NCBI GenBank assembly: GCA_902618245.1
Contig: CACMZR010000001.1
Location: forward strand, 277,507-328,354
Origin: an uncultured Bacteroidota bacterium
Lineage (GTDB): Bacteria > Bacteroidota > Bacteroidia > Flavobacteriales > Flavobacteriaceae
Reading direction: 5' to 3'
DNA: 50,848 nucleotides
In this document: one piece after another, positions 1-50,848 of the stretch
Layout: the number at the start of each line of letters is the position of its first letter
How positions within the stretch are numbered: the first letter of the stretch is position 1
Notes under the pieces: generated by a model
Databases searched by the model: none
The model's input: the letters and a program-made list of their open reading frames with translations, nothing else
Told to the model about the DNA's origin: nothing
Position numbers and translations under genes: made by a program

Positions 1-74
1 CTAGTTCCCTTTTGAGCAAAAGTTGCAATGCAAACAAATAAAAAAATCAATTTGTATAAATTTCTTTTAAGCAT
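1..74 (-). CDS. OmpH/Skp-family periplasmic chaperone (N-terminal fragment)
   Basis: Only the first 24 codons lie in the window; the gene runs off the left edge. The peptide starts MLKRNLYKLIFLF and has basic residues, a hydrophobic core and an Ala-X-Ala-like end (TFAQ), so it is a signal peptide. The identity comes from position: in Bacteroidetes one or two OmpH/Skp genes normally follow bamA, and this gene lies 61 bases downstream of bamA on the same strand. Skp-type proteins carry unfolded outer-membrane proteins through the periplasm to the BAM complex. The mature part is not visible, so the family call is inference from synteny; the exported nature is seen directly. Confidence 0.6.
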   Translation of the reverse strand, partial: MLKRNLYKLIFLFVCIATFAQKGT

Positions 75-135
75 AAAATAATAACGATGTAATTAGTATT
101 ATATTATAAAGTTAATGGCTGCTTTGGTTTTTTGT

Positions 136-2664
136 TTAGAATCTTTGACCAATAACAAAGTGTGTTTCCCATCCATTAGGTGTAGTCAAATTTGAATTCA
201 CATTATCAAAACCATAACCGAAATCTATTCCAAGTAAACCAAATGCAGGCATAAAAATTCTTACTCCAGCACCTGCAGAGCGCTTAGATCTAAAAGGATC
301 AAACTCTCTAAAGCTACTATAACCATTCCCTGCTTCTAGAAAAGTTAGAGCATATATTGAGGCACTTGGCTTAAGTGTAATAGGATAACGGAGTTCTAAA
401 GAAAATTTATTAAAAATTACGGAGCCGTCAGTACTTGAAAGAGATTGATTAGGATAGCCTCGCAACGCGATAGTTTCACGTCCGTCTAAAGCATAATTAA
501 TCATTCCGTCACCACCTAAAAAAAATCGTTCGAATGGAATGTTACCACGTGCGAGATTGTAAGCGCCTAAAAATCCAAAATCTGCCTGTGTTTTAAGAAT
601 TAATTTTTCATAGATAGGTGTGTACCAAGTTCCATTGAACTTGATTTTATAAAATTCAAGCCATCTAAATTTTTCTTGGTCTATTTTAGCAAGATCAGGA
701 TTACCATTTTCGTCTTGAAATTCAGTTAAAACTCCAAGGTTTGAAAAATCTTTCTTGCTAAATAATGAGTATGGAGGTGTTAATTTCGCGCTAATGCTAA
801 AAGTGGATCCGCCAGTTGGGAATATCGGATTAATTCTAGTATTATTTCTTGTGAGGTTAATGGTGTATGAAAGATTATTGGCTTGTCCGTCACCAAATGT
901 AAATAGTCCTGTGTAGTAATTTTTTAAGTTATAGTATTGAAATGAAACAGCTTGTGAAAGTTGAAAAAAGTCGTCTGGAATTCTAAGTCTTTTTGCTAAT
1001 CCAATTGTTGCCCCGCTTATTTGAAAAGATTGAGACTTGTCAGCTAGACCCGTAAAAAAATCATATCTGTATTGTATTGTGTGTTGCAGAGATGTTGAAA
1101 ATTGGACTGGTTGTTGACCTCCGAGCCATGGTTCAGAAAAGCTAAAACTGTAGGTATTATAAAACTGACTTGCCTGAAGTCTTAGTGCTAGTGTTTGGCC
1201 GTCACCCATAGGAAGTGGTTTGTACTTTGTTTTATCCAAGATATTTCTCATCGAAAAATTGTTAAATGAAAGCCCCAATGTCCCAATAAAGCCCCCTTGA
1301 CCATATCCCCCTTGAAGCTCAATTTGACTTGCTCCAGATTCAACTAAATCAAAACGTACGTCAATTGTTCCTGAGTTAGGATCAACATTTTCCATTTGTG
1401 GATTAATTTGTTCTGCATCAAAGAAGCCTAGTTGTCCAACTTCTCGAACAGTCCTTACTAATTTGTCTTTACTATAAAGCTCTCCTGGCTTAGTACGTAG
1501 CTCTCTATAAATCACATGATCATTTGTTTTTGTATTTCCTTCAACTACAATTTTATTAAAGTTTGCTAATTTTCCTTCAGTAATTCTAATCTCAAAATTA
1601 ATCGTATCCTCTACTGCACTTACTTCAACTGCATTTATATTAGAAAAAAGATACCCATTATTTTGATATAAGTTAGTAATATCATTTCCATCTGGTTTAC
1701 TTGTATCAGCAATCCTTTTTTTTAGTACTACACCGTTGTAAACATCTCCTTTTTTAAGACCTAAAATTTGTTGCAAAACGTCATTAGAGTAAACAGCATT
1801 TCCTATGAAATTGATGTCTCCAAAATAATATTTATTACCTTCCTCGATTTCTAAATTTAGTGATATCGATTTTGATTCTTTTTCATTTCTAATAACCGTA
1901 TCTAAAAGTAATCTAGCATCCCTATAACCTTGTTCCTTGTAAAAGTCAATCAATCCGACAAGATCTTCTTTAAAATCATTTACTATATATTTTGATCTCT
2001 TCCAAAAACGTATTGGATTTTTAGATTTGGTATTTTTTAGTTTCGATTTTAATTTAGCCTGTTTAAAAATCTGATTTCCCTTAAAATTGATATCCCTTAT
2101 CTTAATTCGTGGCCCTCTATCAACATTAACAACCATTTTATATGAATTTGTACCAACTGTATCTTTTATGGTATTCAAGGAAACCTTTGTATCTAAAAAT
2201 CCTTCTTTTTGATATTTATTAATGATATAATTTTTTGTATTAGTTAAAAAACTTTCTGAAAGTTTTTTACCTTCAACAAGATCAGTATCCTTAATAATAA
2301 CATCAATCTTAGATTTTTTCAAGCCATTAATTTTGACATTTGTCAATGTTGGAAGTTCAACTATTTCAAGCTCTAATGATATGTTATTGTTATTTACTTT
2401 AGTTACGAAAATATTAATATCACTAAATAGTTCTAATGCCCAAAGCTTATTAATCATAGCACTAATTTTTTCTCCAGGAACTTTAATTTTCTCACCTACA
2501 TTTAGTCCACTATAAGAAATTACTGTTTGCTCGTTGAAAGTTTTGATACCACTGACACTTATTGAATCAAGCTTGTAAGTCTTTCCCTTTACGAACCCAC
2601 TAGTTTGTGCATAAAATGGATTTCCCATAAAAAAAGCTACTCCAATTAACCATATTTTCAGCAC
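136..2664 (-). CDS. bamA: Outer membrane protein assembly factor BamA
   Basis: Omp85-family protein of about 842 residues. It has a signal peptide ending FYAQ, a periplasmic region with several POTRA-type repeats (for example IKIRDINFKGNQIF and KYYFGDINFIGNAVYS), and a C-terminal beta-barrel closing with a terminal Phe (FVIGQRF), the usual beta-signal. It inserts beta-barrel proteins into the outer membrane. The start is uncertain. The open frame begins at a TTG at 2700, inside uppS. A GTG at 2664 lies 7 bases after the uppS stop and gives a compact signal peptide (VLKIWLIGVAFF), so it is preferred here. There is no usable ATG upstream of the hydrophobic core. Gene order nadK-DUF6089-uppS-bamA-ompH is typical of Bacteroidetes. 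Confidence 0.95.
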   Translation of the reverse strand: MLKIWLIGVAFFMGNPFYAQTSGFVKGKTYKLDSISVSGIKTFNEQTVISYSGLNVGEKIKVPGEKISAMINKLWALELFSDINIFVTKVNNNNISLELEIVELPTLTNVKINGLKKSKIDVIIKDTDLVEGKKLSESFLTNTKNYIINKYQKEGFLDTKVSLNTIKDTVGTNSYKMVVNVDRGPRIKIRDINFKGNQIFKQAKLKSKLKNTKSKNPIRFWKRSKYIVNDFKEDLVGLIDFYKEQGYRDARLLLDTVIRNEKESKSISLNLEIEEGNKYYFGDINFIGNAVYSNDVLQQILGLKKGDVYNGVVLKKRIADTSKPDGNDITNLYQNNGYLFSNINAVEVSAVEDTINFEIRITEGKLANFNKIVVEGNTKTNDHVIYRELRTKPGELYSKDKLVRTVREVGQLGFFDAEQINPQMENVDPNSGTIDVRFDLVESGASQIELQGGYGQGGFIGTLGLSFNNFSMRNILDKTKYKPLPMGDGQTLALRLQASQFYNTYSFSFSEPWLGGQQPVQFSTSLQHTIQYRYDFFTGLADKSQSFQISGATIGLAKRLRIPDDFFQLSQAVSFQYYNLKNYYTGLFTFGDGQANNLSYTINLTRNNTRINPIFPTGGSTFSISAKLTPPYSLFSKKDFSNLGVLTEFQDENGNPDLAKIDQEKFRWLEFYKIKFNGTWYTPIYEKLILKTQADFGFLGAYNLARGNIPFERFFLGGDGMINYALDGRETIALRGYPNQSLSSTDGSVIFNKFSLELRYPITLKPSASIYALTFLEAGNGYSSFREFDPFRSKRSAGAGVRIFMPAFGLLGIDFGYGFDNVNSNLTTPNGWETHFVIGQRF

Positions 2665-2671
2665 GAAGTAA

Positions 2672-3388
2672 TTATATGATTTGTTCGCTCGTCTTTCCAA
2701 ATCGCCGTTCTCTTTTTTTATAATTTATTAATGCCTTTTGTAAATCTTCTTTTTTAAAATCAGGCCAAAGAGTTTTCGTGAAGTATAATTCTGCGTAGGC
2801 AATATGCCATAATAGAAAATTACTGATTCTTTCTTCACCACTTGTCCTAATTAGTAAATCCACCGGAGGTAAGTTTCTCGTATAAAGATGACTAATTATA
2901 GTCGATTCATCAACTTTTTCAGGTGAAATTATACTATTTTTAACTTTATTGGATATTGTTTTGACCGCTTCAATGATTTCTTCTTTTGCACCATAATTTA
3001 GTGCAAGTGTGAGGACCATCTTTTTATTTTTTTTTGTCTTTTCAATAACAAACATTAGTTCATCTTTAACTGAATTTGGTAATGAATTTAAATCACCAAC
3101 TGAACACAATTTAATTTTGTTTTTGTTTAACCGACTAAATTCTTTTTTTAAAGAACTAACAAGTAGTTTCATAAGTAAGTTAACTTCCTTTTTTGGACGA
3201 TTCCAATTTTCAGTTGAAAAAGCAAAAAGTGTTAGAAATTTTATGTTTTTTCTAGCAGCCTCCTCAACAATCTCGCTAACCGTTTCAGCACCACGTGTAT
3301 GTCCTGCAAATCTTTTTTTTCCAACTTTTTTTGCCCAACGGCCATTGCCATCCATTATAATGGCTATATGTTTAGGAATTTTATTCAT
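2672..3388 (-). CDS. uppS: Isoprenyl transferase (di-trans,poly-cis-undecaprenyl diphosphate synthase)
   Basis: A 238-residue cis-prenyltransferase. The N-terminal signature IAIIMDGNGRWAKK contains the catalytic Asp and the diphosphate-binding residues. FAFSTENWNRP follows at about residues 76-86, and the C-terminal RTSGEERISNFLLWHIAYAEL is the second conserved substrate-binding block. The enzyme condenses isopentenyl diphosphate units onto farnesyl diphosphate to make the C55 lipid carrier for peptidoglycan and surface-polysaccharide synthesis. The length is normal. The start ATG directly abuts the stop codon of the upstream DUF6089 gene, and the 3' end runs to within 7 bases of the likely bamA start, so the three genes are probably co-transcribed and translationally linked. 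Confidence 0.97.
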   Translation of the reverse strand: MNKIPKHIAIIMDGNGRWAKKVGKKRFAGHTRGAETVSEIVEEAARKNIKFLTLFAFSTENWNRPKKEVNLLMKLLVSSLKKEFSRLNKNKIKLCSVGDLNSLPNSVKDELMFVIEKTKKNKKMVLTLALNYGAKEEIIEAVKTISNKVKNSIISPEKVDESTIISHLYTRNLPPVDLLIRTSGEERISNFLLWHIAYAELYFTKTLWPDFKKEDLQKALINYKKRERRFGKTSEQII

Positions 3389-4099
3389 CTATTCTTTGCA
3401 ATAACATGGAAGATCGCCAAAGGTAAATGAAATTGTGAAACCTGTAAAAATATACCAGTCATTATTATTAATATTTCCAAATTTATAATTTAAATTGTTT
3501 GCGTATTGATTTTCCGGATTACTGCCATCTAAATTATCTGTTAAAGCATACCTGGCGCCAACTTCAAAACCTAGCACAAAAAACGGATTTGGATTAAATT
3601 TAAACCCAACACTTATCGGAATAGCAATTTTTCTATCTTTTCCATAGTTATTGTATACAGGTTCAACTGACGAATTACCTGGTTCAATAAAAAATTGGTC
3701 ATACCTAAAATAACCTATACCATAAAAAATGTACGGGGTAAAGCTTAAGACAGGCTCATGCAAATTAAACTCTTTAAAATTTATTTCAACACCAGCAGCT
3801 GCCTCTTCAATTGAATTACTAATTTTATAAGATCTTCTGAATCGGTTAATATCATTATTTCTATATTCATTTTCATTCAGCGTTGTTAATGTAAATCCAC
3901 CTCTCAATGAATATCTGTCTGTAATATTCCATCTGTAGATAATACCATAGGCAAATTCATTTGGATCTAAATATCGATGAGATCCAACATCACCAACATA
4001 GTTACTGCCTCCAAGAAAAATCCCAATTTCATGAAATTGAGCTTTAATTAAAGGAGTAAAAAAAAATATTAATATAAAATAATGAATTTTCTTGAACAT
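3389..4099 (-). CDS. DUF6089-family outer-membrane-type protein
   Basis: A 236-residue protein with a signal peptide (MFKKIHYFILIFFFTPLIKAQ) and alternating aromatic/polar strands throughout (for example YGIIYRWNITDRYSLRGGF and YIFYGIGYFRYDQFF), which suggests a small outer-membrane beta-barrel. Its position between nadK and uppS-bamA, and the N-terminal motif EIGIFLGGSNYVGDVG, match the DUF6089 family that I recall from this place in many Bacteroidetes. It has no known enzymatic motif. Its conserved linkage to bamA hints at an envelope role, but that is inference. It abuts uppS with no intergenic base and lies 57 bases after nadK. Confidence 0.8.
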   Translation of the reverse strand: MFKKIHYFILIFFFTPLIKAQFHEIGIFLGGSNYVGDVGSHRYLDPNEFAYGIIYRWNITDRYSLRGGFTLTTLNENEYRNNDINRFRRSYKISNSIEEAAAGVEINFKEFNLHEPVLSFTPYIFYGIGYFRYDQFFIEPGNSSVEPVYNNYGKDRKIAIPISVGFKFNPNPFFVLGFEVGARYALTDNLDGSNPENQYANNLNYKFGNINNNDWYIFTGFTISFTFGDLPCYCKE

Positions 4100-4156
4100 T
4101 TTTCAATTAAACTAAAACGATGTTAGGTGTTTAGTATTAACCGAAAAAGCCTGAAT

Positions 4157-5038
4157 TTATTGTGTATTTCGTGAATCGTGCCCCCAGAAAAACTTTTCTC
4201 TTAATGTATCGAAAAAGTATGTTCCATGTAATTGAATAGTTAGAAGATTAAAATCAGCTTTTTTTATATAAATATCGTTACCGTTTTCAATAGTAAATAT
4301 TTTTGAATCTAATGAAAGTAAATGAGTGTTGCCTCTACCTTTTACAGATATTTCTAAAGTTGTTTCTTCAGGTACAATAAGGGGTCTCATATTTATGTTA
4401 TGTGGAGCTATAGGATTAATCACTAAGCATTTAGATGATGGAGTGACAATTGGCCCACCACTACTTAAAGAATAACCAGTTGAACCTGTTGGAGTTGCTA
4501 TTATTAGTCCGTCAGACCAATAAGTTGTTAGGTATTGGTCATTTAATTTTGTATCAATGCTAAGCATAGATGTTGTATTTTTTCTATTAATGGTAACTTC
4601 ATTTAAAGCATAACCAAAGTCATTTGATGCTTCAGAGTTATATTTTGTAGATACTTCTAATAAAGATCTTTCAACAAAATCATATTTGCCCTCAAAAAAT
4701 TGATTAAGTCCTTCTTCTAAAGTATTTTTTTTTATAGTTGTTAAAAAACCCAATCTTCCAGCATTGATTCCTAAAATGGGGATTTTGGAATCCTTAATTA
4801 ATGATACAGATCTCAAAAGTGTTCCATCACCACCAATAGAAAATAAAAAGTCAACCTTTTCATTAAATAATTCATCATCTTTAAAATAATTGTAATTAAT
4901 TGCACCATCACCTAAATATTTTTTTATTCTATCGAATAGTATAAAATTATATTCTTTGGAATTAAGATAGTCAATTACAGTTTTGACATAATCAATTGAT
5001 TTTGGTGAAAAAAATGCGCTATATATGGCGATATTCAT
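4157..5038 (-). CDS. nadK: NAD kinase
   Basis: A 293-residue ATP-NAD kinase that phosphorylates NAD to NADP in the cytosol. The diagnostic GGDGTLLRS motif at about residues 70-78 holds the catalytic Asp. NEVTINR and the glycine-rich segment TPTGSTGYSLSSGGPIV form the NAD-binding site, followed by the conserved NPIAPHNINMRPLIV strand. The length fits the bacterial family. It is the first gene of the minus-strand envelope cluster and is divergent from pdxJ, with about 120 bases between the two starts. The same neighbourhood (pdxJ, hydrolase, nadK, DUF6089, uppS, bamA) is common in flavobacteria. Confidence 0.97.
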   Translation of the reverse strand: MNIAIYSAFFSPKSIDYVKTVIDYLNSKEYNFILFDRIKKYLGDGAINYNYFKDDELFNEKVDFLFSIGGDGTLLRSVSLIKDSKIPILGINAGRLGFLTTIKKNTLEEGLNQFFEGKYDFVERSLLEVSTKYNSEASNDFGYALNEVTINRKNTTSMLSIDTKLNDQYLTTYWSDGLIIATPTGSTGYSLSSGGPIVTPSSKCLVINPIAPHNINMRPLIVPEETTLEISVKGRGNTHLLSLDSKIFTIENGNDIYIKKADFNLLTIQLHGTYFFDTLREKFFWGHDSRNTQ

Positions 5039-5142
5039 ATTACATATTTCAACTGTAAAGTTACAAAACTCGTTACAACCTTTATTTTAAGTTTCAATAA
5101 TTAATTTGTCATTAATTTATTTTAAAAGTCTAACATTAAGGA

Positions 5143-5150
5143 TATTTTTG
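5143..5150 (+). promoter_or_regulatory. Candidate -7 box (TATTTTTG) of the pdxJ promoter
   Basis: TATTTTTG matches the Bacteroidetes -7 consensus TAnnTTTG. It ends 9 bases before the pdxJ ATG at 5160, so the transcript would have a very short leader. No TTG stands at the normal 17-23 base spacing upstream, so the -33 part is weak. The call rests on this one element and its position. Confidence 0.4.
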
Positions 5151-5159
5151 CAAAATAAT

Positions 5160-5876
5160 ATGACTTTACTCAGTGTAAATATTAATAAAGTAGCAACCCT
5201 AAGAAATTCAAGGGGCGGGAATGTACCAGATTTACTGAAAGTTGCAAAAGACTTACAAGAGTTCGGTGCACAGGGAATTACAATTCATCCGAGACCAGAC
5301 GAAAGACACATTCGATATGAAGATGCAAAGAATTTACCTAAAGTAGTTAAAACAGAATTTAATATTGAAGGTAATCCCACAACAAAATTTTTGAATCTAG
5401 TATGTGAAGTAAAACCTACCCAAGTAACATTAGTTCCTGACGCTGAAGATGCAATCACATCAAGTGCTGGATGGAATACCAAAAAACATGCTAAATTTTT
5501 GAAGGGTGTTATTGATAAACTAAAAATTGAAGGTATTCGAACTTCAATTTTTGTTGACCCCGACATCTCAATTATTGAGGCAGCACTTGAAACTGGCACA
5601 GACAGAATAGAATTGTACACAGAAAACTATGCTAAAACTTATAATTTGAATCGAGAAAATGGAATAACTCCATATATTTTAGCAGCTGAGAAAGCCACAG
5701 AATTAGGAATTGGAGTTAATGCTGGACATGATTTAAACCTAAAAAATTTAGCATATTTTGCCCAAAATATTCCTGATTTATTAGAAGTTTCAATTGGTCA
5801 TGCTCTCATTTCTGAAAGCTTATATTTAGGATTTAAAAATGTTATCCCTAAGTATTTAGAATGTCTAGTAAATTGA
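5160..5876 (+). CDS. pdxJ: Pyridoxine 5'-phosphate synthase
   Basis: A 238-residue TIM-barrel enzyme that condenses 1-deoxy-D-xylulose 5-phosphate with 3-amino-2-oxopropyl phosphate to give pyridoxine 5'-phosphate, the last ring-forming step of de novo vitamin B6 synthesis. Seen: LSVNINKVATLRNSRGG at the N-terminus, GITIHPRPDERHI (catalytic His region), QVTLVPD, FVDPD, RIELYTENYA and the phosphate-binding GVNAGHDLN, ending with EVSIGHALISESL. The frame is open upstream to 5106, but the ATG at 5160 gives the standard PdxJ N-terminus and follows a -7 box. The 3' end overlaps the next gene by 16 bases. Confidence 0.96.
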   Translation: MTLLSVNINKVATLRNSRGGNVPDLLKVAKDLQEFGAQGITIHPRPDERHIRYEDAKNLPKVVKTEFNIEGNPTTKFLNLVCEVKPTQVTLVPDAEDAITSSAGWNTKKHAKFLKGVIDKLKIEGIRTSIFVDPDISIIEAALETGTDRIELYTENYAKTYNLNRENGITPYILAAEKATELGIGVNAGHDLNLKNLAYFAQNIPDLLEVSIGHALISESLYLGFKNVIPKYLECLVN

Positions 5877-6652
5877 AAATACTTCACAGCAAAATAACCT
5901 CTGATAAAGGAAAAGAATTATTAATCCTCCACGGTTTTCTTGGTATGGGAGATAATTGGAAAACATATGCTAATGTTTTGACCAAAATAGGTTACAGGGT
6001 TCATCTTATTGATCAAAGAAACCACGGTAAAAGTTTTTGGAGTGAAGAATTTTCCTACTCAGTTATGGCAGAGGATATTTTAAATTATTGCAAATTTCAT
6101 AACCTTGGACAAATTTTTATACTTGGTCATTCTATGGGTGGCAAGGTTGCTATGGAGCTTGCATTTAATCATTCGTATTTACTCAAAGCATTTATTATAG
6201 CAGATATTTCACCTAGAAAATACGAACCTAAGCACGAGCAAATTTTAAATGGACTGTCATGTCTGGATTTTAATAAAATTAATTCAAGAGCAGCAGCAGA
6301 TGAAATGTTGTCAATTATTATCCCTGAAAATTCCTTGAGACAGTTTTTACTTAAAAATCTTTACTGGGTTGAAAAAGGAAGGCTAGGTTTAAGAGTTAAT
6401 ATTGAAGTTCTTAAAAAAGCCAGTCATTTAATTGGAAAAGAATTAAACTATAATGTTAATTCTAAATTACCCTGCCTTTTTCTTAAAGGTGAGAACTCTG
6501 ATTATATTTTAGATAGTGATGAAGATATAATTAGAGACTATTTTCCTAAAGCTAAAATAGCTACAATCTCCAAAGCGGGCCACTGGCTTCATGCAGAAAA
6601 TCCAAAAGAATTTATTGAAGTTACTTCCAAATGGTTGAATAAATTTGGTTGA
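5861..6652 (+). CDS. Alpha/beta-fold hydrolase (YbfF-like esterase)
   Basis: A 263-residue alpha/beta hydrolase. LHGFLGMGDNW is the oxyanion-hole HGF motif, DQRNHGKS follows strand 4, and the nucleophile elbow is GHSMGG (Ser of G-X-S-X-G). The acid residue lies in the ENSDYI region, and the catalytic His is in KAGHWLHAENP near the C-terminus. The nearest well-known relative by pattern is E. coli YbfF, an acyl-CoA/ester hydrolase, but the substrate cannot be read from the sequence. No signal peptide, so cytoplasmic. It overlaps the 3' end of pdxJ by 16 bases, which implies co-transcription. This pdxJ-hydrolase pairing is one I recall from other flavobacteria. Confidence 0.88.
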   Translation: MSSKLKILHSKITSDKGKELLILHGFLGMGDNWKTYANVLTKIGYRVHLIDQRNHGKSFWSEEFSYSVMAEDILNYCKFHNLGQIFILGHSMGGKVAMELAFNHSYLLKAFIIADISPRKYEPKHEQILNGLSCLDFNKINSRAAADEMLSIIIPENSLRQFLLKNLYWVEKGRLGLRVNIEVLKKASHLIGKELNYNVNSKLPCLFLKGENSDYILDSDEDIIRDYFPKAKIATISKAGHWLHAENPKEFIEVTSKWLNKFG

Positions 6653-6743
6653 TTTATAACATCCGTAGAAAAATTGTGAAATTTATTGTAGTCAAGGTGT
6701 TAAAAACTAATCTTATTATATTTTTATTCAAAAATTTAGTTTA

Positions 6744-7229
6744 ATGAATGCTCTCATACGAAAAGCTGAAAAAAAAGACAGTTTAGCGATATTAAATTTA
6801 ATTAAAGAGCTTGCACTTTTCGAAAAAGAGCCAGAAAGTGTCAAACTGAAATTATCTGATATAGAAAATGATGGTTTTGGGACGAAACCATTATTTGAAT
6901 GTATCGTCGCAGAGATAAATAAGAGGATAATTGGAATGGCCATCTACTATCCGCGTTATTCGACTTGGAACGGACCAACTATTCATTTAGAAGATTTAAT
7001 TGTTTCTGAACAATATAAAGGTAAAGGTATAGGGACTCAGTTGTATTCAAATTTTATTAAAATGGCCTTAAATTCAGGCGTCAAAAGGGTTGAATGGAAT
7101 GTTTTAGATTGGAATAGTCCTGCAATAAACTTTTATAAAAAAAGTGGGGCTAAAGTTTTGGATGATTGGAGATCAGTTCAAATGCACCGTTCCGAAATGA
7201 AGAAATATTTAAAAAATAAAGAACATTAG
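6744..7229 (+). CDS. GNAT-family N-acetyltransferase
   Basis: A 161-residue single-domain GNAT protein. It begins NALIRKAEKKDSLAILNLIKELA, the usual first strand and helix. The acetyl-CoA pyrophosphate-binding motif A is EDLIVSEQYKGKGIGTQLY, and NSPAINFYKKSGAKVLDDW is motif B with the conserved Tyr. The pattern resembles the diamine/spermidine N-acetyltransferase-like subgroup, but the acceptor substrate is not determined. It is preceded by about 90 bases with no gene and followed 8 bases later by aspartokinase, so the two may be co-transcribed. Confidence 0.87.
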   Translation: MNALIRKAEKKDSLAILNLIKELALFEKEPESVKLKLSDIENDGFGTKPLFECIVAEINKRIIGMAIYYPRYSTWNGPTIHLEDLIVSEQYKGKGIGTQLYSNFIKMALNSGVKRVEWNVLDWNSPAINFYKKSGAKVLDDWRSVQMHRSEMKKYLKNKEH

Positions 7230-7237
7230 ATTAAGTA

Positions 7238-8488
7238 ATGAAAGTTTTTAAATTTGGTGGTGCATCAGTTAGAGATGCAGAAGGTGTAAAAAATCTTGTT
7301 TCGGTTTTAAAAGAAGTCGGGTATGATAAAACAATAGTAGTTGTCTCAGCAATGGGGAAAACAACTAATGCCCTTGAGAAAATTTTAGATAATTATTTCA
7401 ATGATTCAAAAAAAACTATAGATGGATTACTTCAACTTAAGCAATATCACATACAAATTGTCAAAAATTTATTTGGAAATGATAGCTTTGAAATCGAAGA
7501 AACTATAAACAAACTTTTTGAAGAATTATCAGGATTTTTAAATACAAATAAGTCACCAAACTATAGTTTTGTTTATGATCAGGTTGTAAGTATTGGTGAA
7601 CTTTTATCTTCAAAAATAGTTCATGCATTTATGAAGTTTTCGGGATTGGACAATTATTGGCTTGATTCCCGGAAATGTATTAAAACTGACGATTACTATC
7701 GTGCTGCAAATTTAAATTGGGAGTTAACAAGTCAAAATATAAAAAACGGTTTGAAAGGGTATTCTCTCGCGGTAACTCAAGGATTTATTGGTAGTAATTC
7801 AAACAATTTCACCACAACATTAGGCAGGGAAGGATCAGATTATTCTGCCGCGATATTTGCATATGTTTTAAATGCATCATCTCTAACAATATGGAAAGAT
7901 GTTCCTGGGGTTTTAAATGGGGATCCGAGAGTATTTAAAAAAACTAAATTATTAAAAAAAATATCTTACAGAGAAGCTATAGAGCTCGCATTTTATGGTG
8001 CATCGGTGATTCATCCCAAGACTCTTCAACCACTGCAAAGAAAAGAAATACCTCTTCACGTAAAATCTTTTGAAAATCCCAAAAATGAAGGGACTGTGGT
8101 GTTAAAAGGTAAAAACTTAGATCCTTTTGTTCCATGCTACATCTTAAAAAAAAACCAAGTTTTGCTAAGACTTTCTACGATCGATTTTTCATTTATAGTT
8201 GAAGATAATATAAGTTATATTTTTAGATTATTGCATGATTATAAAATGACCGTTGAGCTTATTCAAAACTCAGCAATCAGTTTTTCAGTTTGTATAAACA
8301 ATAAATACAATAAATTAGATGAGTTATTACTTATTCTACGGGCAAAGTTTAATGTAGAAGTAAATGACGGGGTTGACTTATTCACTGTCAGACACTTTAA
8401 TCAGGAAGCATCTAACTTTATTAACAATATTGGAAAACCAATTTTATTAGAACAAAGAACAGAAGAAACTGCTCAATTTATCATTTAA
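7238..8488 (+). CDS. lysC: Aspartate kinase (monofunctional)
   Basis: A 416-residue amino-acid kinase, the first step from aspartate to lysine, threonine, methionine and diaminopimelate. Seen: the N-terminal KFGGASVRDAEGV nucleotide motif, SIGELLSSKI, the TTLGREGSDYSAAIFA substrate-binding segment, and WKDVPGVLNGDPR followed by YGASVIHPKTLQPL. The C-terminal region from about residue 300 is ACT-like, but I cannot tell whether it confers feedback inhibition. There is no fused homoserine dehydrogenase. The TAA stop overlaps the TAA stop of the opposing dehydrogenase gene within the four bases 8485-8488 (TTAA). Confidence 0.93.
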   Translation: MKVFKFGGASVRDAEGVKNLVSVLKEVGYDKTIVVVSAMGKTTNALEKILDNYFNDSKKTIDGLLQLKQYHIQIVKNLFGNDSFEIEETINKLFEELSGFLNTNKSPNYSFVYDQVVSIGELLSSKIVHAFMKFSGLDNYWLDSRKCIKTDDYYRAANLNWELTSQNIKNGLKGYSLAVTQGFIGSNSNNFTTTLGREGSDYSAAIFAYVLNASSLTIWKDVPGVLNGDPRVFKKTKLLKKISYREAIELAFYGASVIHPKTLQPLQRKEIPLHVKSFENPKNEGTVVLKGKNLDPFVPCYILKKNQVLLRLSTIDFSFIVEDNISYIFRLLHDYKMTVELIQNSAISFSVCINNKYNKLDELLLILRAKFNVEVNDGVDLFTVRHFNQEASNFINNIGKPILLEQRTEETAQFII

Positions 8489-9441
8489 TTTGTTAATCTT
8501 AAATCCTTAATTTTTTGAACTATTGTCAAAGCTAATTTTTTGTGACTTTCGTAAGTCCATCCAGCTACGTGTGGACTTAATAAAACTTTATCAGATTTAA
8601 TTAAGTATTCAAGAGATGGAGCAATTTTATTTGAATTTGTTATTGAATTAAATGAATTAGACTCATACTCGAGAACGTCTAATCCTGCGCCTAATATTTT
8701 TTTTGTTTTTAACCCTTCAACTAAATCCTCCGTAACAACTACTTTTCCTCTTGAAGTATTTATTAGCCAGAATGGATTTTTCATTTTTTCTATTAATGAT
8801 CTGTTAAAAAATCCAACAGTTTTTTTGGTTTGGGGCAGATGTAAACTTAATATTTGGGCTTTATTTATTATTTCCTTGAGGCTAACCTGAGATGTTATTT
8901 CGTCACCCAAATTAGGCTTGATATCATAGCATAGTATTTTTAAATTATTAAAGCCTACTAATTTTTTTGCAAAACTTTTTCCAGTATTTCCATAACCAAT
9001 TACAGCAACTGTTTTTCCTTCTAATTCGAAACCCCTTTGTTCTTCTCTGATCCAAGAACCATTTTTTATTTTTTGGTGACCAGAGTGAAGTTTATTCATT
9101 AAACTCAATAATAGACCAAGTGCATGTTCACCAACAGCATTACGATTGCCCTCAGGCGAGGAAATCAGATGTATTTTTTTTGACTTAGCACATTCTACAT
9201 CAATGTTTTCTAATCCTGACCCTACTCTAGCAATAAACTTAAGTCTTTTTGCAGCTTTTAAAATGAGTTTATCTATTGTAAACCTGCTACGTATTACAAT
9301 ACCATCATATTGATTTATCATTTTTATAATTTCACTTAGAGGAGTTTCATATTCTATAATATTCTCAAAGCCTAATTTTTCAAGGCCATCTATAAGAATC
9401 GGATGGTTTTCGTCAACATGGAGAACTTTAGGTCTCTTCAT
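8485..9441 (-). CDS. D-2-hydroxyacid dehydrogenase (3-phosphoglycerate dehydrogenase-like)
   Basis: A 318-residue NAD-dependent dehydrogenase of the SerA/2-hydroxyacid family. FIARVGSGLENIDVE precedes the Rossmann fold, whose glycine motif is VAVIGYGNTGKSFAKK. LINTSRGKVV carries the substrate Arg, VLEYES the acidic relay residue, and LLSPHVAGWTYES the catalytic His. It lacks the C-terminal ACT/regulatory extension of longer SerA enzymes, so phosphoglycerate is a likely but unproved substrate. The ATG shares one base with the mgtE stop (TAATG), which suggests translational coupling. Its own stop is shared with the convergent lysC. Confidence 0.88.
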   Translation of the reverse strand: MKRPKVLHVDENHPILIDGLEKLGFENIIEYETPLSEIIKMINQYDGIVIRSRFTIDKLILKAAKRLKFIARVGSGLENIDVECAKSKKIHLISSPEGNRNAVGEHALGLLLSLMNKLHSGHQKIKNGSWIREEQRGFELEGKTVAVIGYGNTGKSFAKKLVGFNNLKILCYDIKPNLGDEITSQVSLKEIINKAQILSLHLPQTKKTVGFFNRSLIEKMKNPFWLINTSRGKVVVTEDLVEGLKTKKILGAGLDVLEYESNSFNSITNSNKIAPSLEYLIKSDKVLLSPHVAGWTYESHKKLALTIVQKIKDLRLTN

Positions 9442-10799
9442 TAGAACCCTAAAATTATTTTTGCAAAATAAAAAAACAGAAAGATTCCAAAAATATCGTT
9501 AGCCGTAGTTATAAATGGACCAGTAGCTATTGCAGGATCAATTCCTTGTCTATTAAGAACAATCGGGACGAATGTGCCGACAAGTGCAGCAACTATAATC
9601 ACTAACATCATAGATCCAGCAATTGTTGTGCTGACAAGAAAAGATTGATTTATAAAATATCCGAAAATAAGAATAACTATTGCTAGAGCAAACCCATTTA
9701 TTAGACTGAGACCAATTTCTTTGATTAAAATATTAAATAATGATCCCTTTACTATATCATTAGCTAAACCTTGAACTATAATTGCTGAAGATTGAACTCC
9801 AACGTTACCAGCCATCGCTGCGATTAGTGGTGTATAAAAAAATAAATTACGCAACAAAGGTTGCTCCATAATTGCTTCAAAATCTTGTAAAATAAAAACA
9901 CTGCCTATCCCTCCTAATAAACCTAGAAAAAGCCAAGGAAGTCTTGCTTTTACTAAATCCAATATTTTATCATCTACTACAACATCAGCTGAAATACCAG
10001 CTGCTAATTGGTAATCTTTGTCTGCCTCTTCTTTAATAAAATCGACAATATCGTCGATCGTAATACGTCCTAATAATTCTTTTCTCATATTTACTACTGG
10101 AATTGCTTCTAGATCATATTTTGACATAATTTTTGCAACTTCATCAGATTCTTGATCAACTGTTACATAATCTACCTTTGGGATGTAAATATCTCTTACT
10201 TTAGCTTTCGAATTTGCAGTAATAAGATCTTTTAGCGAAAGCCTTCCTTTAAGTTGGTTCTTTTCATCAACAACATAAATGGAATGAACCCGTGTAACAT
10301 TTTCAGCTTGTGCTCTCATTTCGTTCAAACATTTTAGAACACTTAAGTTTTCATTAACTTTTACTAATTCCTTTGCCATTAGTGCACCTGCTGTGTTTTC
10401 TTCGTATTTAAGTAGATCACGAATATCATTCACATGTTCATCATCTTCAATCTGAGACATTACTTTCTCTTGTCTCTCTTCTGGAAGTTCTAGGATGATG
10501 TCTGCAGCATCGTCAGTGTCAAGTTCTAGAACTTCTTCTGCAATTTCTTTTGCTGAAAGCTTTTCCAGAATTCCTTCTCTAATATCAGGGTTAACCTCAG
10601 CTAGGGCGTCTGCAGTTTTATCACTACCCAATATTTTTACTAAATACGTTGCCTCATTAAGAGAAATGGCTTCAATAATTTCTCCTAGATCTGCATAATG
10701 TGCTTGTCCTAGCTTTCTTTTAATGCGAGAGTTATTCCCCTTTTTAATAAGGTCTTTTATCTCAATTAAAAAAGCTTCATTAATTTGGAATGTTGCCAT
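9441..10799 (-). CDS. mgtE: Magnesium transporter MgtE
   Basis: A 452-residue Mg2+ channel/transporter. An N-terminal superhelical MgtE_N domain with the typical acidic segment VLELDTDDAADIILELPEERQ is followed by two CBS domains (KELVKVNENLSVLKCLNEM and YVTVDQESDEVAKIMSKYDLEAIPVV). The C-terminal transmembrane domain begins near RLPWLFLGLLGG and contains AAMAGNVGVQSSAIIVQG and a final GPFITTANDIFGIFLFFY. The cytosolic domains sense intracellular Mg2+ and close the pore. The length and domain order are normal. The first 20 bases overlap the 3' end of rsmA. Confidence 0.96.
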   Translation of the reverse strand: MATFQINEAFLIEIKDLIKKGNNSRIKRKLGQAHYADLGEIIEAISLNEATYLVKILGSDKTADALAEVNPDIREGILEKLSAKEIAEEVLELDTDDAADIILELPEERQEKVMSQIEDDEHVNDIRDLLKYEENTAGALMAKELVKVNENLSVLKCLNEMRAQAENVTRVHSIYVVDEKNQLKGRLSLKDLITANSKAKVRDIYIPKVDYVTVDQESDEVAKIMSKYDLEAIPVVNMRKELLGRITIDDIVDFIKEEADKDYQLAAGISADVVVDDKILDLVKARLPWLFLGLLGGIGSVFILQDFEAIMEQPLLRNLFFYTPLIAAMAGNVGVQSSAIIVQGLANDIVKGSLFNILIKEIGLSLINGFALAIVILIFGYFINQSFLVSTTIAGSMMLVIIVAALVGTFVPIVLNRQGIDPAIATGPFITTANDIFGIFLFFYFAKIILGF

Positions 10800-11577
10800 T
10801 GTCGATCCTTTTTACAATTTGGACAAAGTCAAAACCCGAGAGCATCTCAGGACGTTTATCAAAGATACTATCTTCTCTTAACTTTTCAGAAATATTAAGA
10901 TTTTTTAAGCTATTTCGAAGAGTTTTACGACGTTGTTGAAAGCTTAACTTAACAATTCTAAATAAGAGTTGCTCGTTGCAGTTTAAATTAGTGTTGTTTT
11001 TACGTATTAGCTGAATAACTGCAGAATAGACTTTTGGAACAGGATTAAACACATTCGGATGTACCTCGAAAAGTAAATCAGTTTTATAAAATAATTGAGT
11101 GAGAACAGAAATAATCCCATATTTTTTTGATCCGGGAGACTCACAAATACGTTCGGCAACTTCTTTTTGAAACATTCCGCAAAAGAATGGAATTTGATCT
11201 CTATATTCTATTGTTTTAAAAATAATTTGGGTTGAAATATTGTAAGGGAAGTTACCAATAATAGCAAATAGTTTGTTTCCAAAAATTTGATTTAAATCAA
11301 GCTTTAAAAAATCTCCTTCTATAATTTTACTTTTTAGGTTTGGATACTTGTTTTCAAGATATTCCACAGCCTCTTTGTCAATTTCGATAAGATTTAAGTC
11401 ATCAGTCACGGGAATCAAAAAATCAGTTAATGTTCCCATCCCTGGGCCAATCTCTAAGACCGTATTGTAGTTTTCAAAAGTTAAGGTTTCAGAAATTGAC
11501 TTTGCAATATTTATATCTTTTAAAAAATGTTGGCCTAACTTTTTTTTCGCACGAACTGTTTTGATTTTTTTTCTCAA
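10780..11577 (-). CDS. rsmA: 16S rRNA (adenine(1518)-N6/adenine(1519)-N6)-dimethyltransferase
   Basis: A 265-residue KsgA/RsmA methyltransferase that dimethylates two adjacent adenines near the 3' end of 16S rRNA. Seen: KKKLGQHFLKD at the N-terminus, the SAM-binding motif VLEIGPGMGTLTDFL, the catalytic IIGNFPYNIS (NxPY motif IV), MFQKEVAERI, and VPKVYSAVIQL. The only possible start is a TTG at 11577 that directly follows an in-frame stop; no ATG exists before the conserved KKKLGQHFLKD. About 112 bases separate it from serS and show no gene. A minus-strand TAGTTTTG at 11616-11609 could be its -7 box, without a good -33. Confidence 0.95.
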   Translation of the reverse strand: MRKKIKTVRAKKKLGQHFLKDINIAKSISETLTFENYNTVLEIGPGMGTLTDFLIPVTDDLNLIEIDKEAVEYLENKYPNLKSKIIEGDFLKLDLNQIFGNKLFAIIGNFPYNISTQIIFKTIEYRDQIPFFCGMFQKEVAERICESPGSKKYGIISVLTQLFYKTDLLFEVHPNVFNPVPKVYSAVIQLIRKNNTNLNCNEQLLFRIVKLSFQQRRKTLRNSLKNLNISEKLREDSIFDKRPEMLSGFDFVQIVKRIDNGNIPN

Positions 11578-11689
11578 TTAAATAATACTTTAATAGAAGG
11601 CATTAGTCCAAAACTAAATATTTTCTCCTTTATTAGTTTTTTGAATACTGAGTTGTGAATTGCTTTTATATAATATAAATCCTCATTTA

Positions 11690-12955
11690 TTAAATCTTCT
11701 CAAATCCTGTAAAGGGAACTAGAACTTTTGGAAGATTAATTCCATTAGCATCTTGAAAATTTTCTAATATACCTGCAATAATTCTTGGTAGTGCTAATGA
11801 GCTACCATTTAAAGTATGTAGAAGTTCTTTTTTACCTTTAGAATTTCTATATCTCAATTTTAGACGTTCTGCTTGAAAACTATCAAATGTTGATACTGAA
11901 CTTACTTCAAGCCACTTGCTTTGTCCAACTGAGTATATTTCAAAATCATAGGTCAAAGCAGAGGTAAAACCTAAGTCTCCACCACAGAGTCTAAGAATAC
12001 GGTACGGAAGTTTTAATTCATCCAAAATAGATTTGATATGACTTACCATATCGTCTAAAGCATTTAATGCATTTTGTGGTTCTTCGATTCTCACAATTTC
12101 AACTTTGTCAAACTGATGAAGTCTATTTAATCCTCTAACATGAGCCCCATAGCTGCCCGCTTCTCTTCTAAAACAAGGGGTATAACCAGTTAGTGCAATT
12201 GGAAGTTCTTTAAAATCTAATAGACTGTTACGATAAATATTTGTTATTGGAACCTCAGCAGTCGGTATTAGGTAAAGATCATCTTTACCAATATGGTACA
12301 TTTGACCTTCTTTGTCTGGGAGTTGGCCAGTTCCATAACCTGAAGCTTCATTTATTAAAATGGGTACTTGGACTTCTTTATATCCTGCTGAAATATTTTT
12401 ATCAAGAAAATAATTTATTAAGCCGCGCTGTAATTTTGCACCTTTATCCTTGTAGACTGGAAATCCAGCTCCAGAAATTTTATTTCCTAGTTCAAAATCA
12501 ATTATATCATATTTTTTTCCAAGCTCCCAATGGGGAAGATAATCAACATTTGGTTTGGGTATCTCTGATTTAAATATCTCTTCGTTATCTTTTTCTGAAT
12601 TACCTTTTGGGACAATTTCGTATGGTACATTTGGTAATTGAATTCTTAAGTCTAATAAACTTTTTTCAATCTCGATTAGTTGCTCCTGTAAAGTTTTGGT
12701 CAAACTTTTAAGATTAATACTTTTTTCTTTTAAACTATTTATTTTTTCAGTTTCATCAGTTTTGAACAGAGTTCCTATCTCTTTGGCAATTTTATTCGAA
12801 TTAGCTAAATGATTGTCCAATTCTGTTTGCTTTTCTTTTCTTTTTTTGTCAAGATCAATAATTTTTTCAATAACTTTTGAAGAATCAATCCCCCTTTTTT
12901 TTATTCCATTGATAATGGATTTTTTATTTTCTTGAATATACCGCAAGCCAAGCAT
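11690..12955 (-). CDS. serS: Seryl-tRNA synthetase
   Basis: A class II aminoacyl-tRNA synthetase of about 421 residues that charges tRNA-Ser. The N-terminal arm (up to about residue 105) is a long antiparallel coiled coil rich in Lys/Glu/Leu. The catalytic core follows, with motif 2 TPCFRREAGSYGAHVRGLNRLHQFDKVE, which is diagnostic for SerRS, and motif 3 in LNGSSLALPRIIAGILEN. The open frame extends to a TTG at 12973, but the ATG at 12955 gives the standard N-terminus MLGLRYIQENKK and is preferred. It lies about 43 bases downstream of ribF on the same strand. Confidence 0.97.
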   Translation of the reverse strand: MLGLRYIQENKKSIINGIKKRGIDSSKVIEKIIDLDKKRKEKQTELDNHLANSNKIAKEIGTLFKTDETEKINSLKEKSINLKSLTKTLQEQLIEIEKSLLDLRIQLPNVPYEIVPKGNSEKDNEEIFKSEIPKPNVDYLPHWELGKKYDIIDFELGNKISGAGFPVYKDKGAKLQRGLINYFLDKNISAGYKEVQVPILINEASGYGTGQLPDKEGQMYHIGKDDLYLIPTAEVPITNIYRNSLLDFKELPIALTGYTPCFRREAGSYGAHVRGLNRLHQFDKVEIVRIEEPQNALNALDDMVSHIKSILDELKLPYRILRLCGGDLGFTSALTYDFEIYSVGQSKWLEVSSVSTFDSFQAERLKLRYRNSKGKKELLHTLNGSSLALPRIIAGILENFQDANGINLPKVLVPFTGFEKI

Positions 12956-12998
12956 TCTGTTTTTTTTATTCAAAAATAAGGCAATTTTGTATTAACAT

Positions 12999-13925
12999 TT
13001 AAATTGACAAGTTTCTTTTACATGTGTCCTTGTCCTTGATAAGCTGGTTTTTTAAATCTTCAACAGAATTAAATTTTTTTTCATCACGGATTTTTTTTAA
13101 AAAAATTACTTTCAAATGTTCCCCGTAAATGTTTTTGTTAAAATTAAAAATATGTACTTCTTGTGTTTGATTAATTCCTTGGATTGTTGGTCTATTACCA
13201 ATGTTCATCATCCCTTCAAAAAAATTATTATTGTAATATACTCTTACAAGGTAAACACCCTTTGATGGAATTAATTTATATTGTTCTTTAATATTCAAAT
13301 TAGCTGTGGGAAAGTTTATGGTTTTTCCTAACCCTTTTCCTTTAATTACAACACCATTGAGTTCATAATCACGCCCCAAAAATTTCTTTGCTATTTCAAA
13401 ATTACTATTTAGTATTGCATCTCTTATTTTAGTTGAGCTTACGGTAATTGATGAAATATTTTCAGCGGATACAGTTCTTACCTCAAAGCCATATTTATGA
13501 CCAAATAAAATCAGATCATCAACACTTGCTTCTTTATTTTTCCCAAAATGATGATTGGAGCCAGTATACAGAGTACTAATTTTAAGCTTTTTAACTAAAA
13601 TATCTCTAACATATTCAACAGCACTCAGTTTTGAAAATTCTAATGAAAAAGGGTGGATTATGAGGTTATCAATCCCTAATTTTTTCAAAATTATTTCTTT
13701 TTCCTGAATTGTATCAATTAATTTAATGGTCCTCTCACTTTTTAAAATCATCCTAGGATGTGGAAAAAAAGTCAGAAGATTCGCTTGAAGTTTTTTTTCT
13801 TTGGCATCCTTTACAAGTGCATTAATAATTTTTTGGTGTCCCATGTGAACACCATCAAATGTTCCTATTGTAAGAATTGATTTTGATGATGAAGTGTAAT
13901 TCTTAATTCCTTGGATTGTATCCAT
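12999..13925 (-). CDS. ribF: Bifunctional riboflavin kinase / FAD synthetase
   Basis: A 308-residue two-domain enzyme that makes FMN and then FAD from riboflavin. The N-terminal nucleotidyltransferase (FAD synthetase) domain has ILTIGTFDGVHMGHQKII, with the HxGH-type motif, and ISSTKIRDAI (ISSTxIR signature) at about residue 160. The C-terminal riboflavin kinase domain begins at about residue 180 with GRDYELNGVVIKGKGLGKTINFPTANL (the PTAN motif) and contains VYYNNNFFEGMMNIGNRPT and VHIFNF. The length is typical. It is the first gene of its minus-strand run, divergent from the secreted protease. Confidence 0.96.
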   Translation of the reverse strand: MDTIQGIKNYTSSSKSILTIGTFDGVHMGHQKIINALVKDAKEKKLQANLLTFFPHPRMILKSERTIKLIDTIQEKEIILKKLGIDNLIIHPFSLEFSKLSAVEYVRDILVKKLKISTLYTGSNHHFGKNKEASVDDLILFGHKYGFEVRTVSAENISSITVSSTKIRDAILNSNFEIAKKFLGRDYELNGVVIKGKGLGKTINFPTANLNIKEQYKLIPSKGVYLVRVYYNNNFFEGMMNIGNRPTIQGINQTQEVHIFNFNKNIYGEHLKVIFLKKIRDEKKFNSVEDLKNQLIKDKDTCKRNLSI

Positions 13926-13951
13926 CTAAAAAACTATTCGTATATGTCAAA

Positions 13952-13959
13952 CAAAAGTA
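13952..13959 (-). promoter_or_regulatory. Candidate -7 box of the ribF promoter (TACTTTTG on the minus strand)
   Basis: Read on the minus strand, TACTTTTG fits the TAnnTTTG consensus and lies 26 bases before the ribF start codon. No TTG occurs at the usual spacing upstream, so this is a half-supported promoter. The 97-base gap holds no gene and must also carry the promoter of the divergent protease gene. Confidence 0.35.
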
Positions 13960-14022
13960 CGTTAATATCGATTATGGAAGAATTAGTTTGTTTATTTTTA
14001 GCTAAGACTTGAATGAACGTAA

Positions 14023-17000
14023 ATGGGAAATTACAATGTTTACTGCCATAAAAAGCCACTTATAATATTGGTTATTTTTCTCAGTTTATTTATAAATATA
14101 GCTTTAAGCCAAAACAAGTGGATTAAAGTAGAAATCCCAAGCCAAAATCTAAATTCATTTATTGAATATGATGAAAACTATTTCGTAATGCCACAAGATT
14201 TGTTTAGAAAAGGTAATTCAAAAAAGGGAGATATGATAATAGAAATTTCTCTTCCAAATGAAATGGGGGAAGAAGAAGTTTTTCAAATTACACCTGTACC
14301 ACTATTGACTGAAAAATTATCTAAGAAATACCCAGCTATTAAAACTTTTAAGGGTAAAAGTAAAGTACGAAAAGATGTTGAAGTTCGTTTGAGTACTCAA
14401 CAAGCAGGAATCAATGCCTGGATTCACTTTGAAAATGGCCCCGACTTATTTCTTCAACCTGTAAAAGGGAATAAAAATTTACACTTTAGTTATTTAAAAA
14501 TAAAAAATCATAATTCCTCAAATTTATTTTGTAAAACAGAGATCCGAGGAAATATGAAAAAGCCAATACAACCAAAATTTAAGAAACAAACATTTCCTCA
14601 AAGCATCCGTACCTTTCGGATTGCGATAGCTACAACTGCTGAGTATACAAATTATTGGGGTGATAATAATCAAAATAATGGATCTAATAAGGAAGATGCT
14701 TTTGCTGCTATAGTGAGTACCCTAAATAGAATTAATTCAATTTTTGAAAGGGATTTAAATATTCGTCTTGAACTGGTTTCCGATGAAAGTTTGATTTATG
14801 AAGATGTAAATCAAGATCCTTTTACTGGAAATTTTAGTTCTGAACTTCAGAGAACTTTAGACGATGTTTTAGGTGATGAAAATTATGATATAGGACATCT
14901 TTTTGACTACGGAGAACCAAATGGAGACGCTGGCTGTATCGGTTGTGTATGTTCTAAAGGTGAAAAAGGCCAAGGATTTTCTACTCACCCATTTAGGGAT
15001 ACATATGGAGGTGAATATCGCAACGATTATTTTGATCTTGATTATGCAGGTCATGAGATAGGGCATCAATTTGGAGCATATCACACTTATTCCTTTGAAA
15101 CTGAAGGAACTGGCGTAAATGCTGAACCTGGTAGTGGATCTACGATTATGGGTTACGCAGGAATCACAGGACCTGACGACATACAACAACACGGAGATCC
15201 CTATTTTCATTACTACAGTATTCAAAACATATTAAGCACTGTTGAATCAATAAATTGTGGAAGTACTGAAATTTTATCATCAGAAACCTTAAGTGTGGAT
15301 GCTGGTCAAGATTATATTATTCCAATTGGCACACCTTATGAGTTAAAGGTTGATTTATCTACAAATTTAGAGACAGAAAATTACACTTATTGTTGGGAAC
15401 AACTTGATAGTGCTGAAATTACATCGAGCAATTTTGGACCTTATAACCCAATTGGTTCAATGGCTAGATCTTTACCACCAAATAGGGCTTCTCAAAGGAC
15501 AATTCCAAACATAAGGAGAATTTTAGAAAATGAATTAACAGAACAGAACCCCAGCATAGGAGATGATTGGGAAACTGTTCCGCTTATTGGAAGAAAAATG
15601 CAATGGGGCCTTACAGTAAGAAAGCAAACTCCTTCAGTATCTTTAGTTGCTCAAGACCTAATTGAGATAACTTCATATGTAAATGCTGGACCTTTTAAAA
15701 TTAATTCTCAAAATGAATTAGGACTATCCTTAAAAGGGGGATCCTTAGAAAATATCTTTTGGGATGTTGCTAAAACTGATCAAAATCCGATTGATGCCTC
15801 TCATGTAAATATTTCTTTATCCATAGATGGTGGAGAAAGCTTTCCAATTGAACTTGCAAACAGGGTAAAAAATAATGGATTTTCTAGAGTGATAATTCCT
15901 AATGAAATTAATACTGATCAAGCTAGATTAATGATTAAGCCAACTAATAATATTTTCTTTGCAATAAATTCAACTGATTTTAAAATTGAGTCTAGAGATT
16001 TAATTTTAAATCTAGATACATTTGTAAAAGAAAATTGTGGTAGTGATGTACAGCGTTTCACATTTGAAATAAATAAATATAATAATTTCAAAGAACCATT
16101 TACACTACAACTTAATCCTCAACCGCCAAACATTGACGTAAAATTTTCAAAAGCCTCATTTATTGAAAGTGATAGTTTAGGATATTTTGAATTCAGTGGG
16201 CTAAGTTCGCTCGATGCGGGGGATTATAACTTCACTCTTGAAGCACTATTTTCTTCAGGGTCCGAACAATTTCCATTTATTTTGGAGCAGCGTAATGATG
16301 AAATAGAAACTGCTGATATTTTGGCTCCTGAAAATAATTCAAATAATGTCAGTTTAAATCCTGTTTTATCCTGGGATATTGATTCGAATATAGATAATAG
16401 TAGAATTCAAATTGCTACTGATCCAGATTTTCAAAGTATAGTAATTGATACCACATTGGCAACATCACAATTTCAATTGGGTAAATTAAAATCAGAAACA
16501 AACTATTATTGGCGAATCCAAGGCCAAAATAACTGTGAGATTGGAAATTTTTCTGAAGTTTTTTCATTTCAAACGAATTCAATTTCTTGTCAAGATATAA
16601 ATTCAGACGATTTACCAAATGATATAGAAGATGCTACAGAAAACGAAGATGGTGAAACCTTATCTTCTATAGAAGTAGATTTTAATTATACAATTATAGA
16701 TTTAGACGTTTTAGTTGATCTAGAACACACTTATACTGACGATCTTACTTTGTATTTGGAAACACCAAATGGAGAGCGTATTTTATTAAGTAGAGCTTTA
16801 GGAGATGAAGGAGATAATTATACACAAACAACTTTCAATCAAGAGGCTACTTTAAATATTTCTCAAAGCCAACCTCCATTTACAGGTTCATTTGTTCCTT
16901 TACAAGATTTAAGTATTCTATATGGAACTTCGTCCTATGGTACTTGGAAACTTATAGTTTTAGATCAGTATAAAAATGATACGGGCACCCTTCTTCAATT

Positions 17001-17865
17001 TCAACTTAATTTTTGTGTTGAAGGAAATATCGAAAATAATAGTGACAATGATTCATTTTCAGACAGTCAAGACAATTGTCCGTTTGTAACAAATGAAGAT
17101 CAGTCAGATATTGATAATAATGGGGTAGGAGATATTTGCGACCTTTTTTCAACCCAGAATATCTCAATCATAAAAAATGATGCAACATGTCCAGATCAGG
17201 ATAACGGGACTTTATTTTTTAATGCTAAAGCTGATTTTATATATACAACAGAAATAAATGGACCAAACGGTTTCTACAAAACATTTGAATTTTCAATATT
17301 AGGTGAAGTTCTTGAAAATTTGAAGCCCGGAAGATATAATGTTTATGTTAGAGTGAATAATTATCCTGACTTTCAATATCGTTACGAAACTCAGATTAAT
17401 GCTCCAGAAAAATTATCCGTTCAAGCTGAATATAATCCATTTTTAAGTGTTTTAAATATTGATTTATCTGGCGGTAAATACTACGATATAATGTTAAATG
17501 ACAAATCGTACAAAGTATCAAATCAGAATAATATTCAACTACCAGTAAATGAAAAAATAAATCGAATAGAAATAAGAACTGATAAGGATTGCCAAGGTAT
17601 ATTTGAAAAATGGTTAAATCTAACAGAGAAGGCAAGGGTTTATCCTAATCCAGTATCTGATTTAATAAAAATAGTTTTACCAAAAGATTCAACACCAGAC
17701 ATTTATTTATTTTCGGGTAATGGAGATTTATTTTGGTCTAAAAAAAGTGTTAACAGTTTTTATGGACTAGTTGAAATTCCTATGCAATTTTTACCTGCGG
17801 GAATCTATATATTAAAGATAGATTATAATGATCATATAGAAAATCATAAACTTATCAAGAAATGA
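14023..17865 (+). CDS. Secreted zinc metalloprotease (reprolysin-like) with T9SS sorting domain
   Basis: A 1280-residue exported protease. The N-terminus has a signal peptide (residues 1 to about 29, ending IALSQ) and a propeptide-like region. The catalytic metzincin domain is at about 195-410: the zinc site GHEIGHQFGAYH has His344, Glu345, His348 and His354, and GSTIMGYAGI provides the Met-turn. After beta-sandwich regions comes an FN3/Ig-like segment (about 765-850). Next is a proprotein-convertase P-domain (about 855-996, with DLDVLVDLEHTYTDDLTLYL and SYGTWKLIVLD), then a thrombospondin type 3-like Ca2+ segment (DNDSFSDSQDNCPF... DICD, about 1007-1039). The C-terminus from about 1203 (ARVYPNPVSD...) is a type A T9SS sorting domain. 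It is probably surface-attached or released; the substrate is unknown. The last four bases overlap the next gene (ATGA). Confidence 0.9.
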   Translation: MGNYNVYCHKKPLIILVIFLSLFINIALSQNKWIKVEIPSQNLNSFIEYDENYFVMPQDLFRKGNSKKGDMIIEISLPNEMGEEEVFQITPVPLLTEKLSKKYPAIKTFKGKSKVRKDVEVRLSTQQAGINAWIHFENGPDLFLQPVKGNKNLHFSYLKIKNHNSSNLFCKTEIRGNMKKPIQPKFKKQTFPQSIRTFRIAIATTAEYTNYWGDNNQNNGSNKEDAFAAIVSTLNRINSIFERDLNIRLELVSDESLIYEDVNQDPFTGNFSSELQRTLDDVLGDENYDIGHLFDYGEPNGDAGCIGCVCSKGEKGQGFSTHPFRDTYGGEYRNDYFDLDYAGHEIGHQFGAYHTYSFETEGTGVNAEPGSGSTIMGYAGITGPDDIQQHGDPYFHYYSIQNILSTVESINCGSTEILSSETLSVDAGQDYIIPIGTPYELKVDLSTNLETENYTYCWEQLDSAEITSSNFGPYNPIGSMARSLPPNRASQRTIPNIRRILENELTEQNPSIGDDWETVPLIGRKMQWGLTVRKQTPSVSLVAQDLIEITSYVNAGPFKINSQNELGLSLKGGSLENIFWDVAKTDQNPIDASHVNISLSIDGGESFPIELANRVKNNGFSRVIIPNEINTDQARLMIKPTNNIFFAINSTDFKIESRDLILNLDTFVKENCGSDVQRFTFEINKYNNFKEPFTLQLNPQPPNIDVKFSKASFIESDSLGYFEFSGLSSLDAGDYNFTLEALFSSGSEQFPFILEQRNDEIETADILAPENNSNNVSLNPVLSWDIDSNIDNSRIQIATDPDFQSIVIDTTLATSQFQLGKLKSETNYYWRIQGQNNCEIGNFSEVFSFQTNSISCQDINSDDLPNDIEDATENEDGETLSSIEVDFNYTIIDLDVLVDLEHTYTDDLTLYLETPNGERILLSRALGDEGDNYTQTTFNQEATLNISQSQPPFTGSFVPLQDLSILYGTSSYGTWKLIVLDQYKNDTGTLLQFQLNFCVEGNIENNSDNDSFSDSQDNCPFVTNEDQSDIDNNGVGDICDLFSTQNISIIKNDATCPDQDNGTLFFNAKADFIYTTEINGPNGFYKTFEFSILGEVLENLKPGRYNVYVRVNNYPDFQYRYETQINAPEKLSVQAEYNPFLSVLNIDLSGGKYYDIMLNDKSYKVSNQNNIQLPVNEKINRIEIRTDKDCQGIFEKWLNLTEKARVYPNPVSDLIKIVLPKDSTPDIYLFSGNGDLFWSKKSVNSFYGLVEIPMQFLPAGIYILKIDYNDHIENHKLIKK

Positions 17866-18536
17866 GAAAATTTTCTGTTTGTTTCAGTATTATGTTTTTC
17901 TATTGCGTTTCAGACACTGCCTTGGACCCTGAGAGTGTTTCTTTAATTTCTCCAAAAAACTTAGAGTCTTGTACAAATGCTGTTAGGATTAATGATACTG
18001 ATCGTCAAGTACGTTTTGAATGGACAAAAGCTCTAAATGTGGATCAATATGAATTAATAGTCGAAAATTCTATAACAAAAGAAAAATTTATTTCTAATAC
18101 ACCTCTTCTAAATAGTTCATTAGTTATTTCAGCAGGTGCACCCTATAGCTGGTTTGTTCGTTCAAAATCAAATTTTACCTCGGTAACAAAAAACAGCGAA
18201 ATTTGGCAATTTTATCTTGAAAGAATACCCACTGAAAGTCATATTCCTTTTCCAGCTTCGTTATTATTTCCTTTGAATAACACTTCTGTAAGTTTAACTA
18301 ACGAAAATCAAATCCTATTTCGTTGGAAAGGTGCAGATTTAGATAATGATATCGAATCCTATGACTTTTACATTGGAGTTCAAGAGGAGAATCTCAATCT
18401 TGAAAAACAAGACATAAGCACAAGTCAAGTTTCTATAGAATTGGATTCCAATTCAACTTATTTTTGGCAAATTAAGACAACAGACAAAAGTAATAATAGC
18501 TCTTACTCTGAAATATTTAGTTTTGAAACACAATAG
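17862..18536 (+). CDS. Exported protein with two Ig/FN3-like repeats, probable lipoprotein
   Basis: A 224-residue protein whose hydrophobic N-terminus (RKFSVCFSIMFFYC) ends in a Cys that could be a lipobox. The mature part holds two similar modules: residues about 28-110 (FEWTKALNVDQYELIVENS... APYSWFVRSKSN) and about 130-224 (FRWKGADLDNDIESYDFYIG... STYFWQIKTTDKSNNSSYSEIFSFET). Both share the W-x2-A-x-N/D-x-Y and Y-x-W-x-V/I pattern of FN3-like folds and resemble the FN3-like segment of the upstream protease. Translation is coupled to the protease by an ATGA overlap, so it may be a partner of that enzyme; this is inference. There are no catalytic motifs. Confidence 0.7.
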   Translation: MRKFSVCFSIMFFYCVSDTALDPESVSLISPKNLESCTNAVRINDTDRQVRFEWTKALNVDQYELIVENSITKEKFISNTPLLNSSLVISAGAPYSWFVRSKSNFTSVTKNSEIWQFYLERIPTESHIPFPASLLFPLNNTSVSLTNENQILFRWKGADLDNDIESYDFYIGVQEENLNLEKQDISTSQVSIELDSNSTYFWQIKTTDKSNNSSYSEIFSFETQ

Positions 18537-19151
18537 CTATTTACCATTAAATTTGTTCATAGCATTATTTATGCCCTCTAAGCAAAAACATACAATTGCT
18601 TCTGCACAAATTGAAACTCGCTCTTCTATTTTAGTTTTTTCTGTTTCGTCCCATTGATCCAAAACAAATTTTACTTGATCAAATGTTTTATAATTCTGTC
18701 CAATTCCAAATCTTAGTCTAGGATAATTTGAAGTATTTAGTTGATTCTCTACATCTTTTAATCCATTATGACCCGCTGGACTTCCTTTAGGCCTTAATCT
18801 TAAGTCACCAAAGGGAAGATGCAAGTCATCTGTAATAATTAAAATATTTTGCAAAGGAATTTTTTCTTTTAGGGCCCAATAGCGAACTGCTTTACCACTA
18901 TTATTCATAAAAGTTGAAGGCTTAATAAGTAAAAACTGGCGCCCTTTTTTTTTAAATGAAGAATAGTAAGCTAATTTTTTTACTTCCCAATCTGTTTCAT
19001 TTTTTTCTACGAGTTTATCTATAATTTTAAAACCAATATTATGTCTCGTATTATTATATTCTTCGCCAACATTTCCAAGACCTACAATCAAATACTTTTT
19101 CATGCTCAGTTTAGGTACCTTTTTTTTAAATAAGTTTTTTAAAAATTGCAT
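18537..19151 (-). CDS. pth: Peptidyl-tRNA hydrolase
   Basis: A 204-residue enzyme that frees peptides from prematurely released peptidyl-tRNA. Seen: LIVGLGNVGEEYNNTRHNIGFKIID (catalytic His in TRHNIGF), KPSTFMNNSGKAV, ITDDLHLPFGDLRLRPKGSPAGHNGLKDV (catalytic Asp and the substrate loop), and RLRFGIG. A lysine-rich extension of about 16 residues precedes the usual Met-Lys-Lys-Tyr start. I recall similar extensions in other flavobacteria, so the ATG at 19151 is kept; an internal start at residue 17 is possible. It lies behind the rplY terminator on the same strand, so it may depend on read-through or a local promoter. It converges on the lipoprotein gene with no intergenic base. Confidence 0.95.
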   Translation of the reverse strand: MQFLKNLFKKKVPKLSMKKYLIVGLGNVGEEYNNTRHNIGFKIIDKLVEKNETDWEVKKLAYYSSFKKKGRQFLLIKPSTFMNNSGKAVRYWALKEKIPLQNILIITDDLHLPFGDLRLRPKGSPAGHNGLKDVENQLNTSNYPRLRFGIGQNYKTFDQVKFVLDQWDETEKTKIEERVSICAEAIVCFCLEGINNAMNKFNGK

Positions 19152-19161
19152 TTTCTAAAAT

Positions 19162-19195
19162 AAAAAAAAGCATGCGGTTGAGTTATCACATGCTT
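19162..19195 (-). terminator. Rho-independent terminator after rplY
   Basis: Read on the minus strand, AAGCATG and CATGCTT form a 7-bp stem around a 14-base loop, followed by a run of eight T residues. It begins 24 bases after the rplY stop codon and lies before pth, so it would end or attenuate the prs-rplY transcript. Confidence 0.7.
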
Positions 19196-19218
19196 GGAAT
19201 TTTGAGTAAAAATATTTT

Positions 19219-19875
19219 TTACTCTTCAGATTTAGTTTCACCTTCTCCACCTTCTTTAGCAGGAGTCTCTGAACTTACTTCTGATTCTGCTTCTCCTTCA
19301 GCTACTAGCTCTTCTTCTTTTATTGAGGCTCTGGATGTTCTTACTTGACAAACAACAGTATTATCTGGGTGCAAAATAGTGTAAGATTCATTTTGAAGTT
19401 CAGAGGTGTAAAGTTTATTTCCCAATTCTAAATTAGAAATATCTACAGTAATAAAATCAGGTAAATTTTTAGGTAATGACTTTACGCGTAGTTTTCTCTT
19501 ATTAACAGATAGAACACCACCACTATTTAATACCCCTGGAGCGGAACCCTCAATTTTAACAGGTATATTCATGGAAATTTCTTTGTCATCAAAGAGTTGA
19601 TAAAAATCAACGTGCAATATTTTATCTGTTAGAGGATGAAATTGTATATCTTGAAGAATTGCATTAATTTTTGTTTTTTCATCAAGTATGATTTCTACTG
19701 TATGTGCGTTTGGAGTATATACTAGTTTGTTGAAATCAAGTTCCTGAGCAGAAAAGTGATAAGACTCACCACCTCCGTAAAGAACACAGGGAACTCTTCC
19801 AGCATTACGTAAGGCTTTGGTAGCAACCTTGCCTACGCTTTCTCTTTTAGAACCATTAATGGTTATTGATTTCAT
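19219..19875 (-). CDS. rplY: 50S ribosomal protein L25 (general stress protein Ctc type)
   Basis: A 218-residue two-domain L25/TL5/Ctc protein that binds 5S rRNA. The N-terminal L25 domain is recognised from [36 protein letters not shown] and [15 protein letters not shown]. The C-terminal TL5 beta-domain (about residues 100-185) includes [17 protein letters not shown] and [19 protein letters not shown]. The last 35 residues are a Glu/Ser-rich acidic tail ([15 protein letters not shown]...), common in Bacteroidetes L25. It lies 14 bases downstream of prs and before a clear terminator, so prs-rplY is a small operon. Confidence 0.96.
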
Positions 19876-19889
19876 GATATATTATTTTA

Positions 19890-20822
19890 TTACATTATAA
19901 ATTTTGAACTTATCGACTTATTGAAATGCAAATTGTGCATTACTTGAGCAAATAATGGGGCGCAAGATAATACTTTTACTTTATTGTGACTAATTCTTGG
20001 GGGTATAGAATCAGTTACTATTAACTCTTCAAGTTCAGATTTTTCAATTTTATCATAAGCGTCTCCTGAAAGAAGAGCATGAGTACATATCGCTCTAACT
20101 GAAATAGCTCCTCGCTCTTTCATAAGTATAGCTGCTTTAGTAAGTGTTCCAGCTGTATCTACCATATCATCAACCAAAATTACGTTTTTGTCTTTTACAT
20201 TACCGATAAGTTCCATATGTGAAACTTTGTTCGCTTTTTCTCTTTGCTTGTAACAAATTACTACTTCGCTTGATAAATATTTAGAGTAGGCATATGCCCT
20301 TTTTGAACCACCCATATCTGGAGAGGCAATTGTAAGATTTGATAATTTTAGAGACTCTATATGTGGCAGAAAAATCGTAGAAGCAAATAAATGATCAACT
20401 GGTTTTTCAAAAAATCCTTGTATTTGGTCAGCATGCAAGTCCATTGTAATAATTCGGGTAGCGCCAGCAGTTTCTAGCAGCTTTGCAATTAATTTTGCTC
20501 CTATAGGAACTCTAGGTTTATCTTTTCGGTCTTGCCTAGCCCAGCCGAAATATGGCATGACAGCTGTTATGTGTCTTGCTGAAGCTCTTTTAGCAGCATC
20601 TAACATTAATAGCATTTCCATTAAATTATCAGAAGTAGGCTGCGTGGATCCTATAATAAATATTCTTGCTCCACGGACCGACTCTTCAAATGAAGGTTGA
20701 AATTCACCATCACTATATCTTGAGAAATTTACTTTCCCCACAGCTATTCCAAAATGGTCTGAGATTTTTGAAGCAAGTAGCTTACTTTGATTACATGCAA
20801 AGATTTTAGCTGGAGTTTTCAT
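19890..20822 (-). CDS. prs: Ribose-phosphate pyrophosphokinase (PRPP synthetase)
   Basis: A 310-residue class I PRPP synthetase that transfers pyrophosphate from ATP to ribose 5-phosphate for nucleotide, His and Trp synthesis. Seen: FSRYSDGEFQPSFEESVRG, MLLMLDAAKRASARHITAVMPYFGWARQDRKDKPR, the TMDLHADQIQGFF divalent-cation site, SPDMGGSKRAYAYSKYL, and the PRPP-binding loop VILVDDMVDTAGTLTKAA. The frame opens with a TTG at 20825, but the ATG at 20822 is the natural start. Upstream is a -7-like TAAATTTG and, further out, the plus-strand tRNA-Leu. Confidence 0.97.
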   Translation of the reverse strand: MKTPAKIFACNQSKLLASKISDHFGIAVGKVNFSRYSDGEFQPSFEESVRGARIFIIGSTQPTSDNLMEMLLMLDAAKRASARHITAVMPYFGWARQDRKDKPRVPIGAKLIAKLLETAGATRIITMDLHADQIQGFFEKPVDHLFASTIFLPHIESLKLSNLTIASPDMGGSKRAYAYSKYLSSEVVICYKQREKANKVSHMELIGNVKDKNVILVDDMVDTAGTLTKAAILMKERGAISVRAICTHALLSGDAYDKIEKSELEELIVTDSIPPRISHNKVKVLSCAPLFAQVMHNLHFNKSISSKFIM

Positions 20823-20838
20823 CAAAATGAATATAATG

Positions 20839-20846
20839 CAAATTTA
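20839..20846 (-). promoter_or_regulatory. Candidate -7 box of the prs promoter (TAAATTTG on the minus strand)
   Basis: The minus-strand octamer TAAATTTG fits TAnnTTTG and lies 16 bases before the prs ATG. There is no TTG at a suitable -33 distance, so the support is only partial. Confidence 0.35.
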
Positions 20847-20927
20847 AAAATAAATTTTTCCGGGAGCAGTTTTTAAAACAAAACCTAAAAAAATATTTTA
20901 CTATTTTTAAAAATTCTCTCAACATTT

Positions 20928-21009
20928 GCCTCGGTGGCGGAACTGGTAGACGCGCTGGATTCAAAATCCAGTTCTTTCGGGAGTGTGGGTTCGATTCCCA
21001 CCCGAGGTA
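20928..21009 (+). tRNA. tRNA-Leu (anticodon CAA)
   Basis: An 82-base cloverleaf. The acceptor stem GCCTCGG pairs with CCGAGGT (final G-U) and is followed by discriminator A at 21009. The anticodon stem CTGGA/TCCAG encloses the loop TTCAAAA, giving anticodon CAA, which reads UUG. The long variable arm (TTCTTTCGGGAGT) is typical of class II leucine tRNA. The T stem GTGGG/CCCAC encloses TTCGATT. The terminal CCA is not encoded. It reads on the plus strand, divergent from prs and about 70 bases before the metallopeptidase lipoprotein gene. Confidence 0.97.
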
Positions 21010-21080
21010 CAATCAATGAAATTAATTTAAAACCATGAGTTTAATTAATTCTAAGATATAATTATAAATTTAAGTTGAAT

Positions 21081-22691
21081 ATGGATAAATCTTTACTATT
21101 ATTTTTTTTGTGTTGTATTCAATTTTTTTCTTGCAAAAAGACATTACATAAAAAACTTAGTCCCAATGTTATTATTATTCAGCCAATTGTAACACAATCT
21201 GATATTGGCGATGAGCCATCAAAAATAAATTTATCAAAAAGGTTAGTCAATAGAGCATATTCTAAATTAGATTTAGACTTTCATTATCTAGAACCAATTT
21301 ATTTTAATAATACAAATGCTAGAGATGGAAAAATCAATCTAGACAGTATAGTTTCAATTGCAAGAGAAGAAAAAATTCTGAAAGGTCAAGGTGATATTAT
21401 TAACATGTTTTTTGTAAATACTATTGATGGAAATAAGGGCCCAACTGGCCGAGGAATGATGAATGGAAACCTTGTATTCATTACTCTTGGTGACGAAAGT
21501 AAGTACAAGGGCTTAGAAAAAAAGTATGTAGAAGCTTTTGTTGTAGCTCACGAAATAGGTCACAATTTGGGGCTAAAGCATGCTATCGACGATCCTAATG
21601 TAAATGACTCTTTACCAAATATTCAAGGTGATGGAGATTTTGAAGATAGAATTGATCCAAAATTTAGTCTTAATCATTATCAAATGGAACAGATCAAAAA
21701 AAGCCCTCTTTTTCATTCAAGAATAAATTTTTTAAGTACAATCCAAGCTAAAAAAGCGATATTAGATGAAACTTTTGAGCCTTATTTTTCAAAACTTCAG
21801 GCCCGAGAGATTACTACTTTTGTTCAGCAACAATCTCCAATAAAGATTGATTCAGCAAGAAAATTTGCAAGAGAAAAATTTTCTTCAGCCGTAATGGAGT
21901 TTAGTGAAAAAGAAAAAAGGGTACTATCATTTGTTGTTAAGAAAACAAATCATTGGTTATTGCAAAATAAAATAAATCTTATGGCCCGTCAGCCTTGGAG
22001 ATTTATCAAAATTCAAAATTGGCTTTGTGGTGGATTTGCCCACACAAGAGGAACATATATTATTTTAAGTCAAGCCTATCTTGATAAGCTTTCTACTAAT
22101 TGGAGTGAAAAGATGGATAAGAATAATGAAGCAAAATTAGTAACTTCATTAGGTGGCTTATTGGTTCACGAACAAATGCATTCTCTTCAAAGAACATTCA
22201 AAACTAAATTTGATAAGCTTTATTCAGAAAAATGGAAATTTGTAAAACAAATAGTAAAGGTTGAGAATGAAATAACACTAAATCAAGTTTCAAATCCAGA
22301 TGCACCTCTAGCTGAGTGGTTGATTCAAGACCCTCAAAATGAAAATAAGTTTTTTTGGATAAGAACACTTTTAAAAAAAAATATTGAGATACCGAAAATG
22401 GGTAGGGATTTTATAGATTTGGTTTTCCATGTTGAAGAAAAAAATGAGGAATACTTTGTTTTAAAATCTGAAAATAAATTAGTAAATCAGCCTTTACAAG
22501 AATTGTCATTTTATACTAAGTCATATCCTGTGTCAAGAGGTCTCGATCACCCTAATGAAATTTCTGCATATATGTTTTCAGAATTTTTTAAGTCAAAATA
22601 TAATTCTAGTGAACCTTTTCATAAGATAAATGAGAGCTCAAAAAAAAATACTAGGACATTTATTGAATGGATTAAGACTGATATGAAATAG
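21081..22691 (+). CDS. Lipoprotein with two metallopeptidase motifs (metzincin-like plus gluzincin-like)
   Basis: About 536 residues. The N-terminus MDKSLLLFFLCCIQFFSCKK is a lipoprotein signal with lipobox FFSC, so it is probably anchored to the outer membrane facing the periplasm. The first half contains AHEIGHNLGLKH (His157, Glu158, His161, His167), the full HExxHxxGxxH metzincin site. The second half contains LLVHEQMHSLQ (His363, Glu364, His367) and, 126 residues later, NEISAYMFSEF (Glu493), an arrangement like a gluzincin HExxH plus NExxAY third ligand. I do not recognise a named family with this combination. The frame opens at a TTG at 21075, but the ATG at 21081 is used. It converges on the RidA-like gene with about 10 bases between them. 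Confidence 0.8.
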   Translation: MDKSLLLFFLCCIQFFSCKKTLHKKLSPNVIIIQPIVTQSDIGDEPSKINLSKRLVNRAYSKLDLDFHYLEPIYFNNTNARDGKINLDSIVSIAREEKILKGQGDIINMFFVNTIDGNKGPTGRGMMNGNLVFITLGDESKYKGLEKKYVEAFVVAHEIGHNLGLKHAIDDPNVNDSLPNIQGDGDFEDRIDPKFSLNHYQMEQIKKSPLFHSRINFLSTIQAKKAILDETFEPYFSKLQAREITTFVQQQSPIKIDSARKFAREKFSSAVMEFSEKEKRVLSFVVKKTNHWLLQNKINLMARQPWRFIKIQNWLCGGFAHTRGTYIILSQAYLDKLSTNWSEKMDKNNEAKLVTSLGGLLVHEQMHSLQRTFKTKFDKLYSEKWKFVKQIVKVENEITLNQVSNPDAPLAEWLIQDPQNENKFFWIRTLLKKNIEIPKMGRDFIDLVFHVEEKNEEYFVLKSENKLVNQPLQELSFYTKSYPVSRGLDHPNEISAYMFSEFFKSKYNSSEPFHKINESSKKNTRTFIEWIKTDMK

Positions 22692-22701
22692 CTAATAAGA
22701 T

Positions 22702-23250
22702 TTATTCAACTTCAACAATAAGTTCAATTTCTACAGCAATTCCTTGAGGAAGTGCAGCCATCCCTACAGCAGAACGAGCATGTTTACCTCGGTCACCAAA
22801 AACTTCAACCATTAAGTCTGAAAAACCATTTATAACTTTAGGCTGGTCACGAAATTCTGGAGTAGAGTTCACCATCCCCAAAACTTTTACAATCCTTTTG
22901 ACTCTATTTAAATTTCCAAGTTCAGATTTTAAAGTAGCGATATGATTTACTCCAGTTAGCCATGCTGCTTGATATCCGTCTTCTATAGTTAGTTCTTTAC
23001 CTAATTTACCGGTAATATATGATCCATCTGCTTTTTTTGGACCACTACCGGATAGAAATAATAAGTTTCCTGATTTTACTACTCTGACATAATTTGCCAC
23101 TGGAGGTGATACCTCAGGTATTTTTATACCTAATTGCTCTAATCTTTTTTCAGGATTATATTCTAAATTATTATCTCTTTGGTTTTTGCTTTGATTTTGT
23201 TCACAGCAAAAAAATAATAGTGAAAAAATCACAAGATTTCTTAAATTCAT
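22702..23250 (-). CDS. Exported RidA-family (YjgF/UK114-like) lipoprotein
   Basis: About 182 residues: a lipoprotein-type signal (MNLRNLVIFSLLFFCCEQ, lipobox ending in FFC), a short polar linker, then a complete Rid domain (about 45-182). The domain shows YVRVVKSGNLLFLSGSGPK, RVKRIVKVLGMVNSTPEF, INGFSDLMVEVFGDRGKHARSAVGMAALPQGIAVEIELIVEV. The Arg in HARSAVG matches the catalytic Arg of RidA imine deaminases. The pattern fits the YjgF_YER057c_UK114-like_1 subgroup as I recall it. Rid proteins are normally cytoplasmic, so the lipid-anchored form is unusual. The frame opens at a TTG at 23274; the ATG at 23250 precedes the signal peptide and is preferred. It is divergent from the gamma-glutamyltransferase-like gene. 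Confidence 0.85.
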   Translation of the reverse strand: MNLRNLVIFSLLFFCCEQNQSKNQRDNNLEYNPEKRLEQLGIKIPEVSPPVANYVRVVKSGNLLFLSGSGPKKADGSYITGKLGKELTIEDGYQAAWLTGVNHIATLKSELGNLNRVKRIVKVLGMVNSTPEFRDQPKVINGFSDLMVEVFGDRGKHARSAVGMAALPQGIAVEIELIVEVE

Positions 23251-23359
23251 ATACGGTAATCTAGTTATACGCAATTTACAAATTCAATTAGATTTTTTAT
23301 GAATTACACTTTTACTTTGTAGGATATATATTTTCGCTAATTGACAAAACAATTAATCA

Positions 23360-24958
23360 ATGAAAAATTTTATTTTAAGATTATTATTACTATTGTTTAT
23401 AGTACCATTTTCCTGTACTAAGGAAAATAAAAATGTTATAACTAATAGTTCAATATCCGCAGCACATCCCCTAGCATCTCAAGCTGGAAAGAAAATGTAT
23501 GAACAAAATGGAAATGCCTTTGACGCCGCAGTTGCAGCTGGTTTCACTTTGGCTGTAGTAGAGCCAAGCATGAGTGGTATTGGTGGTCGTCTTCAAGCTA
23601 TATATAGAAACTCATCTGGTAAAATAGGAGGAGTAGATGCTTCAACTCAAGTTCCTATGAATTACAAAAAAATGAATAAAAAATATAGTTATGGATATGA
23701 AACTATTGGAATACCTGGAGTTGTAGCGGGTCTATTAAAACTTCATGAAAGTTATGGATCCTTATCTCTTAAAAAGGTTATGGCCCCAGCAATTGAATTT
23801 GCTGAAAAAGGTTTCAAAATTCTTCCTCTTGAGTCAGAGAGACAGAAAAGTGTAAAAAAATATCTTCTCGAATTTGAGGGGTCTAAATTCCATTTTTTAA
23901 ATTCTAACGGTAATTCTTTTAAATCTGGAGATTTAGTAATACAAATGGATCTAGCGAAGACTTTAAAAAAAATAGCAAATGAGGGGAAAAAAGGATTTTA
24001 TGAGGGTGAAGTTGCAAGAAAAATTGTTAGTGATATTCAATCCAATGGTGGCATTCTAACAATAGAAGATTTAAAAAATTACAATGCACTAGATTCAAAA
24101 GTTGTAAAGGGATTTTTCAATGGAAATGATATTTTTTCTTTAAATCTTCCCTCATTTGGTGCAATAACCATTCAAATCTTACAGATTATAGATAACTTAA
24201 ATCTTTCTAATTCCGAGAATGAATGGGCATTACAATTTGATAAGGTTACTTCACTAGCATATAAGTATAGAGATTTTCAAGATAATTTAGATTCACTCTC
24301 AAAAATCTTAAGTTATGATGAAGCAAAAATTTGGGCAAAAAAAATCGAAAATAACCAAATTGATATAGTTAAAAATACAGATGTGAAAACACCTTACTCA
24401 TGGATAGCAGATGGTCACACAACACATCTTACTACTGCAGATAAAATGGGTAATGTGGTAAGTCTAACCCAGACCATTGGACCGACAATGGGATCAAAAG
24501 TAGCCACAAAAGGTCTTGGATTTTTGTATGCAGTAAGCCTAGGAGGTTACTTAGGAGAATACAAACCAGGGGATCGTTCCAACTCACATATTTCACCAAC
24601 ATTATTTATGAAAAACGGAAAAGTTCAACTTGCACTTGGCGCTGCCGGAGGTAGTAGAATTCCTACAGCAATCACACAAGTTGCTCATAGATATTTGTCT
24701 CAAAAAAAAGACTTGAATACATCTCTTATGCTTCCGAGAATTTATCCATACGAAGATTCACTTTGGATAGAAGATCATGATGAGGTAAAGTCTTTAAATG
24801 CGGACCTAGACCAAAATGAATATCCTGTCAAACTAGTTGATGAGAAAGCTAGATTTGGAAGGGTTCATGCCATTTCCTATGATTCTATATCAAATTCATG
24901 GTTTGGTTCTGCTGACCCTGACTGGGAGGGAACAGTAGAGTATCACACTGATAAATAA
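23360..24958 (+). CDS. Gamma-glutamyltransferase-like Ntn hydrolase, lipoprotein
   Basis: A 532-residue protein with a lipoprotein signal (LLLLLFIVPFSC). The fold is that of gamma-glutamyltransferase: AAHPLASQAGKKMYEQNGNAFDAAVAAGFTLAVVEPSMSGIGG, TIGIPGVVAGLLKLHESYG, then the autoprocessing site DGHTTHLTTADKMGNVV with nucleophile Thr354, and GAAGGSRIPTAITQV. The enzyme would cleave itself before Thr354 and hydrolyse or transfer gamma-glutamyl-type groups in the periplasm. Oddity: the canonical D-x-R-E-T-A-P segment that binds the glutamate carboxylate reads DASTQVP (Ser95 in place of Arg), and GGGGF reads GGRLQ, so the substrate may not be glutathione. It converges on the TIM-barrel gene. Confidence 0.85.
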   Translation: MKNFILRLLLLLFIVPFSCTKENKNVITNSSISAAHPLASQAGKKMYEQNGNAFDAAVAAGFTLAVVEPSMSGIGGRLQAIYRNSSGKIGGVDASTQVPMNYKKMNKKYSYGYETIGIPGVVAGLLKLHESYGSLSLKKVMAPAIEFAEKGFKILPLESERQKSVKKYLLEFEGSKFHFLNSNGNSFKSGDLVIQMDLAKTLKKIANEGKKGFYEGEVARKIVSDIQSNGGILTIEDLKNYNALDSKVVKGFFNGNDIFSLNLPSFGAITIQILQIIDNLNLSNSENEWALQFDKVTSLAYKYRDFQDNLDSLSKILSYDEAKIWAKKIENNQIDIVKNTDVKTPYSWIADGHTTHLTTADKMGNVVSLTQTIGPTMGSKVATKGLGFLYAVSLGGYLGEYKPGDRSNSHISPTLFMKNGKVQLALGAAGGSRIPTAITQVAHRYLSQKKDLNTSLMLPRIYPYEDSLWIEDHDEVKSLNADLDQNEYPVKLVDEKARFGRVHAISYDSISNSWFGSADPDWEGTVEYHTDK

Positions 24959-24965
24959 ATCTTAT

Positions 24966-26015
24966 CTATGATTCTAAAGCATCCTTACAGTAATCAACAC
25001 ACTTTCTGATTTCATTAATTATAGTAGAATTTTCTGGTGTCTTATACTCATATTCTATGGTAGCTGGGAATGAATATTTTTGATCTCTCATTAATTGTAA
25101 TGCTTCAACTATTGGAGTGTCTCCCATCCCAAAAGGCATATTATCTTGTCCATTAGCAAGACTCTTGCGGTCTTTGGTATGCATACTATATATTTTTTTA
25201 TTCATATTAGATAAAAATTCCAATCCATCTGTGTTTCCAGCAGCTATATAGTGACCCAAGTCTGGATTCATAACATTACTATCTGATTGTTTAAGTGCAG
25301 TATCCCACCATTTTGCATGCTGCTGAGTATGACCGTGGTAAGCAACTTTAATATTATTTTTCTCAGCTAATTTTCCAAGCCTTAGTGTGTGTTCTGGATC
25401 TTCAGGTAATTCAAGAGTGACATGACTTGCTCCAAGAACTTTTCCTGCTTTCATCGCATAGTTTATATCAGCATCTGAATTTTTTTTACCCAGTAAATAG
25501 TCAGGTTTAAATGCATAAATTTCAATACCGGCATCGTTAAACATTTTACGGAGCTTTAAAAAATTATTTGGATTTCTATTTTTCCCCCAATTTGCAGCCT
25601 CTTTTTCGTAGGATTTCTGTTGTTGTTTTAAGTCAGCTAATTGTTTCTTTTCATCTCGAGATATTTCTTTTTTTCTATCTAATCTCATTAGCCTGTAGTA
25701 AGTTCTTCTATCAATTTTATATTCTGGTCTACCTAAATAGTTTTCAGCCACACCACCCATCAACTCAACTGCATTTATGCCGCAATCTAAAATATATTGG
25801 AGCGTGGCTTCTGCACTTTGATCTTCCATTTCTCTGAAGGAATATGTAATTACTCCTATTTGTATTCCATTAATTTTTGAATTTGGTTTCAGCAAGTTTG
25901 GTATGTAAGCTGGTGCTCCCCATAACTTGTTTGTCCCTATGCTAAGTCCTACAGCAGCGATTCCAGTATTTTTAAAAAATTCGCGTCTGTTTAAATTCGA
26001 TTTTTTTAGTTCCAT
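24966..26015 (-). CDS. Tat-exported sugar phosphate isomerase/epimerase-like TIM-barrel protein
   Basis: 349 residues. The N-terminus NRREFFKNTGIAAVGLSIG is a twin-arginine signal, so the folded protein is probably exported. The mature part is an AP-endonuclease-2-type TIM barrel: GVITYSFREMEDQSAEATLQYILDCGINAVELMG, SHVTLELPEDPEHTLRLGKLAEKNNIKVAYHGHTQQH, NPDLGHYIAAG and SMHTKDRK. The His/Glu/Asp residues in these strands fit the metal site of the family. A charged insert (about residues 95-140) is rich in Lys/Glu. Relatives are found in gene sets for keto-sugar or inositol metabolism; the substrate here is unknown. It is divergent from xylB across a 154-base gap. Confidence 0.83.
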   Translation of the reverse strand: MELKKSNLNRREFFKNTGIAAVGLSIGTNKLWGAPAYIPNLLKPNSKINGIQIGVITYSFREMEDQSAEATLQYILDCGINAVELMGGVAENYLGRPEYKIDRRTYYRLMRLDRKKEISRDEKKQLADLKQQQKSYEKEAANWGKNRNPNNFLKLRKMFNDAGIEIYAFKPDYLLGKKNSDADINYAMKAGKVLGASHVTLELPEDPEHTLRLGKLAEKNNIKVAYHGHTQQHAKWWDTALKQSDSNVMNPDLGHYIAAGNTDGLEFLSNMNKKIYSMHTKDRKSLANGQDNMPFGMGDTPIVEALQLMRDQKYSFPATIEYEYKTPENSTIINEIRKCVDYCKDALES

Positions 26016-26128
26016 GATTTTATATAAAATTTATTCATCTAAATAAATTTATGTAAATTATTTATAAAGGACAACTGCATTTAAAGTACACTATTTCATT
26101 GATGCCCAAAAAAGTTTTCTTTATATTT

Positions 26129-26143
26129 AATTTGAATCAAATT
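26129..26143. promoter_or_regulatory. 15-bp palindrome upstream of xylB, candidate operator
   Basis: AATTTGAATCAAATT is a perfect inverted repeat (7 bp, one central base, 7 bp) 26 bases before the xylB start, in the 154-base divergent region between the TIM-barrel gene and xylAB. It could bind a dimeric regulator of xylose genes. No such regulator is seen in the window, and AT-rich palindromes can arise by chance. Confidence 0.35.
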
Positions 26144-26169
26144 TTCACAAATATTATTACGCTTGCTTA

Positions 26170-27657
26170 ATGTATTATATAGGCTATGACATAGGAAGCT
26201 CATCTGTAAAAGTTGCTTTAGTAGATGAAAAAACAAAGAAATCAATCGCTGTAGTTTCTGAACCTAAAAATGAAATGGTGATTAAAGCAGGCAAATTTAA
26301 TTGGGCCGAGCAAGACCCTAATATTTGGTGGGATTGTATTTGCACGGCAACAAAACGAATCTTATATGAAAATAAAATTTCGTCAAAGGATATTCTTGCG
26401 ATCGGTATTTCATATCAAATGCATGGATTGGTTATAGTAGACAATAAAGGTCAACTTTTAAGAGATTCAATTATATGGTGTGACAGTAGAGCCATTGAAA
26501 TTGGGAATTTGGCAGCAAAGCAAATAGGTGAAAGTAAATACGGTAAACAATTATTAAATTCACCTGGAAATTTTACTGCGTCAAAACTAAAATGGGTAAA
26601 AGACAATGAAGAAAAATTATATGAGAAAGTGTCAAACTTCATGTTGCCCGGAGATTTTATAGCTTATAAGTTGACTGGTGAAATTAACACAACCACTAAC
26701 GGTATATCAGAAGCAATTTTATGGGATTATAAAGAAAAAAAAGTAGCAAATTGGCTGCTTGAATTTCTTGATTTAGATACCAGTTTAACTCCATCTTTAG
26801 TTAGTAACTTTCAAAACCAAGGATTTGTAACTGATGTAGCAGCAAAAGCTACTGGTTTACCAATTGGAATTCCAATTAGATATCGTGCTGGAGATCAACC
26901 AAACAATGCACTTTCTTTAAATGTTCTAAAACCAGGAGAAGTTGCTGCAACTGGTGGCACATCTGGTGTTATTTTTTCAGTTAGTGATAAAATTGATTCT
27001 AAAGAATTTTCAAGATTAAATCATTTTGCTCACGTAAATTATACGCCAGAACAACCAAGAATCGGAACCCTTTTATGCATTAATGGAGCTGGTATTTTTT
27101 ACAGTTGGTTAAAAAAATTGACCAAAATTGATGATTTTACTACTATGAACAACTTGGCAAGTAAAATTAAAATTGGAAGTAATGGACTTGTCAATTTACC
27201 CTTTGGTAATGGAGCTGAGCGAATGTTAAATAATCAAAATTTAGGCGCCCATCTGAGCGATCTAAACTTAAATTTGCATAATGATTCCCATCTTTGTAGA
27301 GCAACTTTAGAGGGTATAGCCTTTGCTTTTTTTTATGGAATGAAAATAATGAATAAGGATGGTCTGAATACAGAATTAATTAGAGCTGGAAATGATAATA
27401 TTTTTCAATCAGAAGTTTTCACTTCTACTTTTTCTTCATTAATAGGTAGGCCAGTTGAAATATATAATACTACAGGAGCAGTTGGAGCTGCTAGGGCGTC
27501 AAGTCTTGATATAAGTTCTATGGAAGAGTTAAGCACCTCCTTAGGTAACAATGACAAAATCAAAATTATAGAACCCCATATCAAAAATGAAGAGTATAAA
27601 ATAGCTTATGATAAATGGGAAAAAATCTTAAATAATAAATTAAATACAAATCAATGA
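26170..27657 (+). CDS. xylB: Xylulokinase
   Basis: A 495-residue FGGY-family carbohydrate kinase that phosphorylates D-xylulose after xylose isomerisation. Seen: MYYIGYDIGSSSVKVALVDE (phosphate-1 loop), WWDCICTATKRIL, ISYQMHGLVIVDNKGQLLRDSIIWCDSRA (catalytic region, with MHG and the substrate Asp), GDFIAYKLTGEI, RAGDQPNNALSLNVLKPGEVAATGGTSGVI (adenosine loop), and IRAGNDNIFQSEVF near the C-terminus. The length is standard. The stop overlaps the xylA start (ATGATAA), so the two genes form a coupled operon. Upstream lies a 15-bp palindrome. Confidence 0.95.
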   Translation: MYYIGYDIGSSSVKVALVDEKTKKSIAVVSEPKNEMVIKAGKFNWAEQDPNIWWDCICTATKRILYENKISSKDILAIGISYQMHGLVIVDNKGQLLRDSIIWCDSRAIEIGNLAAKQIGESKYGKQLLNSPGNFTASKLKWVKDNEEKLYEKVSNFMLPGDFIAYKLTGEINTTTNGISEAILWDYKEKKVANWLLEFLDLDTSLTPSLVSNFQNQGFVTDVAAKATGLPIGIPIRYRAGDQPNNALSLNVLKPGEVAATGGTSGVIFSVSDKIDSKEFSRLNHFAHVNYTPEQPRIGTLLCINGAGIFYSWLKKLTKIDDFTTMNNLASKIKIGSNGLVNLPFGNGAERMLNNQNLGAHLSDLNLNLHNDSHLCRATLEGIAFAFFYGMKIMNKDGLNTELIRAGNDNIFQSEVFTSTFSSLIGRPVEIYNTTGAVGAARASSLDISSMEELSTSLGNNDKIKIIEPHIKNEEYKIAYDKWEKILNNKLNTNQ

Positions 27658-28979
27658 TAACTACAGGCGATAAAGAATTTTATAAAGGAGTTAGCAAAAT
27701 CAATTATGAGGGAAAAGAATCTGATAATCCGTTTGCTTACAAATACTATAATCCAGATCAATTAGTAATGGGCAAGACAATGCGGGAGCATTTTAAGTTT
27801 GCTATTGCTTACTGGCATAGCTTCTGTGGACAGGGAGCAGATCCATTTGGCCCTGGAACTCAAAAATTTCCATGGGATCAATCAAATGATCCATTGCAAA
27901 GAGCACGTGATAAAGCAGATGCAGCATTTGAATTAATTACAAAGTTAGGTTTTGATTATTTCTGCTTCCATGATGTAGATTTAGTAGACGAAGCAGACAA
28001 TTTGATTGAAACTGAGAAGCGTTTACATAAAGTTGCTGATTATATTTCTCAAAAGAAAAAGGATTCAGGTGTAAAGGTCCTTTGGGGAACTGCAAACTGC
28101 TTTTCTAATCCAATTTATATGAACGGAGCAGCAACGAATCCAGATTTTGAAGTTGTAGCTCGTGCAGGTGCTCAAATTAAAATGGCATTAGATTTAACTA
28201 TTACACTTGGTGGAGAAAATTATGTTTTTTGGGGTGGAAGGGAAGGATACATGTCTTTACTAAATACAGACATTAACAGAGAGTTAGATCATATGGCTAA
28301 AATGTTGTCAATGGCAAGAGATTATGCTCGTGGTCAGGGATTTAAGGGAACCTTTTTTATAGAGCCCAAACCGATGGAACCCATGAAACATCAGTACGAT
28401 TTTGATGCAGCAACAGCCATTGGTTTTTTAAGAGCGTATGGACTAGAGAAAGATTTCAAGTTAAATATCGAGGTAAACCATGCAACATTAGCTCAGCACT
28501 CATTTGAACACGAATTAGCTATAGCAGCACATTCTGGGATGCTAGGAAGTATTGATGCTAATAGAGGAGATAATCAAAATGGATGGGATACTGACCAATT
28601 TCCTGTGAATATTTATGAGGTTACAGAAGCAATGCTCGTTTTTTTACAATCTGGAGGCTTACAAGGGGGAGGAATAAATTTTGATGCAAAAATTAGAAGA
28701 AATTCTACAGATTTAGATGATATTTTTCATGCTCACATCGGTGGTGCTGACACTTTTGCTAGGGCAATTCTAACTGCAGAGAAAATACTTACTCAATCAG
28801 AATTTCCTAGGCTTAGAAAAGATCGTTATAATTCTTTTGATAGTGGCAACGGTAAACAATTTGAGAATGGAAAATTAAGTTTAGAGAATTTATCAGAAAT
28901 TGCATTCAACTCTAAATCTCCAAAACAGGTAAGTGGAAAGCAGGAACTTTTTGAAAATATAATTAATCAATTTATATAG
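27654..28979 (+). CDS. xylA: Xylose isomerase
   Basis: A 441-residue class II xylose isomerase that converts D-xylose to D-xylulose in the cytosol. Seen: AIAYWHSFCGQGADPFGPGT, FDYFCFHDVDLVDEA (catalytic His/Asp), VLWGTANCFSNP, ENYVFWGGREGYMSLLNTD, FFIEPKPMEPMKHQYDFD (metal-binding Glu and substrate Lys), LNIEVNHATLAQHSFEHEL, SIDANRGD and INFDAKIRRNSTDLDD. The length matches the longer isomerases of Bacteroidetes and plants. The start overlaps the xylB stop by four bases. No xylose transporter gene accompanies it in the window, so uptake must be encoded elsewhere. Confidence 0.97.
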   Translation: MITTGDKEFYKGVSKINYEGKESDNPFAYKYYNPDQLVMGKTMREHFKFAIAYWHSFCGQGADPFGPGTQKFPWDQSNDPLQRARDKADAAFELITKLGFDYFCFHDVDLVDEADNLIETEKRLHKVADYISQKKKDSGVKVLWGTANCFSNPIYMNGAATNPDFEVVARAGAQIKMALDLTITLGGENYVFWGGREGYMSLLNTDINRELDHMAKMLSMARDYARGQGFKGTFFIEPKPMEPMKHQYDFDAATAIGFLRAYGLEKDFKLNIEVNHATLAQHSFEHELAIAAHSGMLGSIDANRGDNQNGWDTDQFPVNIYEVTEAMLVFLQSGGLQGGGINFDAKIRRNSTDLDDIFHAHIGGADTFARAILTAEKILTQSEFPRLRKDRYNSFDSGNGKQFENGKLSLENLSEIAFNSKSPKQVSGKQELFENIINQFI

Positions 28980-28985
28980 TATTTA

Positions 28986-29999
28986 ATGCTACGCCTAGTA
29001 ATATTAACCTCAATTTTATTTTTTGGATGTAATCAAGATAAAGTTGAAAGTAACATGATCAAAAAAGAAGGAATGGTATTGATTCCCTCAGGGAGTTTTT
29101 TAATGGGTAGTGAAGAAAAATTTTCAAGAAAAGATGAATCTCCAAAGCACCTTGTTTATGTTGATTCTTTTTGGATCGATCAAACTGAGGTCACCAATAG
29201 TCAATTTACACGATTCGTTGAAGCAACAGGCTACGTAACTACAGCAGAGATCCCCCCCAAGTGGGAAGATATTAAAAAGGAACTCCCACCCAATACCCCA
29301 AGACCAGATGATTCTCTTTTTAAACCAGCGTCATTAATATTTACTTCTTCACAAGGCCCTGTAAATTTAAATTTACACAATCAGTGGTGGAAGTGGCAAC
29401 CCGGGGCAAATTGGAAACATCCTATGGGTCCAGATAGTAATATAGAAGGGAAAGGTGACCATCCTGTTGTTCATATATCCTGGTATGATGCAATTGCCTA
29501 TGCTAAGTGGGTAGGGAAAAGATTACCAACAGAGGCTGAGTGGGAATGGGCTGCTCGAGGAGGTAGAAAAAATTCAATTTACCCATGGGGTAATGAAGAT
29601 TTGAATTCTGGATCACCAAAATTAAATTCATGGGAGGGAAGTTTCCCTTATTTTAATGAACAAAGAGATAATTTCTTTTATACTGCTCCAGTTGGATCAT
29701 TTGAACCAAATTCTTTTGAGCTTTATGACATGGCTGGGAATGTATGGGAATGGTGTTCAGATTGGTATGATTTTAATTATTATTCGAAAATCAAAGATCA
29801 GAAGTCATCAAATCCAAAAGGGCCTGAGAAACCTCATGATCCATACCAACCCTATCTGAAACAAAAAGTAATGAGAGGAGGATCTTTTTTATGTAATGAT
29901 TCTTATTGCTCTGGATATAGGGTTTCAGCTAGAATGAAATCATCACCAGATACAGGACTCCAACATACTGGATTTAGATTGGTTAAAGACTTTAATTAA
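28986..29999 (+). CDS. Formylglycine-generating-enzyme/SUMF1-family lipoprotein
   Basis: 337 residues with a short lipoprotein signal (LRLVILTSILFFGC). The FGE-sulfatase domain covers almost the whole mature protein: GMVLIPSGSFLMGSE, DSFWIDQTEVTNSQFTRFVEATGY, HPVVHISWYDAIAYAKWVGKRLPTEAEWEWAARGG, YDMAGNVWEWCSDWY and the C-terminal GGSFLCNDSYCSGYRVSAR...TGFR. Cys303 and Cys308 have the five-residue spacing of the copper-binding catalytic pair of true formylglycine-generating enzymes, so activity on sulfatases is plausible. The lipid anchor is unusual for that role, and no sulfatase is encoded in this window. It follows xylA by 6 bases and ends the operon at a strong terminator. Confidence 0.88.
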   Translation: MLRLVILTSILFFGCNQDKVESNMIKKEGMVLIPSGSFLMGSEEKFSRKDESPKHLVYVDSFWIDQTEVTNSQFTRFVEATGYVTTAEIPPKWEDIKKELPPNTPRPDDSLFKPASLIFTSSQGPVNLNLHNQWWKWQPGANWKHPMGPDSNIEGKGDHPVVHISWYDAIAYAKWVGKRLPTEAEWEWAARGGRKNSIYPWGNEDLNSGSPKLNSWEGSFPYFNEQRDNFFYTAPVGSFEPNSFELYDMAGNVWEWCSDWYDFNYYSKIKDQKSSNPKGPEKPHDPYQPYLKQKVMRGGSFLCNDSYCSGYRVSARMKSSPDTGLQHTGFRLVKDFN

Positions 30000-30016
30000 A
30001 ATTAATGAAATTTAAG

Positions 30017-30043
30017 AAAAAAATGACACAGTGTCATTTTTTT
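30017..30043. terminator. Bidirectional rho-independent terminator (xylBA-SUMF1 / etfBA)
   Basis: A perfect inverted repeat: seven A, TGACAC, a single central A, GTGTCA, seven T. It sits 17 bases after the SUMF1-family gene and ends 29 bases before etfB. The stem TGACA/TGTCA with a CAG loop and flanking A/T runs would terminate in both directions. Confidence 0.8.
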
Positions 30044-30072
30044 AACTACATTAGATTAAAATTGTTTTTAGA

Positions 30073-30819
30073 TTGAATATTCTTGTTTGCATCAGTTGTG
30101 TTCCAGATACAACTTCAAAGATTAATTTCAAAGAAGGTAATTCTTCTTTTGATTCTCAGGGTGTTCAATTTGTAATCAATCCAAATGATGAATTCGGATT
30201 GACGCGTGCAATATGGCTTCAGCAAAAATCAGGGGCAAAAGTTACAGTCGTAACAGTCGGTGATGAAAGCTGTGATCCTATTTTAAGAAAATGCCTTGCT
30301 ATTGGGGCTGACCAAGCAATTCGAGTTAATATTCACGCAAAAGATGGTTTTCAGGTAGCATCAGTTTTATCTAGCATTTGTAAGGATAAAAATTACGATC
30401 TTATTATTACAGGAAGAGAATCAATTGATTATAATGGAGGTATGGTAGGAGGTATGCTTGCTACATTTTGTAAGATGCCTTACTTAGCAAATTGTATTTA
30501 TTTAGAAATAGACGGAAATAATGTTGATTTGCAGAGGGAAATAGACGGCGGTAAAGAAAGTCTAAAGGCTCACTTACCAGTTGTTATTGGTGCTCAAAAA
30601 GGATTGGTTGAAGAGAAAGATCTTATAATACCAAACATGCGAGGAATAATGCAAGCGCGTCAAAAACCACTAGAAGTAATATCTCCAAATGAAATTAAAC
30701 CAGCAACTGAAATTTTAACCTATAAAAAACCGGATGAAAAAGGTCCAGTTAAACTCGTCGATTCAGATAATATTGATGAATTAATTAAGTTACTAGAAAA
30801 TGAAGCTAAAGTTTTATAA
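30073..30819 (+). CDS. etfB: Electron transfer flavoprotein beta subunit
   Basis: A 248-residue ETF beta subunit that, with EtfA, accepts electrons from acyl-CoA and other dehydrogenases. Seen: NILVCISCVPDTTSKINF, INPNDEFGLTRAIWL, VTVVTVGDESCDPILRKCLAIGADQAIRV, YDLIITGRESIDYNGGMVGGMLA (AMP/FAD-contact region), and IVQ-type loop IIPNMRGIMQARQKPL. The length is normal. No ATG is available; the start is a TTG at 30073 that gives the expected N-terminus. It lies just after a bidirectional terminator, so etfBA is a separate transcription unit; etfA follows 10 bases later. Confidence 0.96.
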   Translation: MNILVCISCVPDTTSKINFKEGNSSFDSQGVQFVINPNDEFGLTRAIWLQQKSGAKVTVVTVGDESCDPILRKCLAIGADQAIRVNIHAKDGFQVASVLSSICKDKNYDLIITGRESIDYNGGMVGGMLATFCKMPYLANCIYLEIDGNNVDLQREIDGGKESLKAHLPVVIGAQKGLVEEKDLIIPNMRGIMQARQKPLEVISPNEIKPATEILTYKKPDEKGPVKLVDSDNIDELIKLLENEAKVL

Positions 30820-30828
30820 AGCAAAAAA

Positions 30829-31782
30829 ATGAAAATACTTGCATTTATTGAATCACAAGACGGAAAAATAAAAAAAACAGGTTTAGAAATAGCTTCTTAC
30901 GCTAGAGCAATAGCTGATGCTAAAGGTTTTGAGTTCGTTGGTGTAGGATTCAATATTAACAATAGCAAAATACTTGGGTCTTATGGAGTTGATAAATTTT
31001 ATAATATAGAAACAAAAGAGGATAATTTTTTTGATGTAGAAAGTTATAGTGATAGTATTTCCCAACTAATAGAAAAGGAAAAAGCAAGCATAATTATAGT
31101 AAGCTCAACTGCTGATGGAAGATATTTAGGACCGATTTTATCTGTTAAAATTAATTCAGCCTATATCTCAAATGTAGTTGGATTACCGACAAAATATGAC
31201 CCTATTCAAGTTAAATGCTCTTGTTTTACAAATAAGGCATATAATGAGAATAAAAGTTTAAAAGACCGTGTAATTTTATCTCTTTCATCCAATTCTTTTG
31301 GATTAAAAGAACAAAATAAAACTTGTGAATATTTAAAAGGCACATATCTATCATCAACTAAAAGTTTAAAAGTAACTGAGGTAGATAGATTAAAAGGTGA
31401 AGTCACTATTGCAGACGCAGATATTGTTGTTTCAGGCGGACGTGGATTAAAAGGACCAGAAAACTGGAATCTTATTGAAGACTTGGCTGACGTTCTAGGG
31501 GCAGCTACTGCTTGTTCTAAACCTGTATCTGATATGGGATGGAGACCTCATAGTGAACACGTAGGTCAAACTGGTAAGCCGGTTGCTTCGAATTTATATA
31601 TAGCAATTGGGGTTTCAGGGGCAATACAGCATTTAGCTGGTATTAATTCTTCAAAAGTCAAGGTTGTAATTAATAATGACCCGGAAGCACCTTTTTTTAA
31701 AGCAGCAGATTACGGTATTGTTGGGGATGCATTTGAGATAGTTCCTAAATTGACTGAAAAACTTAAAGCCCGAAAGCTTTAA
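30829..31782 (+). CDS. etfA: Electron transfer flavoprotein alpha subunit
   Basis: A 317-residue ETF alpha subunit carrying the FAD. The N-terminal half is the adenine-nucleotide-alpha-hydrolase-like domain (MKILAFIESQDGKIKKTGLEI). The C-terminal FAD domain shows SGGRGLKGPENWNLIEDLADVLGAATACSKPVSDMGWRPHSEHVGQTGKPV, then LYIAIGVSGAIQHLAGINSSKVKVVINNDPEAPFFKAADYGIVGD, the textbook ETF-alpha signature. It passes electrons to the quinone pool through ETF:quinone oxidoreductase, which is not encoded in this window. It is coupled to etfB by a 10-base gap. Confidence 0.96.
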   Translation: MKILAFIESQDGKIKKTGLEIASYARAIADAKGFEFVGVGFNINNSKILGSYGVDKFYNIETKEDNFFDVESYSDSISQLIEKEKASIIIVSSTADGRYLGPILSVKINSAYISNVVGLPTKYDPIQVKCSCFTNKAYNENKSLKDRVILSLSSNSFGLKEQNKTCEYLKGTYLSSTKSLKVTEVDRLKGEVTIADADIVVSGGRGLKGPENWNLIEDLADVLGAATACSKPVSDMGWRPHSEHVGQTGKPVASNLYIAIGVSGAIQHLAGINSSKVKVVINNDPEAPFFKAADYGIVGDAFEIVPKLTEKLKARKL

Positions 31783-31865
31783 ACTTTAATTTTGTTTAAA
31801 TCTTTACCTGAACTAACATTTAAGATTTTTAAAGAATTCATTACTTTTATAAAAATATCTGAATA

Positions 31866-32591
31866 ATGACTCATAGACTAATTATTCTCTTATCTATTGC
31901 ATTTGTAAGTTGTAAACAAATTCCCAAAGAAAGTAATAAAGAAACTTCAAAGGAGTCAGAGCCTAGCTGGCTGCTTCTATCACAAGAGGATAGCTTCAGG
32001 GGCTGGCATATTTACCAGAATGATGATGGTGGAAAAAGCGGGTGGGCTGTTGAGAATGGAGTTTTTACTTTCAATGAGAGTGATGCATCCGGTGAGGGAA
32101 ATAAAAGTTTACTAACAGATGAAGTCTTTGAAAGTTTTGAGATTAAGTTTGAGTGGAAAGTATCACCAGGTTCGAATAGTGGTTTTATATGGGGAGTAAG
32201 TGAAGACAAAATGTATGAACATCCACATGAAACAGGTCCTGAAATTCAAATAATTGATACAGATTATTACGGTGATGATCCCGACCATCAAAAACATACT
32301 GTGGGTGCACTTTATGATATGATCCCACCAAGTACAAAACCATCAAAAAAAGCTGGTGAGTGGAATAAGTATCATATTATAGTAGACCACAATAAGAACA
32401 AAGGAACTGTTTTTCTTAATGGAATAATTGTAAACAGCTTTCCATTAACCGGCCCAGAATGGGATTCAATGGTCGAAAACAGTAAGTTCAGAGACATGTC
32501 AGGCTTTGGGAAATACAAAAAAGGTCATATTACTCTTCAAGATCATCCAGGTATAATCTCATATAAAAATATTAAAATAAAAAGATTGTAG
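31866..32591 (+). CDS. DUF1080 (3-keto-disaccharide hydrolase-like) lipoprotein
   Basis: 241 residues with lipoprotein signal (RLIILLSIAFVSCKQ, lipobox VSC). The mature protein is one DUF1080 beta-sandwich of the concanavalin-like fold: SFRGWHIYQNDDGGKSGWAVENGVF, FEIKFEWKVSPGSNSGFIWGVSE, GPEIQIIDTDYYGDDPDHQKHTVGALYDMIPPS, EWNKYHIIVDHNKNKGTVFLNGIIV and a final ITLQDHPGIISYKNIKI. DUF1080 proteins are often periplasmic and linked to 3-keto-glycoside breakdown; that role is family knowledge, not shown here. It follows etfA by 83 bases, which include a TAATTTTG box at 31787-31794 that could be a promoter. Confidence 0.88.
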   Translation: MTHRLIILLSIAFVSCKQIPKESNKETSKESEPSWLLLSQEDSFRGWHIYQNDDGGKSGWAVENGVFTFNESDASGEGNKSLLTDEVFESFEIKFEWKVSPGSNSGFIWGVSEDKMYEHPHETGPEIQIIDTDYYGDDPDHQKHTVGALYDMIPPSTKPSKKAGEWNKYHIIVDHNKNKGTVFLNGIIVNSFPLTGPEWDSMVENSKFRDMSGFGKYKKGHITLQDHPGIISYKNIKIKRL

Positions 32592-32592
32592 T

Positions 32593-32940
32593 CTGAAAAC
32601 AAAGAATCCTAATATCAGTCAGCTCTATTCTTTAATTTCAATTTTTTTAGTAGTAATGTTTTTGACCCCTATGGGTTTAAAACTGGAACACACATTTAGC
32701 TACCACTCAGATAATATTGAATGTTTTCATGATCAGACTCATATTCATAATTATAATAAGCATAATGATTTTCTAGATGTTTACTATCAGCCTTTGGTTG
32801 AATATCATTTTAATGGTGAAATAATTTCAAATAATGCTCAAACATTATTTGAATACATATTTAATAATACTTCTATTTACAATAGATTAAGTATCAATAA
32901 TCTTAAAGATAGAGGTCCACCGAATTTTTTGTTTCGGTAA
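32593..32940 (+). CDS. Small His-rich exported protein, candidate metal-binding
   Basis: The ATG at 32656 gives 94 residues, but the same frame stays open upstream to a CTG at 32593, two bases after the DUF1080 stop. The added codons complete a good signal sequence (LKTKNPNISQLYSLISIFLVV, then the Met of the ATG). The longer form (115 residues) is listed; the start is inferred. The mature part begins LEHTFSYHSDNIECFHDQTHIHNYNKH, with seven His and one Cys in about 26 residues, and ends RGPPNFLFR. I recall short Bacteroidetes proteins with an N-terminal His-rich part and a C-terminal R-G/A-P-P motif next to metal-uptake receptors. No catalytic motif. It is followed 36 bases later by the tiny Asp/His-rich lipoprotein. 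Confidence 0.6.
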   Translation: MKTKNPNISQLYSLISIFLVVMFLTPMGLKLEHTFSYHSDNIECFHDQTHIHNYNKHNDFLDVYYQPLVEYHFNGEIISNNAQTLFEYIFNNTSIYNRLSINNLKDRGPPNFLFR

Positions 32941-32976
32941 TTATTAAATATTAACTAACAATTAAAACTTTTTAAA

Positions 32977-33111
32977 ATGAAAAAATACTTATTATTATTA
33001 TTCGCTTTTGCATCTTTCGCTGTTATTTCATGTGAAGACGATGATCATGACGACGATGACGGACACGATCATTCTGCCTTAGTAGAAGGTTCTTCAGCTA
33101 ACATTGCTTAA
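32977..33111 (+). CDS. 44-residue Asp/His-rich lipoprotein
   Basis: A small ORF below the usual length cutoff. It has a textbook lipoprotein signal (MKKYLLLLFAFASFAVISC, Cys19), then a mature peptide of only 26 residues starting CEDDDHDDDDGHDHSALVEG, with eight Asp and three His. Such a peptide would sit on the outer-membrane inner face as a tethered metal ligand. The ATG follows an A-rich leader (TTTTTAAA), and a strong terminator begins 33 bases after the stop, which supports a real transcription unit. Its neighbours are the His-rich protein and the Fur/Zur-type regulator. The metal-binding role is inference from composition. Confidence 0.65.
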   Translation: MKKYLLLLFAFASFAVISCEDDDHDDDDGHDHSALVEGSSANIA

Positions 33112-33143
33112 GTAAAAACAGCTATTTAACGATAATAGTGATT

Positions 33144-33177
33144 TTGGCCTTGCACATTTGTGTAAGGCCAATTTTTT
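33144..33177 (+). terminator. Strong rho-independent terminator
   Basis: TTGGCCTTGCAC and GTGTAAGGCCAA form a 12-bp stem (one G-U pair) around the loop ATTT, followed by six T residues. It ends the transcript carrying the small His-rich and Asp/His-rich genes and lies between them and the convergent Fur-family gene. Confidence 0.88.
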
Positions 33178-33216
33178 ATATAAAATCTAAATGACGTTAG
33201 TTATGAAAAATTTTAA

Positions 33217-33606
33217 TTAATTACATAATTCGCATCTTCCTTGAATCAATAATTGCGATACATTAACCTTTTTATCAGTTACTTTTGGTAATTTCATCTC
33301 TACGTTCAGGCGATCTATTTTACCACAATTAAGACATTGAAAATGTGGGCGAAATTTATTTAAGATTGATTCAGAATTGCTATTACAACACCCATCACAT
33401 TTTGCATACCACTTTAGTCCATTTTTCCCAAAAAATGAATGTAATATAGAGTCGTCTTCTAACTTGTTGAGTATACGATAAATAGTTGTTTTGTTCATTT
33501 TATCTCCTAAACGACTTATAAGATCTACAACTGTGATAGCGCTTATTTCATTATTGAATTCCTTTAACAAGATATTAAGTGATGAAGTTTTTCTATGTAT
33601 GCCCAC
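33217..33606 (-). CDS. Fur-family transcriptional regulator (Zur-like)
   Basis: 129 residues with the Fur architecture: an N-terminal winged helix (SAITVVDLISRLGDKMNKTTIYRILNKLEDDSILHSF, where KTTIYRIL is the recognition helix) and a C-terminal dimerisation domain with two Cys pairs, FQCLNCGK and GRCELCN, which normally hold a structural zinc. HxH-type residues (RPHFQC) supply sensing ligands. The start is a GTG at 33606 giving MGIHRKTSS; the nearby ATG is out of frame. It is divergent from a lipoprotein and TonB-receptor operon whose promoter carries a perfect palindrome, the expected target. The metal is not proved; zinc is inferred from the receptor type. Confidence 0.88.
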   Translation of the reverse strand: MGIHRKTSSLNILLKEFNNEISAITVVDLISRLGDKMNKTTIYRILNKLEDDSILHSFFGKNGLKWYAKCDGCCNSNSESILNKFRPHFQCLNCGKIDRLNVEMKLPKVTDKKVNVSQLLIQGRCELCN

Positions 33607-33652
33607 ATGACAAATTTATTTATTTTTTTTTCCCTCAAAAAAAAAAAGTACT

Positions 33653-33673
33653 TATTTTTGCAACTGAGTTGCA
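33653..33673 (+). promoter_or_regulatory. Candidate Zur/Fur operator overlapping a -7 box
   Basis: TATTTTTG (33653-33660) fits the TAnnTTTG -7 consensus. The palindrome TGCAACTGAGTTGCA (33659-33673; 7 bp, central G, 7 bp, perfect) overlaps its last bases and the expected transcription start. A dimeric repressor bound there would block the lipoprotein-TonB receptor operon starting at 33702. The site is 53 bases from the start of the divergent regulator gene, so it could also control that gene. Confidence 0.72.
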
Positions 33674-33701
33674 TTAATTTAATCCATTTAAAAAATATAA
33701 T

Positions 33702-34247
33702 ATGAAATTTTTTACAAAATTTAGTAAAGCAAAAATTCTTTTTTTAGCCTTTATTTTTACTATATCCTGTAGTAAAGATGATCCAGACGCTGTCAATGAA
33801 CAAGAGTTTATTTCAAATGTTATACTCACTATTGAATCTGCAGACGGAACATCACAAACAGTTGACTGGGATTTGAGTGAAATGAATTCTCAGACAATCA
33901 ATTTAAAGGTAAATACTGATCATAATGTTGGAATAAGATTTATAAATAGTAGTGATCCAAATGATATTGAAGATGTAACACTCGAGGTAATTGCGGAAGC
34001 TGACGAACATCAAGTATTTTATGAGTTTGCAGATGTTTCTGTAAATGTAACTTCAGCTTCTAATGATACTAAAGACGGAGGTAGAGGTGTACTTCTTAAT
34101 AGTGTTTGGAATGCGAGTTCCATGGGTACTGGTTTGGTGAGAGTATATTTAATACACCAACCTACAAATTTTAATGCTACAACAAGAGATGGCCTTGGAG
34201 GATTTAATGACGTGGCTATTGACATTCCAGTATCTATAGTTGAGTAA
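33702..34247 (+). CDS. Lipoprotein paired with a TonB receptor (putative metal-uptake accessory)
   Basis: 181 residues with a lipoprotein signal ending ILFLAFIFTISCSK. The mature part is beta-rich: FISNVILTIESADGTSQTVDWD, INLKVNTDHNVGIRFINSSDPNDIEDVTLEVIAEADEHQVFYEFADVSVNV, and VRVYLIHQPTNFNA near the end. The segment DEHQVFY (Asp101-Glu102-His103) and the HQP stretch are conserved, as I remember, in short lipoproteins labelled 'type 1 periplasmic binding fold superfamily' that accompany Fur-controlled TonB receptors in Bacteroidetes. It may hand metal to, or capture it for, the receptor. The stop codon is immediately followed by the TTG start of the receptor gene, so the two are translationally coupled. 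Confidence 0.75.
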   Translation: MKFFTKFSKAKILFLAFIFTISCSKDDPDAVNEQEFISNVILTIESADGTSQTVDWDLSEMNSQTINLKVNTDHNVGIRFINSSDPNDIEDVTLEVIAEADEHQVFYEFADVSVNVTSASNDTKDGGRGVLLNSVWNASSMGTGLVRVYLIHQPTNFNATTRDGLGGFNDVAIDIPVSIVE

Positions 34248-36668
34248 TTGAAACACAAATCAATTCATTTCTATATTGTTCTAAATTGTTTATTCATTTG
34301 GAATTTTACTTATGGCCAAGAATGTAATTTATTTTTAAAAGGTATAGTCACTGACTTTCACGATGACTCTTTTTTAATTGGTGCCCTTGTAAAAATTGAG
34401 GGCACCAATTTTTTTTCACAAACGAATCTAAATGGAGAATTTGAAATAGAGGGAATATGTCCTGGTAGATATGTTTTAAATATTAGCCATCCAAATTGTA
34501 AATCAAAAACCAAAAACATTAATCTTAAGGACAACAAAATATTTGATTTAAAATTAGAACACCATATAAATGAATTAGAAGAAATTATAGTATCTGACTC
34601 TAGGCTTTCTCGAACTAGAAAATCAGTTCAGGAAGTTTTAGTTGATATAAGTGAAATTAATTCATATGGAAGTAATACTTTGGTTGACGCATTAAATTAT
34701 ATCCCCGGAGCATCAATTTTAAAAACTGGAAATTCAATTGGCAAGCCAGTTATTCACGGTATGTATGGAAGTAGAGTTGGTATCGTGACCGATGGATTTA
34801 GGCAGTACGATCAACAGTGGGGCCCTGACCATGCACCAAATGTTGATTTCGATTCTTTTGAAACAATTCAACTTATTAAAGGTGCTGCCGCTTTAAAATA
34901 TGGAGGAGATACATCTGCAGGTTCAATTATCTTAAGTTCCAAGAGAAAAGTTTTAAGAGATACACTTTTCGGTACCTCATTTATAAATTTAGAATCTAAT
35001 GGTTGGGGAGGTAAATTTGGATCTAGACTTGAAAAAAATTATTCAAACGGATTTTATATAAATGGAAATTTTACAGGTAAAAGATATGGAGACTTAAATT
35101 CTCCAAATTATATCCTTTCAAATACTGGATTTAAAGAAGTAGATTTTTCAATAAAACTTGGAAAGGATTTAGTTTCAAAAGGATGGAATTTAAAATATTC
35201 AAATTATAATTTAGAGCCAGGAATTCTAAAGGCATCACATATTGGTAACGTTCAAGATTTATTTTTTGCACTTAATTCCAGCGAACCATCAATAATTGAC
35301 GATTTCACTTATAATGTAGGGGCCCCAAATCAGAGAGCCAGTCATCAAAGGTTAACATTTAAATATTTCAGATCATTCAAAAATGATGTTAAACTTGATT
35401 TTGGATATAGCTATCAAAACAACAAACGAAAAGAGTTTGATATAAGAAGAGGTGGTAGAACAAATGTACCGGTAGTTGATTTACTTCTTAAAACTCATAA
35501 TTTAATGTTAGGTTTTTCAAATATAAAAATGGAAAATTGGGACTTTGAATTTGGATACAATGGATTAATTCAAGACAACTTTTCTACTCCAGATACTGGC
35601 GTAAAAAGACTAATTCCTGATTACATTAAGTTTGAGAATGGAATCTATATTCTAGGAAGCTATCAGGAATCCAACTCCTTTTTGTGGGAGTGGGGATTAA
35701 GACTAGATCATGTGTTTTATGATGCTAAAAAATATTATTATAAATCAGTTTGGGAAGAAAGAAATTACGATGTCTTGTTTAATCAATTTGAAACAGGAAC
35801 CGATTTTGCAAATCAAATTCTAGTAAACCCAAAATTCAATTATCTAAATGTTTCCGCGCAAACTGGTATTTCAAAAAAAATATCGGATAATTCTGAATTT
35901 AATATTTCTTACATTTTGTCCCAAAGAGCGCCAAATCCATCAGAATTGTTTAGTGACGGATTGCATCATGCCATGGCGGCTATTGAATACGGGAACTTAA
36001 GTATAAATCCCGAGACAAGTCACAAATTTCTTTTGAGTTTATCCAAAACTAAACCAAATTATAATTGGTCACTCGAGCCTTTTATTTCAAAAACTTTTAA
36101 CTACATTTTTATAGAACCAACAGGATTAAAACAAACCATCAGAGGCGCTTTTCCAGTATGGACATACAAGAGTACAGACGCTTTTTTGACAGGTATTGAT
36201 CTTAATTATTCTCAATCAATAATAGAAAATCTTAGTTTTGATATTGGAGCTTCATACGTATATGCCCAGGACATATTAAATTCTGAGCCTCTAATTTTAA
36301 TTCCACCTCTAAATTCTTTTCAAAAATTAAAATTTTCACCCAAAAAGAGTAAATGGACTTTTGAGATATCCAATCACATAAGCGCAAAACAAAATAGATT
36401 TCCAGACTCTAATTTCATTTTTGATTATATAGAGGACGGAACAATTGTTTCAAAAACAGTTGATATTAGCGAGTCTCCTTCTGGATTTCATCGACTCGAT
36501 GCTATTTTCTCGTTACAAATAAGGAATCAAAAAAATCTTACAACTAATTTAAGATTGATAGCCCAAAATATTTTAAATAGCGAATATCGAGACTATCTTA
36601 ACAGAATGCGTTACTATTCATCTGAGTTGGGAAGAAATCTCCAAATTCAACTTAATTTTAATTATTAA
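34248..36668 (+). CDS. TonB-dependent outer-membrane receptor, probable metal (zinc) uptake
   Basis: 806 residues. A signal peptide (YIVLNCLFIWNFTYGQ) is followed by a CarboxypepD-like domain (FLKGIVTDFHDDSFLIGALVKI, about 25-110), a TonB plug (VQEVLVDISEINSYG... IQLIKGAAALKYGGDTSAGSIIL, about 125-230) and a beta-barrel to the C-terminus (IQLNFNY). The plug contains HGMYGSRVGIVTDGFRQYDQQWGPDHAP; the His/Asp-bearing QWGPDHAP (190-197) resembles plugs of ZnuD-type metal receptors. The start is a TTG directly after the stop of the upstream lipoprotein; there is no in-frame ATG before the plug. With the Fur-type regulator and the palindromic operator this forms a metal-responsive uptake operon. 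Zinc is inferred; copper or a metallophore cannot be excluded. Confidence 0.85.
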   Translation: MKHKSIHFYIVLNCLFIWNFTYGQECNLFLKGIVTDFHDDSFLIGALVKIEGTNFFSQTNLNGEFEIEGICPGRYVLNISHPNCKSKTKNINLKDNKIFDLKLEHHINELEEIIVSDSRLSRTRKSVQEVLVDISEINSYGSNTLVDALNYIPGASILKTGNSIGKPVIHGMYGSRVGIVTDGFRQYDQQWGPDHAPNVDFDSFETIQLIKGAAALKYGGDTSAGSIILSSKRKVLRDTLFGTSFINLESNGWGGKFGSRLEKNYSNGFYINGNFTGKRYGDLNSPNYILSNTGFKEVDFSIKLGKDLVSKGWNLKYSNYNLEPGILKASHIGNVQDLFFALNSSEPSIIDDFTYNVGAPNQRASHQRLTFKYFRSFKNDVKLDFGYSYQNNKRKEFDIRRGGRTNVPVVDLLLKTHNLMLGFSNIKMENWDFEFGYNGLIQDNFSTPDTGVKRLIPDYIKFENGIYILGSYQESNSFLWEWGLRLDHVFYDAKKYYYKSVWEERNYDVLFNQFETGTDFANQILVNPKFNYLNVSAQTGISKKISDNSEFNISYILSQRAPNPSELFSDGLHHAMAAIEYGNLSINPETSHKFLLSLSKTKPNYNWSLEPFISKTFNYIFIEPTGLKQTIRGAFPVWTYKSTDAFLTGIDLNYSQSIIENLSFDIGASYVYAQDILNSEPLILIPPLNSFQKLKFSPKKSKWTFEISNHISAKQNRFPDSNFIFDYIEDGTIVSKTVDISESPSGFHRLDAIFSLQIRNQKNLTTNLRLIAQNILNSEYRDYLNRMRYYSSELGRNLQIQLNFNY

Positions 36669-36734
36669 TCACCAACGTAATTTTATCTTAAAATATTTAT
36701 AATAACTTTAAGTGTTATAAAATTTTCAGCGTGA

Positions 36735-37295
36735 ATGGTTAACAATAAAGTACTACAATTATTATTGTTCTCTATAACAAGTACATTATTTGTTGTTGCA
36801 CAAGATGAAACTTTAATAGAGGGAAATTATAATGATCCATCATTAGTTACTCAAACTGCATTTGTTGAAGAGCTTTTATATGTTGCAGGTTATGTACCTG
36901 AAAAAATCGAGGTTTATCAAAGCCTTCCAAATTATTCGCATGTCTTTCGAGTAAAATTAGATTCTGTTACTGGCGGATTTGTATTTGTTCGTTGGGATAA
37001 ACAAAAAAAGCAGCATTATGTTGCAAATAAAATGATTGATCCTGGAGTTTATTATAACCTAAAGTCAGCTCAAGAAATTATGCGCAAACAAACCCAAAAT
37101 GCTAGTTTTAGTATTGAGGATGGAGCTCTACAAGCTAGTGATCAGCAGAAAATAGGTGATGAGGATTTAGATGAACTTCGTCAACAGTACGACAAAAGAG
37201 AAAAAGAAAAACAAGATGCAATTAATGCCGTTGAACAAAAAAATAGGCAAAAAGAGCAAAGAAAAATTGAGAGAAAATCAGCAAAAAAAAATTGA
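36735..37295 (+). CDS. Uncharacterised exported protein with charged C-terminal helix
   Basis: 186 residues, not recognised. A hydrophobic N-terminus (LQLLLFSITSTLFVVAQ) is a signal peptide. The middle (about 25-115) looks globular: TAFVEELLYVAGYVPEKIEVYQSLPNYSHVFRVKL and GGFVFVRWDKQKKQHYVANKMIDPGVYYNL. From about residue 135 to the end it is a highly charged Lys/Glu/Gln/Arg segment (QQYDKREKEKQDAINAVEQ), predicted to form a long helix or coiled coil that could bind a partner or the cell wall. It lies 66 bases after the TonB receptor on the same strand and converges on the Rieske gene with 4 bases between them. No function is proposed. Confidence 0.7.
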   Translation: MVNNKVLQLLLFSITSTLFVVAQDETLIEGNYNDPSLVTQTAFVEELLYVAGYVPEKIEVYQSLPNYSHVFRVKLDSVTGGFVFVRWDKQKKQHYVANKMIDPGVYYNLKSAQEIMRKQTQNASFSIEDGALQASDQQKIGDEDLDELRQQYDKREKEKQDAINAVEQKNRQKEQRKIERKSAKKN

Positions 37296-37299
37296 CTGA

Positions 37300-37755
37300 T
37301 TATCCTAAATCTACAGTAAGAATATTACCGTCTAAACTTGTATCAAAACATTTTAACGAACCACTGCACGATGCACTAAATGAGTTTCCATGGCGAGCGC
37401 ATGTAAAATTACTCCCATCAAATGACCAACGATTCCTGGTACCTTGATGTGGACAAGCATTATCAAACGCTCTAATCTCACTGTCACTGATTCTTACTAA
37501 TAAAATATTTTCAGAAGTGAAGTTTAACCAACCACCAACTTCTTTTAAAGAGGAAAATCTGTTATCATCTAAATCAATTTCAAGTTCGCTACTTGAGCTA
37601 GCTTGAGACGACGAATTATCTGTTGGTGCCGAATTAGTTGGAGCTGTTACAGTAGAATCTTCTTCAGTAGAACAGGCCTCAATTATTGGAATTCCTAGTG
37701 TTGCTAAAACTATTGGTTTACATGCAGTTTTTAGAAAATATCTTCTATTTTTCAT
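37300..37755 (-). CDS. Rieske [2Fe-2S] lipoprotein, probably Tat-exported
   Basis: 151 residues. The N-terminus contains a twin-arginine motif (NRRYFLK) and a lipobox (IIEAC), so it is a probable Tat lipoprotein, which suits a protein exported with its cluster in place. A Ser/Thr/Asn-rich linker follows, then a Rieske domain with both ligand motifs: CPHQG and CARHG (Cys-X-His ... Cys-X2-His), 15-20 residues apart. It probably transfers single electrons in the periplasm. It is a stand-alone ferredoxin-type Rieske protein; no cytochrome b or oxygenase subunit is adjacent. It is divergent from the second TonB receptor. Confidence 0.9.
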   Translation of the reverse strand: MKNRRYFLKTACKPIVLATLGIPIIEACSTEEDSTVTAPTNSAPTDNSSSQASSSSELEIDLDDNRFSSLKEVGGWLNFTSENILLVRISDSEIRAFDNACPHQGTRNRWSFDGSNFTCARHGNSFSASCSGSLKCFDTSLDGNILTVDLG

Positions 37756-37833
37756 AACAATTTTTGTTTAAAGATAATTAAAAAAATATAAACAAAATAA
37801 ATTTTTGAATTCTTTTAATTGTATTTTTATAAC

Positions 37834-40194
37834 ATGAGAAAGGTATTAACATTAATACTTTTTATATGCATTAAAGCTGTTTGTGCTCAAAACCTAGGAA
37901 CATTAAATGGTCGCATTGTTGATGAAAAAACCCAACAACCATTACAGGGAGCAACAATAATTCTAGAGGGCACAAATATTGGAGCAATAACAGATTCCGA
38001 TGGCTATTTCATTTTAAACCAAATCCCCTTTAAATCATACAATGTAGAAGCTAGCTTTTTAGGATATCAAACCACTAAACAATTTAATGTAATTGTAAAA
38101 TCAGCTGGAAATATTCCTTTAATATTTGAGTTAAATGAATTAACCGAAGATCTTGAGGAAGTTATAGTTTCAAGTAATCCTTTTAAAACAAGCAGTGAAA
38201 CTCCCTTATCAACTCAAACATTTTCAGTTGTTGAAATTGAAACTTACCCTGGAGGTAATAATGACATTACTAAAGTGGTACAAAGCATGCCAGGTATTTC
38301 TCCCTCAATAGGAGGTTTTAGGAATGACATAATTATAAGAGGGGGAGCACCTAATGAAACTGTTTATTATTTAGATGGTATCGAAATACCAAACATTAAT
38401 CATTTTAGTACGCAGGGAAGTGCAGGTGGACCTGTCGGAATGATTAATGTATCATTTATTAGGGAAGTAACTCTTTCAAGCTCTGCCTTTGGTGCGGAAT
38501 TTGACAATCCACTTTCAGGTGTTTTGTCATTTCAACAAAGAGAGGGTGACCCAAACAGATTTGGCGGTAATTTTAGATTTGGAGCTAGTGAAGCAGGACT
38601 AACTTTGGAAGGTCCCCTCTTCAGAAAAAATAAAACTGAACCCTCAAAAACTACCTTTTTATTTTCAGCTAGAAGAAGTTATTTACAATTTCTTTTTGAA
38701 CTCATCGGATTACCAATACGACCGGATTACTGGGATTACCAATGGAAAGTAAAACACGAGTTAGACCGTTATAATACTCTAACTTTTATAGGTTTGGGCT
38801 CAATAGATAACTTTTCTGTTAAGCAGCCAGATCAGTTTGATGCAGAACAACAAGCAACACTAGAGCAAGTGCCTGTTATTGAACAAAGAACTACTACAGT
38901 TGGATTGTCCTGGAAGAAAAACTTTAAAAATGGGAATGGATTCACATCAACTGCCCTTAGTTCAAACAGGCTAGGAAATGTTTTTTCAAGATACCTTGAC
39001 AATGTAAATAAAACTGGAATTATTTTTCAAAACGATTCTTATGAGTGGGAAACAAAGTTACGTTTTAGCATAACACAATTCGTAAATGATTGGAAATGGT
39101 CTGCAGGATTTAATGTTCAAAATTCAAGTTATAAAAATGTAACAAGTTTTTTAAGAGAAAATATATTTTATGAAACAGATTTAAATTTTTTTAAATATGG
39201 TTTATTTCTAAAAGCAGGGAATAATTTTTTTAATCAAAGACTAAATATTTCTTTAGGTGTAAGAACTGATGCTGACACCTTTTCAACGGGATCAAATTTA
39301 ATCGACAATTTTTCTCCAAGACTTTCATTTTCATATTCCCTTTCCCAGGATCAAAAATGGAAATTTAATGCTTCCATTGGCAGGTATTTTAAAATTCCTA
39401 CCTACACAATGTTGGGTTTTCAGAACAACTTATCAGTTTTTGTTAATAAATCAGCTCAATACACTAAAAGCGAACACTATGTGGCTGGTTTAGAATATAA
39501 TCTAACATCAGTCTCAAGATTAACTGTAGAGGGATTCTTGAAAAATTATTCGCAGTTTCCTGTTTCTTTAATTGATGGTGTATCACTTGCAAATAAAGGG
39601 GGAGGATTTGAAGTTTTAGGCAATGAAGCTATTCTATCTCTAGGAGAAGGTAAAACATCCGGTTTAGAATTTTTATTTCAACAAAAGTTAGCCAAAAACT
39701 TTTATGGTATTTTGGCTTATACCTATTTCTCTAGTGAATTTTCTGGTTTAGATGGAATCTTGAGACCTTCCGTATGGGATAGTCGTCATCTTATTTCATT
39801 TTCGGGAGGTTACAAACTAAGGAAAAATTGGGAGATAAGTGCTCGATGGAGGTATGCTGGAAAAAATCCTTATGTTCCGGTTGATATTAATGCTAGTACC
39901 ATTTCATATCCGGAAATTATTTTAGATTACGATACACTAGGAGAATTTAGACTAGACGCTTTCAATCTTGCAGATATTCGAATAGATAAAAAATGGAATT
40001 TTAAGAATCTTTCATTTAACTTATATTTCGAGGTACAAAATTTTTTAGCTCAACCAAATCCTACACCTCCAGAATACGGACTAAACAGAAATTTGGATGG
40101 CACCATTATAATACCTAAAAATTTAGTTCCTGTATCTAATCAAGAAGGAAATAGTTCACCACTACCTACCTTTGGATTTGTTTTATTCTTTTAA
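37834..40194 (+). CDS. TonB-dependent receptor with CarboxypepD-like N-terminal domain
   Basis: About 786 residues. Signal peptide (VLTLILFICIKAVCAQ), CarboxypepD_reg-like domain (GTLNGRIVDEKTQQPLQGATIILEGTNIG... about 22-110), TonB plug (PLSTQTFSVVEIETYPGGNNDITKVVQSMPGI... RNDIIIRGGAPNETVYYLDGIEIPNINHF... about 120-240) and a long beta-barrel ending FGFVLFF. No SusD partner is next to it, so it is not a typical polysaccharide-utilisation pair; the ligand is unknown. The open frame begins at a TTG at 37819, but the ATG at 37834 precedes the signal peptide and is preferred. It converges on rimM with 7 bases between the stops. Confidence 0.9.
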   Translation: MRKVLTLILFICIKAVCAQNLGTLNGRIVDEKTQQPLQGATIILEGTNIGAITDSDGYFILNQIPFKSYNVEASFLGYQTTKQFNVIVKSAGNIPLIFELNELTEDLEEVIVSSNPFKTSSETPLSTQTFSVVEIETYPGGNNDITKVVQSMPGISPSIGGFRNDIIIRGGAPNETVYYLDGIEIPNINHFSTQGSAGGPVGMINVSFIREVTLSSSAFGAEFDNPLSGVLSFQQREGDPNRFGGNFRFGASEAGLTLEGPLFRKNKTEPSKTTFLFSARRSYLQFLFELIGLPIRPDYWDYQWKVKHELDRYNTLTFIGLGSIDNFSVKQPDQFDAEQQATLEQVPVIEQRTTTVGLSWKKNFKNGNGFTSTALSSNRLGNVFSRYLDNVNKTGIIFQNDSYEWETKLRFSITQFVNDWKWSAGFNVQNSSYKNVTSFLRENIFYETDLNFFKYGLFLKAGNNFFNQRLNISLGVRTDADTFSTGSNLIDNFSPRLSFSYSLSQDQKWKFNASIGRYFKIPTYTMLGFQNNLSVFVNKSAQYTKSEHYVAGLEYNLTSVSRLTVEGFLKNYSQFPVSLIDGVSLANKGGGFEVLGNEAILSLGEGKTSGLEFLFQQKLAKNFYGILAYTYFSSEFSGLDGILRPSVWDSRHLISFSGGYKLRKNWEISARWRYAGKNPYVPVDINASTISYPEIILDYDTLGEFRLDAFNLADIRIDKKWNFKNLSFNLYFEVQNFLAQPNPTPPEYGLNRNLDGTIIIPKNLVPVSNQEGNSSPLPTFGFVLFF

Positions 40195-40201
40195 AAAATA
40201 T

Positions 40202-40720
40202 TCACAATTCTAGTAAACCATCTGGTATTTCAACAGATATATTTTTTTTCACACGGTCAACATTTATAATAAAATCATCGTGAATTGGAATTAAGGATGT
40301 AGATCCATCATTTTTTCTTATTTCAAATAGAGCCTGTAGGCCTTGATCATGAATTCTTTCAATTGCACCTAAATTTTCATTTTTATGCATAATTGAAAAA
40401 CCTATAACTTCATGGTAATAAAATTTTTTCCCTTTTAATTTTGGAAGAGAACTTAATGGGAGGTAAACATCTTTTTTTATCAATTTATCTGCTTCCATCT
40501 CGTTCAATATATTGTCGAATTGAATCCTAATTAACTCTGATTTATGCAGTTGGATATTATTTATCATAAAAGGCACCAATCCAGAATCAAGTTCGATGAA
40601 AATTGATTTTAATTTGGTATACTGTTTTGGATTGTCACTATCTGTTTTGATCAATAACTCTCCTTTGAAACTATATTTACCTATAATCTTGCCAATGTAA
40701 AAGCATTCCTCCTTTTTCAT
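40202..40720 (-). CDS. rimM: Ribosome maturation factor RimM
   Basis: 172 residues, normal for the family. The N-terminal RimM domain is recognised from CFYIGKIIGKYSFKGELLIKTDSDNPKQY and the C-terminal PRC-barrel from YYHEVIGFSIMHKNENLGAIERIHDQGLQALFEI plus LIPIHDDFIINVDRVKKNISVEIPDGLLEL. It binds ribosomal protein S19 and helps mature the 30S head. It follows rpsP by 18 bases on the same strand. The trmD and rplS genes that complete this operon in many bacteria are absent here, the next gene being the convergent TonB receptor. Confidence 0.96.
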   Translation of the reverse strand: MKKEECFYIGKIIGKYSFKGELLIKTDSDNPKQYTKLKSIFIELDSGLVPFMINNIQLHKSELIRIQFDNILNEMEADKLIKKDVYLPLSSLPKLKGKKFYYHEVIGFSIMHKNENLGAIERIHDQGLQALFEIRKNDGSTSLIPIHDDFIINVDRVKKNISVEIPDGLLEL

Positions 40721-40738
40721 CGGAAAAAGTATTTTAGT

Positions 40739-41431
40739 CTAGTCAGTATTTTTGGAGTTATTCTCACCTTTAGCTGTTTCATCGTCTTTATCGGACGCAT
40801 CTTCAGCAGCAGGAGCCTCATCAGTGGTTGGAGTTTCTTCAGCAGCAGAAGCCTCATCAGTGGCAGGAGCCTCATCAGTGGCAGGGACCTCATCAGCAGC
40901 AGGAGCCTCATCAGTGGCAGGGACCTCATCAGCAGCAGGAGCCTCATCAGTTGAAGAAACATCTTGGGTCGCTGCTGCCTCTTTTGCAGCGGCATCTTCA
41001 AGTCTTTTCTCACTTGCTTGTTTTTCTGCAGCCAGTCTTTTTATTTTATCTTCTTCATTAGCTTTTAATAAATTATCTTTTTTGGCTTGAATTTTTGCTT
41101 CTTTCTCTTTGAGCCAATCAGCAAGTTTTTTATCAGCTATTTCCTGGGTAATAGCACCTTTTCTTACTCCTCCATTCAGGTGATGTTTTAACATTGCTCC
41201 CTTGTATGACAAAAGAGTCCTGGCAGTATCTGTAGGCTGAGCCCCTTTTCCCAGCCATTCAACGGCACGATCTATGTCAATTATTACAGTAGCTGGGTTT
41301 GTATTAGGATTGTAGGTACCAATTTTTTCTAGGTAGCGGCCGTCTCTTTTTGCTCGAGAATCGGCAGCAACAAGCCAATAAAATGGTTTCCCTTTTTTCC
41401 CATGTCTCTGAAGTCTTAATTTTAGTGGCAT
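40739..41431 (-). CDS. rpsP: 30S ribosomal protein S16 with long repetitive acidic tail
   Basis: 230 residues. The S16 core is at the N-terminus: PLKLRLQRHGKKGKPFYWLVAADSRAKRDGRYLEKIGTYNP and AVEWLGKGAQPTDTARTLLSYKG (about 1-85). A basic/charged helix follows (KLADWLKEKEAKIQAKKD), then an extended Ala/Glu/Asp/Pro/Thr-rich tail from about residue 135. Within it residues about 160-208 are six-residue repeats of the type T-D-E-A-P-A, encoded by 18-bp DNA repeats. S16 is 80-90 residues in most bacteria and about 150-190 in Bacteroidetes as I recall, so this one is long. The tail is probably disordered and solvent exposed. First gene of the rpsP-rimM unit. Confidence 0.95.
   Translation of the reverse strand: MPLKLRLQRHGKKGKPFYWLVAADSRAKRDGRYLEKIGTYNPNTNPATVIIDIDRAVEWLGKGAQPTDTARTLLSYKGAMLKHHLNGGVRKGAITQEIADKKLADWLKEKEAKIQAKKDNLLKANEEDKIKRLAAEKQASEKRLEDAAAKEAAATQDVSSTDEAPAADEVPATDEAPAADEVPATDEAPATDEASAAEETPTTDEAPAAEDASDKDDETAKGENNSKNTD
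40809..40952. repeat. Eight tandem 18-bp repeats inside rpsP
   Basis: The 144 bases divide into eight 18-bp units with plus-strand consensus GCAGGAGCCTCATCAGTG, alternating with GCAGGGACCTCATCAGCA. Units 5-6 and 7-8 form a 36-bp higher-order repeat with a single mismatch in the last base; unit 2 (40827-40844) is the most degenerate. The reading frame of S16 is kept because each unit is six codons. Such arrays change length by replication slippage. Confidence 0.9.
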
Positions 41432-41446
41432 AACATATTAATTAGC

Positions 41447-41489
41447 AAGGATACTCGATCCTTAAATATTAATTCGGATGGCAAATATA
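41447..41489 (-). promoter_or_regulatory. rpsP leader: candidate -7 box and small hairpin
   Basis: On the minus strand, TATATTTG at 41489-41482 fits the TAnnTTTG -7 consensus; no good -33 TTG is visible. The predicted leader contains AAGGAT-CGAGT-ATCCTT (41463-41447), a 6-bp stem with a five-base loop that ends 15 bases before the rpsP ATG. It could affect S16 translation. Moderate to low support. Confidence 0.4.
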
Positions 41490-41585
41490 GTTGAAAATTG
41501 TTATAAAAATCCTAGAGTTTATTATTTTCTTTTTTGTGTTTACAAATTACCTCTATTCTGAGTTAGTGGCATGGCATGTAAATCC

Positions 41586-41616
41586 TTGTTGTGATAATAA
41601 AAAAAGTGTAATTTTG
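41586..41616 (+). promoter_or_regulatory. Promoter of the tig-clpP-clpX run
   Basis: The -7 box TAATTTTG (41609-41616) is preceded by two overlapping choices of -33 TTG (41586-41588 and 41589-41591), at 20 and 17 bases. Both are within the 17-23 base range known for Bacteroidetes promoters. The predicted start lies roughly 14 bases before the tig ATG. Of the promoters in this window it is one of the two best supported. Confidence 0.65.
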
Positions 41617-41635
41617 GCCACTAAATTTAAGCTTC

Positions 41636-42967
41636 ATGAATATAAGCAAAACCAAAATTGATGATCTCAATGCAGTTATCAAAATAGAAATTGAGAGCAA
41701 AGATTATGAATCAAAAGTTGAATCAGTTTTAAATAATTACCGAAAAAAAGCGAACATACCAGGATTTCGAAAAGGAAATGTACCACTAGGTATCATAAAG
41801 AAGCAATACCAAAAGGCTGTAATAGCGGATGAAGTTAATAAGCTAGTGAGTGAAAATTTAGAAAAATACATTAAAAAAGAAAAAATTGAATTACTTGGAA
41901 GTCCTATGCCCAAGGATAACAATGGTCTACTTGATTGGAGAGCTGAAAAAATGACATTTGAATTTGAGTTAGGTCTATCACCAAAATTTGATATCAATCT
42001 AAATGTCTTAAAAAAAGTAACTCATTATCAAATAGAACCAGACAAAAAAATGATAGAAGAGCAATTGGATTATTTAAGGAACCAATATGGGAAATTAGTA
42101 ACGCGTGAAAAGGTCCAAAATAAATATGAAATTATTGCAGAATTCAAAAACGAGAATATTGATATAAACAAAATTGGCAATTTTAAACTTGAAGAAGTAA
42201 AATCTAAAAAAGCTATTAATGAACTCAGAGCTGCTGGTGTAGGAAAAAATTTTCAAATAAAAATTAAGGGTCTTTTTAAGGAAAGCACTACAATGAAACG
42301 CATTACTAATTTTGACGACAATAAATTGGAGGAAATTTCTGCAAATGAAATTACAATTGAAATTAAAGAAATAAATGAAAGAGTACCTGCATTATTAAAT
42401 CAAGAACTTTTCGACAAATTGTATGAGAAAGGTTCAGTTAAGACTGAAAAAGATTTGAAGGGAAAAATTAAAATAGGTTTAGAAAACCAATTTAAACCAC
42501 AATCTAATCAAAAACTGATTAATGATATATCTGAAACCATAGTTGAAAAGACCAAATTTAAACTTCCAGAAGATTTCCTAAAGAATTGGATTCAAAATTC
42601 AGGAAAAGAACCTCTAACAGAAAAAGAAGCAGTAGAAGAATTTAAAAGGTCTGAAAAAGGTATACGTTATCAACTTATTGAGGGTAAAATTATAAAAGAA
42701 AACAATCTTAATTACACATTTGAAGAACTTCAAAACTATGCAAAGAAGATTGTGGAAAGTCAAATGAAACAATACGGACAAAGTATTGACAAAAAACAAG
42801 TTGATGCATTGGTTTCTAAAGTTTTAACAAATCAAGAGGAAACAAAAAGGATTTCTGAGCAATTGATAGGTGAAAAGATGATAAAGTTTTACTTAGAGAA
42901 AGCACCCTTGAAAAAGAAAAAAGTTGGTTTTGATGTCTTTATAAAAGAAGCTTACGGTAAAGCTTGA
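41636..42967 (+). CDS. tig: Trigger factor (ribosome-associated chaperone)
   Basis: 443 residues. The N-terminal ribosome-binding domain carries the signature IPGFRKGNVPLGIIKKQY (GFRxGxxP type). The middle PPIase (FKBP-like) region (about 150-245) is divergent, as usual in Bacteroidetes. The C-terminal substrate-binding arms are helical and Lys/Glu-rich (LPEDFLKNWIQNSG... EELQNYAKKIVESQMKQYG). It binds the ribosome exit tunnel and shields nascent chains. It stands directly before clpP and clpX, the classic tig-clpP-clpX order, and behind a well-formed promoter. Confidence 0.95.
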   Translation: MNISKTKIDDLNAVIKIEIESKDYESKVESVLNNYRKKANIPGFRKGNVPLGIIKKQYQKAVIADEVNKLVSENLEKYIKKEKIELLGSPMPKDNNGLLDWRAEKMTFEFELGLSPKFDINLNVLKKVTHYQIEPDKKMIEEQLDYLRNQYGKLVTREKVQNKYEIIAEFKNENIDINKIGNFKLEEVKSKKAINELRAAGVGKNFQIKIKGLFKESTTMKRITNFDDNKLEEISANEITIEIKEINERVPALLNQELFDKLYEKGSVKTEKDLKGKIKIGLENQFKPQSNQKLINDISETIVEKTKFKLPEDFLKNWIQNSGKEPLTEKEAVEEFKRSEKGIRYQLIEGKIIKENNLNYTFEELQNYAKKIVESQMKQYGQSIDKKQVDALVSKVLTNQEETKRISEQLIGEKMIKFYLEKAPLKKKKVGFDVFIKEAYGKA

Positions 42968-42999
42968 TAATTTGATTAATTTTGATGAAAATTTAGAAA

Positions 43000-43665
43000 A
43001 TGGACTACGGTAAAGAATTTAAAAAATATGCAACAAAGCAACATGGTGTAAATGCAATGTATTATGACAAAATTGTAAGTAGTATGACTCCTTACATTAT
43101 TGAAGAAAGACAACTAAATGTTGCTCAGATGGATGTTTTTTCTCGTCTAATGATGGATAGAATTATGTTTTTAGGTACCGCTATAGATGACCAGGTTGCA
43201 AATATAATTCAGGCGCAATTATTATTTCTTCAGAGTACAGATTCTTCTCGTGATATCCAGATGTATATCAATTCGCCAGGTGGGGGCGTCTATGCTGGCC
43301 TAGGTATTTATGATACAATGCAATTTGTAACTCCAGATGTTGCTACAATTTGTACAGGTATTGCTGCCTCAATGGGAGCAGTTTTACTTTGTGCTGGTCA
43401 AAAAGGAAAACGTTCTGCTCTTCCCCATGCACGAGTAATGATACACCAACCCTTAGGCGGTGCTCAAGGACAAGCTTCAGATATAGAGATCACAGCAAGA
43501 GAAATATTAAAACTTAAAGACGAGTTATATCAAATAATTTCTAAACATTCTGGACAAAGTAAAGAGAAAGTTACTGAAAATAGTGATCGTGATTATTGGA
43601 TGAAAGCAGAGGAGGCTAAAAATTATGGTATGGTTGACGAAGTACTTAAAAATGCACCTCAATAA
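43000..43665 (+). CDS. clpP: ATP-dependent Clp protease proteolytic subunit
   Basis: 221 residues, a serine peptidase of family S14. Seen: SSMTPYIIEERQLNVAQMDVFSRLMMDRIMFLGTAIDD, YINSPGGGVYAGLGIYDTMQFV (oxyanion glycine loop), the nucleophile in TGIAASMGAVLLCAG, and the catalytic His in RVMIHQPLGGAQGQASDIEI; the acidic residue lies in SDRDYWM. It forms the tetradecameric barrel that degrades proteins unfolded by ClpX. It is 32 bases after tig and 10 bases before clpX. The N-terminal stretch of about 20 residues may be a short propeptide. Confidence 0.97.
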   Translation: MDYGKEFKKYATKQHGVNAMYYDKIVSSMTPYIIEERQLNVAQMDVFSRLMMDRIMFLGTAIDDQVANIIQAQLLFLQSTDSSRDIQMYINSPGGGVYAGLGIYDTMQFVTPDVATICTGIAASMGAVLLCAGQKGKRSALPHARVMIHQPLGGAQGQASDIEITAREILKLKDELYQIISKHSGQSKEKVTENSDRDYWMKAEEAKNYGMVDEVLKNAPQ

Positions 43666-43675
43666 ATTTTAATCC

Positions 43676-44905
43676 ATGAGCAAGTCTGAATTAAATTGTT
43701 CTTTTTGTGGTAAACCTAAATCTGATACTGAATTGCTTATTGCTGGTTTAGATGCGCACATTTGTAATAGTTGCATTATTCAAGCTCATGGAATATTAGT
43801 TGAAGAGTCTTCTGAACAGGAATCAAATTCAGTAAATATTGAATTAAAACCACCTAAGGAAATAAAAGCTTTTTTGGATGAATATGTTGTAGGACAAGAT
43901 GTTTCAAAGCGTGTTTTAGCTGTTGCTGTTTACAATCACTATAAACGTTTGCTTCAAGTAGATTTGAAAGAAGATGATATTGAAATACAAAAAAGTAATG
44001 TTTTGATTGTTGGCCCTACAGGTACTGGAAAAACCCTTTTAGCACAAACTATTTCAAAATTTTTAAATGTGCCATTAGCAATTGTAGACGCAACAGTTTT
44101 AACCGAAGCTGGTTATGTAGGTGAAGATGTGGAAAGTATTCTCACTCGGCTACTTCAAGCTGCTGATTATGATCTTGATCGTGCTCAAAGGGGAATCGTT
44201 TTTATAGATGAAATTGATAAAATCGCTCGTAAAAGTGACAATCCTTCCATAACGAGAGATGTCTCTGGTGAGGGAGTGCAACAGGCTTTATTAAAATTAT
44301 TGGAAGGAACGATTGTGAATGTACCTCCAAAAGGTGGCCGCAAACACCCAGATCAAAAATTTATTGAATTAGATACATCGAATATTTTGTTTATCGCTGG
44401 TGGAGCATTCGACGGGATAGAGACGCATATAAATAAACGATTAAATATTAAGGCTATAGGTTATAAAAATACCTTTGAAAAAGTACACTTTAATAAAGAT
44501 GAAATATTAAGACATATTACACCTGGAGATATTAGGTCCTATGGACTAATACCAGAGATTATAGGAAGATTACCAGTTTTAACCTATATGAGCCCATTGG
44601 ATAATGTTGCACTAAGACTAATTTTAACGTCTCCAAAAAATGCACTTATAAAGCAATATGTTAAATTATTTAAAATGGATAAAATAAATTTACAATTCAC
44701 TCCTGGGGCATTAGATTATATAGTTGAAAAGGCTCTTCAATTTAAGCTTGGAGCGAGAGGATTACGATCTTTGTGTGAAGCAATACTAAATGATGCAATG
44801 TACGAACTTCCTAATACTGATATTAAAGAATTAAAGGTTACCAAGCTTTATGTCGATCAAAAGCTATCAAATGCTGAGTTTTCAGATCTTAAAATAGTTT
44901 CTTAA
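43676..44905 (+). CDS. clpX: ATP-dependent Clp protease ATP-binding subunit ClpX
   Basis: 409 residues. An N-terminal zinc-binding domain ([26 protein letters not shown], four Cys) is followed by the AAA+ module: Walker A in [15 protein letters not shown], the pore loop GYVGEDV, Walker B in [14 protein letters not shown], the sensor/RKSD-type region [17 protein letters not shown], and the C-terminal [16 protein letters not shown] sensor-2 Arg. It unfolds tagged substrates and feeds them to ClpP. The IGF-type ClpP-docking loop is represented by the region around VLIVGPT and following loops and was not mapped precisely. The TAA stop shares bases with the stop of the convergent GH3 gene. Confidence 0.97.
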
Positions 44906-46416
44906 TAATTCATTTTTAACAATTCATCCAAAATTTCTCTAGAATTTGAAAGTCTAGGTACTTTGTGCTGACCACCAAGCTTTCCTTTTTTAGCTAGCCA
45001 CTTATAAAATAGACCTTTTCGCGCCTTATGAAGTTTTAATGGTTTTAACGTCATGTTATTATATCTTTTAGCTTCATAATCTGAGTTTTCATTTTGAAGT
45101 GCTTTATCAAAAAGTCTACAAAAAAGTGAGAGATCCTCAGGCTCTCTATCAAATTCTATAATCCATTCATGTGCACCTTGTTTATTTTTTTCCATAAAAA
45201 TAGGTCCCGCTGTGTAATTGAAAACGTTACTTTTTGTTTGAGAACAGACTTTTTCAAGTGCTTTTTCAGCATTATCAATTATAAGTTCTTCTCCAAATAC
45301 ATTTATAAAATGTTTTGTACGTCCTGTTACTTGTATTCGGTAAGGAGACAAGCTTGTAAAACGAATTGTATCTCCAATTTTATATCTCCAAAGACCTGCA
45401 TTTGTGGTTATAACCATTGCATAATTAGTATTTAATTTAACTTCAGATAAAGGAATTATTTTACTGGAATCCTCATTATATCCATTGAAAGGAATAAATT
45501 CATAAAAAATTCCATAATCTAACATAAGAAGCAGTTCATCTGAATCGTTTTTATCTTGAATTCCAAAAAATCCTTCAGAGGCGTTATAAATTTCATAATA
45601 TCGAAAATTATTTTTTGGAATTAATTTATGATACAACTTCTTATATGGTTTAAAACTAACTCCACCATGAAAGTAAACTTCTGCATCAGGCCAAATTTGA
45701 GAGATATTAGTTTTTCCAGTTTCTTTTAAAACATTCTGAAGTAGGACTAACATCCATGATGGCACACCTGTCAAGCTAGTTACTTTTTCAGGAATTGATT
45801 CACTAACTATTGCTTTCATCTTTGTTTCCCACTCAGGCATAAGAGAGGTCTTATTACTGGGTGTACTACTTAATTCTGCCCAAAATGGCAGATTCTGAAT
45901 TATTATAGATGAGAGATCACCAAAGTAACTGTTATTGTTGTTATATAATTCATTGCTTCCACCTAGTCTTAAAGATTTACCTGTAAGAAGTTGAGAGTTT
46001 TCATTATTATTGAAATATATACATAACATATCTTTGCCTGCCTTGTAATGACAGTCTTCAAGAGCTTCATTGCTTACGGGTATAAACTTGCTTCTTGAAT
46101 TAGTCGTTCCACTAGATTTTGCAAACCATTTAATTTGAGTAGGCCAAAAAATATTCTGTTCTCCCTTTCTGCACCTTTCAATATCAGTTTCGACGTCCTC
46201 GTAAGTATTAATAGGGATATTTTTTTTAAATACATCGTAGCTATTTGTCTCACTAAAGCTATATTTTTTTCCAATTTCCGTATTTTGGGCATTTCGTAAC
46301 AAATTAAATAATAATTCATTTTGAACCTCATTTGGATATTTTGTAAATAGTTCCATTTGGTGAATTCTCTTTTTGAGAATCCATGATGCAATTGAATTAA
46401 ATAAGGGTATAGGCAT
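44902..46416 (-). CDS. GH3 auxin-responsive promoter family protein (acyl-adenylase-like)
   Basis: 504 residues of the GH3 superfamily, related to plant acyl-acid amido synthetases. ATP/AMP-binding motifs are [19 protein letters not shown] (motif 1), [15 protein letters not shown] (motif 2) and [38 protein letters not shown] (motif 3). GH3 enzymes adenylate a carboxylic acid and join it to an amine. The bacterial substrates are unknown; this one is cytosolic, with no signal peptide. The C-terminal motif [12 protein letters not shown] is typical of Bacteroidetes members as I remember them. The stop codon is shared with clpX within TTAA. Confidence 0.88.
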
Positions 46417-46467
46417 TAAATTATTACTATATTGATGTTATAAATTTAAATAAATCTTATTGAGTAA

Positions 46468-47262
46468 ATGCTTCAGGGGACATTAAAAAAAATGATTACT
46501 GAATATAAGAATCCGATTAATTATTTCTTAAAAATGGATAAAGGATTTGTTCACTTAAATCAGCATATTGGTAAGAAATTTAATATTTCTCATATTGGTT
46601 CTGAATGCTTATCGTGTTCAAAAGAACTTGAAATATTTAGACAGGGTTTTTGCAAATCTTGTTTTTATGAAAATCCTGCTGCAGGAGATTGGGTTATGCG
46701 TCCTGAACTTAGTAAAGCTCATTTAAACAAAGCAGATAGGGATTTGGAGTACGAAAAAAAAGTCCAATTACAACCCCATATTATTTATCTTGCATTAAGT
46801 AGTCATCTAAAAGTTGGTGTAACAAGAAAAACACAGATACCTACACGTTGGATAGATCAGGGAGCTCACGAAGCTATGACTATAATTGAAGTTCCCAACA
46901 GATACCTTGCTGGTATTGGAGAGGTTGCTTTAAAAGAATATTTTTCTGACAAAACAAATTGGAGAAAAATGTTGCAAAATGAAATTACTCCTGTTAAATG
47001 GGAAGAAGCTTTTAAAAAATCGATTGAATGTTTACCCAAAGAATTAGAGCCTTATAAACGAACCATGCAGGGTTTAGAAAAGATTTTTTTTCCAGTACAA
47101 TATTACCCCTCTAAAGTTAATAGTTTGAACCTATTAAAAAGCCCTGTTTATGAGGGAAAGTTAATAGGTGTAAAGGCTCAATACATGCTTTTTGAAGATC
47201 AAACCGTTTTTAACGTTCGGTCAAATGAAGGCCAAAGAGTTAAACTTAGTTTTATTCCTTAG
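46468..47262 (+). CDS. DUF2797 domain-containing protein
   Basis: 264 residues. Seen: LQGTLKKMITEYKNPINYFLKM at the N-terminus, then a double Cys motif CLSCSKELEIFRQGFCKSCFYENPAAGDWVMRPELSKAHLN at about residues 49-90, probably a zinc site. Next come IYLALSSHLKVGVTRKTQIPTRWIDQGAHEAMTI and VPNRYLAGIGEVALKEYFSDKTNW. The GVTR...RWIDQGA segment resembles a GIY-YIG-like nuclease core, but the function is unknown. The length and motif order match the family. Its TAG stop overlaps the stop of the convergent pseudouridine synthase (TTAG, 47259-47262). Confidence 0.85.
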   Translation: MLQGTLKKMITEYKNPINYFLKMDKGFVHLNQHIGKKFNISHIGSECLSCSKELEIFRQGFCKSCFYENPAAGDWVMRPELSKAHLNKADRDLEYEKKVQLQPHIIYLALSSHLKVGVTRKTQIPTRWIDQGAHEAMTIIEVPNRYLAGIGEVALKEYFSDKTNWRKMLQNEITPVKWEEAFKKSIECLPKELEPYKRTMQGLEKIFFPVQYYPSKVNSLNLLKSPVYEGKLIGVKAQYMLFEDQTVFNVRSNEGQRVKLSFIP

Positions 47263-47990
47263 ACTGCTTTTTTAGAATTAATAGTCATTTCAAACAATAC
47301 TTTTTTTTCTTTTTTTGTAAGGTCTCTATACCTACCGACTTTTGTATTGAGCTTTATATTCATAATTCTAATCCGCCTTAACTTAATTACTTTATAGCCA
47401 AAATATTCACACATTCTTCTTATCTGTCGATTTAAACCTTGAGTTAAAATTATTCTGAACTGATTTTTATGAATTTGTTCTACTTCACATTTTTTTGTTA
47501 TTGTATCCAAAATAGGAACACCCTTTTTCATATTATTAATAAACTCCGAGTTTACCGGTCTATTCACTGTAACAATATATTCTTTTTCGTGATTGTTACG
47601 AGCCCTTAAAATTTTGTTTACTATATCACCATCATTAGTTAGCAAAATTAATCCTTCACTCATTTTATCTAACCGACCAATTGGATAAATCCGAGTTGGG
47701 TAATTTATGTAATCAATAATATTGTTTTTTTCCACCTTGGTGTCGGTTGTACAAACAATACCTACTGGCTTATTAAATGCTATATAAACAGACTTTTCCT
47801 CATTATTTTCAACTAATAAACCATCAACTTCAACCTGATCGCCTGCCTTTACTTTTTGGCCTAAGGCAACAACCCTTCCATTAATTTTAATTCTACCCTC
47901 ATTTATCAATTTATCTGCAGCTCTTCTAGAACAATGACCAATTTCACTGAGGTATTTATTTAATCTAATCTCATCTTGTTCCTTTTTCAT
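47259..47990 (-). CDS. rluF: 23S rRNA pseudouridine synthase, RluF-like
   Basis: 243 residues. An N-terminal S4 RNA-binding domain (RLNKYLSEIGHCSRRAADKLINEGRIKINGRVV) is followed by the RsuA/RluB-type synthase domain, with the catalytic Asp in IGRLDKMSEGLILLTNDGDIVNKIL and conserved NNHEKEYIVTVNRPV, KKCEVEQ, RIILTQGLNRQIRRMCEYFGYKVIKLRRIRIMNI. The NHEKEYIVTVN and QGLNRQIRRMC pattern is closest to RluF, which modifies U2604 of 23S rRNA; RluB/RluE-type specificity cannot be fully excluded. It lies 2 bases downstream of the transporter gene. Confidence 0.86.
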   Translation of the reverse strand: MKKEQDEIRLNKYLSEIGHCSRRAADKLINEGRIKINGRVVALGQKVKAGDQVEVDGLLVENNEEKSVYIAFNKPVGIVCTTDTKVEKNNIIDYINYPTRIYPIGRLDKMSEGLILLTNDGDIVNKILRARNNHEKEYIVTVNRPVNSEFINNMKKGVPILDTITKKCEVEQIHKNQFRIILTQGLNRQIRRMCEYFGYKVIKLRRIRIMNIKLNTKVGRYRDLTKKEKKVLFEMTINSKKAV

Positions 47991-47992
47991 AA

Positions 47993-48694
47993 CTATATTT
48001 CAAGTTCATCGGTAGCTTTCAGGGCAAAAGTTTTTCTAAAAATCCCTACAAAAAAATAAAGTAATGGAGTGTCTAATACAGCAACTATAATTTTAAATAA
48101 GAACCCTGAGAGAACCAGTCCCCAAAATAGTTTCCATTGTAAAACACCAAAAATACTTAATAGGCCAACTACTAAGAAAGTATCAATAAATTGAGAACTA
48201 AAGGTTGAAAAATTGTTTCTTAACCAAAGCATTTGTCCATTTGTGAGCTTTTTCCAAAAATGGTAAATACGAATATCCACAAATTGGGCAATTAAGTAGG
48301 CTATCATTGATGCCAAAACTGCTATGGGTGAAAAGGCAAAAACTTGATTGAAAGTATCATCATCAATTGGTGAATTTTCAATTGCTGGTACTGCATTTGC
48401 CATTAATAATATTCCCATTGAGAAAAAAGAAGCAAAAATTCCAATAATAACTACTTGGTTTGCTCTTTTCTTGCCATAAATCTCTGAAATTAGATCAGTA
48501 ATGAGGAATGTAATTGGATAGGGGAGTATCCCAACAGAAAGCTCAAAAAGTTTATTTCCTAATATATTTAAGTCAGTTGGATACCAATAGAAGAACTTTT
48601 GGAAAATCAAATTAGATACAACCAAAGAGGTTATAAAAAGGCCTGAAAGTAAAAAGTAAATTATCTTTGCGAGCTCTTCTTTTTTTTTGTTCAT
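47993..48694 (-). CDS. yhhQ: Queuosine precursor transporter (YhhQ/QPTR family)
   Basis: A 233-residue inner-membrane protein with about six hydrophobic segments (for example IIYFLLSGLFITSLVVSNLIF, VVIIGIFASFFSMGILLMANAV and FWGLVLSGFLFKIIVAVLDTPLLYFFVGIF). Family motifs are the conserved SVGILPYPITFLITDLISEIYGKKRA and the following ASMIAYLIAQFVDIRIYHFWKKLTNGQMLWLRNN, which ends with FSSQFIDTFLVV. The family imports preQ0/preQ1 for queuosine modification of tRNA. It lies directly between sppA (no intergenic base) and rluF, so it shares a probable operon with them. Confidence 0.9.
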   Translation of the reverse strand: MNKKKEELAKIIYFLLSGLFITSLVVSNLIFQKFFYWYPTDLNILGNKLFELSVGILPYPITFLITDLISEIYGKKRANQVVIIGIFASFFSMGILLMANAVPAIENSPIDDDTFNQVFAFSPIAVLASMIAYLIAQFVDIRIYHFWKKLTNGQMLWLRNNFSTFSSQFIDTFLVVGLLSIFGVLQWKLFWGLVLSGFLFKIIVAVLDTPLLYFFVGIFRKTFALKATDELEI

Positions 48695-50461
48695 CTAACG
48701 AATAATAATTTCAAAAGGTAAAAGAGTTTGAATATATTGTGGATCAATCTTAGTTTCCAACTTTCTCAAATTAAGTAATAACGGTTTTATAGATACATTT
48801 TCTAAAAAATCATTATTCTCACTTTTTATTGAGAGTCCTAAAAGCATATTCTCTAAACTTTCTTCAAACTTTGGAAATTCTATGACATTGAATTTTTTTA
48901 AGTCTACTTTTTTTGCAGCGAAATTTATGGCATTTTCCAAGTCTCCTATTTCATCAACTAGTCCCAGATCTAGTGCTCTTTTCCCACTCCATACTTTACC
49001 TTGAGCAAGTTCTTCTACGATATTGGGATCTAGAGAACGCCCGTTTATTACCCTCTCTTTGAAGATGTTATAGGTTTTTTCAATCCCATTTTTTAATTGT
49101 TCTTTAAATGCTTTTGTTATGGGTTGATATGTACTGTAGCCAAGTGCATTAGAATGAGTTTGAACTGACTGAGCGCTAATACCAACTTTATCTAACAAAC
49201 CTTTTGCATTTGGTAGTGTAGCAAAAACGCCTATTGAACCTGTAACACTCATAGGATCCACAAAAATATAATCTGCGGCAGTTGCTATATAATATCCACC
49301 TGATGCGGCAATATCTCCAATAGACACTATTACAGGTTTTCGTTCTTTTAATTTAACTGTAGACCTCCATATTAGTTCTGATACTAAAGCACTCCCTCCT
49401 GGAGAATCAATCCTAATTACAACTGCTTTTATCCAGTCATCTTGAGCTAATTCTTCTAAGGTTTCAACAAAAACTTCTTGAGCAATTATTGACTCAGTTC
49501 CTTCACCATATAAAATAGGTCCCTTGGCAAAAACAACAGCGATTCTATCTTTAACGTCATAATTATAGTTGCTTATACTAGAATTTACCTCGTTAATTTT
49601 TAATTTATTGATATCTTCTTTTTCCTCAAGTCCAAGACGAGTCTTTATTTTCTGTTTGAAAAAATCTTCGTAAATAATACCATCAATTAGCTTTGATTTA
49701 AGAGCCTCTTCAGGCATAGAAATTTTATTTGTTTCTATGAGTTTATCAAGTTTATCTTCAGAAAGATTTCTAGAGAAAGAAATATCTTCTCTTAAAATTG
49801 ACCATATGTCGTTAAGAAGGGTAGTTATTTGATATTTGTTTTCTAAACTCATTTCGTTTTGAAGGAACGGTTCTACGGCACTTTTATATTTACCGTGACG
49901 AACTACCTCCATTTTAAAACCATATTTATCTTGAAAGTCTTTGTAATACAACACTTCAGAAGCAAGTCCTTTAAGTTCTAGTGAGCCAATAGGGTTTATG
50001 AAAGTTGAATCAGCAATAGACGAAAGGAAGTAGCCTTTTTGAGTAAAAAAATCTCCATATGCATAAATAAATTTCCCTTTTTCTTTAAAGGCCTTCAAGG
50101 ATTTTCTTATGCTGTTTGTTTGAGACCAGCCGGATGTTGTATAATCAGAACGAAGACTTATACCTTTTATCTTTGGATCATTACCAGCAATTTTAATTGC
50201 TGAAATTATATCCTGTAATCCAATAACTTTTTCACTTAATCCTAAAATATTTTGAATTTGATTATTTCTAGGAGCACGTTCTACAATAGGAGTCCTCATA
50301 TCCAATTCCAATATACTATTAGGACTAATTGTTTTTATTGCCGTGGTAGTATTAACTAGGCTTGCGAAACCTGAAACTATAATTAATAAAAAAGCCAATA
50401 ACAAACCAAAAGCTGCGAGTGAACCTAAAACTGATGCAAAAAAAGTTTTTATAAAATTCAT
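48695..50461 (-). CDS. sppA: Signal peptide peptidase SppA (67K type)
   Basis: A 588-residue membrane-bound serine protease with an N-terminal transmembrane segment (SLAAFGLLLAFLLIIVSGFASL). There are two tandem S49 domains. The Lys general base lies in the first (VVRHGKYKSAVEPFL, about residue 190), and the Ser nucleophile lies in the second, within DIAASGGYYIATAADYIFVDPMSVTGSIGVF (about residues 385-415). It degrades leftover signal peptides in the inner membrane. The length and Lys/Ser arrangement match SppA_67K. It is divergent from folK, with 62 bases between the starts and overlapping promoter elements. Gene order sppA-yhhQ-rluF follows. Confidence 0.94.
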   Translation of the reverse strand: MNFIKTFFASVLGSLAAFGLLLAFLLIIVSGFASLVNTTTAIKTISPNSILELDMRTPIVERAPRNNQIQNILGLSEKVIGLQDIISAIKIAGNDPKIKGISLRSDYTTSGWSQTNSIRKSLKAFKEKGKFIYAYGDFFTQKGYFLSSIADSTFINPIGSLELKGLASEVLYYKDFQDKYGFKMEVVRHGKYKSAVEPFLQNEMSLENKYQITTLLNDIWSILREDISFSRNLSEDKLDKLIETNKISMPEEALKSKLIDGIIYEDFFKQKIKTRLGLEEKEDINKLKINEVNSSISNYNYDVKDRIAVVFAKGPILYGEGTESIIAQEVFVETLEELAQDDWIKAVVIRIDSPGGSALVSELIWRSTVKLKERKPVIVSIGDIAASGGYYIATAADYIFVDPMSVTGSIGVFATLPNAKGLLDKVGISAQSVQTHSNALGYSTYQPITKAFKEQLKNGIEKTYNIFKERVINGRSLDPNIVEELAQGKVWSGKRALDLGLVDEIGDLENAINFAAKKVDLKKFNVIEFPKFEESLENMLLGLSIKSENNDFLENVSIKPLLLNLRKLETKIDPQYIQTLLPFEIIIR

Positions 50462-50471
50462 TTTGTAATAA

Positions 50472-50504
50472 TTGGTGGTGCAAATATAGGGTTTTGTAGC
50501 TTTG
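50472..50504 (+). promoter_or_regulatory. folK promoter overlapping a divergent sppA -7 box
   Basis: Plus strand: TTG (50472-50474), 22 bases, TAGCTTTG (50497-50504), a good TTG/TAnnTTTG pair ending 19 bases before the folK ATG. Minus strand: TATATTTG (50488-50481) fits a -7 box 20 bases before the sppA start, without a clear -33. The two promoters interleave within 35 bases and could interfere with each other. Confidence 0.55.
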
Positions 50505-50523
50505 TAAGTATTAGACTTTATTA

Positions 50524-50848
50524 ATGTTAGAACCTATTATCATTTCATTAGGTAGTAACATCGGAAATAGGATTGGTTTTATATACAAAGCACTGGCTTT
50601 AATTGAGGAACACCCTGTAACGATAAGAGAATTATCAAATGTCTACGAAACGCCCTCTTGGGGATTCGATAGCACACCTTTTTATAATGCATGTGCTATT
50701 TTAAAAACTTCTTTAAAACCAAACGTATTATTAAAAATACTTTTAAATGTGGAGAATAAATTGGGTAGAAAAAGATATTCAGAAAAAGGATACCAGGATA
50801 GAACTGTTGATTTAGATTTACTTTTTTATAATAATGAAATTATCTACT
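50524..50848 (+). CDS. folK: 2-amino-4-hydroxy-6-hydroxymethyldihydropteridine pyrophosphokinase (partial)
   Basis: The first 108 codons are present; the gene runs off the right edge. The N-terminus LEPIIISLGSNIGNRIGFIYKAL has the HPPK signature LGSNxGxR. SNVYETPSWGFDSTPFYNAC and the later LGRKRYSEKGYQDRTVDLDLLFYNNEII carry the catalytic/metal-binding R-x-x-D-x-D-L-L motif. The enzyme transfers pyrophosphate from ATP to the pterin in folate synthesis. The ATG at 50524 lies behind a matching promoter. Pairing of folK with a divergent sppA is common in flavobacteria as I recall. Confidence 0.95.
   Translation, partial: MLEPIIISLGSNIGNRIGFIYKALALIEEHPVTIRELSNVYETPSWGFDSTPFYNACAILKTSLKPNVLLKILLNVENKLGRKRYSEKGYQDRTVDLDLLFYNNEIIY

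What the first reader, a model, noticed from the sequence alone, without database searches (positions are those of the whole stretch)
32593..36668. Possible metal (zinc-type) acquisition island with two tiny metal-ligand proteins
Five genes meet here: a His-rich exported protein, a 44-residue Asp/His-rich lipoprotein, a Fur-family regulator with the two Cys-pair zinc site, a lipoprotein with a DEHQ motif, and a TonB receptor whose plug carries QWGPDHAP. The receptor pair and the regulator are divergent with a palindrome between them. Seen: the genes, motifs and order. Known: Zur/ZnuD-like receptors import metal. Inferred: the tiny peptides store or relay the metal on the outer membrane.
Basis: partly seen in the sequence, partly recalled or inferred. 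Interest (0 to 1): 0.8.

Follow-up and report, generated by a model that had tools for sequence, protein, structure and literature searches.

The report
Zinc-uptake locus with ribosome-stalling leader gene
This marine bacterium carries a zinc-uptake gene cluster in which the small His-rich gene, first read as a metal store, looks instead like a leader peptide that stalls its own ribosome, a control that close relatives have partly swapped for a conventional zinc repressor.

Summary
Genes, motifs and palindrome are all there, and the locus is very likely for zinc. The regulator is Zur-like: TGCAACTGAGTTGCA recurs (at most 2 mismatches) upstream of 20 of 20 fetched orthologs, 18 of which have MerC, GTP cyclohydrolase I or CobW neighbours. 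The receptor's best solved relative is ZnuD.

The His-rich protein is probably not a metal store. It belongs to a leader family (131 of 149 family genomes) that heads TonB-receptor operons and ends in R[G/A/P]PP, a ribosome-arrest motif. Its Cys-to-RxPP distance is fixed although the linker is only 8-11% identical, and the RNA a stalled ribosome would cover tends to be the 5' arm of a hairpin. It works like CruR/CutF but fails their Pfam test.

Of 77 receptor loci, 75 have such a leader; the two without one have Zur boxes. In the receptor tree the box arose once, in the window's clade, and the leader was lost later. Leader and Zur box may thus answer the same signal, zinc.

The 44-aa Asp/His lipoprotein is a real, selected gene of a few lineages; 10 of 11 copies sit directly behind a leader.

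Arrest and metal response are inferred, not measured.

The parts
32593..32940 (+).
   Evidence: dN/dS 0.21
32911..32922 (+). RGPP codons (AGA GGT CCA CCG), the predicted ribosome-arrest site
   Evidence: motif class from PMC12992588 and PMC9426467
32919..32938 (+). Small RNA hairpin (stem 32919-32924 / 32933-32938) whose 5' arm a ribosome stalled on RGPP would cover
   Evidence: window z -1.75; it does not cover the next start codon, and the whole segment is no more structured than shuffles (z +0.69)
32977..33111 (+). 44-aa Asp/His-rich lipoprotein, directly behind the leader
   Evidence: dN/dS 0.07
33217..33606 (-). Zur-like Fur-family regulator, GTG start (homologs start MGI.RKT)
33659..33673 (.). 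Zur box TGCAACTGAGTTGCA in the divergent promoter
33702..34247 (+). Partner lipoprotein, predicted beta-sandwich (mean pLDDT 87.5); invariant H103 (DEHQ) and H152, E35, E99, D170
34248..36668 (+). ZnuD-like TonB-dependent receptor (TTG start abutting the lipoprotein stop)
34815..34838 (+). Plug motif QWGPDHAP; its DH pair aligns with the ZnuD plug motif PDHA
35964..35969 (+). His573-His574 (GLHH); the first aligns with a His that I take to be ZnuD His499 (chain numbering shifted by 14)

Best explanation
A zinc-uptake locus caught in a change of control. The receptor and its lipoprotein bring zinc (or a zinc chelate) across the outer membrane. In most Flavobacteriaceae examined the operon is headed by a leader gene. 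Its exported nascent chain carries a His/Cys cluster and, a fixed number of residues later, an R[G/A/P]PP ribosome-arrest motif. Proposed mechanism: without metal, the ribosome stalls on RxPP and covers the 5' arm of a hairpin that otherwise shuts off the next gene, so the receptor is made; metal bound to the emerging chain relieves the stall. In the window's clade a 44-aa Asp/His lipoprotein gene came to lie behind the leader. A Zur box then arose before the lipoprotein-receptor pair, and in the window and L223 the Zur gene itself stands there. So here the leader would control only the 44-aa lipoprotein, and Zur the receptor pair. Shown by sequence: homology, order, motifs, spacing, hairpin statistics, tree. 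Inferred: stalling, metal identity, direction of the response, function of the 44-aa protein.
For: Leader: profile A1 hits 131 of 149 family genomes. Of 77 named receptor loci with enough upstream sequence, 75 do (64, L223, ten with K[AP]PP). A Cys stands 61-63 residues before R in 36 of 37 His-type leaders; where a CxxC follows, its second Cys stands 46 before R in 7 (45 residues between, the CruR figure), 44-45 in 7. Linker identity 8-11%, RxPP 83%. Hairpin: structure removed by a ribosome on RxPP has mean z -2.12, SE 0.29, n 37, 26 below -1, RxPP codons held fixed. Zinc: Zur box within 200 nt of 20 of 20 fetched Zur orthologs; MerC at 16, GTP cyclohydrolase I at 9, CobW at 7 of 20; a leader at 2 of these 20 Zur loci (L145, L155) and a Zur box 43-88 nt before 3 of 58 leaders (L198, L200, L209). 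Swap: only L216 and L217 lack the leader and both have Zur boxes; box clade of six 100/100, L216+L217 99/98. Receptor: best solved relative ZnuD (site from PMC4557270).
Against: No arrest, metal binding or expression was measured. The proven relatives in mechanism, CruR and CutF, sense copper, not zinc. OprC, a copper receptor, is the third-best solved relative. In the window the leader has one Cys, no CxxC, probably a weak CTG start, and a small hairpin that does not cover the next start codon. Leaders L040, L050, L052, L057, L063 and L070 show no hairpin signal. No Zur box (at most 2 mismatches) lies near 38 of 38 other leaders of the first set; L074 has one 514 nt upstream. Of 15 genomes around the close loci, 5 have a match to the window's Zur, one of them weak (L229); none was found in those of L217, L218 and L219, which have boxes (incomplete assemblies), while L221 has Zur but no box at the receptor. 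ZnuD Glu340 has no clear counterpart.
Confidence: 0.6

Rival explanations
1. Copper version: the leader is a CruR/CutF-type copper sensor and the receptor takes up copper; the Zur box in the window's clade is a later, separate input.
For: CruR and CutF sense copper and CruR heads a TonB-receptor operon. OprC is among the best solved relatives. In L040 a second leader and the 44-aa gene lie beside an HMA-like membrane protein and a PepSY-like protein (families named by eye).
Against: Plug [DE]H and a barrel His align with ZnuD; the residues listed as conserved in the copper receptor CrtA are others (CrtA was not aligned here). Some leaders lie in Zur-MerC loci or behind Zur boxes, and Zur boxes stand where the leader is missing in two relatives. 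PMC12992588 reports that leaders of Cu-related genes are not found in Bacteroidota.
Confidence: 0.2
2. The His-rich protein is an ordinary periplasmic metal carrier whose C-terminal RxPP is a binding motif, and nothing stalls.
For: Many His and Cys residues, hydrophobic export-like N-terminus, purifying selection.
Against: The middle is unconserved while its length is fixed. The motif lies 2-4 residues before the end in 35 of 43 leaders. RGPP/RAPP arrest is established elsewhere. The downstream RNA is structured where a stalled ribosome would sit.
Confidence: 0.1
3. In the window the leader is a relic: Zur has taken over, and the CTG-started leader persists only as the 5' part of the 44-aa gene's transcript.
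For: CTG instead of TTG start, no second Cys (shared with other loci of its wider clade), short hairpin; leader already lost in the lineage of L216 and L217.
Against: dN/dS 0.21 against L223 with RGPP and the ligand cluster kept; window hairpin z -1.75 in the ribosome-cover test.
Confidence: 0.2

Closest known systems
CruR-bfrG/crtA of Bordetella pertussis (PMC9426467, PMC12914433)
   Same: Exported small leader with metal ligands, C-terminal RxPP, fixed spacing (45 residues between CXXC and motif, also found in 7 of the CxxC-bearing flavobacterial leaders), TonB receptor downstream
   Different: No Pfam DUF2946 match; many leaders use His clusters; zinc context (Zur, MerC) instead of copper; gap to the next gene 27-94 nt in 35 of 38 instead of 162; 44-aa lipoprotein as a target; window leader lacks CXXC
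CutF of Rhodobacter capsulatus (PMC9973294)
   Same: Exported nascent metal sensor, proline motif at the end, hairpin before the next gene
   Different: CutF activates a copper oxidase when copper is present; here the target is an uptake receptor
RAPP/RGPP uORFs upstream of TonB-related genes (PMC12992588)
   Same: Same motif class, small, secretory; reported as universal in Gram-negative bacteria
   Different: The parts seen name no metal for the TonB class in Bacteroidota (the word zinc does not occur in its main text) and describe neither this family's ligands nor an exchange with Zur
ZnuD of Neisseria meningitidis (PMC4557270)
   Same: Plug [DE]H and a barrel His of the zinc site conserved; best solved relative
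   Different: Low overall score (55 against an NCBIfam cut-off of 950); Glu340 not evident; partner lipoprotein and carboxypeptidase-like N-terminal domain added
Caulobacter crescentus Zur regulon (PMC4176598)
   Same: Zur controls TonB receptors and an ABC-2 transporter; a DUF2946 protein is listed first in the Zur-activated zinc-efflux operon
   Different: In the passages seen, DUF2946 proteins are not treated as leaders; Zur box sequence differs

Membership tests
DUF2946 (CruR/CutF) | Match to Pfam PF11162 | tested here: not met
   Window: no family at E <= 1; 2 of 41 leaders match, best E 0.12
DUF2946 (CruR/CutF) | CXXC metal motif | tested here: not met
   Window leader has one Cys; many relatives have CxxC
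DUF2946 (CruR/CutF) | C-terminal RAPP-like motif at conserved spacing from the ligands | tested here: met
   RGPP; Cys to R 63 in the window, 61-63 in 36 of 37 His-type leaders
DUF2946 (CruR/CutF) | Copper-dependent control of the downstream gene | not testable with these tools
   needs reporter assays
RAPP/RGPP arrest peptides | Small, export-like N-terminus, RxPP close to the C-terminus, gene upstream of its target | tested here: met
   export judged by eye, no signal-peptide predictor run
RAPP/RGPP arrest peptides | Ribosome stalls at the motif | not testable with these tools
   needs toeprinting
Zur | FUR domain over Pfam cut-off | tested here: met
   26.3 bits, cut-off 23.1
Zur | Orthologs beside zinc-deficiency genes, with a shared palindromic box | tested here: met
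   18 of 20 loci have MerC, GTP cyclohydrolase I or CobW; box in 20 of 20; that these are zinc-deficiency genes is general knowledge
Zur | Zinc-dependent binding to the box | not testable with these tools
   needs gel shift
ZnuD | NCBIfam NF038289 score over 950 | tested here: not met
   55 bits
ZnuD | Zinc ligands: plug Asp and His100, Glu340, His499 | tested here: inconclusive
   Plug [DE]H and His499 positions kept, Glu340 not (the passage seen prints the Asp as D90, from memory it is Asp99)

The most novel reading that the evidence does not exclude
A nascent-chain zinc sensor: flavobacterial RxPP leaders stall the ribosome according to zinc and so control zinc uptake, doing after transcription what Zur does at the promoter. 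The two are exchangeable in evolution: in one marine clade a Zur box was gained and the leader then lost.
Probability: 0.5. Interest if true: 0.8.

Novelty: new variant of a known kind. Interest (0 to 1): 0.66.

Why it matters
The nascent-chain metal sensors seen in print here respond to copper. A zinc version, in a leader family found in 131 of 149 Flavobacteriaceae genomes searched, would mean that a major group of bacteria controls zinc uptake largely after transcription. The window's clade offers a natural experiment in which leader and Zur box replace each other, which makes the sensed metal directly testable. It also suggests a function for a widespread family without a Pfam or NCBIfam name, and two peptide-sized genes turn out to be real.

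Tried and rejected
Pfam and NCBIfam named no family over its cut-off for the leader, the 44-aa protein or the partner lipoprotein. The fold search for the lipoprotein model gave no match at E <= 0.001, so its fold is left unnamed. Of 31 genomes with a hit for the 44-aa protein at E <= 0.01, I accepted four (G000, G065, G081, G095) and dropped the rest as weak, partial matches inside mostly longer frames; L217-L223 came later. I first took copper as the metal because of CruR; the Zur evidence changed this. I tested whether Zur boxes precede leaders generally: in the first set they do not (0 of 38), in the second 3 of 58 do. I tested whether the Zur gene tracks the box: inconclusive in incomplete genomes. 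The first hairpin test shuffled whole segments, which the GC-rich RxPP codons could bias; I repeated it with those codons fixed. The count of RxPP ends leans on the profile that found the loci; start from the receptor instead. Literature searches touching a zinc-sensing arrest peptide or RxPP leader (listings only) showed none; bioRxiv and most subscription papers are not held. Papers: PMC12914433 (outline with abstract, sections 4 and 7), PMC12992588 (section 13 and passages), PMC9426467, PMC9973294, PMC4557270, PMC4176598, PMC9976891 and PMC11960050 (passages only; the last two gave nothing used).
Full report
What is there. The window shows, in order, the His-rich protein (32593-32940), the 44-aa Asp/His lipoprotein (32977-33111), the Fur-family gene on the other strand (33217-33606), a perfect palindrome (33659-33673), the DEHQ lipoprotein (33702-34247) and the TonB receptor (34248-36668). 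The genome is a 1.83-Mb, 85.8%-complete assembly; the closest named relatives found are Flavobacteriaceae or Bacteroidetes genomes from uncultured bacteria. Both small genes are under purifying selection against the near-identical locus L223: dN/dS 0.21 and 0.07.

The regulator is Zur-like. It scores over the Pfam FUR cut-off. In 149 genomes of the same family, 24 hits at 41% identity or more lie in 22 genomes, the window's own included. I fetched 20 of the 23 foreign ones. All 20 have TGCAACTnAGTTGCA with at most 2 mismatches within 200 nt upstream, 11 of them perfect. 16 of 20 loci carry MerC, 9 GTP cyclohydrolase I and 7 a CobW GTPase; 2 have none of these. From general knowledge these are typical zinc-deficiency neighbours. 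The window's palindrome is a perfect copy of this box.

The receptor and lipoprotein are a conserved pair. The lipoprotein alone hit 66 of 149 family genomes. Of 40 loci then fetched, 39 hold the receptor too; in L042 the contig ends first. The best solved relative is ZnuD (79.9 bits), then a TonB-linked receptor (78.2) and OprC (62.5). The plug [DE]H and the barrel GLHH align with the ZnuD zinc site, but Glu340 has no clear counterpart. The residues listed as conserved in the copper receptor CrtA are others (not aligned here). The lipoprotein model is a beta-sandwich with invariant His103 and His152, without a significant fold match.

The His-rich protein is a leader. A profile of 41 leaders matches 131 of 149 family genomes and 46 of 296 genomes drawn from the phylum, 18 of these outside the family. 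Among 43 leaders the end motif is RGPP 22, RAPP 14, RPPP 5, KAPP 1, RDPP 1, and in 35 of 43 it lies 2-4 residues before the end. All 59 leader loci examined end in RxPP (the profile contains the motif, so this count leans that way). In 54 of 59 a receptor frame begins within 400 nt downstream; the exceptions are the window and four loci where an ABC-ATPase-like gene (by eye) comes first. In a set chosen by receptor, 76 of 194 ORFs in the upstream slot end in [RK]xPP, against 5 of 896 elsewhere in the same loci.

Anatomy of the leader. Anchored on RxPP without gaps, the linker is 8-11% identical and RxPP 83%. Yet a Cys stands 61-63 residues before R in 36 of 37 His-type leaders (exception: the leader before the lipoprotein in L042). 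Where a CxxC follows, its second Cys stands 46 residues before R in 7 leaders, that is 45 between, the figure given for CruR, and 44-45 in 7; the six leaders with CxxC alone have 50-52. The gap to the next gene has a median of 43.5 nt. The RNA that a ribosome halted on RxPP would cover tends to form the 5' arm of a hairpin: mean z -2.12, SE 0.29, n 37 (36 loci with gaps under 150 nt plus the window; two longer ones dropped), 26 below -1 and 1 above +1. In some loci the hairpin reaches the next start codon (L065, L068, L072). The window's own hairpin is small (z -1.75) and leaves the start of the 44-aa gene open.

The close relatives tell the history. L225-L231: leader-lipoprotein-receptor. L220-L222: leader-44-aa gene-lipoprotein-receptor. 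L218 and L219: the same plus a Zur box before the lipoprotein. Window and L223: the same plus the Zur gene. L217: no leader, Zur boxes before the 44-aa gene and before the lipoprotein. L216: no leader, no 44-aa gene, one Zur box. Neighbouring genes are shared in nearly all of them, so this looks like one inherited locus. In the receptor tree the six box-bearing rows form one group (100/100) and L216+L217 pair (99/98); with leaders present in the other two pairs of the group and in the outgroups, the simplest order is box first, leader lost later. Among 1.09 Mb of named loci the six matches to the box with at most one mismatch all lie in this clade; the reversed control pattern gave none.

Other lineages support zinc. 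Leaders lie at 2 of the 20 Zur loci (L145, L155), and 3 of 58 leader loci (L198, L200, L209) have a Zur box 43-88 nt before the leader. Against this, 0 of 38 leaders of the first set have a box close by, so most leaders act without Zur at that promoter.

The 44-aa gene. Four genomes of the 149 carry it convincingly, the window's included, plus L217-L223. In the three foreign genomes it lies in the same locus behind a second leader of its own. In L042 the order is leader-44-aa gene-leader-lipoprotein, one leader per unit. Of the 11 copies, 10 sit directly behind a leader; L217 has a Zur box there instead. It is thus a co-regulated accessory, plausibly a metal buffer on a membrane; that function is inference.

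Relation to the known. CruR (PMC9426467) and CutF (PMC9973294) are copper sensors of the DUF2946 family. PMC12992588 reports RAPP/RGPP leaders before TonB-related genes throughout Gram-negative bacteria and shows CruR arrest in vitro. So the kind is known. These leaders miss the Pfam DUF2946 test (2 of 41, best E 0.12); I therefore say they work like CruR, not that they are members. New here, as far as the searches show, are the ligand type, the zinc context, the exchange with Zur and the 44-aa target.

Limits. Nothing was measured. The window's leader probably starts at CTG and may be fading. Of 15 genomes around the close loci 5 matched the window's Zur, one weakly, and those of L217-L219, which carry boxes, did not. 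The direction of the response and the sensed metal are inferences.

Noticed in passing
window 40739-41431 (-): A protein that looks like ribosomal protein S16 with a long, tandemly repeated Ala/Asp/Glu/Pro tail (ATDEAPAADEVP-like); named by eye.
   Followed up: no
window 37834-40194 (+): A second TonB receptor of another subfamily, shared with the close relatives at 66-98% identity; no RxPP leader was sought for it.
   Followed up: no
L040:8152-10316: Beside a second leader and the 44-aa gene lie a PepSY-like and an HMA-like membrane protein (by eye), which hints at copper in that genome.
   Followed up: partly
L166, L177, L179-L181, L184-L186 and others: Leaders of the same family also precede a second, more distant TonB receptor subfamily (profile E around 1e-50).
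   Followed up: partly
L198, L200, L201, L203: The leader is followed by an ABC-ATPase-like gene, in L203 then a receptor, reminiscent of the Caulobacter znuGHI/znuK set in PMC4176598.
   Followed up: partly
window 36735-37295 (+) and 37300-37755 (-): An unnamed exported-looking protein and a Rieske-domain gene stay beside the receptor in nearly all close relatives.
   Followed up: no
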